Part shown: positions 1 through 64,000 of the stretch, piece by piece
Numbering within the stretch: position 1 is the first letter of the stretch
Layout: the number at the start of each line of letters is the position of its first letter
Made by a program: the position numbers and the translations under genes
Notes under the pieces: model-generated
Told to the model about the DNA's origin: nothing
What the model saw: only the letters and a program-made list of their open reading frames with translations
Databases searched by the model: none
From: Buchnera aphidicola str. Sg (Schizaphis graminum)
GTDB taxonomy: Bacteria; Pseudomonadota; Gammaproteobacteria; Enterobacterales; Enterobacteriaceae
Assembly (NCBI RefSeq): GCF_000007365.1
Contig: NC_004061.1
Coordinates: 1 to 64,000, forward strand
DNA: 64,000 nucleotides
Direction: 5' to 3'

Positions 1-1896
1 ATGTCAAAGTCGTATTTAAAAAATTTTGATGTTATTGTTATTGGTGGAGGGCATGCTGGCACTGAAGCTGCAGCAGCCTCTGCAAGAGTAGGTTGTAAAA
101 CATTATTATTAACTCAAAAAATAACTGATATAGGTGTATTATCTTGCAATCCTGCTATCGGAGGAATAGGTAAAAGTCATTTGGTAAAAGAAATAGATGC
201 TTTAGGTGGTTTGATGGCCAGAGCTATTGATTATTCAGGAATTCAGTTTAGAGTTTTAAATTCTAAAAAGGGTCCTGCTGTAAGGTCAACTAGAGCTCAA
301 GCTGATAGAATACTTTATTGTCAAAATATAAAAAAATTATTAAAAAAAGAACTTAATTTGTTAATTCTGGAAACAGAAGTAAAAGATTTAATTGTAAAAA
401 ATTATCAAGTGATAGGTGTTCTAACACAAAGTAATATGAGTTTTTATTCTAGATCAGTTGTATTATCAACAGGTACCTTTCTAGGTGGAAAAATACACAT
501 AGGTTTAGAAAGTTATTCTGCTGGAAGAAAAGGAGAAAAAGCATCTATAGATTTAGCTCTTCGTTTAAGAGATTTGCCTTTTCGTGTGGATAGATTAAAA
601 ACTGGAACACCACCTCGAATTGATATTAATACAATTAATTTTGAAAATTTATTTGTCCAGCATGGTGATGTTCCTACTCCTGTTTTTTCTTTTATGGGGG
701 ATATTTCTAATCATCCTCTTCAAATACCGTGTTTTCTTACACACACTAATGAAAAAACGCATGAAATAATACGTAAAAATTTACATAAGAGTCCTCTATA
801 TACAGGTATTATTAAAGGTGTGGGACCTCGATATTGTCCTTCTATTGAAGATAAAATTGTACGTTTCCCTGATAGGAAATCACATCAAATTTTTTTAGAG
901 CCAGAAGGATTAACTAGTATTGAAATATATCCAAATGGTATCTCAACTAGTTTACCCTTAGATGTTCAAAAAGAAATAGTAAGTTCTGTAAAAGGTTTAG
1001 AAAAGTCTAAAATTATTACTCCTGGTTATGCTGTAGAATATGATTTTTTTGATCCTAAGGATTTAAATCTTACTTTAGAGAGTAAATGGATTAAAGGTCT
1101 TTTTTTAGCTGGTCAAATTAATGGTACTACTGGTTATGAAGAAGCTGCGTCTCAAGGACTTTTAGCAGGTTTAAATGCAGCTTTAAGTGCAAAAGATTGC
1201 AAACAATGGTTTCCTAGACGTGATCAAGCTTATTTAGGTGTTCTTATTGATGATTTAACTACTCAAGGTGCGAATGAACCTTATCGAATGTTTACTTCAA
1301 GATCTGAATATCGGTTAACTTTAAGAGAAGATAATGCTGATTTACGTTTAACTGAAATAGCTTATAAATTGGGATTAGTAGATAATCCAAGATGGATTCG
1401 TTATAATGAAAAAGTACTAAATATCAGTAATGAAAAAAATCGTTTAAAAAAAATAAAAATATATCCTAAATCCTCTGATAGTACTATTTTAAATCAGTTA
1501 TTTAATATTGTTTTAACTAAAGAAATTAATATTTTAAATTTATTAAAACGTCCAGAAATTACATATGAAAATTTAAAGTATTTAAAAAATTTTAAAGTAG
1601 GTATTTCTGATTTAGAAGCAGCAGGTCAAATAGAAAATGAAATCAAATATGAAGGTTATATTAAAAGACAGTTGGAAGAAATTAATAGACATTTAAAAAA
1701 TGAAAACACTCCTTTATTACCTACTTATGATTATAATAAAATTAAAGGTTTGTCTCATGAAGCTGTTCTAAAATTAAATGATTATAAACCAGTTTCTGTC
1801 GGTCAGGCATCGCGAATTTCTGGTATAACACCAGCTACTATATCTATTTTATTAATACACTTAAAAAAAGAATATTACAAAAATCATTTATCATAA
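1..1896 (+). CDS. mnmG: tRNA uridine-5-carboxymethylaminomethyl modification enzyme MnmG (GidA)
   Basis: With MnmE, whose gene lies at 16.6 kb in this window, this FAD enzyme installs the (carboxymethyl)aminomethyl group on the wobble uridine of tRNAs reading two-codon families. The 631-residue product matches the E. coli length (629). The dinucleotide-binding motif GGGHAG is at residues 15-20, followed by [11 protein letters not shown] near residue 50, HTNEKTH and [11 protein letters not shown] in the middle, and the C-terminal SRISGITPA helix region that contacts MnmE in the family. The ATG is the first base of the window, so the upstream region, where oriC lies in E. coli, cannot be seen. 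In E. coli rsmG (gidB) and atpI follow; here atpB follows directly after about 130 bp. Confidence 0.98.
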
Positions 1897-1959
1897 TAAA
1901 TTTTCATTTTTTTAAGTTTAAATATGTAATAATTTTTCTTGATTTTATTAATTTAGTAA

Positions 1960-2844
<885 letters not shown>

Positions 2845-2871
2845 GATGAAAATTGACCATAATTGTATTGA

Positions 2872-3126
<255 letters not shown>

Positions 3127-3172
3127 TATTTTATTTTTTTGTAAAAAAATTATTATTTTAAATTATAATTAA

Positions 3173-3204
3173 AATCTTTACGTTTTTTAGACAGCGTAAA
3201 GATT
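3173..3204 (+). promoter_or_regulatory. intercistronic hairpin between atpE and atpF
   Basis: Perfect inverted repeat AATCTTTACG / CGTAAAGATT (3173-3182 with 3195-3204) with a 12-nt loop, followed by the T-rich stretch aatttttatttt. It sits in the 110-bp gap after atpE. I infer a partial terminator or a 3' stabiliser that helps make more subunit c than downstream subunits; its role is not shown by sequence alone. Confidence 0.55.
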
Positions 3205-3236
3205 AATTTTTATTTTAATACATAAGGTCCATTATC

Positions 3237-3728
3237 GTGAATCTTAATGCAACAATTCTTGGACAAGCACTGTCATTTATTTTATTTGTTTGGTTTTGTA
3301 TGAAATATATATGGCCTCCTATTATTTTTGCCATCGAGACAAGACAAAAAAATATTGAGGAATCTTTGATTTCTTTGAAAAAAGCTGAAGAAGAACTTAT
3401 TATTATTCAAAAAAAAATGAATCAAATAATTCAAGATTCTAAAGAAAAAGCATCTTTTATTATCAACGAAGCAAATAAAAAAAAATCAATTATTTTAGAG
3501 GATGCAAAGAGTATTGCTTTAGAGGAAAGCAAAAAAATTTTTTTAAGAAATCAATTAGAAATTGATTTAAAAGTTATGCAAGTACGTAAAAATTTACATA
3601 AAGAAATTGTAGATTTATCAATTTTGATAGCTGAAAAAATTATTAAAGACAATATTCAAAAAGATCAATATAAGTATTCAATAAAAAAATTAATTGTTTC
3701 TTTATCTAAAGATAAGAAATTAATATAG
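3237..3728 (+). CDS. atpF: ATP synthase Fo subunit b
   Basis: Peripheral stalk subunit b: one N-terminal membrane helix (about residues 5-27) and a long charged coiled coil that holds the F1 part still against the rotor. 163 residues against 156 in E. coli, and rich in lysine and glutamate (ESLISLKKAEEEL and onward). It starts with GTG (GTG AAT CTT AAT), preceded by AAGGTC; the start N-L-N-A-T-I-L-G-Q matches E. coli, where atpF also begins with GTG. The next gene, atpH, starts 11 bp downstream. Confidence 0.96.
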   Translation: MNLNATILGQALSFILFVWFCMKYIWPPIIFAIETRQKNIEESLISLKKAEEELIIIQKKMNQIIQDSKEKASFIINEANKKKSIILEDAKSIALEESKKIFLRNQLEIDLKVMQVRKNLHKEIVDLSILIAEKIIKDNIQKDQYKYSIKKLIVSLSKDKKLI

Positions 3729-3739
3729 GTAAAATATTA

Positions 3740-4273
3740 ATGTCAGTACTTGATACTATTGCTAGACCTTATGCTAAAGCAATTTTTGAATTAGCAATTG
3801 AAAATCAATCAATAGAAAAATGGAAAAAAACGTTAATTTTTATTAACGAAATCATTCGTTCAAAAAAAATTGAAAAATTTTTATCTGGATCTTTATCACC
3901 TAGTTATTTATCATCTTTTTTTATCTTTGTTGCTGGTGATCACATTGATAAAGATGCAAGAAATTTAATAAAATTATTAGCTGAAAATCAGCGTTTTAAA
4001 ATATTTAATAATATATTGCGACAGTTTTTAAAATTAGAAACATCTTATCAAGGTAATACTATTATTGAGTTAATATCAGCATATTCTTTGCAAGAACATG
4101 AGATTATTGATATACGTTGTATATTACAAAAAATATTTTTATCTAAAATTAAATTTATATATAAAATTGATCATCAGATACTTGATGGCATAATTATAAA
4201 AAAAGCTGATACAGTTTTTGATTTTTCTGTTCGTAGTTATCTTAAACAATTATCTGACGTTTTAAATTTTTAA
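3740..4273 (+). CDS. atpH: ATP synthase F1 subunit delta
   Basis: Delta subunit, which caps the F1 hexamer and joins it to the b-subunit stalk. 177 residues, exactly the E. coli length. The N-terminal family pattern ARPYAKAIFELA and the helical-bundle N-domain are evident, as is a C-terminal pattern ending LDGIIIKKADTVFDFSVRSY. Its sequence is less conserved than the alpha and beta subunits, as is usual for this family. Packed between atpF (11 bp before) and atpA (13 bp after). Confidence 0.96.
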   Translation: MSVLDTIARPYAKAIFELAIENQSIEKWKKTLIFINEIIRSKKIEKFLSGSLSPSYLSSFFIFVAGDHIDKDARNLIKLLAENQRFKIFNNILRQFLKLETSYQGNTIIELISAYSLQEHEIIDIRCILQKIFLSKIKFIYKIDHQILDGIIIKKADTVFDFSVRSYLKQLSDVLNF

Positions 4274-4286
4274 GTGAGCATTGTAT

Positions 4287-5819
4287 ATGCAATTAAATTC
4301 TACAGAAATTAGTCAATTGATTAAAGAAAGAATTGCTCAATTTGAAGTATTTAATCAATCTTATAATGAAGGTACTATTATTTCTGTTAATGATGGTATC
4401 ATAAAAATTTATGGTCTTTCTGATGTTATGTTAGGAGAAATGATTTTATTACCTGACAATGAATATGCAATTGCATTAAATATAGAAAGAGATACAATTG
4501 GTGCTGTAGTGATGGGACCTTATATTCATATTACTGAAGGTACTAAGGTTCGATGTACAGGAAAAATCCTAGAAGTTCCAGTTGGTGTTGCACTTTTAGG
4601 AAGGATAGTGAATGCATTAGGTTTTCCTATTGATGGCAAAGGTTCTATAGAACATGATATTTATTTACCAGTAGAGGCGGATGCACCTGGTGTTATTGAA
4701 CGCGAATCTATTAATGAACCGATACAAACTGGTTATAAAGCTATTGATGCTATGGTTCCTATCGGTCGTGGACAACGTGAATTAATTATTGGAGATAGAC
4801 AAACGGGAAAAACAGCACTTGCAATAGATACTATTATTAATCAAAAAAAAATTAATCTTCCATGTGTTTACGTTGCTATCGGTCAAAAACTTTCAACTAT
4901 TATAAACGTTGTAAAAAAATTAGATGAGCATGATGCTTTATTAAATACTATTGTTGTTGTTGCTTCAGCTTCAGAAGCAGCTTCTTTGCAATATTTAGCA
5001 CCTTATTCCGGTTGTGCAATGGGTGAATATTTTCGCGATCGAGGAAAAGATGCTTTAATTGTTTATGATGATCTTTCAAAACATGCGGTAGCGTATCGTC
5101 AAATTTCTTTATTATTACGTAGACCACCTGGAAGAGAAGCATTTCCGGGAGATGTATTTTATCTTCATTCACGTTTATTAGAAAGAGCATCTCGTGTTTC
5201 TAAAGAACATGTGAAAAATGTTACTAAAGGTAAAATCACTGGAAAAACTGGTTCTCTTACAGCTTTACCTATTATTGAAACGCAATCTGGTGACGTTTCT
5301 GCATTTGTTCCTACAAATGTAATTTCCATCACTGATGGACAAATATTTTTAGAATCTAATTTATTTAATTCAGGTATTCGTCCTGCAGTGAATGCAGGTA
5401 TATCTGTATCTCGTGTTGGCAGTGCTGCTCAAACTAAAATTATTAAAAAATTATCTTCTGGAATTCGTACTGCATTAGCTCAATATCACGAACTTGCAGC
5501 ATTTTCGCAATTTGCATCTGATTTAGATCAAACAACTAGAAAACAATTAATATACGGTCAAAAAATTACTGAGTTATTGAAACAAAAACAATATAGACCT
5601 ATGTCTATATCAGAACAAGGATTAATGTTTTTTATCGCTGAAAATAATTTTCTTGACGATATCTCTGTAGAAAATATTATTCAATTTGAAAAAGAAATTT
5701 TGACATATGCTTATAATTATCATTTAGATTTAATGGAAGAAATAAACAAAGATGGAAATTTCAATGATATAATAAAGAAAAAATTTATAGAATTAATTAA
5801 TAATTTTAAGAATTCTTAA
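4287..5819 (+). CDS. atpA: ATP synthase F1 subunit alpha
   Basis: Non-catalytic nucleotide-binding subunit of the F1 hexamer. The Walker A motif GDRQTGKT lies near residue 170, and the alpha signature [17 protein letters not shown] lies in the C-terminal half. The reading frame is open from a TTG at 4281, but the ATG at 4287 gives [20 protein letters not shown], colinear with E. coli from its first residue, so that start is chosen (510 residues; E. coli 513). Downstream atpG begins 66 bp later. Confidence 0.98.
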
Positions 5820-5885
5820 TTGTAAAATTTTTATTTTCTTATTTTTATTTTTTGATAATGCAAAAAAATTCATTGAGAAAACATA

Positions 5886-6761
5886 GTGGCAAGTAAAAAA
5901 GAAATAAAAGATCAAATAATAAGTGTTACAAACACTAAAAAGATCACTAAAGCGATGGAAATGGTTGCTGTTTCTAAAATGAGAAAAACAGAAGAAAGGA
6001 TGCGTTTAGGTCGACCGTATTCTGAAATAATTAAAAAAGTAATTCATCATGTTCTACAAGGTAGTTTAGAATATAAACATAGTTATTTGGAAAAAAGAAA
6101 TGATAAAAGAATAGGCATAATCATAGTTTCTACTGATCGAGGATTATGTGGAAGTTTAAATACTAATCTTTTTAAACAAGTACTATTTAAAATTCAAAAT
6201 TTTGCTAAAATAAATATTCCTTGTGATTTAATATTATTTGGTTTAAAAAGTTTATCTGTTTTTAAATTATACGGTAGTTCTATTATTTCAAGTGTGACTA
6301 ATTTAGGTGAAACTCCTGATTTATCAAAATTAATCGGATCGATTAAAATTATTTTAGAAAAATATCAAAATAATCAAATTGATAGACTTTTTATTGCTTA
6401 TAATAAGTTTCATAATAAACTGTCACAGTATCCAAAAATTAGTCAACTTTTACCTCTTTATAATGAAAAAAATATTTTTTCTAATAAGAAAATAAAATGG
6501 GATTATTTATATGAACCAGAATCTAAATTAATTTTAGATACATTATTTGATCGATATATTGAATCTCAGATTTATCAAAGTCTTTTAGAGAATATCGCAA
6601 GTGAGCAAGCAGCTCGTATGGTTGCTATGAAAACTGCTACAGATAATAGTGGTAATCGCATTAAAGAATTACAGTTGATTTATAATAAAGTTCGTCAAGC
6701 TAACATTACTCAAGAATTGACTGAAATTGTTGCAGGAGCATCAGCAGTATCAGTAGATTAA
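5886..6761 (+). CDS. atpG: ATP synthase F1 subunit gamma
   Basis: Central rotor shaft: its N- and C-terminal helices form the coiled coil inside the alpha-beta hexamer. 291 residues (E. coli 287). The N-terminal helix KKITKAMEMVAVSKMRK, the STDRGLCGSLN segment and the C-terminal helix RQANITQELTEIVAGASAV are all close to E. coli. The start is GTG (GTG GCA AGT AAA), giving MASKKEIKDQI, which aligns with the E. coli ATG start; no in-frame ATG is nearby. atpD begins about 20 bp after its stop. Confidence 0.97.
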   Translation: MASKKEIKDQIISVTNTKKITKAMEMVAVSKMRKTEERMRLGRPYSEIIKKVIHHVLQGSLEYKHSYLEKRNDKRIGIIIVSTDRGLCGSLNTNLFKQVLFKIQNFAKINIPCDLILFGLKSLSVFKLYGSSIISSVTNLGETPDLSKLIGSIKIILEKYQNNQIDRLFIAYNKFHNKLSQYPKISQLLPLYNEKNIFSNKKIKWDYLYEPESKLILDTLFDRYIESQIYQSLLENIASEQAARMVAMKTATDNSGNRIKELQLIYNKVRQANITQELTEIVAGASAVSVD

Positions 6762-8183
<1,422 letters not shown>

Positions 8184-8204
8184 TTAAATATTTTGGATAT
8201 ATCC

Positions 8205-8621
8205 ATGGATTTTTACTTAGATATTGTTAGTGTTGAAAAGCGCATATTTTCTGGATTAGTCGATAGAATACAGGTATCTGGAAGTGAAGGAGAAATGGGA
8301 ATTTATCCAGGACATACTCAATTGTTGAGTATAATTAAACCAGGTGTAATATATATATTTCATAAAAATAAAACAGAAGAATGTCTTTATATATCTGGAG
8401 GTATTTTAGAAGTTCAACCTTCCGTTGTTTCTATTTTAGCAGATGTTGCTATTCGTGGTATTGATTTAGATCGAAAACGTGTTGTAAAAGCGAAAAAACA
8501 AGCTGAAGAATATTTTAAAAAAGAAACTACAAATGTCAAAAAAGACGATGTTTTGCTCGAGATTTCTAAAGCAATTGCAAAATTACGTGTTCTTGAGATT
8601 ATGGATAAATTTAAGAAATAA
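8205..8621 (+). CDS. atpC: ATP synthase F1 subunit epsilon
   Basis: Epsilon subunit: an N-terminal beta-sandwich (about residues 1-85; motifs [16 protein letters not shown] and [11 protein letters not shown]) plus a C-terminal helical hairpin that can inhibit ATP hydrolysis. 138 residues from the ATG at 8205 (E. coli 139). The frame is open from a TTG at 8193, which would add MDIS; the ATG start [15 protein letters not shown] matches the family better. Last gene of the operon, convergent with gyrB about 100 bp downstream. Confidence 0.95.
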
Positions 8622-8630
8622 AGATCTTTC

Positions 8631-8652
8631 GCGGCTGGTTTTTTCCTGCCGC
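8631..8652 (+). terminator. GC-rich hairpin after the atp operon
   Basis: GCGGC t GG / CC t GCCGC inverted repeat 10 bp after the atpC stop, conspicuous in such AT-rich DNA. There is no clean T run directly after it on the + strand, so it may be a Rho-independent terminator worn down in its U tract, or an mRNA 3'-end stabiliser between the convergent atpC and gyrB. Confidence 0.5.
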
Positions 8653-8725
8653 AATCATTATTTAGATAGTTTATAGAATTAAAAAAAAAATTTAAGATAT
8701 TTTATAATTTTTTAAATTATATATT

Positions 8726-11155
<2,430 letters not shown>

Positions 11156-11291
11156 TTAATTGATAATGTGTTTTTTATAATACGATTATTATATATTTTC
11201 TATTTTTAAAATTTTAATTATTTTTTATATTTTGAATATGTTAAAATTTATGTTCTTAAATTTCTTTGATATATATATAAATTACTTATTT

Positions 11292-12392
11292 TTATCTTTT
11301 CAATAGCATTACAACATATGCGTTTGAAGAATTGTTTTCTGCTTCGATTTGTATAGAAGATTTAGATTTATTTAAAAATAAAGCAATATTTTCACTTTTT
11401 ATATTGTTGATAACATCTAATAGATAATAAACATTTATTGAGATTTCTATTTTTTCTCCGAAATAATCAATTTCGAATAGATCTTCAGCAGTTTCTTCTT
11501 CTTGATTATCAGATAGTACTTTAAACTTACCGTTTTCAATTTTTATTTCAATTCCACAGAACTTTTCATGAGCTAGAATAGCAACGCGTAATAGTGATTT
11601 TTTTAATAAAATAGAATTAGTAATAATTGGATTCTTTTTTTCTTTAAATAAAACACTCTTATAATCAGGATATTCACCTTCAATTAATTGAGTAGTAAAA
11701 ATTAAATTTTTTGTATATATTCTAATACTATTGGAACCAATTAAAATATTTAATAATTGTGGTTGAGTATTTAATAATTTTAACAATTCCATTACTGCTT
11801 TATTAGGAATAATAATTGAAAAAAAATTGATATCTTTCTTTAATTGAGTATACGATATTGCTAATCTATATCCATCTGTTGCAACACTACGTAAAAATTT
11901 ATCTTTTTTTTCTAATAACATACCATTTAAGTAATATCTTACATCTTGTTTTCCCATTGAAAATTCAGTTTTTTCTATCATTTCTTTTAATATATTTGAG
12001 GATATATCAAATTTGGAAATATAATCAAAATTTTGATGATTTGGAAAAGTATCAGCAGATAAAGTACTTAATATATAATTGCTATTTTCAGAAGAAATAT
12101 ACATTTTTTTATTTTTTAGTTGCATTTTTATTTTTGATTTTTCTGATAAAGTTCGACAAATATTTAAAATTTTTCTACCTGAAATAGTTGTTTTTCCTGG
12201 TATATATTTTGTTATAATTTCAATTTTTGAAATAAGCTCTATTTCTAAATTTGTTGTTGTTAAAGACAAAGTTCCATCTTCAACTTGAATTAATATATTT
12301 TCTAAAATAGGAAATGAAATATTTTTGACTAGTACTCGAGTTATTTTTTTTAAATTTTTAGTTAAAATATCGTTTTGAATAGTAAATTTCAT
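11292..12392 (-). CDS. dnaN: DNA polymerase III beta subunit (sliding clamp)
   Basis: Ring-shaped processivity clamp; the three-domain monomer dimerises around DNA. 366 residues, identical in length to E. coli. It begins [20 protein letters not shown] (E. coli MKFTVEREHLLKPLQQV). The hydrophobic-cleft segments ATDGYRLA in the middle and YVVMLLKR at the C-terminus (E. coli ...YVVMPMRL) are recognisable. The start lies 4 bp after the dnaA stop, so both are one transcript. The C-terminal MP to ML change falls in the peptide-binding cleft region. Confidence 0.97.
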
Positions 12393-12396
12393 AATA

Positions 12397-13761
12397 TCAC
12401 ACTGATAGAGTTCTGATTAAATTTGAAAAATCTTCTTTAATATCGTGATTTTCTTTACGTAATTGTTCAATTTTACGACAAGCATGAAGTACTGTGGTAT
12501 GATCTCTTCCGCTAAAAGCATCTCCAATTTCTGGCAAGCTATGATTAGTTAATTCTTTTGCCATAGCCATCGCCATTTGTCTGGGACGAGCTACTGAACG
12601 AGAACGTCGTCTAGATAATAAATCTGCTACTTTTATTTTATAATATTCTGCAACTGTTTTTTGAATATTAGCAATGGTAACTAGTTTTTCCTGCAAAGCT
12701 AATATATCTCGAAGCGCTTCACGAACGAATTCTACAGTAATAGAACGGTGTGTAAAATTAGCATTAACAATTACTCTGTTTAGAGCTCCTTCTAATTCGC
12801 GAACATTAGAACGTAAATGTTTGGCTATAAAGAATGCAACTTCGTCAGATAATACAATATTATTTTCATCTGCTTTTTTAATCAATATGGCGACTCTTGT
12901 TTCTAATTCTGGTGGATCAATAGCAACTGTCAGACCCCAACCAAATCTCGATTTTAAACGATCTTCAACTCCATTAATTTCTTTAGGATATCGATCTGAA
13001 GTTAAAATGATTTGTTGATTCCCTTCTAAAAGAGCATTAAATGTATGAAAAAATTCTTCTTGAGAACGTTCTTTATGTGCAAAAAATTGAATATCGTCAA
13101 TTAACAATGCGTCAACAGAACGATAGTATAATTTAAATTTTTCAATTGCATTATTTTGTAAAGCCTTGACCATATCTTGCACAAAACGTTCAGAATGCAT
13201 ATAGATAATTTTAACATTATATTTATATGCTAATATTCCGTTCCCTATAGCATGTAATAAATGTGTTTTTCCTAATCCTGTACCTCCATATAAAAAAAGT
13301 GGATTATAAGAGTTTCCAGGGTTTTTAGCTACTTGAGATGCAGCTGCTCGTGCTAATTGATTTGATTTTCCTTCTATAAAATTTTCAAAACTATGTTTTT
13401 TGTTAATATTAGAACGATGAGACGATTTTTTAAAAATTGGTATCTTATCCCAAATTGGTTTTGCATTTAAATTTTGTATTTTTTGTAAAATGTTTTTTTT
13501 AAATTTTTTTTCTTTAGAAGTTTGGTATACTTTAAATTTTATGAATGGTGAATTAGAACCACAAAAATCTTGTAGTATTTTTTTAAAATGAATTAAATAT
13601 TTATCTTTTACCCAATCTAAAATAAATTGATTTGGAGCATATATTTCTAAAATATTATTGTTTAATTTGGCTTTTAGAGAGCGTATCCACATACTAAATT
13701 CTGTAGATGGCAGCTCGCTCTGCAACCGGTCAAGACACTGTTTCCAAAGACAAAGTGACAC
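12397..13761 (-). CDS. dnaA: chromosomal replication initiator DnaA
   Basis: AAA+ ATPase that opens the replication origin. Domain I ends near residue 90, and a shortened linker follows. Then come Walker [16 protein letters not shown], Walker [10 protein letters not shown], and the DNA-binding domain IV signature [14 protein letters not shown]. The frame is open from a TTG at 13788, but a GTG at 13761 preceded by GGAG gives [21 protein letters not shown]. coli dnaA also begins GTG TCA CTT. This start gives 454 residues and I prefer it. Operon with dnaN and gyrB. Confidence 0.97.
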
Positions 13762-14179
13762 GCTAGACTCCAAGCGAACAAAATTCAATGAAATTTAAAA
13801 AATGGCTGTTTTTTTTGTTTTTCTATTTTGACACATATGTTTAATATAAAAAAAAATTATATTTTTTTACATTAAAAGTTATACAATTTAAGATTGGTGA
13901 GTATAACGAAAAGGATATAATGTATTTTTAGATATTTTTTATCTAAAGAAGTGATTTTTTTAAATTTAGTTTTTTTATAAAAAAATACATTTTTTATATC
14001 AAAATAAAATATCAAAAATTTTTTTTAAATAGTATTTTTTCATTTTTTTAAAATGATGAATTATTAATTTAACAAATAAAGTAAATTTATTTTTATCATT
14101 TAAAAAAACATTCTTCTCTTCTTGGTTTAGAGAATCTTATTAATTATATTTAATAAAGTATATTGAGGTAAATATTAAA
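13762..14179. other. divergent dnaA-rpmH intergenic region
   Basis: 418 bp of very AT-rich DNA between the dnaA and rpmH starts. No match to the DnaA-box consensus TTATNCACA is visible on either strand, so nothing in the sequence supports an origin here. A possible dnaA -10 (TATAAT, minus strand, 13856-13861) has only a weak TTGTAT at a 19-bp spacing. A better promoter faces rpmH (14122-14150). I see no coding remnant. Confidence 0.6.
14122..14150 (+). promoter_or_regulatory. candidate sigma-70 promoter of rpmH
   Basis: TTGGTT (14122-14127) and TATATT (14145-14150) separated by 17 bp, ending 29 bp before the rpmH ATG. Matches the -35 at TTG and the -10 at five of six bases. In DNA this AT-rich, chance -10 matches are common. 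Confidence 0.5.
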
Positions 14180-14323
14180 ATGAAACGAACTTTCCAACCA
14201 TCAATATTAAAACGTAATCGTTCACATGGATTTAGAACTCGGATGGCAACTAAAAATGGGCGTTATATTTTGTCACGTAGACGTGCAAAATTGAGAACGC
14301 GTTTAACTGTTTCTAGTAAATAA
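14180..14323 (+). CDS. rpmH: 50S ribosomal protein L34
   Basis: 47-residue basic ribosomal protein, too short for most ORF lists. It reads [20 protein letters not shown] and ends LTVSSK. The family signature KRTFQPS...[11 protein letters not shown] is present and arginine and lysine dominate. A TTGAGGTAA ribosome-binding region precedes the ATG. It heads the conserved rpmH-rnpA-yidD-yidC-mnmE cluster; rnpA starts 13 bp after its stop. Confidence 0.97.
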
Positions 14324-14336
14324 TAGGTTGAATATA

Positions 14337-14681
14337 GTGTTAAATTATTTTTTTAAAAAAAAATCGAAATTGTTAAAATCTACAAATTTTCAATATGTTT
14401 TTAGTAATCCCTGTAATAAAAATACTTTTCACATAAACATATTAGGACGTTCTAATTTATTAGGACATCCTAGATTAGGTCTTAGTATATCGCGTAAAAA
14501 TATTAAACATGCATATAGACGTAATAAAATTAAACGATTAATTCGAGAAACTTTTCGTTTATTACAACATAGATTAATCTCAATGGATTTCGTTGTTATA
14601 GCAAAGAAAAATATTGTTTATTTAAATAATAAAAAAATAGTAAATATATTGGAGTATATATGGTCAAACTATCAACGATAG
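14337..14681 (+). CDS. rnpA: ribonuclease P protein component
   Basis: Protein cofactor of RNase P, which trims the 5' leaders of tRNAs such as the five in this window. The RNR-type signature RRNKIKRLIRETFR is clear, as are LGHPRLGLSISRKN and MDFVVIAKK. The frame is open from a TTG at 14328, which is too close to the upstream AGG to use it. The GTG at 14337 sits 8-9 nt after TAGG and aligns with the E. coli start (VKLAFPRELRLL against VLNYFFKKKSKLL), giving 114 residues. Its 3' end overlaps yidD by 22 bp, as is common in this cluster. Confidence 0.95.
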   Translation: MLNYFFKKKSKLLKSTNFQYVFSNPCNKNTFHINILGRSNLLGHPRLGLSISRKNIKHAYRRNKIKRLIRETFRLLQHRLISMDFVVIAKKNIVYLNNKKIVNILEYIWSNYQR

Positions 14682-14917
14682 TTGTTTTTTGTTTAACTTT
14701 TTTCGTTTCGATTTATCAAAATTATATTAGTTTTTTTATGCCTTCAAATTGTCGTTTTTATCCTACTTGCTCAACATATATGATTTTATCTTTGCGTAAA
14801 TTTGGAGTTATCAAAGGTATAATTTTAACAATTTTACGTTTATTTAAATGTCATCCATTGCATCAAGGTGGAGAAGATTTAGTGCCTTTAAAAATTAAAG
14901 ATAAAAGTGAATATTAA
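14660..14917 (+). CDS. yidD: membrane protein insertion efficiency factor YidD
   Basis: Small membrane-associated protein thought to assist YidC-dependent insertion. 85 residues, the same as E. coli. An N-terminal hydrophobic segment (about residues 5-27) is followed by the family signature CRFYPTCSTYMILSLRKFGV and KCHPLHQGGEDLVP, including its conserved cysteines. The ATG lies inside rnpA behind GGAG, and its stop overlaps the yidC start in a TAATG arrangement, indicating translational coupling on both sides. Confidence 0.95.
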   Translation: MVKLSTIVVFCLTFFVSIYQNYISFFMPSNCRFYPTCSTYMILSLRKFGVIKGIILTILRLFKCHPLHQGGEDLVPLKIKDKSEY

Positions 14918-16530
14918 TGATGGAATTACAGCGTAATTTTTTTATTTTTGCTTTTTTGTTTGTTTCTTTTTTATTATGGCAAGCATGGCAGAGTCAATCT
15001 TTAAAAAAAAATAAAAAAAATGAAGAAACTAATTCGTTTTTTCATTTGAATCATAAAAAAGAAGATAAAAATCAAATAATTATTAAAAATGACGTACTTC
15101 GTTTAGTGATAAATATGTATGGAGGTGATATAGAAGAAGCAAGTTTACTTGATTATAAAACTCAATTAAATTCTCCTGAGAATTTGAAATTATTAGAAAC
15201 AAAATCTGATTTTGTTTATCAGGCTCAAAGTGGATTGATTGGAAAAGATGGTTTAGATAATTCAATTAATAAAATTAGACCATTGTATTCTGCAAAAAAA
15301 AATTTTTTTGAATTAGGTCATAATGAAAAAGAATTACGTGTTCCAATAACTTTTATTGCCAAAAATGGGATAACGTATATAAAAAATTTTATCCTTAAAC
15401 CTGGTAAATATAATGTAGAAGTAGAATATGATATTAATAATTTGAGTAATAAAAAATTAGAACTAAATATTTTTGGACAACTAAAACAAACTGTTAAACT
15501 GCCTAAAAATCGTGATATTTATAGTGGTAATTTTGCCCTTCAGACTTTTCGTGGTGCTGCTTATTCAAGTTCAGATGCGAAATATGAAAAATATAAATTT
15601 GATAATATCGCTAATCATGAACATCTTCATATCATTACTCATCATGGTTGGATCGCCATGCTGCAACAGTATTTTGTAGTTGCTTGGGTACCTGATACTA
15701 ACATCAGCAGTTCTAATATAATTTATACATCTTATCTAGATAATGATGGTATTGCTATAATTGGATATAAGTCTTCTTTAATTAACATTCCATCTAATTC
15801 TAGATACATTATAAAATCTAAATTATGGATAGGACCTGAAAAACAGCAAGAGATGGCGCTAGTAGCACCAAATTTAGATTTAACAGTAGATTATGGTTTC
15901 CTTTGGTTTTTATCTCAACCTTTATTTAAATTATTAAGTACTATACATAATTTTATAGGAAATTGGGGTTTTTCTATTATTTTAATTACTTTTATGATGA
16001 AAGCAATTACTTATCCGTTGACTAAAGCGCAATATACTTCTATGTCAAAAATGCGTGAATTACAACCGAAAATTAATGAGTTAAAGAAAAATTTCGGACA
16101 TGATAAGCAACGGATGAGCAAAGAAATAATGGCTTTATATAAGAAAGAAAAAATAAATCCATTAGGCGGTTGTTTGCCAGTTTTTATTCAAATGCCTATT
16201 TTTTTATCTCTTTACTATATGTTAATTGGTTCTGTGGAACTACGTCATGCACCCTTTTTGTTTTGGATAAAAGATTTATCTGATCAGGATCCATATTATG
16301 TTTTACCGATATTTATGGGTTTAACTATGTTTTTTATCCAAAGAACATCGTCTAATAATATTTCAGATCCTTTTCAACAAAAAATAATGCATTTTATGCC
16401 TTTTATTTTTACAGTGTTTTTTTTGTGGTTTCCATCAGGATTAGTTTTATACTATATTGTTAGTAATTTAGTTACTATTATACAACAAAAATATATTTTA
16501 TCTAATTTTAAAAAAAATCAAAAAAGATAA
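14917..16530 (+). CDS. yidC: membrane protein insertase YidC
   Basis: Inner-membrane insertase (Oxa1 family), needed among others for ATP synthase subunits a and c. 537 residues (E. coli 548). An N-terminal membrane anchor (residues 7-24), a periplasmic P1 domain up to about 345, and the C-terminal five-helix insertase core with NPLGGCLPVFIQMPIFLSLYYML. Two ATGs in tandem (14917 and 14920) are possible. The first overlaps the yidD stop; the second gives MELQRNFF, which aligns with E. coli MDSQRNLL. The choice changes one residue. Confidence 0.97.
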   Translation: MMELQRNFFIFAFLFVSFLLWQAWQSQSLKKNKKNEETNSFFHLNHKKEDKNQIIIKNDVLRLVINMYGGDIEEASLLDYKTQLNSPENLKLLETKSDFVYQAQSGLIGKDGLDNSINKIRPLYSAKKNFFELGHNEKELRVPITFIAKNGITYIKNFILKPGKYNVEVEYDINNLSNKKLELNIFGQLKQTVKLPKNRDIYSGNFALQTFRGAAYSSSDAKYEKYKFDNIANHEHLHIITHHGWIAMLQQYFVVAWVPDTNISSSNIIYTSYLDNDGIAIIGYKSSLINIPSNSRYIIKSKLWIGPEKQQEMALVAPNLDLTVDYGFLWFLSQPLFKLLSTIHNFIGNWGFSIILITFMMKAITYPLTKAQYTSMSKMRELQPKINELKKNFGHDKQRMSKEIMALYKKEKINPLGGCLPVFIQMPIFLSLYYMLIGSVELRHAPFLFWIKDLSDQDPYYVLPIFMGLTMFFIQRTSSNNISDPFQQKIMHFMPFIFTVFFLWFPSGLVLYYIVSNLVTIIQQKYILSNFKKNQKR

Positions 16531-16572
16531 AAATTATTTATTCTTTTTATTTAAAAATTAAGAAAATATTTT

Positions 16573-17943
16573 ATGATTCGAAATGATACTATTATTGCTC
16601 AAGTTACCTGTCCTGGAAAAAGTGCTGTTGGAATATTAAGAGTTTCAGGTATTCATGCCAATCAAGTTGCTTTTGCAGTGTTAGGTAAAATCCCTAAACC
16701 AAGATTTGCTACTTATTCAAAGTTTTTTGATGAAAGTAAAAAGGTATTAGATGAAGGTATATCTTTATGGTTTCCAGCACCTTTTTCTTTAACAGGAGAA
16801 GATGTATTAGAACTACAAGGTCATGGTAATCCATTTATTATGGACTTACTAATAAAAAGAATTTTATGTTTGAAAAATATTAAAATAAGAATTGCTCAAC
16901 CAGGTGAATTTTGTCAACGCGCATTTTTAAATGGGAAAATAGATTTGATTCAAGCAGAAGCAATAGATGATTTAATTAATTCTGAAACAGAGTCCGTGGT
17001 TCGAGCGTCCTTAAATTCTTTACATGGAAATTTTTCATTTTATATTCAAAAAATAATAAAAAAATTAATTGAATTTCGTACTAATATAGAAGCAAGTATA
17101 GATTTTTCAGAAGAAAATATTGATTTTGATTTTAATATTTTTATTATGTCAAATTTTGAAAAATTGAATGATAAATTTTTAAAAATAAAAAATATAGTTT
17201 CAGAAGGTAGTTTGATAAGAGAAGCAAAAAGAATAGTAATTGTCGGACCACCGAATGCTGGAAAATCTAGTTTGTTAAATGTTTTATCATGTCGTGATAG
17301 AGCTATAGTAACTGATTTACCTGGTACAACACGCGACGTTCTTTATGAAAATATAAATATTCATGGTATTTCATGTGAAATAATTGATACTGCGGGTTTA
17401 CGTGAAACAGAAGATAAAATTGAAAAAATTGGAATACAACGTTCTTGGGAGATGATCAAAAATTCTGATCATGTTCTATATGTGATGGATAAAACAATTA
17501 GTTTAGAAGATCAAAAAAAAACATCTATTCAGTTTATGAAACAAATTTCTTCTTATAACATACAAGAAGTGACTTTTGTTTTGAATAAAAATGATTTAGT
17601 AGAAGATTTTTGTGGAATTACAAAAATTGAAAATTTACTATTTATCAGTATTTCTGCTCTTACGGGTCAAGGAATTGATATTTTAAAAAAACATCTTTCA
17701 AACAGACAAAAAGATAAAAGTCAAGAAGGTCTTTTTATTGCTAGAAGACGTCATATTCATCAAATTGATCTATCGTATTGTGAACTTTTAAAAGCTCAAA
17801 AAAATTGGTTAAAATATAAAAATATTGAATTATTAGCTGAATCACTCAATATAATTAATAAATTATTAGGAGAAATAACAGGTGAGTTTACTTCTAGTGA
17901 TTTATTAAAACGTATTTTTTCTACCTTTTGCATAGGAAAATAA
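16573..17943 (+). CDS. mnmE: tRNA modification GTPase MnmE (TrmE)
   Basis: Partner of MnmG in wobble-uridine modification. 456 residues (E. coli 454). N-terminal formyl-folate-binding domain ([35 protein letters not shown]). The G domain has P-loop GPPNAGKSS, switch region [13 protein letters not shown], and NKND. The C-terminal FCIGK contains the invariant cysteine. Complete, and last gene of the rpmH cluster; the tRNA-Phe gene lies convergently 12 bp downstream. Confidence 0.97.
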
Positions 17944-17955
17944 GAATATAATTTT

Positions 17956-18028
17956 TGCCCGGAGGCGGAATTGAACCACCGACACGGGGATTTTCAGTCC
18001 CCTGCTCTACCGACTGAGCTATCCGGGC
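17956..18028 (-). tRNA. pheT: tRNA-Phe (GAA)
   Basis: 73-nt cloverleaf on the minus strand beginning GCCCGGATAGCTCAGTCGG. Acceptor stem GCCCGGA/TCCGGGC, anticodon GAA in the loop CTGAAAA between GGGGA and TCCCC, T-arm GGTGG/CCGCC with one G-U pair. Very close to E. coli tRNA-Phe. The 3' CCA is not encoded (the sequence continues AAAAT), so a CCA-adding enzyme is needed. The symbol is by analogy with enterobacterial practice. Confidence 0.97.
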
Positions 18029-18037
18029 AATTTTTAC

Positions 18038-18067
18038 ATTAAATCATCAAAGATAAAACTTTGTCAA
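18038..18067 (-). promoter_or_regulatory. candidate sigma-70 promoter of tRNA-Phe
   Basis: Perfect -35 TTGACA (complement of 18062-18067) and TTTAAT (complement of 18038-18043) with an 18-bp spacer, ending 9 bp before the tRNA 5' end. The predicted leader is very short (about 3 nt). Confidence 0.55.
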
Positions 18068-18162
18068 TCTTTTTTTGTAGAAGTTAATTTGAAATTTTGA
18101 TTTAACTAATATCTTTTCTATTTTGAAAATATAAAATAAAAATAAAAAAATAATTTTTTCCC

Positions 18163-18191
18163 CTTGAAAGTTTTAGTAAGCATCCCTATAT
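18163..18191 (+). promoter_or_regulatory. sigma-32 (heat-shock) promoter of groS-groL
   Basis: CTTGAAA (18163-18169), preceded by CCC, then a 14-bp spacer and CCCTATAT (18184-18191). This matches the sigma-32 consensus CTTGAAA - 13 to 15 - CCCCATNT and the arrangement of the E. coli groE promoter. The runs of C stand out in AT-rich DNA. rpoH, the gene for the sigma factor that would read it, is intact in this window. Confidence 0.85.
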
Positions 18192-18274
18192 TTAATATAT
18201 AAAGAAAGTATTAAATAAAAAAATAATTTTTTTTAATATAATTAAGCAAAATTATTCACAGGAGTATCGCTAAT

Positions 18275-18565
18275 ATGAAAATTCGTCCATTGCATGATCG
18301 CGTGCTTGTAAAACGTAACGAAGCAGAATTAAAGTCTGCAGGTGGTATTGTACTTACAGGTTCTGCTGCAGCAAAATCTACTCGCGGAACGATTACAGCA
18401 GTTGGTAATGGTCGTGTTCTAGATAATGGTCAAATTAAACCATTAGATGTTAAAGTTGGTGATGTTGTAATTTTTAATGAAGGTTATGGTGCAAAAACAG
18501 AAAAAATTGATAATGAAGAACTATTAATTTTAAATGAGAGTGACATTTTAGCAATTGTTGAATAG
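18275..18565 (+). CDS. groS: co-chaperonin GroES
   Basis: Ten-kilodalton lid of the GroEL folding chamber. 96 residues (E. coli 97). [14 protein letters not shown] at the N-terminus is the family signature; a mobile loop around residues 17-32 ([15 protein letters not shown]) is complete, and the protein ends DILAIVE. The AGGAG ribosome-binding site lies about 10 nt before the ATG. Heat-shock promoter upstream; groL follows after 57 bp. GroEL/ES is classically among the most abundant proteins of this symbiont. Confidence 0.98.
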
Positions 18566-18595
18566 TAAACTAAACCATATATGCTATATCCATAA

Positions 18596-20269
<1,674 letters not shown>

Positions 20270-20308
20270 AAATTTTTAGTTAATACTTTTTTAAATTAAT
20301 TTAAAGAT

Positions 20309-20357
20309 ATCTTTCCTCAGATATATTTGTCTGAGGAAAGATTTTAATTTTTTTATT
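20309..20357 (+). terminator. Rho-independent terminator of groS-groL
   Basis: Perfect 13-bp stem ATCTTTCCTCAGA / TCTGAGGAAAGAT (20309-20321 with 20330-20342), 8-nt loop, followed by the T-rich tract TTTAATTTTTTTA. One of the clearest terminators in the window, 40 bp after the groL stop. Confidence 0.9.
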
Positions 20358-20389
20358 AAGAATAAAAAAATTAAAATTAACTATTTATA

Positions 20390-21403
20390 CTAAATGATAA
20401 TTAACTTGTTATCTTTCGATCCATTATCAAAAACTAATCTCGGTACTAAAAAACCTGATATCATTTTCATTAAATCTGATATGATAGATTTAGCTTTTTT
20501 ATTTGAAACTAAAAAATGTGACGTTCCTTTAACTTTATCTAAAATATGTAAATAATATGGAATAATATTATTTTCACATAAACGACTGCTCAGTTCTGCT
20601 AAAATAATAGCATTATCGTTTATGTTTTTTAGTAAAACACTTTGATTAAGTAAAATAACGTTAGATTTTTTTAATTTCAATAGACTATCGCTTAATTGTT
20701 CATTAATTTCTTGAGGATGATTAATATGAGTAACAATAATGATTTTTAAAACAGAATTTGAAAAAATTTGACAGAGATCAGAAGTTATTCGATTTGGTAT
20801 TACAATAGGTAGTCTGGTATGAATTCTTAATCTTTTTATGTGTTTTATTTTAGATAAAGATGTAATAAGCCATAGTAATTCATGATCTTTTGCCATTAAC
20901 GGATCTCCTCCTGACAAAATGACTTCATTTAACTCTATGTTTTGACTAATATAATGAAGTATCTGAATCCAGTTTTTTTTATTCCCTTTATTTTTTTCAT
21001 ATGGAAAATGTTTTCTAAAACAATATCTACAATTAATAGCACAATTTGTTTTTAATATCCATAATACTCTATCTTTATATTTATGTAATAGTCCTGGTAA
21101 AACAATGTCTTTTTTTTCTTTTACAGGATCTTCGTTAAATTGTAAATTATTTAAAAATTCTTGATTTTTTGTAATAACTTGTAATAATAATGGATCTTTA
21201 GGGTCGTTTTTTTTCATTCTTGATGCAAAAGAATAAGGAACACGAAATGGAAAAACTTTTTTTGGTTTAGAATCGTAATATTTTGGATACTTTTCTAAAT
21301 GAAGAAATTTTAACAGTTTTTTTGGTTCAACAATAGAATTTGAAATTTCATATAACCATGAATCTTTTTCTCTATTTAATTTTTTTGTGTTGTAATGTTT
21401 CAT
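20390..21403 (-). CDS. epmB: EF-P (R)-beta-lysylation pathway lysine 2,3-aminomutase EpmB
   Basis: Radical-SAM enzyme that converts alpha-lysine to (R)-beta-lysine for modification of EF-P, whose gene is adjacent. 337 residues (E. coli 342). The radical-SAM cluster CAINCRYC has cysteines 121, 125 and 128 and is followed by [31 protein letters not shown] and [15 protein letters not shown] are family signatures. The C-terminus [15 protein letters not shown] is complete. It faces efp across only 25 bp, the classic epmB-efp divergent pair. Confidence 0.96.
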
Positions 21404-21428
21404 AAATTTATTAAAAGTAGAGGTTTTT

Positions 21429-21992
21429 ATGAGAGTATATCATAGTAATAACTTTCGTTCAGGTCGTAAAATTATTTTTGAAAAAGAACCTTGTTTAATA
21501 GAGTCTAGTGAATTTGTTAAACCTGGAAAAGGTCAATCTTTTGTTCGTGTAAAATTAAGAAAATTGTTAACAAAGCAATTAATAGAAAAAACATTTAAAT
21601 CTACAGATTCTTTAGAAATAGCTGATGTTTCAGAATATACATTATCTTATTTATATAACGATGGTCATTTTTGGTATTTTATTAATAATAATTTTGAAGA
21701 ATTATCAGTAGATAAAAAAATTGTTGGTGTCAATAAAAAGTGGTTATCAGAACAAGATACATGTGTTATTACTTTTTGGAATAATCAAGCAATTTCTATT
21801 ACACCTAACATTTTTGTGGAACTTAAAGTGATAGATACAGAGATAGCATTAAAGAGTGATACAATAAACACTACTACTAAATTAGCAACATTAAGTACAG
21901 GTGCAATCCTAAAAGTTCCTTTATTTATACAAATTGGATCATTAATTAAAGTAGACACTAGATCTGGTGAATATGTGTCTAGAATTAAATAA
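21429..21992 (+). CDS. efp: translation elongation factor P
   Basis: EF-P relieves ribosomes stalled at polyproline. 187 residues (E. coli 188), with the KOW-like N-terminal domain and two OB folds. The lysine that receives beta-lysine is at position 34 in EFVKPGKGQ, exactly as in E. coli, and the C-terminal [18 protein letters not shown] is intact. AGAGGT precedes the ATG. Retention of both efp and epmB implies the modification is still used; EpmA, the ligase that attaches it, is not in this window. Confidence 0.97.
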
Positions 21993-22014
21993 AAAAATTA
22001 TTTATTTCTGATTA

Positions 22015-22755
22015 TTAATATTCATCCCCCCTTACGTATTGTCTATAGCTATCCCATTCAAAAGTTAACCATAGACTATTACCTAAACGCATTCTATCAA
22101 TTACTCTTTCTCCTAATAAATTTTTCATACCTCTGTGATCTAAATTAGATAACATCCCAGTAGAACGCTTAGAAGATGATCTCCTATCAACTATTTGATT
22201 GATAATTACCTTCTCATAACGTGATTCAGTTTGCATACCAATTTCATCAATCATTAACAAATCAACACTACTAAGATTATGTAATAAATTTTCTTCAGTG
22301 ATATTACTAGTACCACTAAATGTACCTTTCATATTAGACATTAAATCTGCTACTGTTACAATTAAAATACTTTTTCCATGTAAAATTAAATAATTACCTA
22401 TAGCTGATGCTAAATGATTTTTTCCAGTTCCTGGTCTTCCTGAAAAAATAAAACTTGCAATGTTTTCATTAAATTCTTCAGCATAACGTTTTGCTGCTTT
22501 CAGTACCTTTCTTTGTCCATCATGTTCAATTTTATAGTTTTCAAAAGAACAATTCATATATAATTCACGTATTCCTGATCTTCCTAAAACGCGTTGCATT
22601 TTCATAGCTTTGTTTTCACGTAATATAGATTCTGAAGATAGCCTACCTTGTTCTTGATTCCAAGCTAATAAATCTTGATCACTTTCAAATTTTGGTTTTA
22701 CATTACTAGGCATAAGACGTTGAAGGCGTTTAAAAAATTCATTATAAAATGTCAT
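22015..22755 (-). CDS. dnaC: DNA replication protein DnaC (helicase loader)
   Basis: AAA+ ATPase that loads the DnaB helicase. 246 residues (E. coli 245). N-terminal DnaB-binding part with NRAMKMQR-like NKAMKMQRVLGRSGIREL, Walker A GRPGTGKNHLASAIG, Walker B LLMIDEIG, then EKVIINQIVDRRSSSKRSTG and LLGERVIDRMRLGNSLW. The start overlaps the dnaT stop in TAATG, so translation is coupled. DnaC/DnaT are restricted to enterobacteria and relatives, which supports the taxonomic placement. Confidence 0.97.
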   Translation of the reverse strand: MTFYNEFFKRLQRLMPSNVKPKFESDQDLLAWNQEQGRLSSESILRENKAMKMQRVLGRSGIRELYMNCSFENYKIEHDGQRKVLKAAKRYAEEFNENIASFIFSGRPGTGKNHLASAIGNYLILHGKSILIVTVADLMSNMKGTFSGTSNITEENLLHNLSSVDLLMIDEIGMQTESRYEKVIINQIVDRRSSSKRSTGMLSNLDHRGMKNLLGERVIDRMRLGNSLWLTFEWDSYRQYVRGDEY

Positions 22756-23255
22756 TACTTGCCTCGAAATCCATCAGGTGTTTTTTGATCAGGTACTGGT
22801 ATATAAGTAATATCTTTTTTTTGTTGTATTGCATTATTCATAGATCGACTTCGTTCTAAACTTCTAGCTAATTTCTGTTGCCATTGTATATGATGAAAAA
22901 ATAAACCTTCTGCTTCCCAATAGGAAATAAAGGAAGCAAGTTCATATTTTGAAACTTCTTCGTTTAATGATATTCCCCATAATGCAGCTTTTTGTATAAA
23001 ATCTTTGTCGGGAATCCAATTAGTATGCATTGGAAACTTTTCTATGATTTTTTTTTCTTTTTTTGTTATTTTACTTTTTACAAAATATTCTTTAATATCA
23101 AATAATTTTTTTAAAGCTTTTGGCTGTATTACATAAAATACAGTTTTTTTGTTTTTTGATATAGATATAATTTCATTTTTTTCTTTTTCTATAATTTGAA
23201 TTGGATTTTTGCAAAATAAGTCAAGAGTTATTTTTTTTGAAACTAAAATTTTCAT
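22755..23255 (-). CDS. dnaT: primosomal protein DnaT
   Basis: Component of the PriA-dependent replication-restart primosome, handing DNA to DnaC-DnaB. 166 residues (E. coli 179). The N-terminal half is divergent and lysine-rich. The C-terminal half carries the conserved block WIPDKDFIQKAALWGISL, LASFISYWEAEG and HHIQWQQKLARSLERSR, and ends PDGFRGK (E. coli PPGFRG). Shorter in the linker before the conserved block. Couples to dnaC by a 1-base overlap. Confidence 0.93.
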   Translation of the reverse strand: MKILVSKKITLDLFCKNPIQIIEKEKNEIISISKNKKTVFYVIQPKALKKLFDIKEYFVKSKITKKEKKIIEKFPMHTNWIPDKDFIQKAALWGISLNEEVSKYELASFISYWEAEGLFFHHIQWQQKLARSLERSRSMNNAIQQKKDITYIPVPDQKTPDGFRGK

Positions 23256-23299
23256 GAATATTTGATCCTATTTGCTTTTATTACAATGACTTTTATTTT

Positions 23300-23871
23300 T
23301 TAAATTTTAAAAAAGTAAAGATAACATGCTATTCTATTTGTAGTTTTCTTCTTATATAAAGTCCAATTTTTAGATATAAAAAAAGAATTTGTATTTTCTT
23401 TTTCTATATAAATCAATGATTTTTTTCTCACCCACTGTTTTTGTTCTAATAAAAAAAGAGTTTGGTCAACTAATTTTTGATTATATGGTGGATCTATAAA
23501 TATTATATCATACGGTTTTTTTTTTTTTTAAGCCAATCAAGAGTGTTAGTATGTATAATTTCTGAATTAGATATATTTAATCTTGTTATATTATTTTTTA
23601 ATGAAAATATTGTTTTCTTTTCTATTTCCAATAAGGTTACAAATTTTGCATTTCTAGATATAGCTTCTATTCCTAATGCACCGCTTCCTGCAAAACAATC
23701 TAAACAATGAGCATTTTCAATATATGCAGATAACCAATTAAAAAGTGTTTCTCGTATTCGATTTGTCGTTGGTCTTATATTTACATTATTTGTAATTAAT
23801 ATTTTTTTTCCCTTTAATTTTCCAGAAATAATACGAATTTTTCCGTTTTTTTTTGCAAAAGAATTGTGCAT
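23300..23871 (-). pseudogene. rsmD: 16S rRNA (guanine966-N2)-methyltransferase RsmD, split by a poly-A frameshift
   Basis: The first frame (23871 to 23503) encodes the N-terminal 118 or so residues of RsmD: NIRPTTNRIRETLFNWL, then the SAM-binding motif DCFAGSGALGIE. At minus-strand A14 (23516-23529) the frame shifts and a stop follows five codons later. With 12 (or 15) A the frame continues as KKKK-PYDIIFIDPPYNQ, containing the catalytic DPPY motif, and runs to a TAA at 23300-23302, about the full E. coli length (198). So the gene is complete except for two extra or one missing base in a homopolymer. It may be a sequencing error, a young pseudogene, or a gene rescued by transcriptional slippage. 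Divergent from ftsY, as in E. coli. Confidence 0.9.
23516..23529 (-). repeat. 14-base poly-A run inside rsmD
   Basis: Fourteen consecutive T on the + strand (A in the rsmD mRNA). The longest homopolymer I noticed in a coding region of this window, and the exact point where the two RsmD frames meet. Confidence 0.95.
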
Positions 23872-24002
23872 TTTATTAGATTTTCTTATTTTTTTAATAT
23901 AATTTATTTTATTATTAAATATAATTTAAATAAATATTTAATTTCTAGTTTTTTAAGTTATAAATAAAATAATTATTATTTGTTTAAATTAGGAGTAACA
24001 AG

Positions 24003-25058
24003 ATGAATTTTGATAAAAAAAACAGTTTTTTTTCTTGGATAAATTCTAAGATAAAAAAAAATAATAAAAAAGAAAAAAAAGAAAATATACTGTTAAAGAA
24101 AGAAAAAGAAGGTATTCATACAATACAAAATATTGACAATAAAAAAATAGATTTTCTTTTTAAATTGAAAAATAGTTTAAATAAAACTAAACAATTTTTT
24201 GGTGACAGCATTAGTCGTATTTTTTTATCAAAAAAAATAGATGATGCTTTTTTTGAGGAATTAGAAGACACGATGCTTCTTTCTGATATTGGTGTTCATA
24301 CTACAGATCAGATTATCAGTAAATTAATTAATGATGCAACACATAAAGAATTAAAAAATCCTGAAAAAGTTTATTTTCTCTTAAAAGAACACATGTATTC
24401 TATTTTAAATAGAGTAGAAAAACCTTTAAAAATATCTAATCATACCCCTTTTGTTATTTTGGTAGTAGGGATAAATGGAACTGGAAAAACAACAACAGTT
24501 TCTAAATTAGCAAAAAAATATAAATTAGCAGGAAAATCTGTAATGTTAGCAGCAGCAGATACATTTCGTGCTGCTGGTATAGAACAGTTGCAAATTTTGG
24601 GAAAACGTAACAATATTCCTGTTATATCTCAATCTTCTGGTTCAGATCCAGCTTCAGTGGCTTTTGATGCAGTAAAATCTGCTATATCAAAAAAAATAGA
24701 TGTTCTAATTATTGATACAGCTGGAAGATTACACAATAAATTACATTTGTTAGAAGAATTAAAAAAGATGGTTAGAGTTATTAAAAAATTAAATTTATCT
24801 GCTCCACATGAAATTATGTTGATTATTGATGCTTGTAATGGTCAAAATACTATTAAGCAAACAGAAATGTTTCATAAAGCAATAAACTTAACTGGATTAG
24901 TTATTACTAAACTAGATGGAACAGCAAAAGGAGGAGTTATTTTTTCTTTAGCTAATCAATTTTTAATTCCTATTCGTTATATTGGTATTGGTGAAAAAAC
25001 AACAGATTTAGTTGTTTTTAATAGTAATGATTTTATTAAATCTATTTTTGTGAAATAG
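24003..25058 (+). CDS. ftsY: signal recognition particle receptor FtsY
   Basis: SRP-dependent GTPase that docks ribosome-SRP complexes at the membrane. 351 residues against about 497 in E. coli: the long acidic A domain is reduced to about 50 residues, lysine-rich rather than acidic. The NG domains are complete: P-loop GINGTGKTTT at 156-165, DTFRAAGIEQL, DTAGRLHN, TKLDGTAKGG. AGGAG precedes the ATG. In E. coli ftsE and ftsX follow in the same operon; here the next gene is rpoH. Confidence 0.96.
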   Translation: MNFDKKNSFFSWINSKIKKNNKKEKKENILLKKEKEGIHTIQNIDNKKIDFLFKLKNSLNKTKQFFGDSISRIFLSKKIDDAFFEELEDTMLLSDIGVHTTDQIISKLINDATHKELKNPEKVYFLLKEHMYSILNRVEKPLKISNHTPFVILVVGINGTGKTTTVSKLAKKYKLAGKSVMLAAADTFRAAGIEQLQILGKRNNIPVISQSSGSDPASVAFDAVKSAISKKIDVLIIDTAGRLHNKLHLLEELKKMVRVIKKLNLSAPHEIMLIIDACNGQNTIKQTEMFHKAINLTGLVITKLDGTAKGGVIFSLANQFLIPIRYIGIGEKTTDLVVFNSNDFIKSIFVK

Positions 25059-25102
25059 TAAACTGAAAAATTGTTTATTTTCAAGTGACAGTTTAATTTT
25101 TT
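25059..25102 (+). terminator. probable terminator of ftsY
   Basis: TAAACTG / CAGTTTA (25059-25065 with 25089-25095) directly after the ftsY stop, followed by ATTTTTTC. The 23-nt loop can form a few extra pairs. Stem is only 7 bp and AT-rich. Confidence 0.6.
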
Positions 25103-25213
25103 CATAATTAGTATTTTTATAAATTTTTGATTTTAATTTTTAATTAAAGTATGATTAAATCATCCCATATATTTATAATTCATTAAATATATTTTCTTAA
25201 TACGGGAATTAAG

Positions 25214-26071
25214 ATGACCAATAAAGTACAGATTTTATCTGTAACAGCACTAGGTAATTTAGATGCTTATATTCGAATAGCTAATCTATGGCCAATGTTG
25301 TCGATTAAAGAAGAAAAATTATTAACTAAACGTTTACGCTATCACGATGATTTAGATGCTGCAAAAACTTTAATTCTTTCTCATCTTCGTTTTGTTATTC
25401 ATATTTCACGTAATTATTCGGGATACGGTTTACTCCAAGCTGATTTAATACAGGAAGGTAATATAGGTTTAATGAAAGCAGTACGTAGATTCAATCCAGA
25501 CATAGGAGTACGTCTTGTTTCTTTTGCTGTACATTGGATTAAATCAGAAATACATGAGTATGTATTGCGTAATTGGCGAATTGTAAAAGTAGCAACAACT
25601 AAGTCTCAAAGAAAATTATTTTTTAATTTAAGAAAAAACAAAAAAAGATTAGGTTGGTTTAATCAAGAAGAAATTGAAATAGTTGCTCGAGAATTAGGTG
25701 TAAGCAGTGAAGATGTCAGAGAGATGGAGTCTAGAATGTCAGCTCAAGATATAACTTTTAATCCTTTTCCAGAAGAAGATTTAAAAGATGGAAAAATTAA
25801 TGGAAATATGTTTTATTTACAAGATAAAACATCTAATTTTGCAAATGGATTAGAACAAGATAATTGGAATAAACATACTACAAGCAAACTAAGTAATGCT
25901 TTGTTAAGATTAGATGAGCGAAGTCGAAATATTATTCGTGCACGTTGGTTAGATAAGAAGGAAAAAAACACTTTGCAAAAAATTGCAAATAATTATGGAA
26001 TATCTGCCGAGCGTGTTAGACAATTAGAAAAAAATGCTATGAAAAAATTAAAAATAGCGATAGAAAATTAA
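25214..26071 (+). CDS. rpoH: RNA polymerase sigma-32 factor
   Basis: Heat-shock sigma factor; its likely target, the groE promoter, is at 18.16 kb here. 285 residues (E. coli 284). Region 2 ([41 protein letters not shown]), the RpoH box QRKLFFNLR specific to sigma-32, region 3, and the region 4 helix-turn-helix [16 protein letters not shown] are all present. No residue of the core motifs appears lost, so the heat-shock circuit is likely still functional. Single gene between two terminators. Confidence 0.97.
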
Positions 26072-26132
26072 TTTTATAATAGTATCAAGTTTTAAAAATT
26101 AATAATCTTAAAATTAAGATAATGATCTACAT

Positions 26133-26181
26133 AGAGTATGAGATTAAGTTTTTAAAATTGATCGCTCATACTCTTTTTTTT
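26133..26181 (+). terminator. Rho-independent terminator of rpoH
   Basis: 10-bp perfect stem AGAGTATGAG / CTCATACTCT (26133-26142 with 26165-26174), 22-nt loop, followed by TTTTTTT. The T tract is on the + strand side, so it serves rpoH rather than glmS. Confidence 0.85.
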
Positions 26182-26224
26182 GATAAAAAAGTTATGTTTG
26201 TTAAAGATAAAAATAAAAAAAATT

Positions 26225-28051
26225 TTATTCTACTGTAACTGATTTTGCAAGATGTCTTGGTTGATCAATATTTTTTCCTTTACTCAATGCAATATAATAA
26301 GCAAGCAATTGCAATGGAATTATATATAAAATAGGTGCTATTATTTCTTCTACGTAAGGAATTTTTATAATAGTCATGTTTTTTTCTAAATCAATTTCTT
26401 GATCTGAAAAAACGTAAATTATACCACCTCTCGCGCATATCTCTTTAATATTTTTTTTTGTTTTTTCAAGTAATGAATTTTTTGGTGCTGTAATAATAAC
26501 TGGTATATTTTTATCAATTAATGCAAGAGGACCGTGCTTCAATTCTCCAGAAGGATAAGCTTCAGCATGAATATAAGAAATTTCTTTTAATTTTAAAGCT
26601 CCTTCCATAGCAATAGGATATTGATCTCCTCGTCCGAGAAATAATATATTTTTTTTGTTACATAATTGATTTGCAAGAGTTTTAATTAGAGTGTTTTTTT
26701 TTAAAATTGCTTCTACTTTAGACGGTAGAAGACTTAGTATTTGTGCAATTTTTTTTTCAATATTATTTTTTTGTTTTTTTAATTTTGTTATTTTTGCTAT
26801 TAACATTAGTAAAACAGTTAACTGTGTAGTAAAAGATTTTGTTGAAGCTACTCCTATTTCTATTCCTGCTTTAGTTAATAAATAACAATCAGATTCTTGA
26901 ACTAAAGATGAACCTTTCATATTGCATATAGTTAAACTTCCTAGATAACCTAGTTTTTTTGAAATTCTAAGCGCTGCTAATGTGTCTGCTGTTTCACCAG
27001 ATTGTGATAAGGTAATAAAAACACTTTTTTTTCTAACTGCTAATTTTCGTGAAGAAAATTCAGAAGCTATTTCAACATCACATGGAATGTTAGCAAGTGA
27101 TTCAAACCAATATCTAGAAACCATTGCAGCATGATAAGATGTACCACATGCTACTATTTGAATATGTTCTGCATTTAAAAAAAATTTTTTTTCTCTATCT
27201 CCTAATTCGGAAAAATTAATTGTGTCTTTTTTTATACGATTATTTAATGTATTTTGAATTGAAATAGGTTGTTCATATATTTCTTTTTCCATATAATGTT
27301 TATACTTACCTTTATTTATTGATTTATATTTTACATTAGATGTAATTTCTTTTCTTTTAATTATAAGATTATTTTTATTAAAAATATTTATTTTTTTGGT
27401 TTCAACAATAGCAGTATCTCCTTCTTCTAAATATATAAAACGTTTAGTGATATTTAATAATGCAATTTGATCTGAAGCTATAAAGTTTTCTTTGATACCT
27501 AATCCAATAACTAAAGGACTTCCAGAGCGAACGGCTATTAATCTTGATGAATTGTAGGCATCCATAACAACCATACTATAATTTCCGTTTAATTTCATTT
27601 TGCTCCTTTGTATAACTTCTACTAGTGATTCTCCTGTTTTAGTTTGTTCCCAATGCAATAAATGTGCGATTACCTCTGTATCTGTATCTGAATAAAATAT
27701 ATAGCCTTTTTTTTCTAAAAAATGTCGTAATTTTGTGTTGTTTTCAATTACTCCGTTATGGACTACTGCAATATGTGAAGATATGTGAGGATGTGTATTT
27801 TTTTCTGAAACTTGTCCATGAGTAGCCCATCTAGTGTGAGCAAGACCAATATTACTGAATAATTTTTTTTTCTTAACTTTTTTTAAAAGCTTATTTACTC
27901 TTCCTACGCATCGGATCCGAACAATATTTTGGTTTTTATTTATTATAGCTAATCCTGAAGAGTCATATCCACGATATTCTAATTTTTTAATACCTTCGAG
28001 AAGAAAATCAATTATGTTACGTTGTGTTACTGCAGCAACAATACCACACAT
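26225..28051 (-). CDS. glmS: glutamine-fructose-6-phosphate aminotransferase (isomerizing)
   Basis: Makes glucosamine-6-phosphate, the first step to UDP-GlcNAc. 608 residues (E. coli 609). N-terminal glutaminase domain with catalytic Cys after the initiator Met ([11 protein letters not shown]), RWATHG and HNGVIEN. Two SIS sugar-isomerase domains with [11 protein letters not shown] and STKSFTTQL. The C-terminus ...HLAKSVTVE is identical to the E. coli ending. It follows glmU after 63 bp. I see no glmS ribozyme, which is typical of Gram-positive bacteria. Confidence 0.97.
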
Positions 28052-28114
28052 AGAAATATACCTTTTTAATTTTTATTGAATAGTTTCACAATGAAATATA
28101 TCAATTGTTTAATA

Positions 28115-29500
28115 TTATTGATCAGTTTTTTTTATGATTTTTTGAGGACGTTTCCAGTTTTTTTTTTGTTTTTGTTCTTTATTATTATAAATCAAACATG
28201 GTGTATTAACGTCTTGAGTTAAGGTAGTTCCTGCTGCTATCGTCGCATTTTTCGTAATTTTAATGGGTGCAATTAACTTTGTGTTAGCACCTATTAAAAC
28301 GTTATCACCAATAATAGTTTTGAATTTATTGACACCATCATAATTGCATGTGATACTACCTGCTCCAATATTAACTTGAGAACCAATTTCAGAATTTCCA
28401 AAATAACTTAGGTGTTTAATCTTAGATTCTTTTTTTATGATACTATCCTTAATTTCAACAAAATTACCTACATGAATTTGATCATCTAATACAGTTTTAG
28501 GTCGTAAATGCGCAAAAGGACCTATAATACATTTTTTGCCTATTTTGACGTTTTCTATAATTGTATATTCTTTAATTTCAGTTTGATCGTCAATAAAGCT
28601 ATTTTTAATCACAGATCCAACTCCAATTTTGATATTATTTCCTAAAATTATATTTCCTTCTAATATAACACCAGTATCGATTTCTATATTTTTTCCATGT
28701 TTTAATATTCCTCTTAAAATAAAATGATTTGGATCTTTTAACGTTACACCTGAAAGAAGTAAATCATTAACCTGTTTTTTTCGAAAAATTTTTTCTAAAA
28801 TAGATAATTGTAGTTTATTATTTACACCTAATATTTCTTTACAGTTTAAAACTTGTACTGTTTTAATAGTACTGTTTTCTAAATTAGCAAAATGGACAAT
28901 ATCGGTTGCATAAAATTCTTTTTTAATATTTTTATTATTAATTTGATTTAGCCATCTTTTTAGATCTTTTCCATTTGCTATGAAGGTTCCAGAATATACT
29001 TCTTTAATTTTTTTTTCGTGAAAATTAGCATCTTGTTCTTCTATTATTTTAATAACTTTCCCATTTTTTTTAAAGACTCGTCCGTATCCATCAGGATTTT
29101 TAACGTATGCAGTCAATAAGCTAATATCAGATTGTTTTTTAGAGGTAAATAATTTTTTTATTGATTCAATTGAAATATATGGCATATCTCCATAAAGAAC
29201 TACTATATCGTCTTTATCTGAAAATTTTTTAGATGCTTTTAGTATAGCATCCCCTGTTCCCTTTTGTTCTTTTTGAATAACCCAATCTATAGAAGTGTCA
29301 CTAATTTTAGATTTTATTTCTTTTTCTTTATTGTTATAAACTAATATAATTTTTTTAGGTTTAACAGATTTTGCTATATTTATAACATGTTCTAAAATTG
29401 TTTTTCCACCTAATTTATGTAATACCTTAGGATAGCTAGATTGCATTCTTGTTCCTTTTCCAGCTGCAAGTATTACTACATTTATTTCTTTTTTTAACAT
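28115..29500 (-). CDS. glmU: bifunctional GlmU: GlcNAc-1-P uridyltransferase / GlcN-1-P acetyltransferase
   Basis: Catalyses the last two steps to UDP-GlcNAc for peptidoglycan. 461 residues (E. coli 456). The N-terminal pyrophosphorylase domain has LAAGKGTRMQSSYPKVLH and YGDMPYIS. The C-terminal left-handed beta-helix has hexapeptide repeats, HLRPKTVLDDQIHVGNFVEIK and NYDGVNKFKT. The extreme C-terminus is lysine-rich. glmU-glmS order is the E. coli one. With murB at 49 kb, it shows that this symbiont keeps cell-wall precursor synthesis. Confidence 0.97.
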   Translation of the reverse strand: MLKKEINVVILAAGKGTRMQSSYPKVLHKLGGKTILEHVINIAKSVKPKKIILVYNNKEKEIKSKISDTSIDWVIQKEQKGTGDAILKASKKFSDKDDIVVLYGDMPYISIESIKKLFTSKKQSDISLLTAYVKNPDGYGRVFKKNGKVIKIIEEQDANFHEKKIKEVYSGTFIANGKDLKRWLNQINNKNIKKEFYATDIVHFANLENSTIKTVQVLNCKEILGVNNKLQLSILEKIFRKKQVNDLLLSGVTLKDPNHFILRGILKHGKNIEIDTGVILEGNIILGNNIKIGVGSVIKNSFIDDQTEIKEYTIIENVKIGKKCIIGPFAHLRPKTVLDDQIHVGNFVEIKDSIIKKESKIKHLSYFGNSEIGSQVNIGAGSITCNYDGVNKFKTIIGDNVLIGANTKLIAPIKITKNATIAAGTTLTQDVNTPCLIYNNKEQKQKKNWKRPQKIIKKTDQ

Positions 29501-29641
29501 TTATATATTCCTTTTTATTTTTATAAGATTGCAATTTTTATTTCAGTCATTAATTTTTACAAAATTTTAAATTATTTTTATATTTTTTATGATATATTTT
29601 CATATATTAAATATATATTTTTTATTAAGGTTTTAATTTTT

Positions 29642-30466
29642 ATGTATCGAATTATTGCAGCAGATTTAGATGGCACTTTACTTTCACCAGAAAATAAAAT
29701 AACAAAATATACTGAAAAAATCATAAAATTTTTAATAGAAAAAGGTTTTTATTTTGTTTTTGCTTCAGGTCGTCACTATATTGATATAATGAAAATTAGA
29801 GATACTTTGAATATAAAAGTTTTTATGATTACCTCTAATGGAGCTCAAGTTTACGATTTAAATAATGTATTAATTTTTGAAAACCACTTAGATGAAGAGA
29901 TTGCTTTAAAATTATGCAAAATGAAATACTTAGATGCAGATATTATCACTCAAGTATATCGTAATAATCAATGGTATATAAATAATAATAAGATAGATAA
30001 TAATTTTTGCCCTACCTTATCGTCATTAAGGTATAAGTATTTTTGTCCTGATGTGTTTAACTTTAAGAAAGTCAGTAAGGTTTTTTTTACAAGTCATAAT
30101 TTAAAAAAATTACATACTCTTCAAAAAGACATTATTTCTTTTTTAGGAAATCGAGTTAATGTTCATTTTTCTGTACCAGGTTGTCTAGAAGTTGTATCTG
30201 GTGAAGTTTCGAAAGGATATGGATTAAAGTTAATATCTAATATTCTTGGTATTTCTTTAAAAGAATGTATTACTTTTGGAGATGGTATGAATGATCAAGA
30301 TATGCTTAGTATTTCTGGAAAAGCATGCATTATGGAGAATGCAGATTCGTCTTTAAAAAAGAATTTGCCATATGCTGAGGTTATTGGAAGCAATAAAAAT
30401 GATGGTGTTGCAGTTTTTTTAAATAAAAATTTTATAAAAAATAATAAATTTATTAAATGTTTTTAA
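29642..30466 (+). CDS. yigL: Cof-type HAD phosphatase YigL
   Basis: HAD-superfamily phosphatase; in E. coli YigL acts on sugar phosphates and pyridoxal phosphate. 274 residues (E. coli 266). Motif [10 protein letters not shown] with the nucleophilic aspartate, motif II (TSNGA), lysine of motif III in VSKGYGL, and motif [13 protein letters not shown] are all present. The sequence ([30 protein letters not shown]) resembles YigL more than YidA. In E. coli yigL-yigM-metR-metE are neighbours; here yigM is gone. Its 3' end overlaps that of metR by 14 bp. Confidence 0.9.
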
Positions 30467-31391
30467 CGTTTTTAAAAAAATGCGGTTTTTGTGTATCACG
30501 AATGAATTTTAAATGAGTACAAACATGTAAACGTATAGCATAAATAAAATTTTTTATTATTAGTTCTTTTTGATCACCGTCACGTATAGCAGCATATAAA
30601 CGTTTCCATATTCCATCTCCTAATTTTTTTGTCACTACTAAACCTTGTTTTTCAAAAGTGTCTACTACCCAATGTGGTAATGCAGTAATGCCCATTTTTG
30701 CTGCAACCATTTGAATTAAAAGTAAAGTGTTATTTACATTTTTAAAGATTGGTATGATTCCAGCTGGTTGTAAAAAAAATTTCCATATATCTAATTTATC
30801 ACGTTTAACAGGATATATCATAAGTATTTCAGAAATTAAATCTTCTGGAAGGATATTATGTTTTTTTTGAGCTAAAGGATGATTAGGAGATAATACTAAA
30901 CGAACTTCAAAATCAAATATAGGAAAATAAAACAAATTGCTTCTTGGTAAAACTTCTGAAGTTAATACAATGTCTAATTTTCCTTGTTGAAGAGAAGGTT
31001 GAGGACTAAAAATCATATCTGAATAAAAATCTATTTCTACTCTTGGCCATTTTTTTTGAAAAATTTTTAATGCTGGTGTTAACCATTGAATACAACTATG
31101 ACATTCAATCGCGAGCTTAATAATCATCTGATGAGTTTTTTTACAATTTTGTATTGCTTTATGAATTTTTGGTAGTATTTCTTTTGATAATTGCAGTAAA
31201 ATTTCACCTTGTGCTGTAAACTTTATAGGGTTGCTTTTTCTAATAAATAATTTAAAACCTAATTTTTTTTCTAACTCATTAAATTGATGAGATATTGCTG
31301 ATTGTGTTTGATGCAATTGAATTGCAGCCGCACTTAATGAACCATTGTTTTTTAATGCTTGCAGTGTTCGAAGATGTTTTATTTCGATCAT
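30453..31391 (-). CDS. metR: LysR-type regulator MetR
   Basis: Homocysteine-responsive activator of metE. 312 residues (E. coli 317). N-terminal winged helix-turn-helix (about residues 1-60: [42 protein letters not shown]) and a full effector domain with PHWVVD and [11 protein letters not shown]. No stops or frameshifts. Divergent from metE across 140 bp, the classical arrangement. Dedicated transcription regulators are rare in such reduced genomes. AAGGA lies just before the ATG. Confidence 0.95.
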
Positions 31392-31531
31392 GAGATTCCT
31401 TCATATCGAGAATTAACTATTTGCGCTTGCGAATTTTACTGGATATGAGAATTATAAGATATCTGATTTAAATAAATCAATATATAAAATTTTATTAATT
31501 GATAATTTTATTATGAATGATAAGGAAAAAG

Positions 31532-33805
31532 ATGACTATTTTTAATCATACTCTTGGATTTCCAAGAATAGGTTTAAATCGTGAATTAAAAAAAGCTCAG
31601 GAAGATTACTGGTCTGGAAATCTTCTATATGAAGATTTTTTGTGCGTGGGGTCTCAATTAAGAAGAGAGAATTGGAAAAAACAAAAAGACGCCGGAATTG
31701 ATTACATACCAGTTGGAGATTTTGCTTGGTATGATCATGTATTAAGTACCAGCATGATGTTAGGAAACATTCCTGAAAGACATCTTAATGTGAATGATAA
31801 TAAGATTGATTTAGATTGTTTATTTCGAATTGCACGCGGTTGTTCTCCAGATGTTGCTGCTTCAGAAATGACTAAATGGTTTAATACCAATTATCATTAT
31901 ATAGTACCAGAATTCAATAAAAATAGAATATTAAAATTTTCTTGGAAACAAATTTTAGAAGAAACTGATGAAGCATTATTATTAGGATATAAAGTCAAAC
32001 CTATAATTTTAGGTCCAATTACATATCTTTGGTTAGGAAAGATAAAAGGAGAATATTTTGATCGTTTAGATCTTCTTAAAAATATATTACCAATATATAA
32101 ACAGGTTTTAAGAGAATTGTCACAACGTAATATTGATTTTGTTCAAATTGATGAACCTGCTTTAGTTTTAGATCTTCCAGAAAAGTGGAAAAAAGCTTAT
32201 TCTTACGCTTATGAATATTTAAATGGAACAACTAAAATATTATTAACAACATACTTTGACAGTATTGAACATAACATAGAATATATTCGAGATTTACCGA
32301 TTTATGGTATTCACATTGATTTAGTTTTTGGAAAATATAACTTATTTGATTTTAATTCTAAATTACCGAAAGAATGGATTTTATCTTTAGGAGTCATTAA
32401 TGGTCGAAATGTATGGCGTGCTGATCTTATAAAATTATTTAAAAGTATTTCTACTATTTTAAAATTTCGTAAAAAATTATTAATTGGTTCATCTTGTTCT
32501 TTATTGCATTCTCCTATCGATTTACAAAAAGAAAAAAATCTAGATAAAGAATCTAAAAAATGGTTTTCTTTTGCAGTACAAAAGTGTACTGAATTATCTT
32601 TGTTATCAAAAGCGTTAAATAAAAATGATACAGATTCAATTCAAAAATGGTGTTCATCTATTTATGAACGTAATTTTTCTAAAAGAGTGCAAAAAATTGA
32701 AGTTCAAAACCGTTTATCTGAAATTTTGAATGTTAATTTTAAACGTTCTGATTCGTATAATATTCGTTCTCGAGAGCAGAAAAAGAAATTTAATTTACCT
32801 ATTTTGCCAACAACGACTATTGGATCATTCCCTCAGACACTACAAATAAGAAAATTACGACGTGATTATAAACAAGGATTAATCAATGATGTTGATTATG
32901 AAATAGGTATTAAAAAACATATTAAAGAAGTAATAAAAGAGCAAGAAAAACTAGGTATAGATGTCTTAGTTCATGGAGAACCTGAAAGAAATGACATGGT
33001 TGAATATTTTGGTGAAAATTTAGATGGATTTATATTTACAGATAACGGATGGGTTCAAAGTTATGGATCACGTTGCGTGAAACCACCAATTATTATTGGT
33101 GATGTTAGTCGTTTAAAACCAATAACTGTGAAATGGTCTAAATATGCTCAATCTTTAACAGATAAACCAGTAAAAGCGATGCTAACTGGACCAGTAACTA
33201 TTTTATTTTGGTCTTTTCCTAGAGAAGATATTTCATTAGAAAAAATTGCTAAACAAATCGGGTTGGCATTGCGAGATGAAGTGTTAGATTTAGAAAAAGA
33301 AAAAATAGAAATCATTCAAATTGATGAACCTGCATTACGAGAAGGCTTGCCTTTGCGTAAAAGTTTATGGAATGAATATTTGTCTTGGGCAGTAGATGCT
33401 TTTCGCTTGAGTTCTTCAGGTGTAAAAAATACTACTCAAATTCACACACATATGTGTTATTGTGAATTTCATGATATCATGCACGCTATATCTTTCTTAG
33501 ACGCTGATGTTATTACAATTGAAACTGCTCGTTCAGATATGGAATTACTGAAATCGTTTAAAACATTTAAATATCCAAATGAAATTGGTCCTGGAGTTTA
33601 TGATATTCATTCCTCAAACATACCTAGTATTACATCAATAAAATTTTTATTAAATAAAGCAATAGCTTATATTCCAGTAGAACGTATTTGGGTAAATCCC
33701 GATTGTGGTTTAAAAACTCGTAATTGGAATGAAACAATATTAGCATTAAAAAATATGGTTTGTGCTGCAAAAGAAATGAGAGATAAAATAAAAAAAATAA
33801 CTTAA
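31532..33805 (+). CDS. metE: cobalamin-independent methionine synthase MetE
   Basis: Methylates homocysteine from 5-methyl-tetrahydrofolate (polyglutamate form), the final step to methionine; MetF at 50.2 kb makes the methyl donor. The ATG at 31532 behind AAGGA gives [20 protein letters not shown], aligned with E. coli; an ATG at 31517 would add five residues. 757 residues (E. coli 753). Two TIM-barrel halves. The zinc ligands are in HTHMCYCEF and NPDCGLKTR, and homocysteine-binding [25 protein letters not shown] and [13 protein letters not shown] are present. Fully intact. Confidence 0.97.
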
Positions 33806-33842
33806 ATAAATAAAATATTTTTTCTATAAAATATAAATTTTA

Positions 33843-33913
33843 ATTAAATCATCTTTTAGATTATTTTATTAGAAATAAAAATCTAAATGATGATTTAATA
33901 AATTTAATTTTTT
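33843..33913 (+). terminator. probable terminator of metE
   Basis: Long AT-rich stem ATTAAATCATC...TAGATT / AATCTA...GATGATTTAAT (33843-33862 with 33880-33899, one or two mismatches), followed by AAATTTAATTTTTTAG. It could also act on purH transcripts from the other side. Confidence 0.6.
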
Positions 33914-33998
33914 AGATAAAAAATAATATCTTTATTTAAAGAATAAGCCATATTAATAATTTAAAAAAATAAAAATTTGTATAAATTTTACTCTTTTA

Positions 33999-35579
33999 TT
34001 AATGTTTAAAATGACGCTTTTTAGTAAAAATCATACTTATATTATGCTCATTGGCAGACTCAATTACCTCTTTATCTCGAATAGAACCACCTGGTTGGAT
34101 AATACAACTAATACCGATTAGAGCTGCATTATCTATCCCGTCTCGAAAAGGGAAAAAAGCATCAGAAGCCATAGTTGCTCCTGTAGTATTATTGTGATTT
34201 CGATCTTTTACTTTTAAGTTTGCTAATTTAGTTGCATCAATTCTGCTTGTTTGTCCTGCTCCTATTCCAATAGTAGTTTTATTTAAACTGTATACAATAG
34301 CGTTTGATTTAACAAATTTAGCGACTTTCCAAGAAAAAATAGCATCTTCTAATTCTTTTTCAGTAGGTAAACGATTTGTAACAAAATCAAAATTTTTTGC
34401 GTTTATTTCATCACAATCATATTCTTGTATAAGTAAACCATTAGTAATTCTTTTAAAATCTAAACCTTTTTTATTTTTTTCAATTTTTCCGCAAATAAGC
34501 AAACGTATATTTTTTTTTCTTTTTAGTATTTTTACAGCCATTTCATCTATTTCAGGAGCAATAATAACTTCGACAAACTGTTTTTTAACAATTTCTTGAG
34601 CTGTGTCTAAATCTAAGAGACAATTAAAAGCAATTATTCCTCCGAAAGCTGAAATCGGATCTGCATTATAAGCAGAGAAGTAAGCTTTGATTAAAGAATT
34701 ACTTTCTGAAACTCCGCAAGGATTTCCATGTTTTACAATAACACATGTTGGTTTAGAAAATTCTTTTACGCATTCTAATGCTATATCAGCATCACATATA
34801 TTATTATAAGATAGATTTTTACCTTGTATTTGATTCGATGAACTGATCGTACCAGATTTTAATATTTCTTTTTCTATATAAAATGAAGATTTTTGATGTT
34901 GATTTTCTCCATATCTTAAATCTTGTTTTTTTATGAAATTTAATTGAAATTCATTTGGAAAAATATTTTTTTGATGTTTTTTTCTATAAGGATTTTTTTT
35001 TAAAAAATATTTTGAAATTATTTCTTCATATAGTGCAGTGTACTTAAAAGCTTTAGTAGCTAAATCAAATCTCGTTTCTAAACTTACAGTATTAGTATTT
35101 ATTAATTGAATACATGATGTAAAATCTGATAAATCTACTATAACTATAACATCTTTATAATTTTTAGCCGCAGCACGTACGAGTGTTGGTCCACCAATAT
35201 CAATATTGTCAATTATTTCTTCTATAGTAAATTCTTTTCGATTTTGTATTTTTTCAAATGGATAAAAATTCACAATTACTATATCTATAGGTATTAAATT
35301 ATGTAATTTCATAATTTTTTGATCTTTTTCCCTTCGACCTAAAATACCACCTATTATTTTCGGGTGTAATGTTTTGAGTCTTCCATTCATTATTTCGGGA
35401 AAATTTGTGTAGTCTGATATTTCAAGAACAGGAATTTTATTTTTTTTTAAAACGTCAGCTGTTCCTCCTGTACAAAATAAATTAATTTTTTTTTCTGCAA
35501 GTATCTTTGATATCTTTAAAAGATCTGTTTTATCTGACAAACTAACTAAAGCATTCTTTATAATATTATTTAATGACAT
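33999..35579 (-). CDS. purH: bifunctional PurH: AICAR transformylase / IMP cyclohydrolase
   Basis: Converts AICAR to IMP. 526 residues (E. coli 529). N-terminal cyclohydrolase domain (ALVSLSDKTDL, FCTGGTADVLKK, GRLKTLHPKIIGGIL, GGPTLVRAAAKN). C-terminal transformylase domain (KHGNPCGVS, SAFGGIIAFN, TRIDA-like SRIDATKLA, ASDAFFPFRDGID). Intact. AICAR is also a by-product of histidine synthesis, a pathway Buchnera is known to keep, which would explain its retention; this is family knowledge, not visible here. purD, its E. coli operon partner, is absent from this locus. Confidence 0.97.
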   Translation of the reverse strand: MSLNNIIKNALVSLSDKTDLLKISKILAEKKINLFCTGGTADVLKKNKIPVLEISDYTNFPEIMNGRLKTLHPKIIGGILGRREKDQKIMKLHNLIPIDIVIVNFYPFEKIQNRKEFTIEEIIDNIDIGGPTLVRAAAKNYKDVIVIVDLSDFTSCIQLINTNTVSLETRFDLATKAFKYTALYEEIISKYFLKKNPYRKKHQKNIFPNEFQLNFIKKQDLRYGENQHQKSSFYIEKEILKSGTISSSNQIQGKNLSYNNICDADIALECVKEFSKPTCVIVKHGNPCGVSESNSLIKAYFSAYNADPISAFGGIIAFNCLLDLDTAQEIVKKQFVEVIIAPEIDEMAVKILKRKKNIRLLICGKIEKNKKGLDFKRITNGLLIQEYDCDEINAKNFDFVTNRLPTEKELEDAIFSWKVAKFVKSNAIVYSLNKTTIGIGAGQTSRIDATKLANLKVKDRNHNNTTGATMASDAFFPFRDGIDNAALIGISCIIQPGGSIRDKEVIESANEHNISMIFTKKRHFKH

Positions 35580-35680
35580 AATTTATTTTCTTTTTTATAA
35601 AAATATTGACTATGAATTAATATAAATTTTAATATTTTTTATATGTAAAAATTTTTATTTTTTAAAAATAGATTACTATT

Positions 35681-35697
35681 AGGGGCATAATGCCCCT
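35681..35697. terminator. hairpin between hupA and purH
   Basis: AGGGGCA / TGCCCCT (7 bp, 3-nt loop), GC-rich against its surroundings, 23 bp after the hupA stop. The adjacent T run (CCCCTTTTGCATTTTTT) is on the + strand, while hupA reads on the minus strand, where only weak Ts follow. Possibly a bidirectional terminator of hupA. Confidence 0.55.
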
Positions 35698-35720
35698 TTT
35701 GCATTTTTTGGCAATATAAA

Positions 35721-35993
35721 TTACTTAATTGCATTTTTTAATGTTTTTCCAGATATAAAACTAGGGACTTTTGTTGCAGGGATGATTATTTCTTTTCCTG
35801 TTTGAGGATTTCTTCCAGTACGAGATGCTCTTGAATTTACTTTAAAAGTACCAAAGCCTACTATTTGTACTGATTCACCTTTTTTTAAAGATTCAATGAT
35901 AGCCGATAGTATTTTTTCTAAAGTAGATTTAATCTGTATTTTAGATAAATTAGATTGCTTAGAAATAATTTTAATTAATTGAGTTTTATTCAT
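35721..35993 (-). CDS. hupA: nucleoid protein HU-alpha
   Basis: Histone-like DNA-bending protein. 90 residues, identical in length to E. coli HupA. N-terminal helices begin [18 protein letters not shown]; the beta-arm signature [21 protein letters not shown] ends at the intercalating proline. The C-terminus GKTLKNAIK is complete. Probably the only HU subunit, forming homodimers, though other loci cannot be seen here. In E. coli purHD lies nearby on the chromosome as well. Confidence 0.97.
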
Positions 35994-36462
35994 TATTTTC
36001 CCTTTCTTACTTAAGTAAGTATTAATTAATTTAAATAAAAAAATTTATTTTAGAATTTCAAATAATTTTTTTAATATAAATATTTACATATTTCATAGAT
36101 AAGATAAAAAAAACTCTGCTTAATTCAATTTTTTAAAAATAGTTAATTAATATTTAATTTGTAAAAATTGATCGAAAACAAAAAAGATTAACTTTTAAAG
36201 TTAAAATATATAATATATCTGAAAACAAGTAAAAAGATAGTATAAATAAAGCATATACATGTGTTTTTAAGTTATTAGATTATTTTAATAAAAATTATTA
36301 AGTTATTAATTGCTAACTATAAAAATTTAATTTATTTTTTTTTAATTGTTTATTAAATTATATTTATAACTTTTAAAGTTTATTTGATAAGATAAGAAAT
36401 GCTATTTTTCCATATTTTGGCTGCTTTTAAGAGCAGCCATAATATAATTATTTTAAAATTAT
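35994..36462. other. 469-bp intergenic region between rpoC and hupA
   Basis: Largest non-coding stretch in the window. Contents: a hairpin after rpoC (36418-36439), then about 420 bp of nearly pure A+T with stops in every frame, then the hupA leader with CCCTTT near its start. No coding remnant or RNA gene is recognisable. Many E. coli genes lie between rpoC and hupA, so I read it as the eroded residue of a deleted segment. Confidence 0.7.
36418..36439 (-). terminator. hairpin after rpoC
   Basis: TGGCTGCT / AGCAGCCA (8 bp, 6-nt loop) 23 bp after the rpoC stop; the only GC-rich structure nearby. No U run follows on the minus strand, so termination would be Rho-dependent or inefficient, or the hairpin protects the 3' end. 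Its left flank ATATTATGGCTG also occurs in the rplL-rpoB hairpin. Confidence 0.55.
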
Positions 36463-39400
36463 TTATGTATGATCATGTTGTATAAGAGTGGAATTTAATA
36501 ATTCTGATAAACTTGCAGATGCTTCTTCTGCACTAATTTGAGAAGAAGAGTTATTAGGTTTTATTTGATTGGTATTTACTGTATGACGACGATTTAAACG
36601 TTCTTTATGATATGCATATCCAGTACCTGCAGGTATTAAACGTCCAACAATAACATTTTCTTTTAATCCTCGTAATTCGTCTTTTTTTCCTGCAACTGCA
36701 GATTCTGTTAAAACTCTAGTTGTTTCCTGAAAAGAAGCTGCTGATATAAAAGATTCAGTTGCAAGAGATGCTTTAGTAATGCCTAATAAATCTCTTGAAA
36801 AAGTTGCAGGTATTTTACTTTGTTTATTTAAAATACGATTTGAAATTTTTATTCGAGAAAATTCTACTTGTTCTCCATCTAAAAATTCTGAATTTCCTGA
36901 TTTAATGACAGTAGCTTTTCGAAGCATTTGTCTAATTATTACTTCAATATGTTTATCATTAATTTTTACACCTTGTAAACGATATACTTCTTGTACTTCA
37001 TTTACAATATATTTAGTTACAGCCTGCACTCCTCTTAAACGAAGAATATCGTGTGGTGATTCGGGTCCATCTGATATAACATCACCTCGTTCAACTCTTT
37101 CTCCTTCAAAAACATTCAATTGTCTCCATTTTGGAATCATTTCTTCATATGCATCACTTCCGTCTACTGGAGTAATAATTAGTCTTCTTTTCCCTTTTGT
37201 TTCTTTTCCAAAAGATATAATTCCACTTATTTCAGCTAAAATCGCTAATTCTTTTGGACGTCTAGCTTCAAATAAATCTGCAACTCTTGGTAGTCCACCA
37301 GTTATATCTTTAGTACCTCCTGATTCTTGTGGTACTCTTGCTAAAGTGTCACCAGAACTAATTTGTACTCTGTCATCAAGTTGAACAATTGCTTTCCCAG
37401 GTAAAAAATACTGTGCTGGCATTTCTGTTCCTGAAATAAGAACGTCATTTCCATCACGATCAACAATTTTTAATGAAGGTCTTAAATCTTTTCCAATTGT
37501 CATTCTTTCTGCTGTATCTAGTACAACTATAGAAGATAATCCAGTTAGTTCATCGGCTTGTCTTGTAATACTTTGACCGTCTATCATATCTACAAATCGA
37601 ACAAATCCGCTCACTTCAGTAATAACAGGTATGGTATGAGGATCCCATTTTGCTACTGTTTCTCCAGAATTAACTTGCTCTCCATGGCCTTTAGCCATAA
37701 TAGCTCCATAAGGAACTTTATAAGTTTCTTTTGTTCTTCTAAAATTATCAATTATATTAAGTTCTACATTTCTTGAAGTTATAACTATCTTACCTGAAGA
37801 ATTAGTAACAGACTTTGCGTTATTAAGATTGATTATGCCTTTATTTTTTATTTGAATACTAGATTCAGTAGCTGCCCTTGATGCTGCACCACCAATATGA
37901 AAAGTTCGCATAGTTAATTGCGTACCTGGTTCTCCTATAGATTGTGCTGCTATTACTCCTATTGCTTCTCCTTTATTAACTAAGTTACCTCTTGCTAAAT
38001 CACGACCATAACAGTAAGCACAAACACCAAAATCAGTTTCACAATTTACTACTGATCTTACTTTCACATTATCTATAGAATTTTTTTCTAAAAGATCACA
38101 CCATTGCTCGTTTAATAAAGTATTTCTTTCAATTAATATATTTTCAGTATTGGGAATTAATATTTTTTCTGCTGTGACACGACCTAAAACACGTTCACGT
38201 AATGGTTCTTTGACATCTCCTCCTTCTATTAAAGGAGTCATTAAAATTCCTTCATGTGTTCCGCAATCATTTTGTGTTACAACTAAATCTTGTGCAACAT
38301 CTACTAAACGGCGTGTCAAATAACCAGAATTAGCTGTTTTTAATGCTGTATCAGCTAAACCCTTTCGTGCTCCATGAGTTGAAATAAAATATTGTAATAC
38401 GTTTAGACCTTCTCTAAAATTAGCTGTTATAGGCGTTTCAATAATTGATCCATCTGGTTTTGCCATCAGTCCTCTCATTCCTGCTAATTGACGAATTTGT
38501 GCAGCAGACCCGCGAGCACCCGAATCGGCCATCATAAATATACTATTAAAAGAGATTTGTTTCTGTTTCTCGCCTTTTTTATTAAATACAGATTCTGTAG
38601 ATAAGTTTTCCATCATTGCTTTAGCTACTCTTTCGTTAGCTGCTGCCCAAATATCAATGACTTTGTTATATCTTTCACCTGCCGTAACTAATCCAGATTG
38701 AAACTGTTCTTGTATTTCAGCTACTTCTATTTCTGCTTCATGAATAATATTTAATTTTTTTACAGGTATGACCATGTCGTCAATACCAACCGAAGCTCCA
38801 GATCTTGCTGCATAAGCAAAACCTGTATACATGATCTGATCGGCAAAAGCAACAGTAGGTTTTAAACCTAAAATACGATAGCAAGTATTTAACATTTTAG
38901 AAATGTCTTTTTTTCCTAAAGTTTGATTAACAATACTAAATGGCAATCCTTTAGGAACAATCATCCATAAAATAGCTCGTCCTATTGTAGTGTTTATTAT
39001 CTTTGTTTTAGGAATAAAACTTTGATCTTTATTTTTTTTGTATTCTGTTATGCGTACCTTAACTAGAGAATGTAACTCTGCAATTTCTAAACGATATACT
39101 TTTTCTGCTTCATTAGAACCGTTTAAAATCATTCCCTCTCCCTTTCCATTTATTTTTTCGCGAGTCATATAATAAAGCCCTAAGACTACATCTTGAGATG
39201 GTACGATAATTGGTTCACCATTAGCTGGAGAAAGTATATTATTTGTAGACATCATTAAAGCTCTAGCTTCTAATTGAGCTTCTAGAGTTAATGGAACATG
39301 AACAGCCATCTGATCTCCATCAAAATCAGCATTATAAGCCGCACAAACTAATGGATGTAATTGAATAGCTTTACCTTCTATTAAAACGGGTTCAAATGCT

Positions 39401-40704
39401 TGTATTCCTAATCTATGTAAAGTAGGTGCACGATTCAAAAGAACAGGATGTTCTCGAATAACTTCGTCTAATATATCCCATACTATTGCTTCTTCTCTTT
39501 CAACCATTTTTTTTGCGGCTTTTATGGTAGTTGCCAATCCACGAACTTCTAATTTTCCATATATAAATGGTTTAAAAAGTTCTAATGCCATTTTTTTAGG
39601 TAAGCCACATTGATGTAAACGAAGATAAGGTCCTACAGTAATAACTGATCGTCCGGAATAATCAACGCGTTTTCCAAGAAGATTTTGTCGGAATCTACCT
39701 TGTTTTCCTTTAATCATATCTGCTAATGATTTAAGAGGTCTTTTATTTGAACCAGTAATGGCTCTTCCTCTTCTACCATTATCTAGTAAAGCATCTATTG
39801 CTTCTTGTAACATTCTTTTTTCATTTCTAACAATGATATCAGGTGCTGCTAAATCTAATAATCTTTTTAATCTATTGTTTCTGTTAATGACGCGACGATA
39901 TAAATCGTTTAGATCAGATGTTGCAAATCTTCCTCCATCTAATGGTACTAATGGTCTTAGATCAGGTGGCAATACTGGTAAAACAGTTAAAATCATCCAT
40001 TCTGGTTTATTATTAGATTGTATAAAAGATTCTAATAATTTAATTCTTTTAGTTAATTTTTTTCGCTTTGTTTCCGAATTCGTCTCATTAAGTTCTATTC
40101 TTAAGTTTTCACATTCTTTTACTAAATTTATATCTTTTAATAAAGATTGAATTGCTTCTGCTCCCATTGTTGCATAAAATTCGTCTCCAAATTCTTCTAA
40201 TGCATCTAGATATTGTTCTTCAGTTAAAATTTGACGTTTTTCAAGATTTGTCATACCTGTTTCAATAACAACATAAGATTCAAAATATAGTACTCTTTCA
40301 ATATCTCTTAAAGGCATGTCTAATAATAAACCTATACGTGATGGTAATGATTTTAAAAACCAAATATGAGCTGTAGGAGAAGAAAGTTCTATATGACCCA
40401 TTCGTTCACGTCTAACTTTACTTTGTGTTACTTCAACACCGCATTTTTCACAAATAACACCTCGATGTTTTAATCTTTTATATTTTCCGCATAAACATTC
40501 ATAATCTTTTACTGGACCAAAAATACGTGCACAAAATAGTCCGTCTCGTTCAGGTTTAAATGTACGATAATTAATAGTTTCTGGTTTTTTAACTTCACCA
40601 AATGACCAAGATCTAATCATATCAGGTGATGCTAGAGAAATTTTAATAGCATCAAAATCCTCATTTTTAGTTTGGGCTTTTAAAAATTTTAGTAAATCTT
40701 TCAC
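36463..40704 (-). CDS. rpoC: RNA polymerase beta-prime subunit
   Basis: Catalytic subunit. 1413 residues (E. coli 1407). N-terminal zinc site [19 protein letters not shown], active-site [12 protein letters not shown] that binds Mg, second zinc site with [11 protein letters not shown], trigger-loop region and C-terminal [20 protein letters not shown]. It starts with GTG (GTG AAA GAT TTA), as E. coli rpoC does; an out-of-frame ATG lies just upstream. 68 bp after rpoB. Confidence 0.98.
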
Positions 40705-40772
40705 GCATGAGCTCTCGTTGGAGTGAAATTTTTGAAGGTGGTAAATCTATATGTCTTATATTATTTTAAATT

Positions 40773-43700
40773 TTATTCATTTTCTAATTCAATATTAATA
40801 CCTAATGAACGGATTTCTTTCAGCAGTACATTAAATGATTCTGGCATTCCTGGTTCCATTTGATGGTTACCATCTACAATATTTTTATACATTTTAGTTC
40901 TTCCGTTTACATCGTCAGATTTTACAGTCAACATTTCTTGTAACGTATAAGAAGCTCCATATGCTTCTAAAGCCCAAACTTCCATTTCACCAAAACGTTG
41001 TCCACCAAATTGAGCTTTTCCACCTAACGGTTGCTGAGTAACTAGACTATAAGAACCAGTAGAACGGGCATGCATTTTATCATCTACTAAGTGATTTAAT
41101 TTTAGCATGTACATGTAACCCACAGTAACAGGTCTTTCAAATTTTTCTCCCGTTCTTCCATCAAAGAGTGATATTTGTCCAGAAGTAGGTAAATTAGAGA
41201 ATTTTAACATTTGCTTAATTTCATTTTCCTGTGCTCCATCAAATACTGGAGTTGAAATTGGCATTCCTTTTTTTAAATTTTTTGCTAAATCTAATATTTC
41301 TTCATTTGAAAAGTCATCTAAGTTAACTTTTTGTCTTAAATTTTCTCCTAAATCAAAAGCTTTCTGAATAAATTTTTTTAAATTTGAAATCTTTTCTTGT
41401 TTTTTGAGCATATTGTTGATTTTATTACCGATACCTTTTGCTGCCATTCCTAAATGTGTTTCTAATATTTGTCCGATATTCATACGAGATGGAACTCCTA
41501 AAGGGTTTAAAACAATATCTACTGGTATACCATTTTCATCATATGGCATATCTTCAACAGGATTAATTTTTGAAATTACCCCTTTATTCCCATGTCGTCC
41601 TGCCATTTTATCACCAGGTTGTATTTGACGTTTGACAGCTAAATATACTTTTACTATTTTTAGTACTCCTGGTGCAAGATCATCTCCTTGTGTAATTTTG
41701 CGACGTTTGACTTCTATTTTTTTTTCAAATTCTTTTTTTAGTTGATTGTGTTGTTGTAAAAGTTTTTCTATCTCTTTCTTTTTGTTTCGATCTTGAATAT
41801 CTATTTTAAACCATTTTTCATAGGGCAATTTATTTAAAAAATCTTCTTTAATATTAAAAGAAACAAGAGTTTTTTTAATTCTTGAAAACAGGCTTAGTTC
41901 AAATATTTTAAATTCTTCTGTTAGATCTTTTTTTGCTTTTTTAAGTTGCATGTTTTCAATTTCTAACGCTCTTTTATCTTTTTTTACACCATCTCTAGTA
42001 AAGATTTGTACATCTATTACTGTTCCGGATACTCCATTAGGAACTCTTAATGAAGAATCTTTTACATCTGAAGCTTTTTCTCCAAAAATAGCACGCAATA
42101 GTTTTTCTTCTGGTGTTAGCTGTGTTTCTCCCTTAGGAGTTACCTTTCCTACTAGGATATCACCTCCAGTAACTTCGGCTCCGATATAAACTATTCCTGA
42201 TTCATCTAATTTAGATAGTGCTGCTTCTCCTACATTTGGTATATCAGAGCTAATTTCTTCTGGTCCTAATTTCGTATCTCTAGATATACAGGATAATTCT
42301 TGGATATGAATTGTTGTAAATCGATCTTCTTGTACAACCTTTTCTGAGACTAATATAGAATCTTCAAAATTATATCCATTCCAAGGCATAAAAGCGACTC
42401 GCATATTTTGTCCTAACGCTAATTCTCCTAAATCAGTCGATGGTCCATCTGCTAAAACATCATTTTTATTGATTTTTTCTCTTAATTTCACGCATGGTTT
42501 TTGATTAATACAAGTATTTTGATTAGATCTAGTATATTTAGTTAGATTGTAAATATCTATTCCGGCTTCTCCTGTATACGTTTCTTCTTCATTTACTTTA
42601 ATAATTATACGAGAAGCATCTATATATTGAATAATACCGCCTCTTTTTGCTACTACTGTAACTCCTGAATCAACGGCTACTGCTCTTTCCATTCCAGTAC
42701 CCACTAAAGGTTTATCAGTTTTTAAAGTAGGCACTGCTTGACGTTGCATATTCGCACCCATCAATGCTCTGTTTGCATCATCATGTTCAAGAAATGGAAT
42801 TAAAGAAGCTCCTACAGATACAATTTGTTGAGTAGAAACGTCCATGTAATCGACTTGATTACAGTTAAATAAACTAGATTCTCCTTTGTGCCTACAGGTT
42901 ACTAAATCATCAATAAAGTAATTATTTTTATCTATATTAGTATTTGCTTGTGCAATAACGTAATTTCCCTCTTCTATTGCAGATAAATAGTGTATTTCAT
43001 CAGTTACTAAACGGTTATGTACCTTTCGATAAGGTGTTTCTAAAAATCCATATGAATTAGTTCGAGCATACACTGATAAAGAATTAATCAATCCAATATT
43101 TGGCCCTTCTGGTGTTTCTATAGGACAGACACGTCCATAATGAGTTGGATGTACATCTCTAACTTCGAATCCTGCTCTTTCTCTAGTTAAACCACCAAGT
43201 CCCAATGCTGAAATTCTTCTTTTATGTGTAATTTCTGATAATGGATTATTTTGATCCATAAATTGCGATAATTGGCTAGAACCAAAAAATTCTTTAATAG
43301 CAGCAGATATTGGTTTTGCATTAATCATATCTTGTGGCATTAGAGTATCTAAATCACCTACCGATAAGCGCTCTTTAACTGCTCTTTCTACTCTTACTAA
43401 ACCGATTCTAAATTGATTTTCCGCCATTTCTCCTACTGATCTAATTCGTCTATTACCTAAATGGTCAATATCGTCTACCTCTCCCTTTCCATTTCTAATA
43501 TCGATTAATTTTTTTATTACGTCTATAATATCTTCTTTATTTAGAGTGCTTACTCCTTCAATTTTTTTACGTAGTAGAGAGCGATTGAATTTCATTCGAC
43601 CTACTGAAGAAAGATCATATCTATCTTCTGAAAAAAACAAATTTTCAAATAAATTTTCTGTTGCTTCTTTGGTAAGAGGTTCACCAGGTCTCATAACTCG

Positions 43701-44801
43701 ATAGATTTCCATCAGTGCACTTATCCGATCATGAGAAGAATCAATCCGCAAAGTTTCAGAAATGTAGGGTCCATGATCTAAATCATTAGTAAAAAGTGTT
43801 TCAATAGAAAAAAAACTAGAATTTTTTAATTTTGTCAATATCTCTAGAGATAATTCTGTATTAGCTAAAATAATTGTTTCACCTGTTTTAGGATCTAAAT
43901 AATTTTTAGATACTATTCTTCCTAAAATGTATTCTACTGGGACAGTAATAGAATTTATTTTATCTTTTTTTAATTCTTGAATGTGTTTTGCAGTAATACG
44001 ACGACCTTTTTTTACGTATATTTTTCCATTTTTTTTAATATCAAACGATGCTGTTTCACCACGAAGTCTTTCTGAGACTAATTCTAGTTGAATTTTATTA
44101 TTATTTATATTAAAAATATTTTTTTCAAAAAATAAATTTAATATTTCTTCTGTATTGTAGTTCAGTGCTCTTAAAATAATAGTTACTGGTAGTTTTCTTC
44201 GTCTATCAATTCTTACGAATAAATTATCTTTCGGATCAAATTCAAAATCTAACCAAGAGCCTCGATAAGGAATAATACGTGCGTTGTATAAAACTTTACC
44301 TGAAGAATGTGTTTTTCCCTTATCACTATCAAAAAAAACTCCAGGACTGCGATGCAATTGAGATACAACTACTCTTTCTGTACCATTAATAATAAAAGTT
44401 CCATTATTAGTCATTAATGGTATTTCACCCATATATACTTCTTGTTCTTTGATATCTTTAACAGTAGGTTCTAGAACGTCACGTTCATAAATAACAAGAC
44501 GTAATCTTACTCTTAAAGGCGCTGAATAAGTAGCACCTCGTATTTGACATTCTTTAACGTCAAATATTGCATCACCCAAACGATAACTGACATATTGAAG
44601 TTCAGAGTTTCCATTATATCCACATATAGGAAATACAGAACGGAAAGCTGCTTCTAATCCATGTAAACCCTCTGGGTCTATTTTAATAAATTTTTTAAAA
44701 GAGTCGAGTTGAATTGAAAGAAGATATGGTATATCCAAAACCTGAGGACGTTTTCCAAAATCTTTACGAATTCGTTTTTTTTCGGTATAAGAGTAAACCA
44801 T
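40773..44801 (-). CDS. rpoB: RNA polymerase beta subunit
   Basis: Second large catalytic subunit. The frame is open 44 codons further upstream (to 44933), but the ATG at 44801 behind AGGA gives [20 protein letters not shown] and 1342 residues, exactly the E. coli length. The rifampicin-pocket block [20 protein letters not shown] is identical to E. coli in its key residues (D516, H526, S531), while Pro535 is Leu here. [12 protein letters not shown] and [16 protein letters not shown] are intact. Co-transcribed with rpoC. Confidence 0.98.
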
Positions 44802-44849
44802 GGGGTTCCTAAGCTCGCTGACAGATGAATTAAGACTAAAATGGTCTTT

Positions 44850-44868
44850 CTGTCTGAAGGAGAGACAG
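44850..44868 (-). promoter_or_regulatory. hairpin in the rpoB leader
   Basis: CTGTCT / AGACAG stem with a 7-nt loop, about 50 bp before the rpoB start. The leader between it and the ATG (CAGCGAGCTTAGGAACCCC) resembles the E. coli rpoB leader from memory. It may take part in RNA processing, as the E. coli rplL-rpoB spacer is cut by RNase III. Confidence 0.45.
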
Positions 44869-44941
44869 TTTTTTATTTTTAATAGTTTTTTTAAATTAAA
44901 AATTTTTCTTAAAATTATGAAAACATTATTCATATCAAAAC

Positions 44942-44966
44942 GGCTGGTGAATTAAAAACACCAGCC
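44942..44966 (-). terminator. attenuator hairpin between rplL and rpoB
   Basis: Perfect 8-bp GGCTGGTG / CACCAGCC stem with a 9-nt loop, 41 bp after the rplL stop, followed on the minus strand by GTTTTGAT. E. coli has a partial terminator at the same place that makes ribosomal proteins more abundant than RNA polymerase; the position supports the same role here. Confidence 0.75.
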
Positions 44967-45006
44967 ATAATATGAATGCTAACTAAACGAAAAATATAAA
45001 ATATAT

Positions 45007-45375
45007 TTATTTAATTTCGATTTCAGCTCCAGCATCTTCTAAAGTTTTTTTAAGAGATTCTGCGTCATTTTTACTCATATTTTCTTTTAATACTGTGGGC
45101 GCTGATTCTACTAAATCTTTGGCTTCTTTTAGTCCTAGACCAGTTGCACTACGAACACTTTTTATTACTGATACCTTATTAGGACCAATAGATTTTAGAA
45201 AAATATCAAATTCTGTTTTTTCTTCAATAGTGCTTTTTTCACTATTGTTATTGGTATTGACAGACATGTTTGCAGAGACTCCAAATTTTTTTTCCATTGC
45301 GGAAATAAGTTCTACAACATTCATAACAGACATTTCTGAGACGGCTTCTAAAATTTGTTCTTTAGTAATAGACAT
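45007..45375 (-). CDS. rplL: 50S ribosomal protein L7/L12
   Basis: Stalk protein that recruits translation GTPases. The frame extends upstream to 45396, but the ATG at 45375 behind AGGA gives [20 protein letters not shown], colinear with E. coli [20 protein letters not shown]. 122 residues (E. coli 121). The hinge is SER/ASN-rich ([17 protein letters not shown]) rather than alanine-rich, consistent with AT-biased codon drift. The C-terminal domain [22 protein letters not shown] binds factors and is intact. Follows rplJ by 70 bp. Confidence 0.97.
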
Positions 45376-45437
45376 AGTGATCATTCCTAATGACAATTAG
45401 ACTTATTTTAGATGTTTAATAATACATCAAAAATAAT

Positions 45438-45455
45438 AACCTCTTTTAAGAGGTT
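45438..45455 (-). promoter_or_regulatory. hairpin at the rplJ stop codon
   Basis: AACCTC / GAGGTT stem with a TTAAAA loop that includes the rplJ stop. Followed on the minus strand by ATTATTTTT. It may modulate the rplJ:rplL ratio (L12 is present in several copies per ribosome); inference only. Confidence 0.4.
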
Positions 45456-45943
45456 TCTTTTTTCTCTTTTATGGCAGATAATGTATAAATGAGTTTACCA
45501 GCAATTGATATTTTTAGTGTTAGTAAAAGTTTTCTTATTGCTTCTTCATAAGTAGGCATATCTGCAAGTTGGTTAATTTCTAATTCAGATAATAATTTAC
45601 CTTCAAAAACAGCTCCTGTAATTTTAAATTTTTTATTTTTTTTTTCAAATTCTTTAAATAATCTTGCACCACTGCCTGGATGTTTTGTAGAATAGGCAAT
45701 AAAAGTAGAACCTTTTAATTTTTTTTTTAAACATTTAAAAGCGGTATTTTCAATAGCTAAAGATAAAAGAGTATTTCGAACAATACTCATTTTAACACCG
45801 ATTTCACGGCCAGATTTTCGAAGTTCATTGATTTTATTGACAGATATACCTTGAGAGTTAGCGATGATTGCTGATAGTGCTAAATTAGAAATTTGATTTA
45901 TTTTAGAAACGATTGTTTTTTTTTTGCTAAGATTTAAAGCCAT
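45446..45943 (-). CDS. rplJ: 50S ribosomal protein L10
   Basis: Base of the ribosomal stalk, binding 23S rRNA at its N-terminus and L7/L12 dimers at its C-terminal helix. 165 residues, the E. coli length. It begins MALNLSKKKTIVSKINQISN. The core SGREIGVKMSIVRNTLLSLA is conserved, and the C-terminal helix MPTYEEAIRKLLLTLK is present. Strong AGGAG ribosome-binding site 9 nt before the ATG. In E. coli L10 represses its own leader; no conserved leader fold could be confirmed by eye. Confidence 0.97.
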   Translation of the reverse strand: MALNLSKKKTIVSKINQISNLALSAIIANSQGISVNKINELRKSGREIGVKMSIVRNTLLSLAIENTAFKCLKKKLKGSTFIAYSTKHPGSGARLFKEFEKKNKKFKITGAVFEGKLLSELEINQLADMPTYEEAIRKLLLTLKISIAGKLIYTLSAIKEKKETS

Positions 45944-46024
45944 TTATCATATTCTCCTATAATTTGATGGAGAGAAAAGATTTTTAGTTATTAAAAAAAT
46001 TGTTTATCATAGTTATGCAGAAAT

Positions 46025-46056
46025 AAAATCGTAGTACTATCGTATAGTACGATTTT
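46025..46056 (-). terminator. hairpin between rplA and rplJ
   Basis: AAAATCGTA / TACGATTTT with further internal pairing (GTACTAT / ATAGTAC as the alternative fold), in the 247-bp rplA-rplJ gap. Followed on the minus strand by ATTTC. It separates rplKA from rplJL, where E. coli has a distinct promoter. Terminator or leader structure. Confidence 0.5.
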
Positions 46057-46190
46057 AAAAATTTATTAAATAATAATATTGAAATTTAGATGTTTTAAAA
46101 TGTTCAATTAAAGTTAATTGTGGAATTTTTAAAAAATGGGGCTATTATTATAAATAAATTTTTTTCTGTCGTAAAGTAAAAAAGATTTAA

Positions 46191-46886
46191 TTAAATACTT
46201 AAACTAGATTGATCAAGAGTTAATCCTATACCCATAGTACTTGATAAAACTACCTTTTTTATGTATATCCCCTTTGATTGAGGAGGCTTTGCCTTTTTTA
46301 TAGATTCTAAAAAAACATTGAAATTTTCTTTTATTTGATTTCTTTCAAAATTTATTCGACCGATCGTAGCATGAATAATCCCATTTTTATCATTTCGGTA
46401 GCAAACTTGTCCTGTTTTTGCATTTTTAATAGCTTCTTCGATATTTGTCGTTACAGTACCTAATTTTGGATTAGGCATTAAACCTCGAGGTCCTAGTATC
46501 TGTCCCAATTGAGTAACAATTTTCATCGCGTCTGGTGAAGCGATAGCAGTATGAAATTTAATACCTTCTTTTTTTATTTGTTCAGCTAAATCTTCCATTC
46601 CTATAAATTCTGCACCTGCTTTTTTTGCTATTTTGATATTTTCTCCTTGAGTGAATACAGCTACTTTAACACAGCGTCCTGTGCCATGTGGCAATATTGT
46701 TGAACCACGAATATTTTGATCTGATTTTTTTGGATTAATACCTAAATTGATAGCAACATCAATGCTTTCATTAAAATTTACATTTGATGATTTTTTTAAT
46801 AATTGTATTAATTCATCTATATAATATAGTTTTTCAAAATTTATATCGTTTTTAATTTTCTTCATGCGTTTATTAATTTTTTTCAT
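46191..46886 (-). CDS. rplA: 50S ribosomal protein L1
   Basis: L1-stalk protein that assists tRNA exit and in E. coli represses the rplKA mRNA. The ATG at 46886 lies 1 nt after the rplK stop behind GAGGAT and starts [11 protein letters not shown] (E. coli MAKLTKRMRVI); the longer frame from 46901 overlaps rplK without homology. 231 residues (E. coli 234). [26 protein letters not shown] [16 protein letters not shown], and [14 protein letters not shown] are signatures. Coupled to rplK. Confidence 0.97.
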
Positions 46887-46887
46887 T

Positions 46888-47316
46888 TTAATCCTCAACA
46901 ATCAAACCCATAGATTTAGCTGTTCCTTCAATAGATCGCATCATACTTTCAATATTTAAACCAGTCATATCATTTTTTTTAGTTTTTGCTATTTCTTCAA
47001 TTTGTAATTTTGTTATTTTTCCTGTTGTCTCTATTTTTGGTTTGCTAGAACCTGATTTGATTCCAGCTGCTTTTTTCAATAAAACAGATGCTGGAGGTGT
47101 TTTTGTAATAAATGTAAACGAACGATCAGAATATACTGTAACAATTACTGGTATCGGTAAACCTTTTTCCACATTTTCTGTTGTTTTATTAAATAATTTG
47201 CAAAATTCCATAATGTTTACTCCTTTTTGTCCTAATGCAGGTCCTATTGGTGGACTAGGATTAGCCATTCCTGCTGCAACTTGAAGTTTTATATAAGATT
47301 GTATTTTTTTTGCCAT
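46888..47316 (-). CDS. rplK: 50S ribosomal protein L11
   Basis: Binds the GTPase-associated centre of 23S rRNA and takes part in RelA activation in E. coli. 142 residues, the E. coli length. [19 protein letters not shown] is the proline-rich N-terminal signature; the C-terminal RNA-binding domain ends [17 protein letters not shown]. Starts [10 protein letters not shown] 27 bp after nusG. Confidence 0.98.
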
Positions 47317-47343
47317 TTTCTATGTCTCTTTAAAATAAAAATA

Positions 47344-47889
47344 TTAATTTTTTTCAACTTGTCTAAAATCTAACTCTACAGGAGTTGCTCTACCAAAAAT
47401 AGAAACAGATACCTTTAATCTACTTTTTTCATAATCTACTTCTTCGACAACTCCATTAAAATCTGCAAATGGACCATCGTTAACACGAATCATTTCTCCT
47501 GGTTCAAATAAAGTTTTAGGTCTTGGTTTGTCTCCAATTTGACGCAATCTATTAATAATAATGTCTACCTCCTTATCACTAATTGGTGATGGTTTATCTG
47601 ATTTGCCTCCTATAAATCCTAATACCCTAGGGACATTTCTTATTAAATGCCAAGTAGAATCTGTCATAATCATATGAATTAAAACATATCCTGGAAAAAA
47701 TTTATATTCACTTTTTCTACGTTGTCCACCTCTGATTTCGATAACTTCTTCTGAAGGAACCATAACTTCTCCGAAGAAATCATTCATTTTATTTAATTTA
47801 ACATGCTCTTTTATTGATTGTGCTACTCTACTTTCAAAACCAGAAAAAGCCTGTAATACATACCATTTTTTTTTTAGACTTTCATGCAT
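47344..47889 (-). CDS. nusG: transcription termination/antitermination factor NusG
   Basis: Clamps RNA polymerase and links it to Rho or the ribosome. 181 residues, the E. coli length. N-terminal NGN domain: [52 protein letters not shown]-terminal KOW domain: [19 protein letters not shown] and [17 protein letters not shown]. Starts 4 bp after secE. Confidence 0.98.
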
Positions 47890-47893
47890 TTTT

Positions 47894-48277
47894 TTAAAAC
47901 CTTACACTAATAATAAATGCTATTAAACGAAATATGATACTATCAAGGCCCCATAAAAGTAGAGATATTAATATTGTTACAGATATAATGATGAATGTAG
48001 TATACAAAGTCTCTTTATATTGAGGCCAAGTTATTTTTTTCATTTCGTTTTTTGATGCATTGATATATACAAAAACATTCTTTACTTTTTTGGTATATAG
48101 TGCAATGCTAATTGCAAAAACAACTAATAAAGTAATTATAGATATGCGAGTAAAATATCCTATTTTATCAAAAAAATTATTGATAAAAAAAGATGTGATA
48201 AAAATTGCAGTTATAAAAAACCACTTTATTTTTTCTAAATTTTTAGCTTTTTTTTGATCAGGAATGCGAATTTTCAT
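47894..48277 (-). CDS. secE: preprotein translocase subunit SecE
   Basis: Small essential subunit that clamps SecY. 127 residues with three predicted membrane segments, the E. coli length; most bacteria have only one. The conserved cytoplasmic amphipathic stretch [19 protein letters not shown] precedes the last span, which ends [16 protein letters not shown]. In E. coli tufB lies just upstream; here it is missing and 322 bp of AT-rich DNA separate secE from the tRNA genes. Confidence 0.96.
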
Positions 48278-48599
48278 AGTTTCTCTTAAAGATTATAAAA
48301 ACAGAACAATAATATAGAAAAAATATGTTAGTAGAAAAACTATTTTCAAAAGTTCTCTTTTTTTATTCTTTTCTCTACATACTATATGTAGAATCTATAT
48401 TCTTTTACATATTATTATATTTTTAATTTAAAAAAAACTATTAGTTATTTAAAGAGATATTTTATAGTGAATTTAGAAATATAGAAAATCTTAAATAGGT
48501 GAGATTTATTTTTGGTTTAATGATCTTTAAAAGTCAATTTTTTAAAATTTTTTAAAAAAGTGAATAAAAATTAATATACGATGTTATGATTTTTTTATG
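48278..48599. other. 322-bp spacer at the former tufB position
   Basis: Between tRNA-Thr(GGU) and secE. Very AT-rich, stops in all frames, one 7-bp dyad (CTACATA / TATGTAG, 48375-48391) without a T tract. E. coli has tufB exactly here. I find no EF-Tu fragment by eye. It presumably contains the secE-nusG promoter, which I could not define. Confidence 0.7.
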
Positions 48600-48672
48600 T
48601 GCTGATACCCAGGTTTGAACTGGGGACCTCACCCTTACCAAGGGTGTGCTCTACCTACTGAGCCATATCAGC
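48600..48672 (-). tRNA. thrT: tRNA-Thr (GGU)
   Basis: 73 nt beginning GCTGATATGGCTCAGTAGG. Acceptor GCTGATA/TATCAGC, anticodon GGT between CACCCTT and AAGGGTG. Close to E. coli thrT. CCA not encoded (CAT follows). Last tRNA of the thrU-tyrU-glyT-thrT series. Confidence 0.97.
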
Positions 48673-48696
48673 TGAAAAAAATTAAAAATTTTTTTG

Positions 48697-48768
<72 letters not shown>

Positions 48769-48773
48769 ATTTC

Positions 48774-48855
<82 letters not shown>

Positions 48856-48869
48856 TATTTTTAAATTTA

Positions 48870-48942
<73 letters not shown>

Positions 48943-48988
48943 TTTAGTTTATTTATTTTCTTAGTATTTAATACATTTTTCTTTTTAT

Positions 48989-49016
48989 ATTATATAATTT
49001 TTCATTTTTATTGCAA
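48989..49016 (-). promoter_or_regulatory. promoter of the thrU-tyrU-glyT-thrT tRNA genes
   Basis: Minus-strand TTGCAA (49011-49016), 16-bp spacer, perfect TATAAT (48989-48994), ending 46 bp before the thrU 5' end. The position, spacing and -10 fit a strong stable-RNA promoter. Confidence 0.65.
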
Positions 49017-49077
49017 GTTTTTTAAGAAAAAATTTTTTAGTTAAATTATTATGAGTGTTAAGTATATAAGAGGTATT

Positions 49078-50112
49078 TTACAATAATTTTACCTTTCCTA
49101 AAGAATTAATAAAATCTACCTCAGGTTCTAAGTATATTCCAAATTTTTTTAGAATGCATTTTTGTATTATTTGAGCTAATTTTAAAATGTCTTTGGAATT
49201 TGCTTTTTTAAGATTAATTAATATAAGTTTTTGTTTTTTATAAATTGCTGCATCACCAATTTGAATATTTTTAAAATTATACTTTTCAATTAACCAAGCA
49301 GCAGGAATTTTGATAAATCCATTTTTTTGGATGTAATATGGCATCTTCATGTATGAAGATAAAATTTTTTTTGTTTTTTTAGATGTAATAATAGGATTTT
49401 TAAAAAAACTACCTGCATTTCCTAATTTTTTAAGATTAGGTAATTTTTTTTTTCTTATCTGACAGACTATATTAAATATTTTATAAGCATTTATTTCTAA
49501 TATTTTTTTACTTTTTAAAAGTGATGAAAAAATAACAGGTTTCCAGTTTTTTTTTATTTTTATACCAACTGCAATAACTGCATATCCGTTATTATATTTG
49601 TATTTAAAAATACTGCTTCGATAAGAAAAATTACATGTTTTTTTTTTAAGTCTAATTGTTTTGCCATTTTCTAGAGAAATAACATCTACATACTGGCATA
49701 TATTTTTTAACTCTAAACCATAAGCACCAATATTTTGAATAGCTGCTGATCCTACTGAACCAGGAATTAAAGCTAAATTTTCTAATCCGAAGAAACCCAT
49801 TCTCAATGTATATTTAACTAAATCATGCCATTTTTCTCCTGAAAAAACATGTAATAACCAATTTTTTTTTTTTTCTTCAATTCTTATTCCCTTTATGCGA
49901 TTAATAATGACTACTCCTGCATAATTTTCTAAAAAAAGTACATTGCTTCCTTCGCCTAAAATTATATAAGGAATATTAGATAAATTACATGTTTTCCATA
50001 TTTTCATTAATGATTGAATTGTCTTAACAAAAATAATTTTTTTTGCTGTAACATTTATTGAAAATGTATTTAAATTTTTTAAAGATTGGTAAGATTTTTT
50101 TTTTTTATACAT
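49078..50112 (-). CDS. murB: UDP-N-acetylenolpyruvoylglucosamine reductase
   Basis: FAD enzyme that makes UDP-MurNAc for peptidoglycan. 344 residues (E. coli 342). FAD-binding LGEGSNVLF, LENLALIPGSVGSAAIQNIGA, FSYRSSIFK; catalytic serine in GNAGSFFKNP and glutamate in LEPEVDF. Extremely lysine-rich; the mRNA carries A12 (50095-50106, codons 3-6) and A13 (49862-49874), both in frame. In E. coli birA follows murB; it is missing here. Confidence 0.96.
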   Translation of the reverse strand: MYKKKKSYQSLKNLNTFSINVTAKKIIFVKTIQSLMKIWKTCNLSNIPYIILGEGSNVLFLENYAGVVIINRIKGIRIEEKKKNWLLHVFSGEKWHDLVKYTLRMGFFGLENLALIPGSVGSAAIQNIGAYGLELKNICQYVDVISLENGKTIRLKKKTCNFSYRSSIFKYKYNNGYAVIAVGIKIKKNWKPVIFSSLLKSKKILEINAYKIFNIVCQIRKKKLPNLKKLGNAGSFFKNPIITSKKTKKILSSYMKMPYYIQKNGFIKIPAAWLIEKYNFKNIQIGDAAIYKKQKLILINLKKANSKDILKLAQIIQKCILKKFGIYLEPEVDFINSLGKVKLL

Positions 50113-50248
50113 AAAGTTTTAACGTAGTTTTTTTATTTTTTAAATAAAAATTTAATTCTTTAAACTTTAAAAAGTTAATATAAATTTAATGTATAATATA
50201 TCAAAAATATTAAGTTTTAACTATCAAATTTTAATGGAATTTTTAATA

Positions 50249-51127
50249 ATGAACTTTTTACATCAGTATTATCAGGATATAATTAAGAAAAAATTAGAAA
50301 ATTTAAATGATAAAATTCAATGTTCTTTCGAATTTTTTCCTCCTAAAAATTTAGATACAGAAAAAAAATTATTCTCTTCAGTTGTAAAATTAAGTCTATT
50401 GAAACCGTTTTTGTTTTCTGTCACTTATGGAGCAAATAGCGGAGAACGAAAAAAAACTTATAGTATTGTACAAAGAATACATAAAAAAACAGGTATTACA
50501 ACAGCTCCTCATCTGACTTGTGTAGATGCTTCATTAAGTGAATTAAAAGAAATAGCAAAATTTTATTGGGAAAATGGTATTAGAAGTATAGTTGCTTTAA
50601 GAGGAGACGTGCCAAACAAATCATATCAACATAAAATATATGCTTTAGATTTAGTTGTATTATTGAAGAAAATTGCTGATTTTGATATTTCTGTAGCTGC
50701 TTATCCAGAAATACATCCAGAATCAAAAAATGCTCAATCTGATATTTTAAATTTAAAAAAGAAAGCTGATGCTGGTGCAAATAGAGCAATTACTCAGTTT
50801 TTTTTTAATGTTGAAAGTTATTTACGTTTTCGTGATAACTGTATAAAAAATAATATAAATATTGAAATTATACCTGGTATACTACCAATTTATAATTTTG
50901 AACAACTAAAAAAATTTTCTAGTATGACTAATGTGAGTATTCCTAAATGGATGTTTGAAATGTTTAACGGATTAGATGAAGATTTAGAAACTCAGAAAAT
51001 TATAGGTTCAAACATAGTTATAAATATTGTAAAAACGTTATTATATGAAGGAGTAAAAAATTTTCATTTTTATACTTTAAATAAATCAGATGTAATATAT
51101 TCTATATGTCATATGTTTGGTTTATAA
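50249..51127 (+). CDS. metF: 5,10-methylenetetrahydrofolate reductase
   Basis: Reduces methylene-THF to methyl-THF, the methyl donor of MetE. TIM-barrel flavoprotein: CSFEFFPPKN, SVTYGANSGERKKT, APHLTCVDAS, ALRGDVP, NRAITQFFFNVESYLRFRD. The frame is open from 50189, but the ATG at 50249 aligns with the E. coli start (MSFFHASQRDALNQSL against MNFLHQYYQDIIKKKL), giving 292 residues (E. coli 296). Convergent with argE, 32 bp apart. No MetJ box was looked for beyond visual inspection. Confidence 0.96.
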   Translation: MNFLHQYYQDIIKKKLENLNDKIQCSFEFFPPKNLDTEKKLFSSVVKLSLLKPFLFSVTYGANSGERKKTYSIVQRIHKKTGITTAPHLTCVDASLSELKEIAKFYWENGIRSIVALRGDVPNKSYQHKIYALDLVVLLKKIADFDISVAAYPEIHPESKNAQSDILNLKKKADAGANRAITQFFFNVESYLRFRDNCIKNNINIEIIPGILPIYNFEQLKKFSSMTNVSIPKWMFEMFNGLDEDLETQKIIGSNIVINIVKTLLYEGVKNFHFYTLNKSDVIYSICHMFGL

Positions 51128-51159
51128 TAATCAAAGAAATCATTTTTTTTAAATATTAT

Positions 51160-52305
51160 TTAATAACAAAAGTTTTTTATTAATTTTCTTATTATTTTTT
51201 TAGTAGGTTTAATAAAAGAACAATCTAAATATTCATCTGCATTATGTGCTTGTTGAATAGAACCTGGTCCTAGTATTAAAGTTGGTCCAATTTTGCCAAG
51301 AAAAGGTGCTTCAGTACAATAATTAGCTGTTGTTGGTTTTAATTGACATGAGTTTTCTATTTTTTTAATGATTTTTTTTTCTTTAGGAAACTCGTATGGA
51401 GGTACAGAAAAAAAAAGATTTTTTAAAAAAATGCGATTTGGCCATTTTTTAAAAATTGCTTGTAACATTTCTTGAATTAGAATTTCAATTTGTGTTAAAG
51501 TCAATCCCGGTGTCGGTCGTATTTCAAATTTTAAGTTGCACAATGCACAAATTCTATTAATTGCATTACCTCCATTTATAGAAGAAAAATTCATAGTAGG
51601 ATATCCAATAGAAAAGTCTTTATGAAAATATTTTTCTCTTAAATAAATTTTCAATTTAAGTAGTTTTTTTATAACTAAATGCATAATTTCAATACTGTTA
51701 ATACCATTAGCAGGATTGCTTGAGTGACCAGTATTACCGACAACATCAATAGAATAAGAGACGTGCCCCTTATGTGCTTTTACTAATTTTAAAGATGTCG
51801 GTTCTCCAATAATAATAAAATCTGGTTTTATACTTGAAGATTGAATAAAATATCTCGCTCCTGACATATCAGTTTCTTCGTTGGCAGTTGCAAGAATATA
51901 AATTGGTTTTTTTATACTTTTTATGTTTATCGAACATAGAGCATCTAGTATAAAAGCAAAAAAACCTTTCATATCTACTGTACCTAATCCATATAATTTA
52001 TTATTTTTCTCAGTTAGTTTAAAAGGATCTTTTGTCCATAAGTGTTCATCAAAGTCAACAGTATCTGTATGTCCAGAAAATAAAATACCTCCCTTTCCAT
52101 CTCCAAAAGAGGCTAACATATTGAATTTATTTGTATTTGGAATATTTTTTATGTTTATCAAAAAATTCAATTCAGAAAAATAATTAGATAATAGATCAAT
52201 TAAAACTTTATTACTTTGATCAAGCTTGTTGTTTAGACTACTAATAGTAGGTATTTTAATTAATGATTCATATATTTTAATAAAAGAAGGTATTTTTCTT
52301 ATCAT
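51160..52305 (-). CDS. argE: acetylornithine deacetylase
   Basis: M20 metallopeptidase that releases ornithine from N-acetylornithine. 381 residues (E. coli 383). Metal-binding and catalytic residues are visible in FSGHTDTVDFD, GLGTVDMKGFF, ANEETDMSGA, IIGEPTSLK and QAHNADEY. The dimerisation domain with GHSSNP is present. Divergent from argC (163 bp), the E. coli arrangement. No sequence resembling an ARG box stands out in the spacer. Confidence 0.96.
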   Translation of the reverse strand: MIRKIPSFIKIYESLIKIPTISSLNNKLDQSNKVLIDLLSNYFSELNFLINIKNIPNTNKFNMLASFGDGKGGILFSGHTDTVDFDEHLWTKDPFKLTEKNNKLYGLGTVDMKGFFAFILDALCSINIKSIKKPIYILATANEETDMSGARYFIQSSSIKPDFIIIGEPTSLKLVKAHKGHVSYSIDVVGNTGHSSNPANGINSIEIMHLVIKKLLKLKIYLREKYFHKDFSIGYPTMNFSSINGGNAINRICALCNLKFEIRPTPGLTLTQIEILIQEMLQAIFKKWPNRIFLKNLFFSVPPYEFPKEKKIIKKIENSCQLKPTTANYCTEAPFLGKIGPTLILGPGSIQQAHNADEYLDCSFIKPTKKIIRKLIKNFCY

Positions 52306-52468
52306 TTAAAGTAATGTTATTTAGGTAATTTATTAAATTTTTTTATGATTATGATGTATTTTAAATATAAAATAAAAAATATCAATAAAATTTAATAATT
52401 AATAGAATTTATTTTAATTAACTGATTCTTTTTTTTAATATTTTTATTTTTTTAAGGTTTATTAATTT

Positions 52469-53473
52469 ATGTTGAATGTGTTAATTGTTGGTGCTAGTGG
52501 ATATTCTGGTGCGGAATTAGTTAATTATATTAACCGTCATATGTTTTCTAAAATTAAAAAAATTTTTGTTTCAGAAAATAGTTCTCATATAGGTAAATTA
52601 TTTTCAGAATTACATCAAGAATTTAAAAATATTATAGATTTACCATTTGAAGCAATCAACTATGATACTTTAATTGAAAAAGATATTGATGCTGTTTTTT
52701 TAGCTACTGATCATCACGTTAGTTACTCTCTTGTGCCCTTTTTTTTATCTCTTAATTGTGTTGTTTTTGATTTATCTGGTGCTTATAGAGTTAAAAACAC
52801 TGATACTTATTTAAAGTATTATGGTTTTTCTCATCAACATCAAGATATCTTAAAACGATCTGTATATGGATTGGCTGAATGGAATAAGCAAGAAATTAAA
52901 AAAGCTGAATTAATTGCTGTTCCAGGATGTTACGCAACGTGTATACAATTGGCATTAAAACCTCTTATAAAAGAAAATTTTTTAAATGATGAATTTATTC
53001 CAATTATTAATGCTATAAGTGGTGTTAGCGGAGCTGGTAGAAAAGCTAATATTACTAATAGTTTTTGTGAAGTTAGTTTGCATCCATATAATGTTTTTAC
53101 TCATCGTCATACTCCTGAAATTATAGAGCATTTAGGTATCCCAGTGATTTTTATTCCTCATTTAGGTTCCTTTTCACGTGGAATTCTTGCTAGTATTACA
53201 TGTAAGTTAAAATGTAATTTTACATTCCAGGATATTTATAATTTATATAATACAGTTTATAAAGAAAAACCATTAATTCGAGTATATGAAAAAAATTTTC
53301 CTAGTATTAAAGCTGTGGTAAAATTACCTTTTTGTGATATTGGATTTATCATCCAAGATAAATATATCGTTATTATAGCTGCTGAAGATAATTTATTGAA
53401 AGGTGCAGCTGCACAAGCTATACAATGTTTTAATATTCGTTTTGGATTTTCTGAAATTGAATCAATTATTTAA
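52469..53473 (+). CDS. argC: N-acetyl-gamma-glutamyl-phosphate reductase
   Basis: Third step of arginine synthesis, NADPH-dependent. 334 residues, the E. coli length. Rossmann motif [12 protein letters not shown] at the N-terminus; catalytic cysteine in [19 protein letters not shown] and the C-terminal histidine region [15 protein letters not shown]. First gene of argCBGH. Confidence 0.97.
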
Positions 53474-53488
53474 ATGAGGTATTTTTTG

Positions 53489-54265
53489 ATGATGAGTCCT
53501 TTGGTTATTAAATTAGGTGGAGTTCTTTTAGAAAGTGATAATGCAATGATGCGTTTGTTTAAAGCGCTTCTTGATTATCAAAAATCTAATAAACGACATA
53601 TTTTAATAATTCATGGAGGAGGACGCTTAATAGATGATTTAATGAATAAATTATCATTGCCTATTGAGAAAAAAAATGGTTTGCGAATCACTCAATCTGA
53701 ACATATTAATGTTATTACAGGTGCGTTAGCAGGAACAGCTAACAAAATTCTGCTTTCATGGGCATTAAAATATAAAATAAATGCTGTTGGTTTGTGTTTA
53801 GCAGATGGAAAAAGTGTTAATGTAGAAAAATTAGATCAGGATTTAGGGCACGTTGGAAAAGCTAAACCAGGTTCTCCTCTTTTTTTAACAAAATTATGCG
53901 AACAAGGCATTTTACCAATCATTAGTTCTATAGGTATTACAGATGATGGTTTATTAATGAATGTTAATGCAGATTTAGCAGCCACGGCTTTGGCTACTAC
54001 CTTAAAAGCAAATTTGATTTTATTATCTGATATAAGTTCAATATTAGATGGTAAAGGTCAAAGAATTTCAGAAATAAATTACCTTCAAGCTAAAAAATTA
54101 ATATCTCAGGGTATTATTACTAATGGTATGATCGTTAAGGTGAATGCAGCTTTAGAAGCAGCTCGGGTATTACAACGTTCTATAGATATTGCTAGTTGGC
54201 AAAATACAGATCAACTTAAATTATTATTTAATGGTATCAATATTGGTACTCGAGTTTTAGTATAG
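53489..54265 (+). CDS. argB: acetylglutamate kinase
   Basis: Phosphorylates N-acetylglutamate. 258 residues, the E. coli length, from the ATG at 53489, which is behind GAGGT and aligns with E. coli [14 protein letters not shown]. An ATG at 53474, immediately after the argC stop, would add five residues. [34 protein letters not shown] and DGKGQRI are amino-acid-kinase signatures. Coupled to argC. Confidence 0.97.
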
Positions 54266-54293
54266 TCTGATTATAATAGGTTGTAAAAATATT

Positions 54294-55499
54294 ATGAATA
54301 ATTTTAAAAAAGTGGTGTTAGCATATTCTGGTGGTTTAGATACTTCAGCCATCATCCCTTGGTTGAAAGAAAATTATCATGTTGATGTTGTGGCTTTTGT
54401 AGCTGATATAGGTCAATCAAAAAAAGATTTAAATGGTATTGAAAAAAAAGCACTGCAATCTGGTGCAATTGATTGCCGTGTTTTTGATTTAAAAGAGGAA
54501 TTTATAAAAGATTACGTATATCCAGTTTTAAAAACAGGTTCTTTATATGAAGGAAATTATTTATTAGGTACAGCAATAGCTAGACCTATTATTGCTAAAA
54601 AACAAGTAGAATTCGCTTCGAGTATTGGAGCAAAATTTTTATGTCATGGCGCTACTGGGAAGGGTAATGATCAAGTTCGTTTTGAGATAGCTTATGCAGC
54701 ATTAGCTCCTTATATGAAAGTGATTGCTCCATGGCGCGAATGGAATCTTAATTCAAGAGAATCACTGTTAGAATATTTGCGTGAAAAAAATATTCCAACA
54801 TCAGCGACTTTAGAGAAAATTTACAGCAGAGATGAGAATTCTTTGCATATTTCTACAGAAGGAGGTTTACTTGAAGATCTTTGGAATAAACCGAATGCAG
54901 ATTGTTGGAATTGGACAGTAGAACTAGAAGATGCTCCAGAACAACCAGAATATATTTCTTTAATTGTAAAAAATGGATCTGTTGTATCTGTTAATAATGA
55001 GTTTTTAACTCCTTTAAAATGTATAGAAAAATTAAACAAAATTGGTTCTAAACACGCTATAGGAAGAATTGACATTGTTGAAAATAGACTCGTTGGAATT
55101 AAATCTAGAGGTTGCTATGAAACTCCGGGTGGTACTATTATGCACATAGCACTCAGAGCAATTGAGCAATTAGTATTTGATCGAGAAAGTTTTAAATGGC
55201 GAGAAAAAATTGGTTTAGAAATGTCGTCTGTAGTTTACGATGGACGTTGGTTTACTCCTATTCGTAAATCTTTACAAGCTTCTGCAGATTCTTTATCTTC
55301 TGAAGTTAATGGCGAAGTTGTATTAAAATTGTATAAAGGCAGTGTAATTCCTGTACAAAAAAAATCTTCGAATTCTTTATATTCTAAAGAATATGCAACT
55401 TTTGGTGAAGATGAAGTTTATAAGCATTCTGATGCTGAAGGTTTTATTCGTCTTTTTTCTCTTTCTTCTAGAATACGAGCTCAAAACAAGTTAAAATAA
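54294..55499 (+). CDS. argG: argininosuccinate synthase
   Basis: Joins citrulline and aspartate. 401 residues: the short form found in many bacteria, not the 447-residue E. coli form. N-terminal PP-loop [17 protein letters not shown], and the citrulline/aspartate-binding region GATGKGNDQ. Located between argB and argH, as in the argCBGH clusters of Vibrio-like relatives, whereas E. coli keeps argG elsewhere. 28 bp after argB. Confidence 0.97.
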
Positions 55500-55539
55500 A
55501 AACATAAATATTTTTAAATCATTCTTATAGAGAAAATAT

Positions 55540-56919
55540 ATGTCGCTTTGGGGTGGAAGATTCCTTGATGAATCTAATGAAACATTTAAAAAATTTAATG
55601 CCTCTTTACCTTTTGATTATATTTTAGTTAAAGAGGATATATTTGCATCTATTGCTTGGTCTAAATCTCTTGTTGAAGTTGGAGTTCTCACTCAGGAAGA
55701 GCAAAAAAAAATAGAGTCTGCACTAATTTCTTTAAAAGAAGAAATTTATAATAATTCAAAAAAAATTCTTGAAAGTGACTACGAAGATATTCATAGTTGG
55801 ATAGAAGCTAATCTTATTAAAAAAATAGGTGAATTAGGTAAAAAATTGCATACTGGTCGTAGTAGAAATGATCAAATTACTACTGATTTAAAATTGTGGT
55901 GTAAAAGAAAAATTTTTGTTTTATTAGACAGTATTATTAATTTACAAAAAAATTTTATTTTTGTTGCTGAATTAAATGATGACGTCATAATGCCAGGATA
56001 TACTCATTTGCAGCGTGCTCAACCGATCACTTTTTCTTATTGGTGTTTAGCTTACGTACAAATGTTTAAACGTGATGTTAGTCGTTTAAAAGATATTTTA
56101 AAAAGATTAGATATCAGTCCATTAGGTTCAGGTGCTCTATCTGGAACTGCATGGAATATTAATAGGAAAAAACTTGCTATATCAATGGGTTTTAGTTCGG
56201 AAACTAATAATGCACTTGATAGTGTTTCTGATAGAGATTATCTTATAGAATTGCTATCAGCTTCTTCAATTAGTATGACTCATTTATCTCGTTTCTCTGA
56301 AGATTTAATTTTTTTTAACTCTAGTGAAGCTAATTTTATTGAATTATCTGATTCTATTACATCTGGATCGTCTTTAATGCCGCAAAAAAAAAATCCAGAT
56401 GCATTAGAGCTTATACGTGCTAAATGTGGTCGTGTTCATGGTGCTTTAGTCTCTATTTTAGTGGTTTTAAAATCTCTTCCCTTATCTTATAATAAAGATC
56501 TTCAAGAAGATAAAGAAGGTCTATTTGATTCTCTTAAAACTTGGAATGATTCTTTGTTGATAGCTAGTTTAGTTTTAAAAAACATAAAATTAAATCGTTT
56601 ATCGTGTCGTAAAGCTGCAGAAAAAGGTTATTCTAATGCCACGGAAATTGCAGATTATTTAGTAAAAAAAGGTATGACTTTTCGTGAAGCACATCATGTA
56701 TCAGGTAAATTAGTGCTTCGAGCTATTAAGGAAAACAAATCTTTGAATGATTTAGATCTCTCGATATTTCAAAGTTATAGTGCCCTTATTACTGATGATA
56801 TATATAAAAATATTACGCTAGAAGCATGTCTTGAAAAACGTTCTTCTAAAGGTGGAGTAGCACCAAATGAGATACGTAAAGAGATTTTTAAAGAAAAAGA
56901 AAGATTAAATATTTTATAA
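55540..56919 (+). CDS. argH: argininosuccinate lyase
   Basis: Last step to arginine. 459 residues (E. coli 457). Aspartase/fumarase fold: [22 protein letters not shown], and the signature loop [13 protein letters not shown] with the catalytic serine. This signature is encoded by a run of 10 A (56384-56393 region), kept in frame. Last gene of the cluster; a hairpin follows. Confidence 0.97.
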
Positions 56920-56963
56920 AAGATTAATTTTTAATTGAAGTTTTTTATTTTTAAATTTTATAA

Positions 56964-56988
56964 GGCATTTAAATTTTTTTTAAATGCC
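56964..56988 (+). terminator. hairpin after argH
   Basis: Perfect 10-bp GGCATTTAAA / TTTAAATGCC with a 5-T loop, 44 bp after the argH stop, before yibN. No strong T run follows (GTAATTAAAATTTATTTT), so termination may be partial. Confidence 0.6.
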
Positions 56989-57049
56989 GTAATTAAAATT
57001 TATTTTATATAAAATTTTTTTAAGCGATGAAAAATAGGATTTTTATTAT

Positions 57050-57493
57050 ATGCAAGATGCATTATTTTTTATTTCTAATAATTTAGTACTTAGTTTAATA
57101 TGGTTGTTTTTTCTTATTTTAATATTTTTTTTAAGTACTAAAAATATGTTTTTAAAATCTAAAATTATTAATAACTTTCATGCAATAAATTTAATAAATC
57201 AAAAAAAAGCCATTATAGTTGATACACGATCTGTTGAATTGTATGATTCTGGTCATATCATTAATGCTATAAATATTCCATTTAACAATATTTGCCGAAA
57301 AACGATAAAAAAATTAAGTTTGTCTAGATCTGTTCCTATTATTCTTATAATAGATTCATTAGAGTATAATAAATATATTAAAAAATTTACTAAATATGGA
57401 TTAGATAAAGTTTATTTTTTAAAAAACGGGATGAATTCTTGGAATTCAGAAAATTTACCTACTACTTTTAAAAAAAATATTTTTTTAAAATAA
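57050..57493 (+). CDS. yibN: membrane-anchored rhodanese-like protein YibN
   Basis: 147 residues (E. coli 143). One N-terminal membrane segment (about residues 9-29), then a rhodanese-like domain with IIVDTRSVELYDSGHIINAINIP and YFLKNGMNSWNSENLP. The active-site loop after IILIID reads SLEYNKY and has no cysteine; the single cysteine (82) is elsewhere, so sulfurtransferase activity is unlikely. Its cellular role is not known. In E. coli yibN-grxC-secB-gpsA-cysE; here grxC and gpsA are missing. Confidence 0.9.
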   Translation: MQDALFFISNNLVLSLIWLFFLILIFFLSTKNMFLKSKIINNFHAINLINQKKAIIVDTRSVELYDSGHIINAINIPFNNICRKTIKKLSLSRSVPIILIIDSLEYNKYIKKFTKYGLDKVYFLKNGMNSWNSENLPTTFKKNIFLK

Positions 57494-57568
57494 ACTATTA
57501 AAATTAAGATTTAAAATCTAGTTTTTAAATATTTAAATACAAATTTTATTAATTTTAATGGATAAAAT

Positions 57569-58033
57569 ATGTCAGAAGAAAAATTAAAAAAAAAATCTTT
57601 TGAAATTCAAAGGATTTATATAAGAGACGCTTCTTTTGAAGCTCCGAATACTCCAAATATTTTTCATAAAAAATGGGATCCTGAAATAAAGTTTAATTTA
57701 AGTACAGTTTCTAAAAAATTAAAGCCAAATATTTTTGAAACTAATTTACAAGTAAGAGTAATAGTAAAAAGTGAGGAAAATTTAGTTTTTTTATGTGACG
57801 TTCATCAAGTAGGAATTTTTTTTATTTCTTGTTTAGATGAACAAGAATTAAAACATTGTTTAGGATCTTATTGTCCAAATATTTTATTTCCTTATGCTAG
57901 AACATGCATATCTAGTTTAGTATCTTATGGTAGTTTTCCACAATTAAATCTTTCACCTATTGATTTTGATGATATTTTTTGTAAAAATTTAAAATCTAAA
58001 AGAAATAATTTTTATCAGAAAGAAAATATTTAA
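57569..58033 (+). CDS. secB: protein-export chaperone SecB
   Basis: Tetrameric cytosolic chaperone that delivers unfolded precursors to SecA. 154 residues (E. coli 155). IQRIYIRDASFEAPNTPNIF, HCLGSYCPNILFPYAR and FPQLNLSPIDFDDIF are conserved. The C-terminal tail that contacts SecA is lysine-rich rather than acidic. Between yibN and cysE. Confidence 0.96.
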   Translation: MSEEKLKKKSFEIQRIYIRDASFEAPNTPNIFHKKWDPEIKFNLSTVSKKLKPNIFETNLQVRVIVKSEENLVFLCDVHQVGIFFISCLDEQELKHCLGSYCPNILFPYARTCISSLVSYGSFPQLNLSPIDFDDIFCKNLKSKRNNFYQKENI

Positions 58034-58093
58034 TTTTTGTTATTTTGATAGATAACATTAATCTAGTTTAGATATTGTTTTAAAGGTAGAGTT

Positions 58094-58879
58094 ATGTGTT
58101 CTTTAGAAGAGTTAGAATTATGGAATATGATAAAACACAAAGCTCAAAAAATATTAAAAAAAGAGCCAATTTTATCAAATTTTTATCAAAAAAGTATATT
58201 AAATCATAAAAAATTAAGTCATTCTTTAAGTTGTATATTATCTGATAAATTATCAACATCAATGATATCTGAAAAAGATATATACAATATTTTTAATAAA
58301 ATATATGCAAATAATATATCTATAATTAATTCGGTAGTTAAAGATATAAAAGCAGCATCACAACGTGATCCAGTTGTAAAACATTATTTAACTCCTCTTT
58401 TGTATTTAAAAGGTTTCCATGCTTTAGAAGCGTATAGACTAAGTCATTATCTTTGGAATATTAAAAGATATGAGTTATCTGCATACTTACAAAGTAGAAT
58501 ATCGACTGTTTTTTCAGTAGACATTCATCCTGCTGCTTCTATTGGTTCTGGAATTATGTTAGATCATGCAACTGGTATTGTTATTGGAGAAGGTGTAATA
58601 ATAGAAAATGATGTATCGATTTTTCATTCCGTAACTTTAGGTGGAACAGGTAGTAATACCGGTAAAAATAGGCATCCTATAATTAGAAAAAACGTCACTA
58701 TAGGAGCTGGAGCAAAAATATTAGGTAATATTGAAGTTGGTCAGGGAGTAAAAGTAGGTGCTGGATCTATAGTTTTAAAAAATATTCCTCCATTTGTTAC
58801 GGTTGTGGGTGTTCCTGCTAAAATTATAAAAAAAATTAAAAATAGTAATAAAAATCTTTTTCAAAAAGAAAAAAAATAA
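58094..58879 (+). CDS. cysE: serine O-acetyltransferase
   Basis: First step of cysteine synthesis from serine. 261 residues against 273 in E. coli. N-terminal helical domain (PLLYLKGFHALEAYR) and left-handed beta-helix with VDIHPAASIGSGIMLDHATG, GGTGSNTGKNRHP and GAGAKILGN. After VPAKI the protein ends in 17 lysine-rich residues with no match to the E. coli tail, which ends in isoleucine and binds CysK; E. coli feedback-resistance changes also map near that tail. So CysK binding and feedback may be altered. Confidence 0.95.
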   Translation: MCSLEELELWNMIKHKAQKILKKEPILSNFYQKSILNHKKLSHSLSCILSDKLSTSMISEKDIYNIFNKIYANNISIINSVVKDIKAASQRDPVVKHYLTPLLYLKGFHALEAYRLSHYLWNIKRYELSAYLQSRISTVFSVDIHPAASIGSGIMLDHATGIVIGEGVIIENDVSIFHSVTLGGTGSNTGKNRHPIIRKNVTIGAGAKILGNIEVGQGVKVGAGSIVLKNIPPFVTVVGVPAKIIKKIKNSNKNLFQKEKK

Positions 58880-59047
58880 TTTAATACGTAATTTAAAATA
58901 TTTGTAATATGGAGAAGGTATTTAATTTATATATATTATTTTGAAATTAAAACTCCTGTTTTTTTCTTAAAAACATAATGTATGTATTACTATTTTTTTG
59001 GTACAGAAGTTTTATTTTCTACAATATTATATATCTTTTTTTCATTG

Positions 59048-60901
59048 CTAATCGTCTAAAAAACTACGTAGTACCTCTGATCTGCTTGGATGACGAAGTT
59101 TTCTTAATGCTTTTGCTTCTATTTGTCTTATTCTTTCTCGAGTTACATCAAATTGCTTTCCGACTTCTTCTAAAGTATGATCAGTATTCATGTCAATTCC
59201 AAAACGCATGCGAAGTACCTTTGCTTCACGAGCTGTAAGACCTGATAAAACATCATGTGTTGCTGATCTTAGACTTTCAGATGTAGCTGAATCAAGAGGT
59301 AGTTCTAATGTAGTATCTTCTATAAAATCACCTAAATGTGAATCATCATCGTCTCCAATAGGTGTTTCCATAGATATTGGTTCTTTAGCTATTTTTAAAA
59401 CTTTTCTAATCTTATCTTCAGGAATTAACATTTTTTCAGAAAGTTCTTCTGGAGTTGGTTCACGTCCTATTTCTTGAAGCATTTGTCTAGAAATACGATT
59501 AAGTTTATTAATCGTTTCTATCATGTGTACGGGGATTCGAATAGTTCGTGCTTGATCTGCGATAGAACGAGTAATTGCTTGTCTGATCCACCAAGTTGCG
59601 TAAGTTGAAAACTTGTATCCTCGACGATATTCAAATTTATCTACTGCTTTCATAAGGCCAATATTACCTTCTTGAATTAAGTCTAAAAACTGAAGTCCTC
59701 TGTTAGTATATTTTTTTGCAATAGAAATTACTAATCTTAAATTAGCTTCGACCATTTCTTTTTTTGCTCTTTTTGCTTTTGCTTCTCCAATAGACATTCT
59801 TTTGTTAATATCTTTAACTTGCTCGATTGTTAAACCAGTTTCTTTTTCTATTTGTTTTAATTTTTTCATGCTAGAAAAAACTTTTTCTTTGATTTCTTCT
59901 AATTTTTTAGACCAAGATTGATTTGAACTTTGTTCTTTTTTAAACCAATTTTGATCAGTTTCTTTTCCTGAAAAAATTTTTAAGAAAATTTTTTTAGGGA
60001 TTTTGCATTCTTCAATACATAGTTTCATAATTTTTCTTTCTTGTTTTCTAACTCTGTTCATCATATTACGCATGTTATTAACTAAGTGATCAAATTGTTT
60101 TGGAACTAACCTAAATTGTTTAAAAATTTCTGAAAGATTATAAATTTCTAACAATGAATCTTGATGATTTCTATTTTTATTTTTAATTGTATTGCTTGTA
60201 TTAGTATATTGTTTTCTCAATTCTCTAAATTTTTCATTAGCTAGTTCTGGGTCAATGCTATTTTCATCTTCATCTTCGTTTTCATCTTCGTTTTCATCTT
60301 CGTTTTCATTACTATCATTTGTTATATTATCTAAAATTTCAGAACCAATGTGAATTGCTGAGGTAGAATGAGAAAAAATTTCTTCTGCATTTGGATCCAC
60401 AAATCCTGTTATTATATCAGATAATCGTATTTGACCAGTTTTAATTCGATCATATTGTTCTAAAAGATAAGTAATAGCTTCTGGATATTCTGATACGGAA
60501 GATTGAACTTGATTAATGCCTTCTTCAATGCGTTTAGCTATATCAATTTCACCCTCTCTTGTTAGTAATTCAACAGTTCCCATTTCTCGCATGTACATGC
60601 GAACAGGATCAGTAGTTCTTCCTAATTCAGATTCAACACTTGATAAAACTTGTGTAGCAGCTTCCACTGCATCTTCGTCTGTATCTGTATTTATTTCATT
60701 CAAAATTAAATCGTCTGCGTCGGGTGCTTCTTCTACAACTTGAATTCCCATATCATTAATCATCTGAATAATGTCATCGATTTGTTCAGAATCAATAATT
60801 TCTTCTGGTAGATGATCATTAACTTCGGCATAGGTTAAATACCCTTGCTCCTTACCATGCGTAACAAGCAGCTTAAGTTGTGACTTTGGGTTATGCTCCA
60901 T
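59048..60901 (-). CDS. rpoD: RNA polymerase sigma-70 factor
   Basis: Housekeeping sigma factor. 617 residues (E. coli 613). Region 1.1 ([20 protein letters not shown]), region 1.2, a long non-conserved insert, region 2 ([30 protein letters not shown]), region 3, region 4 ([31 protein letters not shown]). The insert holds an acidic E-N-E-D repeat (residues 198-214) from a 12-bp minisatellite. Third gene of rpsU-dnaG-rpoD. Confidence 0.98.
60261..60310 (-). repeat. 12-bp tandem repeat in rpoD
   Basis: About four copies of TTTTCATCTTCG on the + strand (the first with an internal CATCTT duplication), coding for acidic D-E-N-E units in the sigma-70 non-conserved region. Length is a multiple of three, so copy-number change would not break the frame. 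Confidence 0.85.
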
Positions 60902-61014
60902 AGGAAAATATCCAAATTTTGTTGATATAATGAATATTAATTGACTTTTTAGTCAATAAATGAATAATAATTTATTTTTTAATTGATATTTAAAATTCTT
61001 TTTATATAAAAAAA

Positions 61015-62754
61015 CTATTTTTTTGATAGCTTTTTATTAATAGACCAGATCTCTTTTTTTTCGTCTATTGTTAATCCTTGAATTCTTTCTTTTGCAATTA
61101 ATTTTTCTTGTCTTTTTTCTAGAATTTTACTATATGTATTTTTTAATAAATCTAAAAACATATTTTGAATTTTTTCTTTAATTATCATATGATCCCATTT
61201 AGATAAAATTTTTAAAATATTAATTATTTTACTATATCTGTAAAACTCTAATAATTGACCTGTATTAAAATTGGGATTATCAGAACATGTTTTTAAAATT
61301 TCTAAAAAAATAGGAAGTCCTTGTATTTTTTCATTTTCAAATTTTTTTGTTGAAGGTACTAATCTTGCTAAATTAGGATTTTGAATAAGTAAACCTATAA
61401 GAGTTCGCATAGGAGTATGTTTAATTTGAAACTGTAAACTTTTCTTTTTTCTTTCTTTTTCGTATAAAAATTTTTCAAATTGATAGTCATCTACAATCCC
61501 TATTGTTCTGGCTAATATTTGTCTCAAGTAAATCCTTATTGTATCACTAGATATGCAATTTATTAAAGGTAAAGCACGTACACTAAGGTGAAACTTATCA
61601 TCATCAGATGACAAGTCAACGTTTTTTAAAATATTTTTAAAAAAAAATTTTGACATAGTAAGAGCGTTGTCAATTCGTAATTGAAATTTTTTTTGGCCTT
61701 CTTTTTTTATAATTGTATCAGGATCTTCATTATTAGGTAATATTATAAATTTTATATTTTTTTTGTCAGATATATATGGTAATGCAATTTTTAAAGTCCT
61801 CCAAGAGGCATTTCTTCCTGCATCATCACCATCATAACAATATATGACTGTATTAGTATGACGAAAAAGTATTTGTATGTGTTCTTTTGTTATAGATGTG
61901 CCTAATGATGACACTACATATTCAATGTTATATTGTGTTAACATGATAACATCTATATATCCTTCTACAACTAGTAGATATTTTGGTTTGGAATGTTTTT
62001 TTTTAACTTGATATAATCCATAAATTTGTTTTCCTTTATGGAAAATATCATTTTCATGTGAATTAAGATATTTTGGCAAAATATTATTTGTTATTGAACG
62101 TCCTCCAAAACTTATAATTCTTCCATGTTGATCATGTATAGGAAAAACGATACGTCCTTGAAAAGTATCATATATATATCCGTTTTTATTAGTAGAAATT
62201 ATTTTATAATGTAATAAATCTTTCTCAAAATCTTTTTTTATATTGAATTGTTTAGAAAATAAATCCCATTTATTACTTGAAAATCCAATACAAAAAAAAT
62301 CAATCATATTTTTATTAATTCCTCTTTCAGTTAAATATTTGTTTGCTGAATTAGTAAAAATAATATTTTTTTGATATAATTTAGACATTTTATCCATTAA
62401 AAAGTATAATTTTTGTTTTTTTAGATAGATTTTTTTTTCAATTGTACCTTTTTTATCAAATGGAATCTCAATACTATGAATTGTAGCAAGTTCTTCAATA
62501 CTTTCTACAAAATTTAAATTGTCGTAGTTGATTAAAAAATCAATTGCATTGCCATGCGCACTGCATCCAAAACAATAATAAAATTGTTTTTCGTAACTTA
62601 CAGTAAAGGATGGAGTTTTATCATTGTGGAAAGGACAATGAGTTTGATAATTTTTACCATTTTTTTTTAACTTTATTCGTGTCTCTATAAGTTCAACGAT
62701 ATTAGTTCGAAATAATAGTTCATTAATGAAATATTTAGGTATTTTTCCAGACAT
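61015..62754 (-). CDS. dnaG: DNA primase
   Basis: Makes RNA primers on the lagging strand. 579 residues (E. coli 581). The N-terminal CHC2 zinc finger is [11 protein letters not shown]...[11 protein letters not shown]. The TOPRIM domain has VVEGYIDVI and [11 protein letters not shown], and the C-terminal domain binds Dna[21 protein letters not shown] matches the E. coli start. After a hairpin behind rpsU. Confidence 0.97.
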
Positions 62755-62780
62755 ATATTTTTATATGGTAGAATAAAATT

Positions 62781-62801
62781 CCGTTCTTAAGTAAAGAACG
62801 G
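62781..62801 (-). terminator. rpsU-dnaG attenuator
   Basis: 8-bp perfect CCGTTCTT / AAGAACGG stem with a 5-nt loop, 32 bp after the rpsU stop, followed on the minus strand by AATTTTATT. E. coli has terminator T1 at the same place, reducing dnaG expression relative to rpsU. Confidence 0.8.
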
Positions 62802-62832
62802 TTTTTTAATTTTTTTATTTTTAAGAAATATC

Positions 62833-63048
62833 TTAGTACATACGAATACGTCTTGCATTTTCTCGTGTAAGCTTTTTTGCAAGACGTTTAATAGCAGAAG
62901 CTTTAGCACGTTTTCGTTCAGTAGTGGGTTTCTCGTAAAATTCTCTTCTTCGAATTTCAGCTAAAATACCAGCTTTTTCACAAGATCTTTTAAAACGGCG
63001 AAGTGCTACATCAAAAGGTTCATTTTCACGTACTTTTATTATTGGCAT
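62833..63048 (-). CDS. rpsU: 30S ribosomal protein S21
   Basis: 71 residues, the E. coli length, near-identical: [20 protein letters not shown], then [20 protein letters not shown] and ENARRIRMY. Positively charged and probably among the slowest-evolving proteins here. AGAGGT precedes the ATG. First gene of the macromolecular synthesis operon. Confidence 0.98.
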
Positions 63049-63116
63049 TTAGATTTTACCTCTATTATTTATTTTTGATAAGTGTAAAAATTAATAATCA
63101 ATATTTTTTGAATTAT

Positions 63117-63133
63117 AAGATAGATCCTATCTT
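63117..63133. repeat. small dyad in the rpsU-tsaD divergent spacer
   Basis: AAGATAG ATC CTATCTT, a 7-bp perfect dyad adjacent to a minus-strand TATAAT (within TCTTATAATTC) that could be the rpsU -10; no good -35 was seen. Possible operator or chance. Confidence 0.35.
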
Positions 63134-63280
63134 AATTAAGATTATTTTGTAAAGTACCATTATCTTTTATTTTAATTTTTTAATTTTTCTTAAAAACTTA
63201 GTAAATAAATGATTTTTAATAGTATCTAACTTCAGCAGTGTTAATGATTTTAAATTAATTTTATAGGTGTATGAAAAAAA

Positions 63281-64000
63281 ATGAAAGTTTTAGGTATTGA
63301 AACATCCTGTGATGATACTGGTATAGCTATTTATGATGTTTCTAAAGGTTTGTTAATTAATGAATTACATAGTCAAAAAAAAATACATGCTAATTATGGA
63401 GGTATTATTCCAGAATTAGCATCTCGTGAACATACAAGGAAAATAATTTTTTTATTAGATAAAATTTTTAAAGAAAAAAATATTATGAAGGAAATTGATC
63501 TTATTGCATATACTGCGGGACCTGGTTTAGCTGGTTCTTTATTAGTTGGTGCTACATTTGCATGTTCTTTAGGTTTTTCTTTAAATATTCCTGTTTTACC
63601 TGTTAATCATATGGAAGCGCATTTATTATCACCAATGTTAGAGTATAAGTCAATGCAATTTCCATTTATCGCATTGTTAGTTTCCGGAAAACATACACAA
63701 ATAATCGCTGCTTATGAATTAGGAAAATATGAAATATTAGGAAATTCTTTAGATGATGCAGCAGGTGAAGCTTTTGATAAAGTATCAAAAATGTTAGGAT
63801 TGAAATATCCGAGTGGACGTGAACTATCTAGTTTAGCTGCTCAGGGAATAAAAAATTATTTTTATTTTCCTCGACCTATGATACATCATTCAAGCTTAAA
63901 TTTTAGTTTTTCAGGTTTAAAAACTTTTACTTCTAAAGTTATTAGTAATAATACTTTAAATATTCAACAAAAAGCTAATATTGCAAGAGCTTTTGAAGAT
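63281..64000 (+). CDS. tsaD: tRNA threonylcarbamoyltransferase subunit TsaD (partial)
   Basis: Transfers threonylcarbamoyl to A37 of ANN-decoding tRNAs. The first 240 codons are present without a stop and the gene runs past the window edge (E. coli 337 residues). Starts [20 protein letters not shown]; metal-binding HMEAH in [40 protein letters not shown] second ATG at 63271 is out of frame. Divergent from rpsU, as in E. coli. Confidence 0.96.

Follow-up and report, generated by a model that had tools for sequence, protein, structure and literature searches.

The gene rsmD of Buchnera aphidicola str. Sg, predicted to encode the 16S rRNA (guanine966-N2)-methyltransferase, is divided into two reading frames at a long run of A, which raises the question of whether the gene has died, has been miscounted, or still yields enzyme across the break. 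It lies in the window analysed here (the whole stretch of DNA, 64,000 nucleotides) of a genome of 641,454 bp in one contig, labelled G000 below. A preliminary description had offered all three of these readings; the comparative data favoured rescue by slippage, and the other two survived at lower probability. Our preferred reading, to which we assign a probability of roughly 0.6, is that rsmD lost one base in a pure-A run and would still give some full-length enzyme through slippage on that run during expression.

Structure of the split rsmD locus

The two halves of the gene align with consecutive portions of RsmD models, which places them in the RsmD family (Table 1). The first half scored 122.1 bits against TIGR00095 (cut-off 117.5, profile positions 4-111) and carries DCFAGSGALGIEA, which we take to be the cofactor-binding motif, whereas the second half reached 50.1 bits (profile positions 124-187), below the whole-protein cut-off, as expected with only 71 residues. 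The intact RsmD of one relative, G009, matches E. coli yhhF (2fpo) with an E value of 1.4e-45. It was confirmed that both halves are well preserved, that their frames meet exactly at the run, and that FIDPPYNQ lies in the second frame. Read straight through A14, the 5' frame gives a 122-residue product. The absence of any other lesion in the second half was also borne out: neither an internal stop nor a further indel, the signs of a decayed pseudogene, was found there in G000 or in G023, the other genome with an A14 at this site, and the length to the stop (71 codons) is equal in G000, G007, G009 and G023.

Table 1. Coordinates of rsmD, its parts, its neighbours and the other split genes of the window genome
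Feature	Position	Strand	Support
rsmD, 16S rRNA (guanine966-N2)-methyltransferase gene, two reading frames	23300..23871	-	Pfam PF03602 in two pieces; NCBIfam TIGR00095 on both
rsmD first half, 114 codons to the run, carries DCFAGSGALGIEA	23530..23871	-	TIGR00095
A14 run of rsmD	23516..23529	-	exactly 14 T counted on the plus strand
A AAA AAC heptamer, 5' reading frame	23515..23521	-	sequence itself
TAA closing the 5' frame soon after the run	23503..23505	-	
rsmD second half, 71 codons, contains FIDPPYNQ	23303..23515	-	TIGR00095
TAA ending the second half	23300..23302	-	
TAA in the second-half frame, at the run start	23528..23530	-	
dnaT, next downstream gene, same strand as rsmD	22755..23255	-	NCBIfam NF002770
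dnaC	22015..22755	-	NCBIfam NF005931
ftsY, divergent neighbour of rsmD	24003..25058	+	NCBIfam TIGR00064
bioD-like gene split at A13 (outside the window)	G000:C1:318766-318778		
ansA split at A12 (outside the window)	G000:C1:580018-580029		

Because no stop interrupts the second half between A14 and its terminal TAA, one could imagine a two-part enzyme, in which this half would be translated from its own start and join the first, but this is hardly credible. A TAA closes the second-half frame at the run start, and the first in-frame ATG, GTG or TTG after that TAA is the GTG at 23431, well past FIDPPYNQ, by which an independent start was ruled out. In the surroundings, no Rfam family matched at its gathering score (22000-25000), no terminator-like site was found (22000-24100), and the 13 promoter-like sites in the latter interval, compared with a mean of 15.3 in shuffles, represented no excess.

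Length of the run across Buchnera genomes

The comparison set comprised 36 Buchnera species genomes, the window genome included, with one assembly per species; G007 and G009 were taken as the symbionts of Rhopalosiphum maidis and R. padi, G030 as that of Melanaphis sacchari, and G004 as that of Muscaphis stroyani. PF03602 was present in all 36. The split is more than chance, as a single uninterrupted match was obtained in 33 of them, and only G000, G023 and G030 have the gene in pieces. Delimited by the Trp-Leu codons on one side and the PYD codons on the other, the site measures 15 nt in 33 of the 36 genomes (G030 included) and 18 nt in G029, whereas G000 and G023 have 14 nt, pure A14 in both; the longest pure A stretch at the site in the other 34 genomes ranges from 4 to 10. 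Since 15 nt is the usual length in relatives, the lesion corresponds to one missing base, apparently lost from a coding run that had turned pure A. It has the form of a poly(A) frameshift, in which a coding run of roughly ten A or more has gained or lost a single base (here A14 in place of the 15 nt found in 33 of the genomes), and the earlier calculation that 12 or 15 A would give a full-length protein was arithmetically correct. The G030 gene is broken elsewhere, at an A10 near residue 83 where it is one base short of G007, G009 and G023, and this break appears to be the same kind of lesion, seen for a third time.

The identical run in G000 and G023 probably arose twice, once in each lineage, because G000 forms a group with the intact symbionts of Rhopalosiphum that leaves G023 outside. 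In a six-gene tree of the 36 genomes, G000, G007 and G009 formed a clade with support of 100 for both DNA and protein, G023 falling outside, and the branching order within the clade was unsettled (support 82 and 61). A shared ancestry of the two A14 runs is less favoured, because the intact sites of G007 and G009 are interrupted by T and C, and further lineages, e.g., G002, G005, G011 and G034, have the T as well. By hand count, the event numbers for the two histories are close (about 4 versus 5).

Selection beyond the run

The codon model covered 15 of the 36 taxa beyond the run and 14 taxa before it, and the three tests against omega = 1 beyond the run, when refitted to convergence, gave unchanged values. 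Beyond the run, the branches of G000 and G023 together had an omega of 0.144 versus 0.155 elsewhere; omega = 1 was rejected (2dlnL 11.97) and equality with the background was not (2dlnL 0.02). On these two branches jointly, the second half evolves like an intact gene. G023 alone gave 0.112 (2dlnL 9.12 against omega = 1) and G000 alone 0.193 (2dlnL 3.09, not significant at the 5% level), while before the run the values were 0.166 for G000 (2dlnL 8.33) and 0.051 for G023 (2dlnL 13.90), all of these branch tests also covering pre-lesion time. The earlier statement that selection still acts downstream finds significant support on the two branches jointly and on G023 alone, and falls short of significance on G000 taken singly. 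Estimates of omega for one branch scatter widely in a gene as short as rsmD (downstream 0.407 for G007, upstream 0.255 for G009). The second half is generally less constrained, background omega being about 0.085 before the run, and G023 pairs show a dN of 0.17-0.20 beyond the run versus 0.11-0.12 before it. Pairwise omega beyond the run agrees with the codon model in order of size (0.216 for G000-G009, 0.346 for G000-G007, and 0.249 for the intact pair G009-G007).

Neutral drift was simulated from the G009 sequence, with an assumed base composition and, for G000, the codon-model branch length. Had the whole branch been neutral, the second half would have gained on average 2.8-4.2 stops in G000 and 4.3-6.9 in G023, compared with none observed in either. 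The probability of zero stops in G000 was 0.016-0.049 with the whole branch neutral and 0.22-0.40 with only its last quarter neutral. For G023 the corresponding values were at most 0.003 and 0.016-0.037 at a branch length of 3.1 (beyond the run), and 0.002-0.010 and 0.10-0.18 at a branch length of 1.4 (before the run). A recent loss of RsmD function in the window's own lineage is therefore compatible with the simulation, as zero stops would be no rare outcome had neutrality been confined to the final quarter of the branch.

It is on this ground that a young pseudogene has to be weighed, i.e., a gene whose function ended recently through the loss of one base and in which further marks of decay have not yet been left. 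The G000-branch omega (0.19), not significantly below 1, and the last-quarter probabilities fit such a gene, and homopolymer frameshifts in Buchnera are commonly taken as recent inactivations in the available text of PMC3164680. On the other hand, G023 shares the lesion together with a conserved second half, and rsmD has been retained in all the genomes. We regard the young pseudogene as a serious but unlikely explanation, and the split genes described below bear on it in both directions.

Other genes split at A-runs

Histidyl-tRNA synthetase, encoded by hisS, is an enzyme that a bacterium cannot do without. Its single gene was found in all 36 genomes, unbroken in 34 and divided in two in G007 and G004; the breaks fall at an A13 in G007 (C1:463730-463742) and at or beside an A10 in G004, each being one base short by frame, and the two halves of the G007 gene match the histidyl-tRNA synthetase profile. 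A split at an A-run need not mean gene loss, because this indispensable gene is either expressed despite its split or carries miscounted runs, and the like break of hisS in two relatives speaks against taking the rsmD split as a recent death.

The window genome contains 13 runs of A12 or longer, and its genes split at such runs are rsmD, a bioD-like gene and ansA (Table 1); the latter two, split likewise, would be in keeping with recent inactivation of rsmD. Other genes with such runs stay in frame, e.g., a murB-like gene with an A13 at 49862-49874 of the window (minus strand). The survey of these runs also took in 20 stretches of G023, G007 and G009. Besides rsmD, seven assignable breaks were one base short by frame (bioD-like, apbE, tsaB, murI, ftsB-like, hisS and lepB) and four had the other shift (ansA, miaA in G007, miaA in G009, and orn-like), the remaining stretches being in frame, intergenic or without gene assignment. 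Matches of both halves to a single profile were confined to the bioD-like gene, apbE, hisS, the G007 miaA and ansA, and for murI, tsaB and lepB one half was matched; the names ftsB, orn, murB and bioD are our assumption from the appearance of the sequences. The miaA gene is split at an A12 in the same place in G007 and G009, with a shift opposite to that of rsmD, and Pfam IPPT matches two halves of the G007 copy. The lepB gene of G007 (signal peptidase I) is broken at an A15 near its start.

These counts also bear on a miscounted homopolymer, in which the DNA would be in frame and one A would have been lost by the assembly. Each species is represented by one assembly, and all five breaks in rsmD and hisS (those of the window, G023, G030, G007 and G004) lack one base, as undercalled runs would. 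In contrast, the four breaks with the other shift in other genes do not follow this direction, and the same count of 14 occurs in two genomes whose flanking codons differ (CTT/CCG versus CTC/CCA). As far as the accessible texts go, 8 and 10 homopolymeric frameshifts were recorded in two genomes at over 100x depth (PMC3164680), and manual curation left such run lengths as they were (PMC3890641). A miscount seems improbable.

Proposed expression through slippage

Rescue through slippage is favoured over these alternatives by the retention of rsmD in 36 of 36 genomes, the intact-like omega beyond the run, the second genome with A14, and the split in the indispensable hisS. Most likely, rsmD would be expressed at a reduced level through slippage by one nucleotide, either in the mRNA or on the ribosome. 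The coding run would have become pure A and then lost one base to leave A14, after which the frames could be rejoined by two routes: (i) RNA polymerase adding one A in the rsmD mRNA; (ii) a backward slip of the ribosome by one nucleotide at A AAA AAA or A AAA AAC. Either route would bring back the length that relatives usually have, and the protein would carry a loop of five lysines ahead of PYDIIFIDPPY. The frame change would have to occur within A14, because a TAA closes the second frame at the 5' edge of the run. In the solved homologues 2fpo and 2ift, the stretch aligned with this loop is dissimilar in sequence and two residues longer in one than in the other, and such variation makes it plausible that a Lys-rich loop is harmless. 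We infer slippage at A14, its route and its efficiency.

With regard to the ribosomal route, the A AAA AAC heptamer has what we take to be the shape of a -1 slip site. However, no stable fold was found after the run, where the sequence folded no better than its shuffled versions (z 0.88 and 0.75 in the window, 0.16 in G023), so a dedicated ribosomal signal, as in a programmed -1 frameshift, is not supported. Counting against the rescue reading, rsmD is not known to be indispensable in E. coli.

The premise of the preliminary description, that slippage had been reported in Buchnera, found mixed backing in the portions of the literature available. PMC3164680 and PMC5009743 support it, the latter quoting 12-50% corrected transcripts for frameshifted endosymbiont genes. 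In PMC5574713, 151 of 157 transcription insertions in Buchnera lay in homopolymers, which speaks for rescue, but a frame-restoring transcription error was not detected in its data, which counts against rescue.

A more far-reaching proposal is that frameshifts recur and are tolerated at the rsmD run, which would drift to pure A, lose one base and persist as slippage gives enough enzyme, acting as a constitutive down-regulator of rRNA methylation, and which may undergo later repair if A14 was ancestral to the clade of G000, G007, G009 and G023; we consider this quite speculative and distinctly improbable. A gene finder sees two broken pieces where the comparative signal points to a gene that is probably alive. 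A natural comparison is offered by the two lineages with an identical A14 and by two close relatives whose run is interrupted and in frame. It bears on the extent to which slippage keeps broken genes working in reduced genomes, a question that the split hisS in two relatives extends to indispensable genes.

Comparison with known systems

Slippage by -1 of the dnaX type takes place on A-rich heptamers. The rsmD locus resembles it in having an A-rich slip site and a -1 direction, but differs in lacking a stable downstream stem and in that the product would be the full-length enzyme instead of a programmed short form.

A closer likeness is found among the genes of Buchnera and Blochmannia in which transcriptional slippage rescues a poly(A) frameshift (Tamas et al. 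2008, PNAS, via PMC5009743, PMC3164680 and PMC3890641). That study is cited in PMC3890641 for the S. graminum genome and in PMC3164680 for a corrected locus in the Buchnera of Rhopalosiphum padi. The splitting of conserved genes by indels in polyA tracts is a recognised trait of symbiont genomes, that of the S. graminum symbiont included (PMC3890641), and 18 homopolymeric frameshifts as well as convergent inactivations, e.g., of murF, were described for Buchnera, the 18 being in Buchnera-Sg (Degnan et al. 2011, PMC3164680). Because these two papers describe such splits, also in this genome, the rsmD split belongs to a published class. The gene is unnamed in the main texts of both, and Table S3 of PMC3164680 may list it; in the open-access literature, no title or abstract start on a Buchnera rsmD/yhhF lesion and no paper on a Buchnera hisS frameshift were found.

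As far as those texts describe them, the genes of Tamas et al. share with rsmD a frame-breaking indel in a coding poly-A run and a conserved downstream half in Buchnera, while here the gene is rsmD, and an A14 is seen at the same site in a second lineage. The cases of PMC3164680 come from the same genome and likewise include single genes broken recurrently in several lineages; unlike those convergent cases, two rsmD breaks fall at one site. To these systems the present analysis adds the occurrence of A14 at one site in two lineages, a test for selection, and the comparison with hisS.
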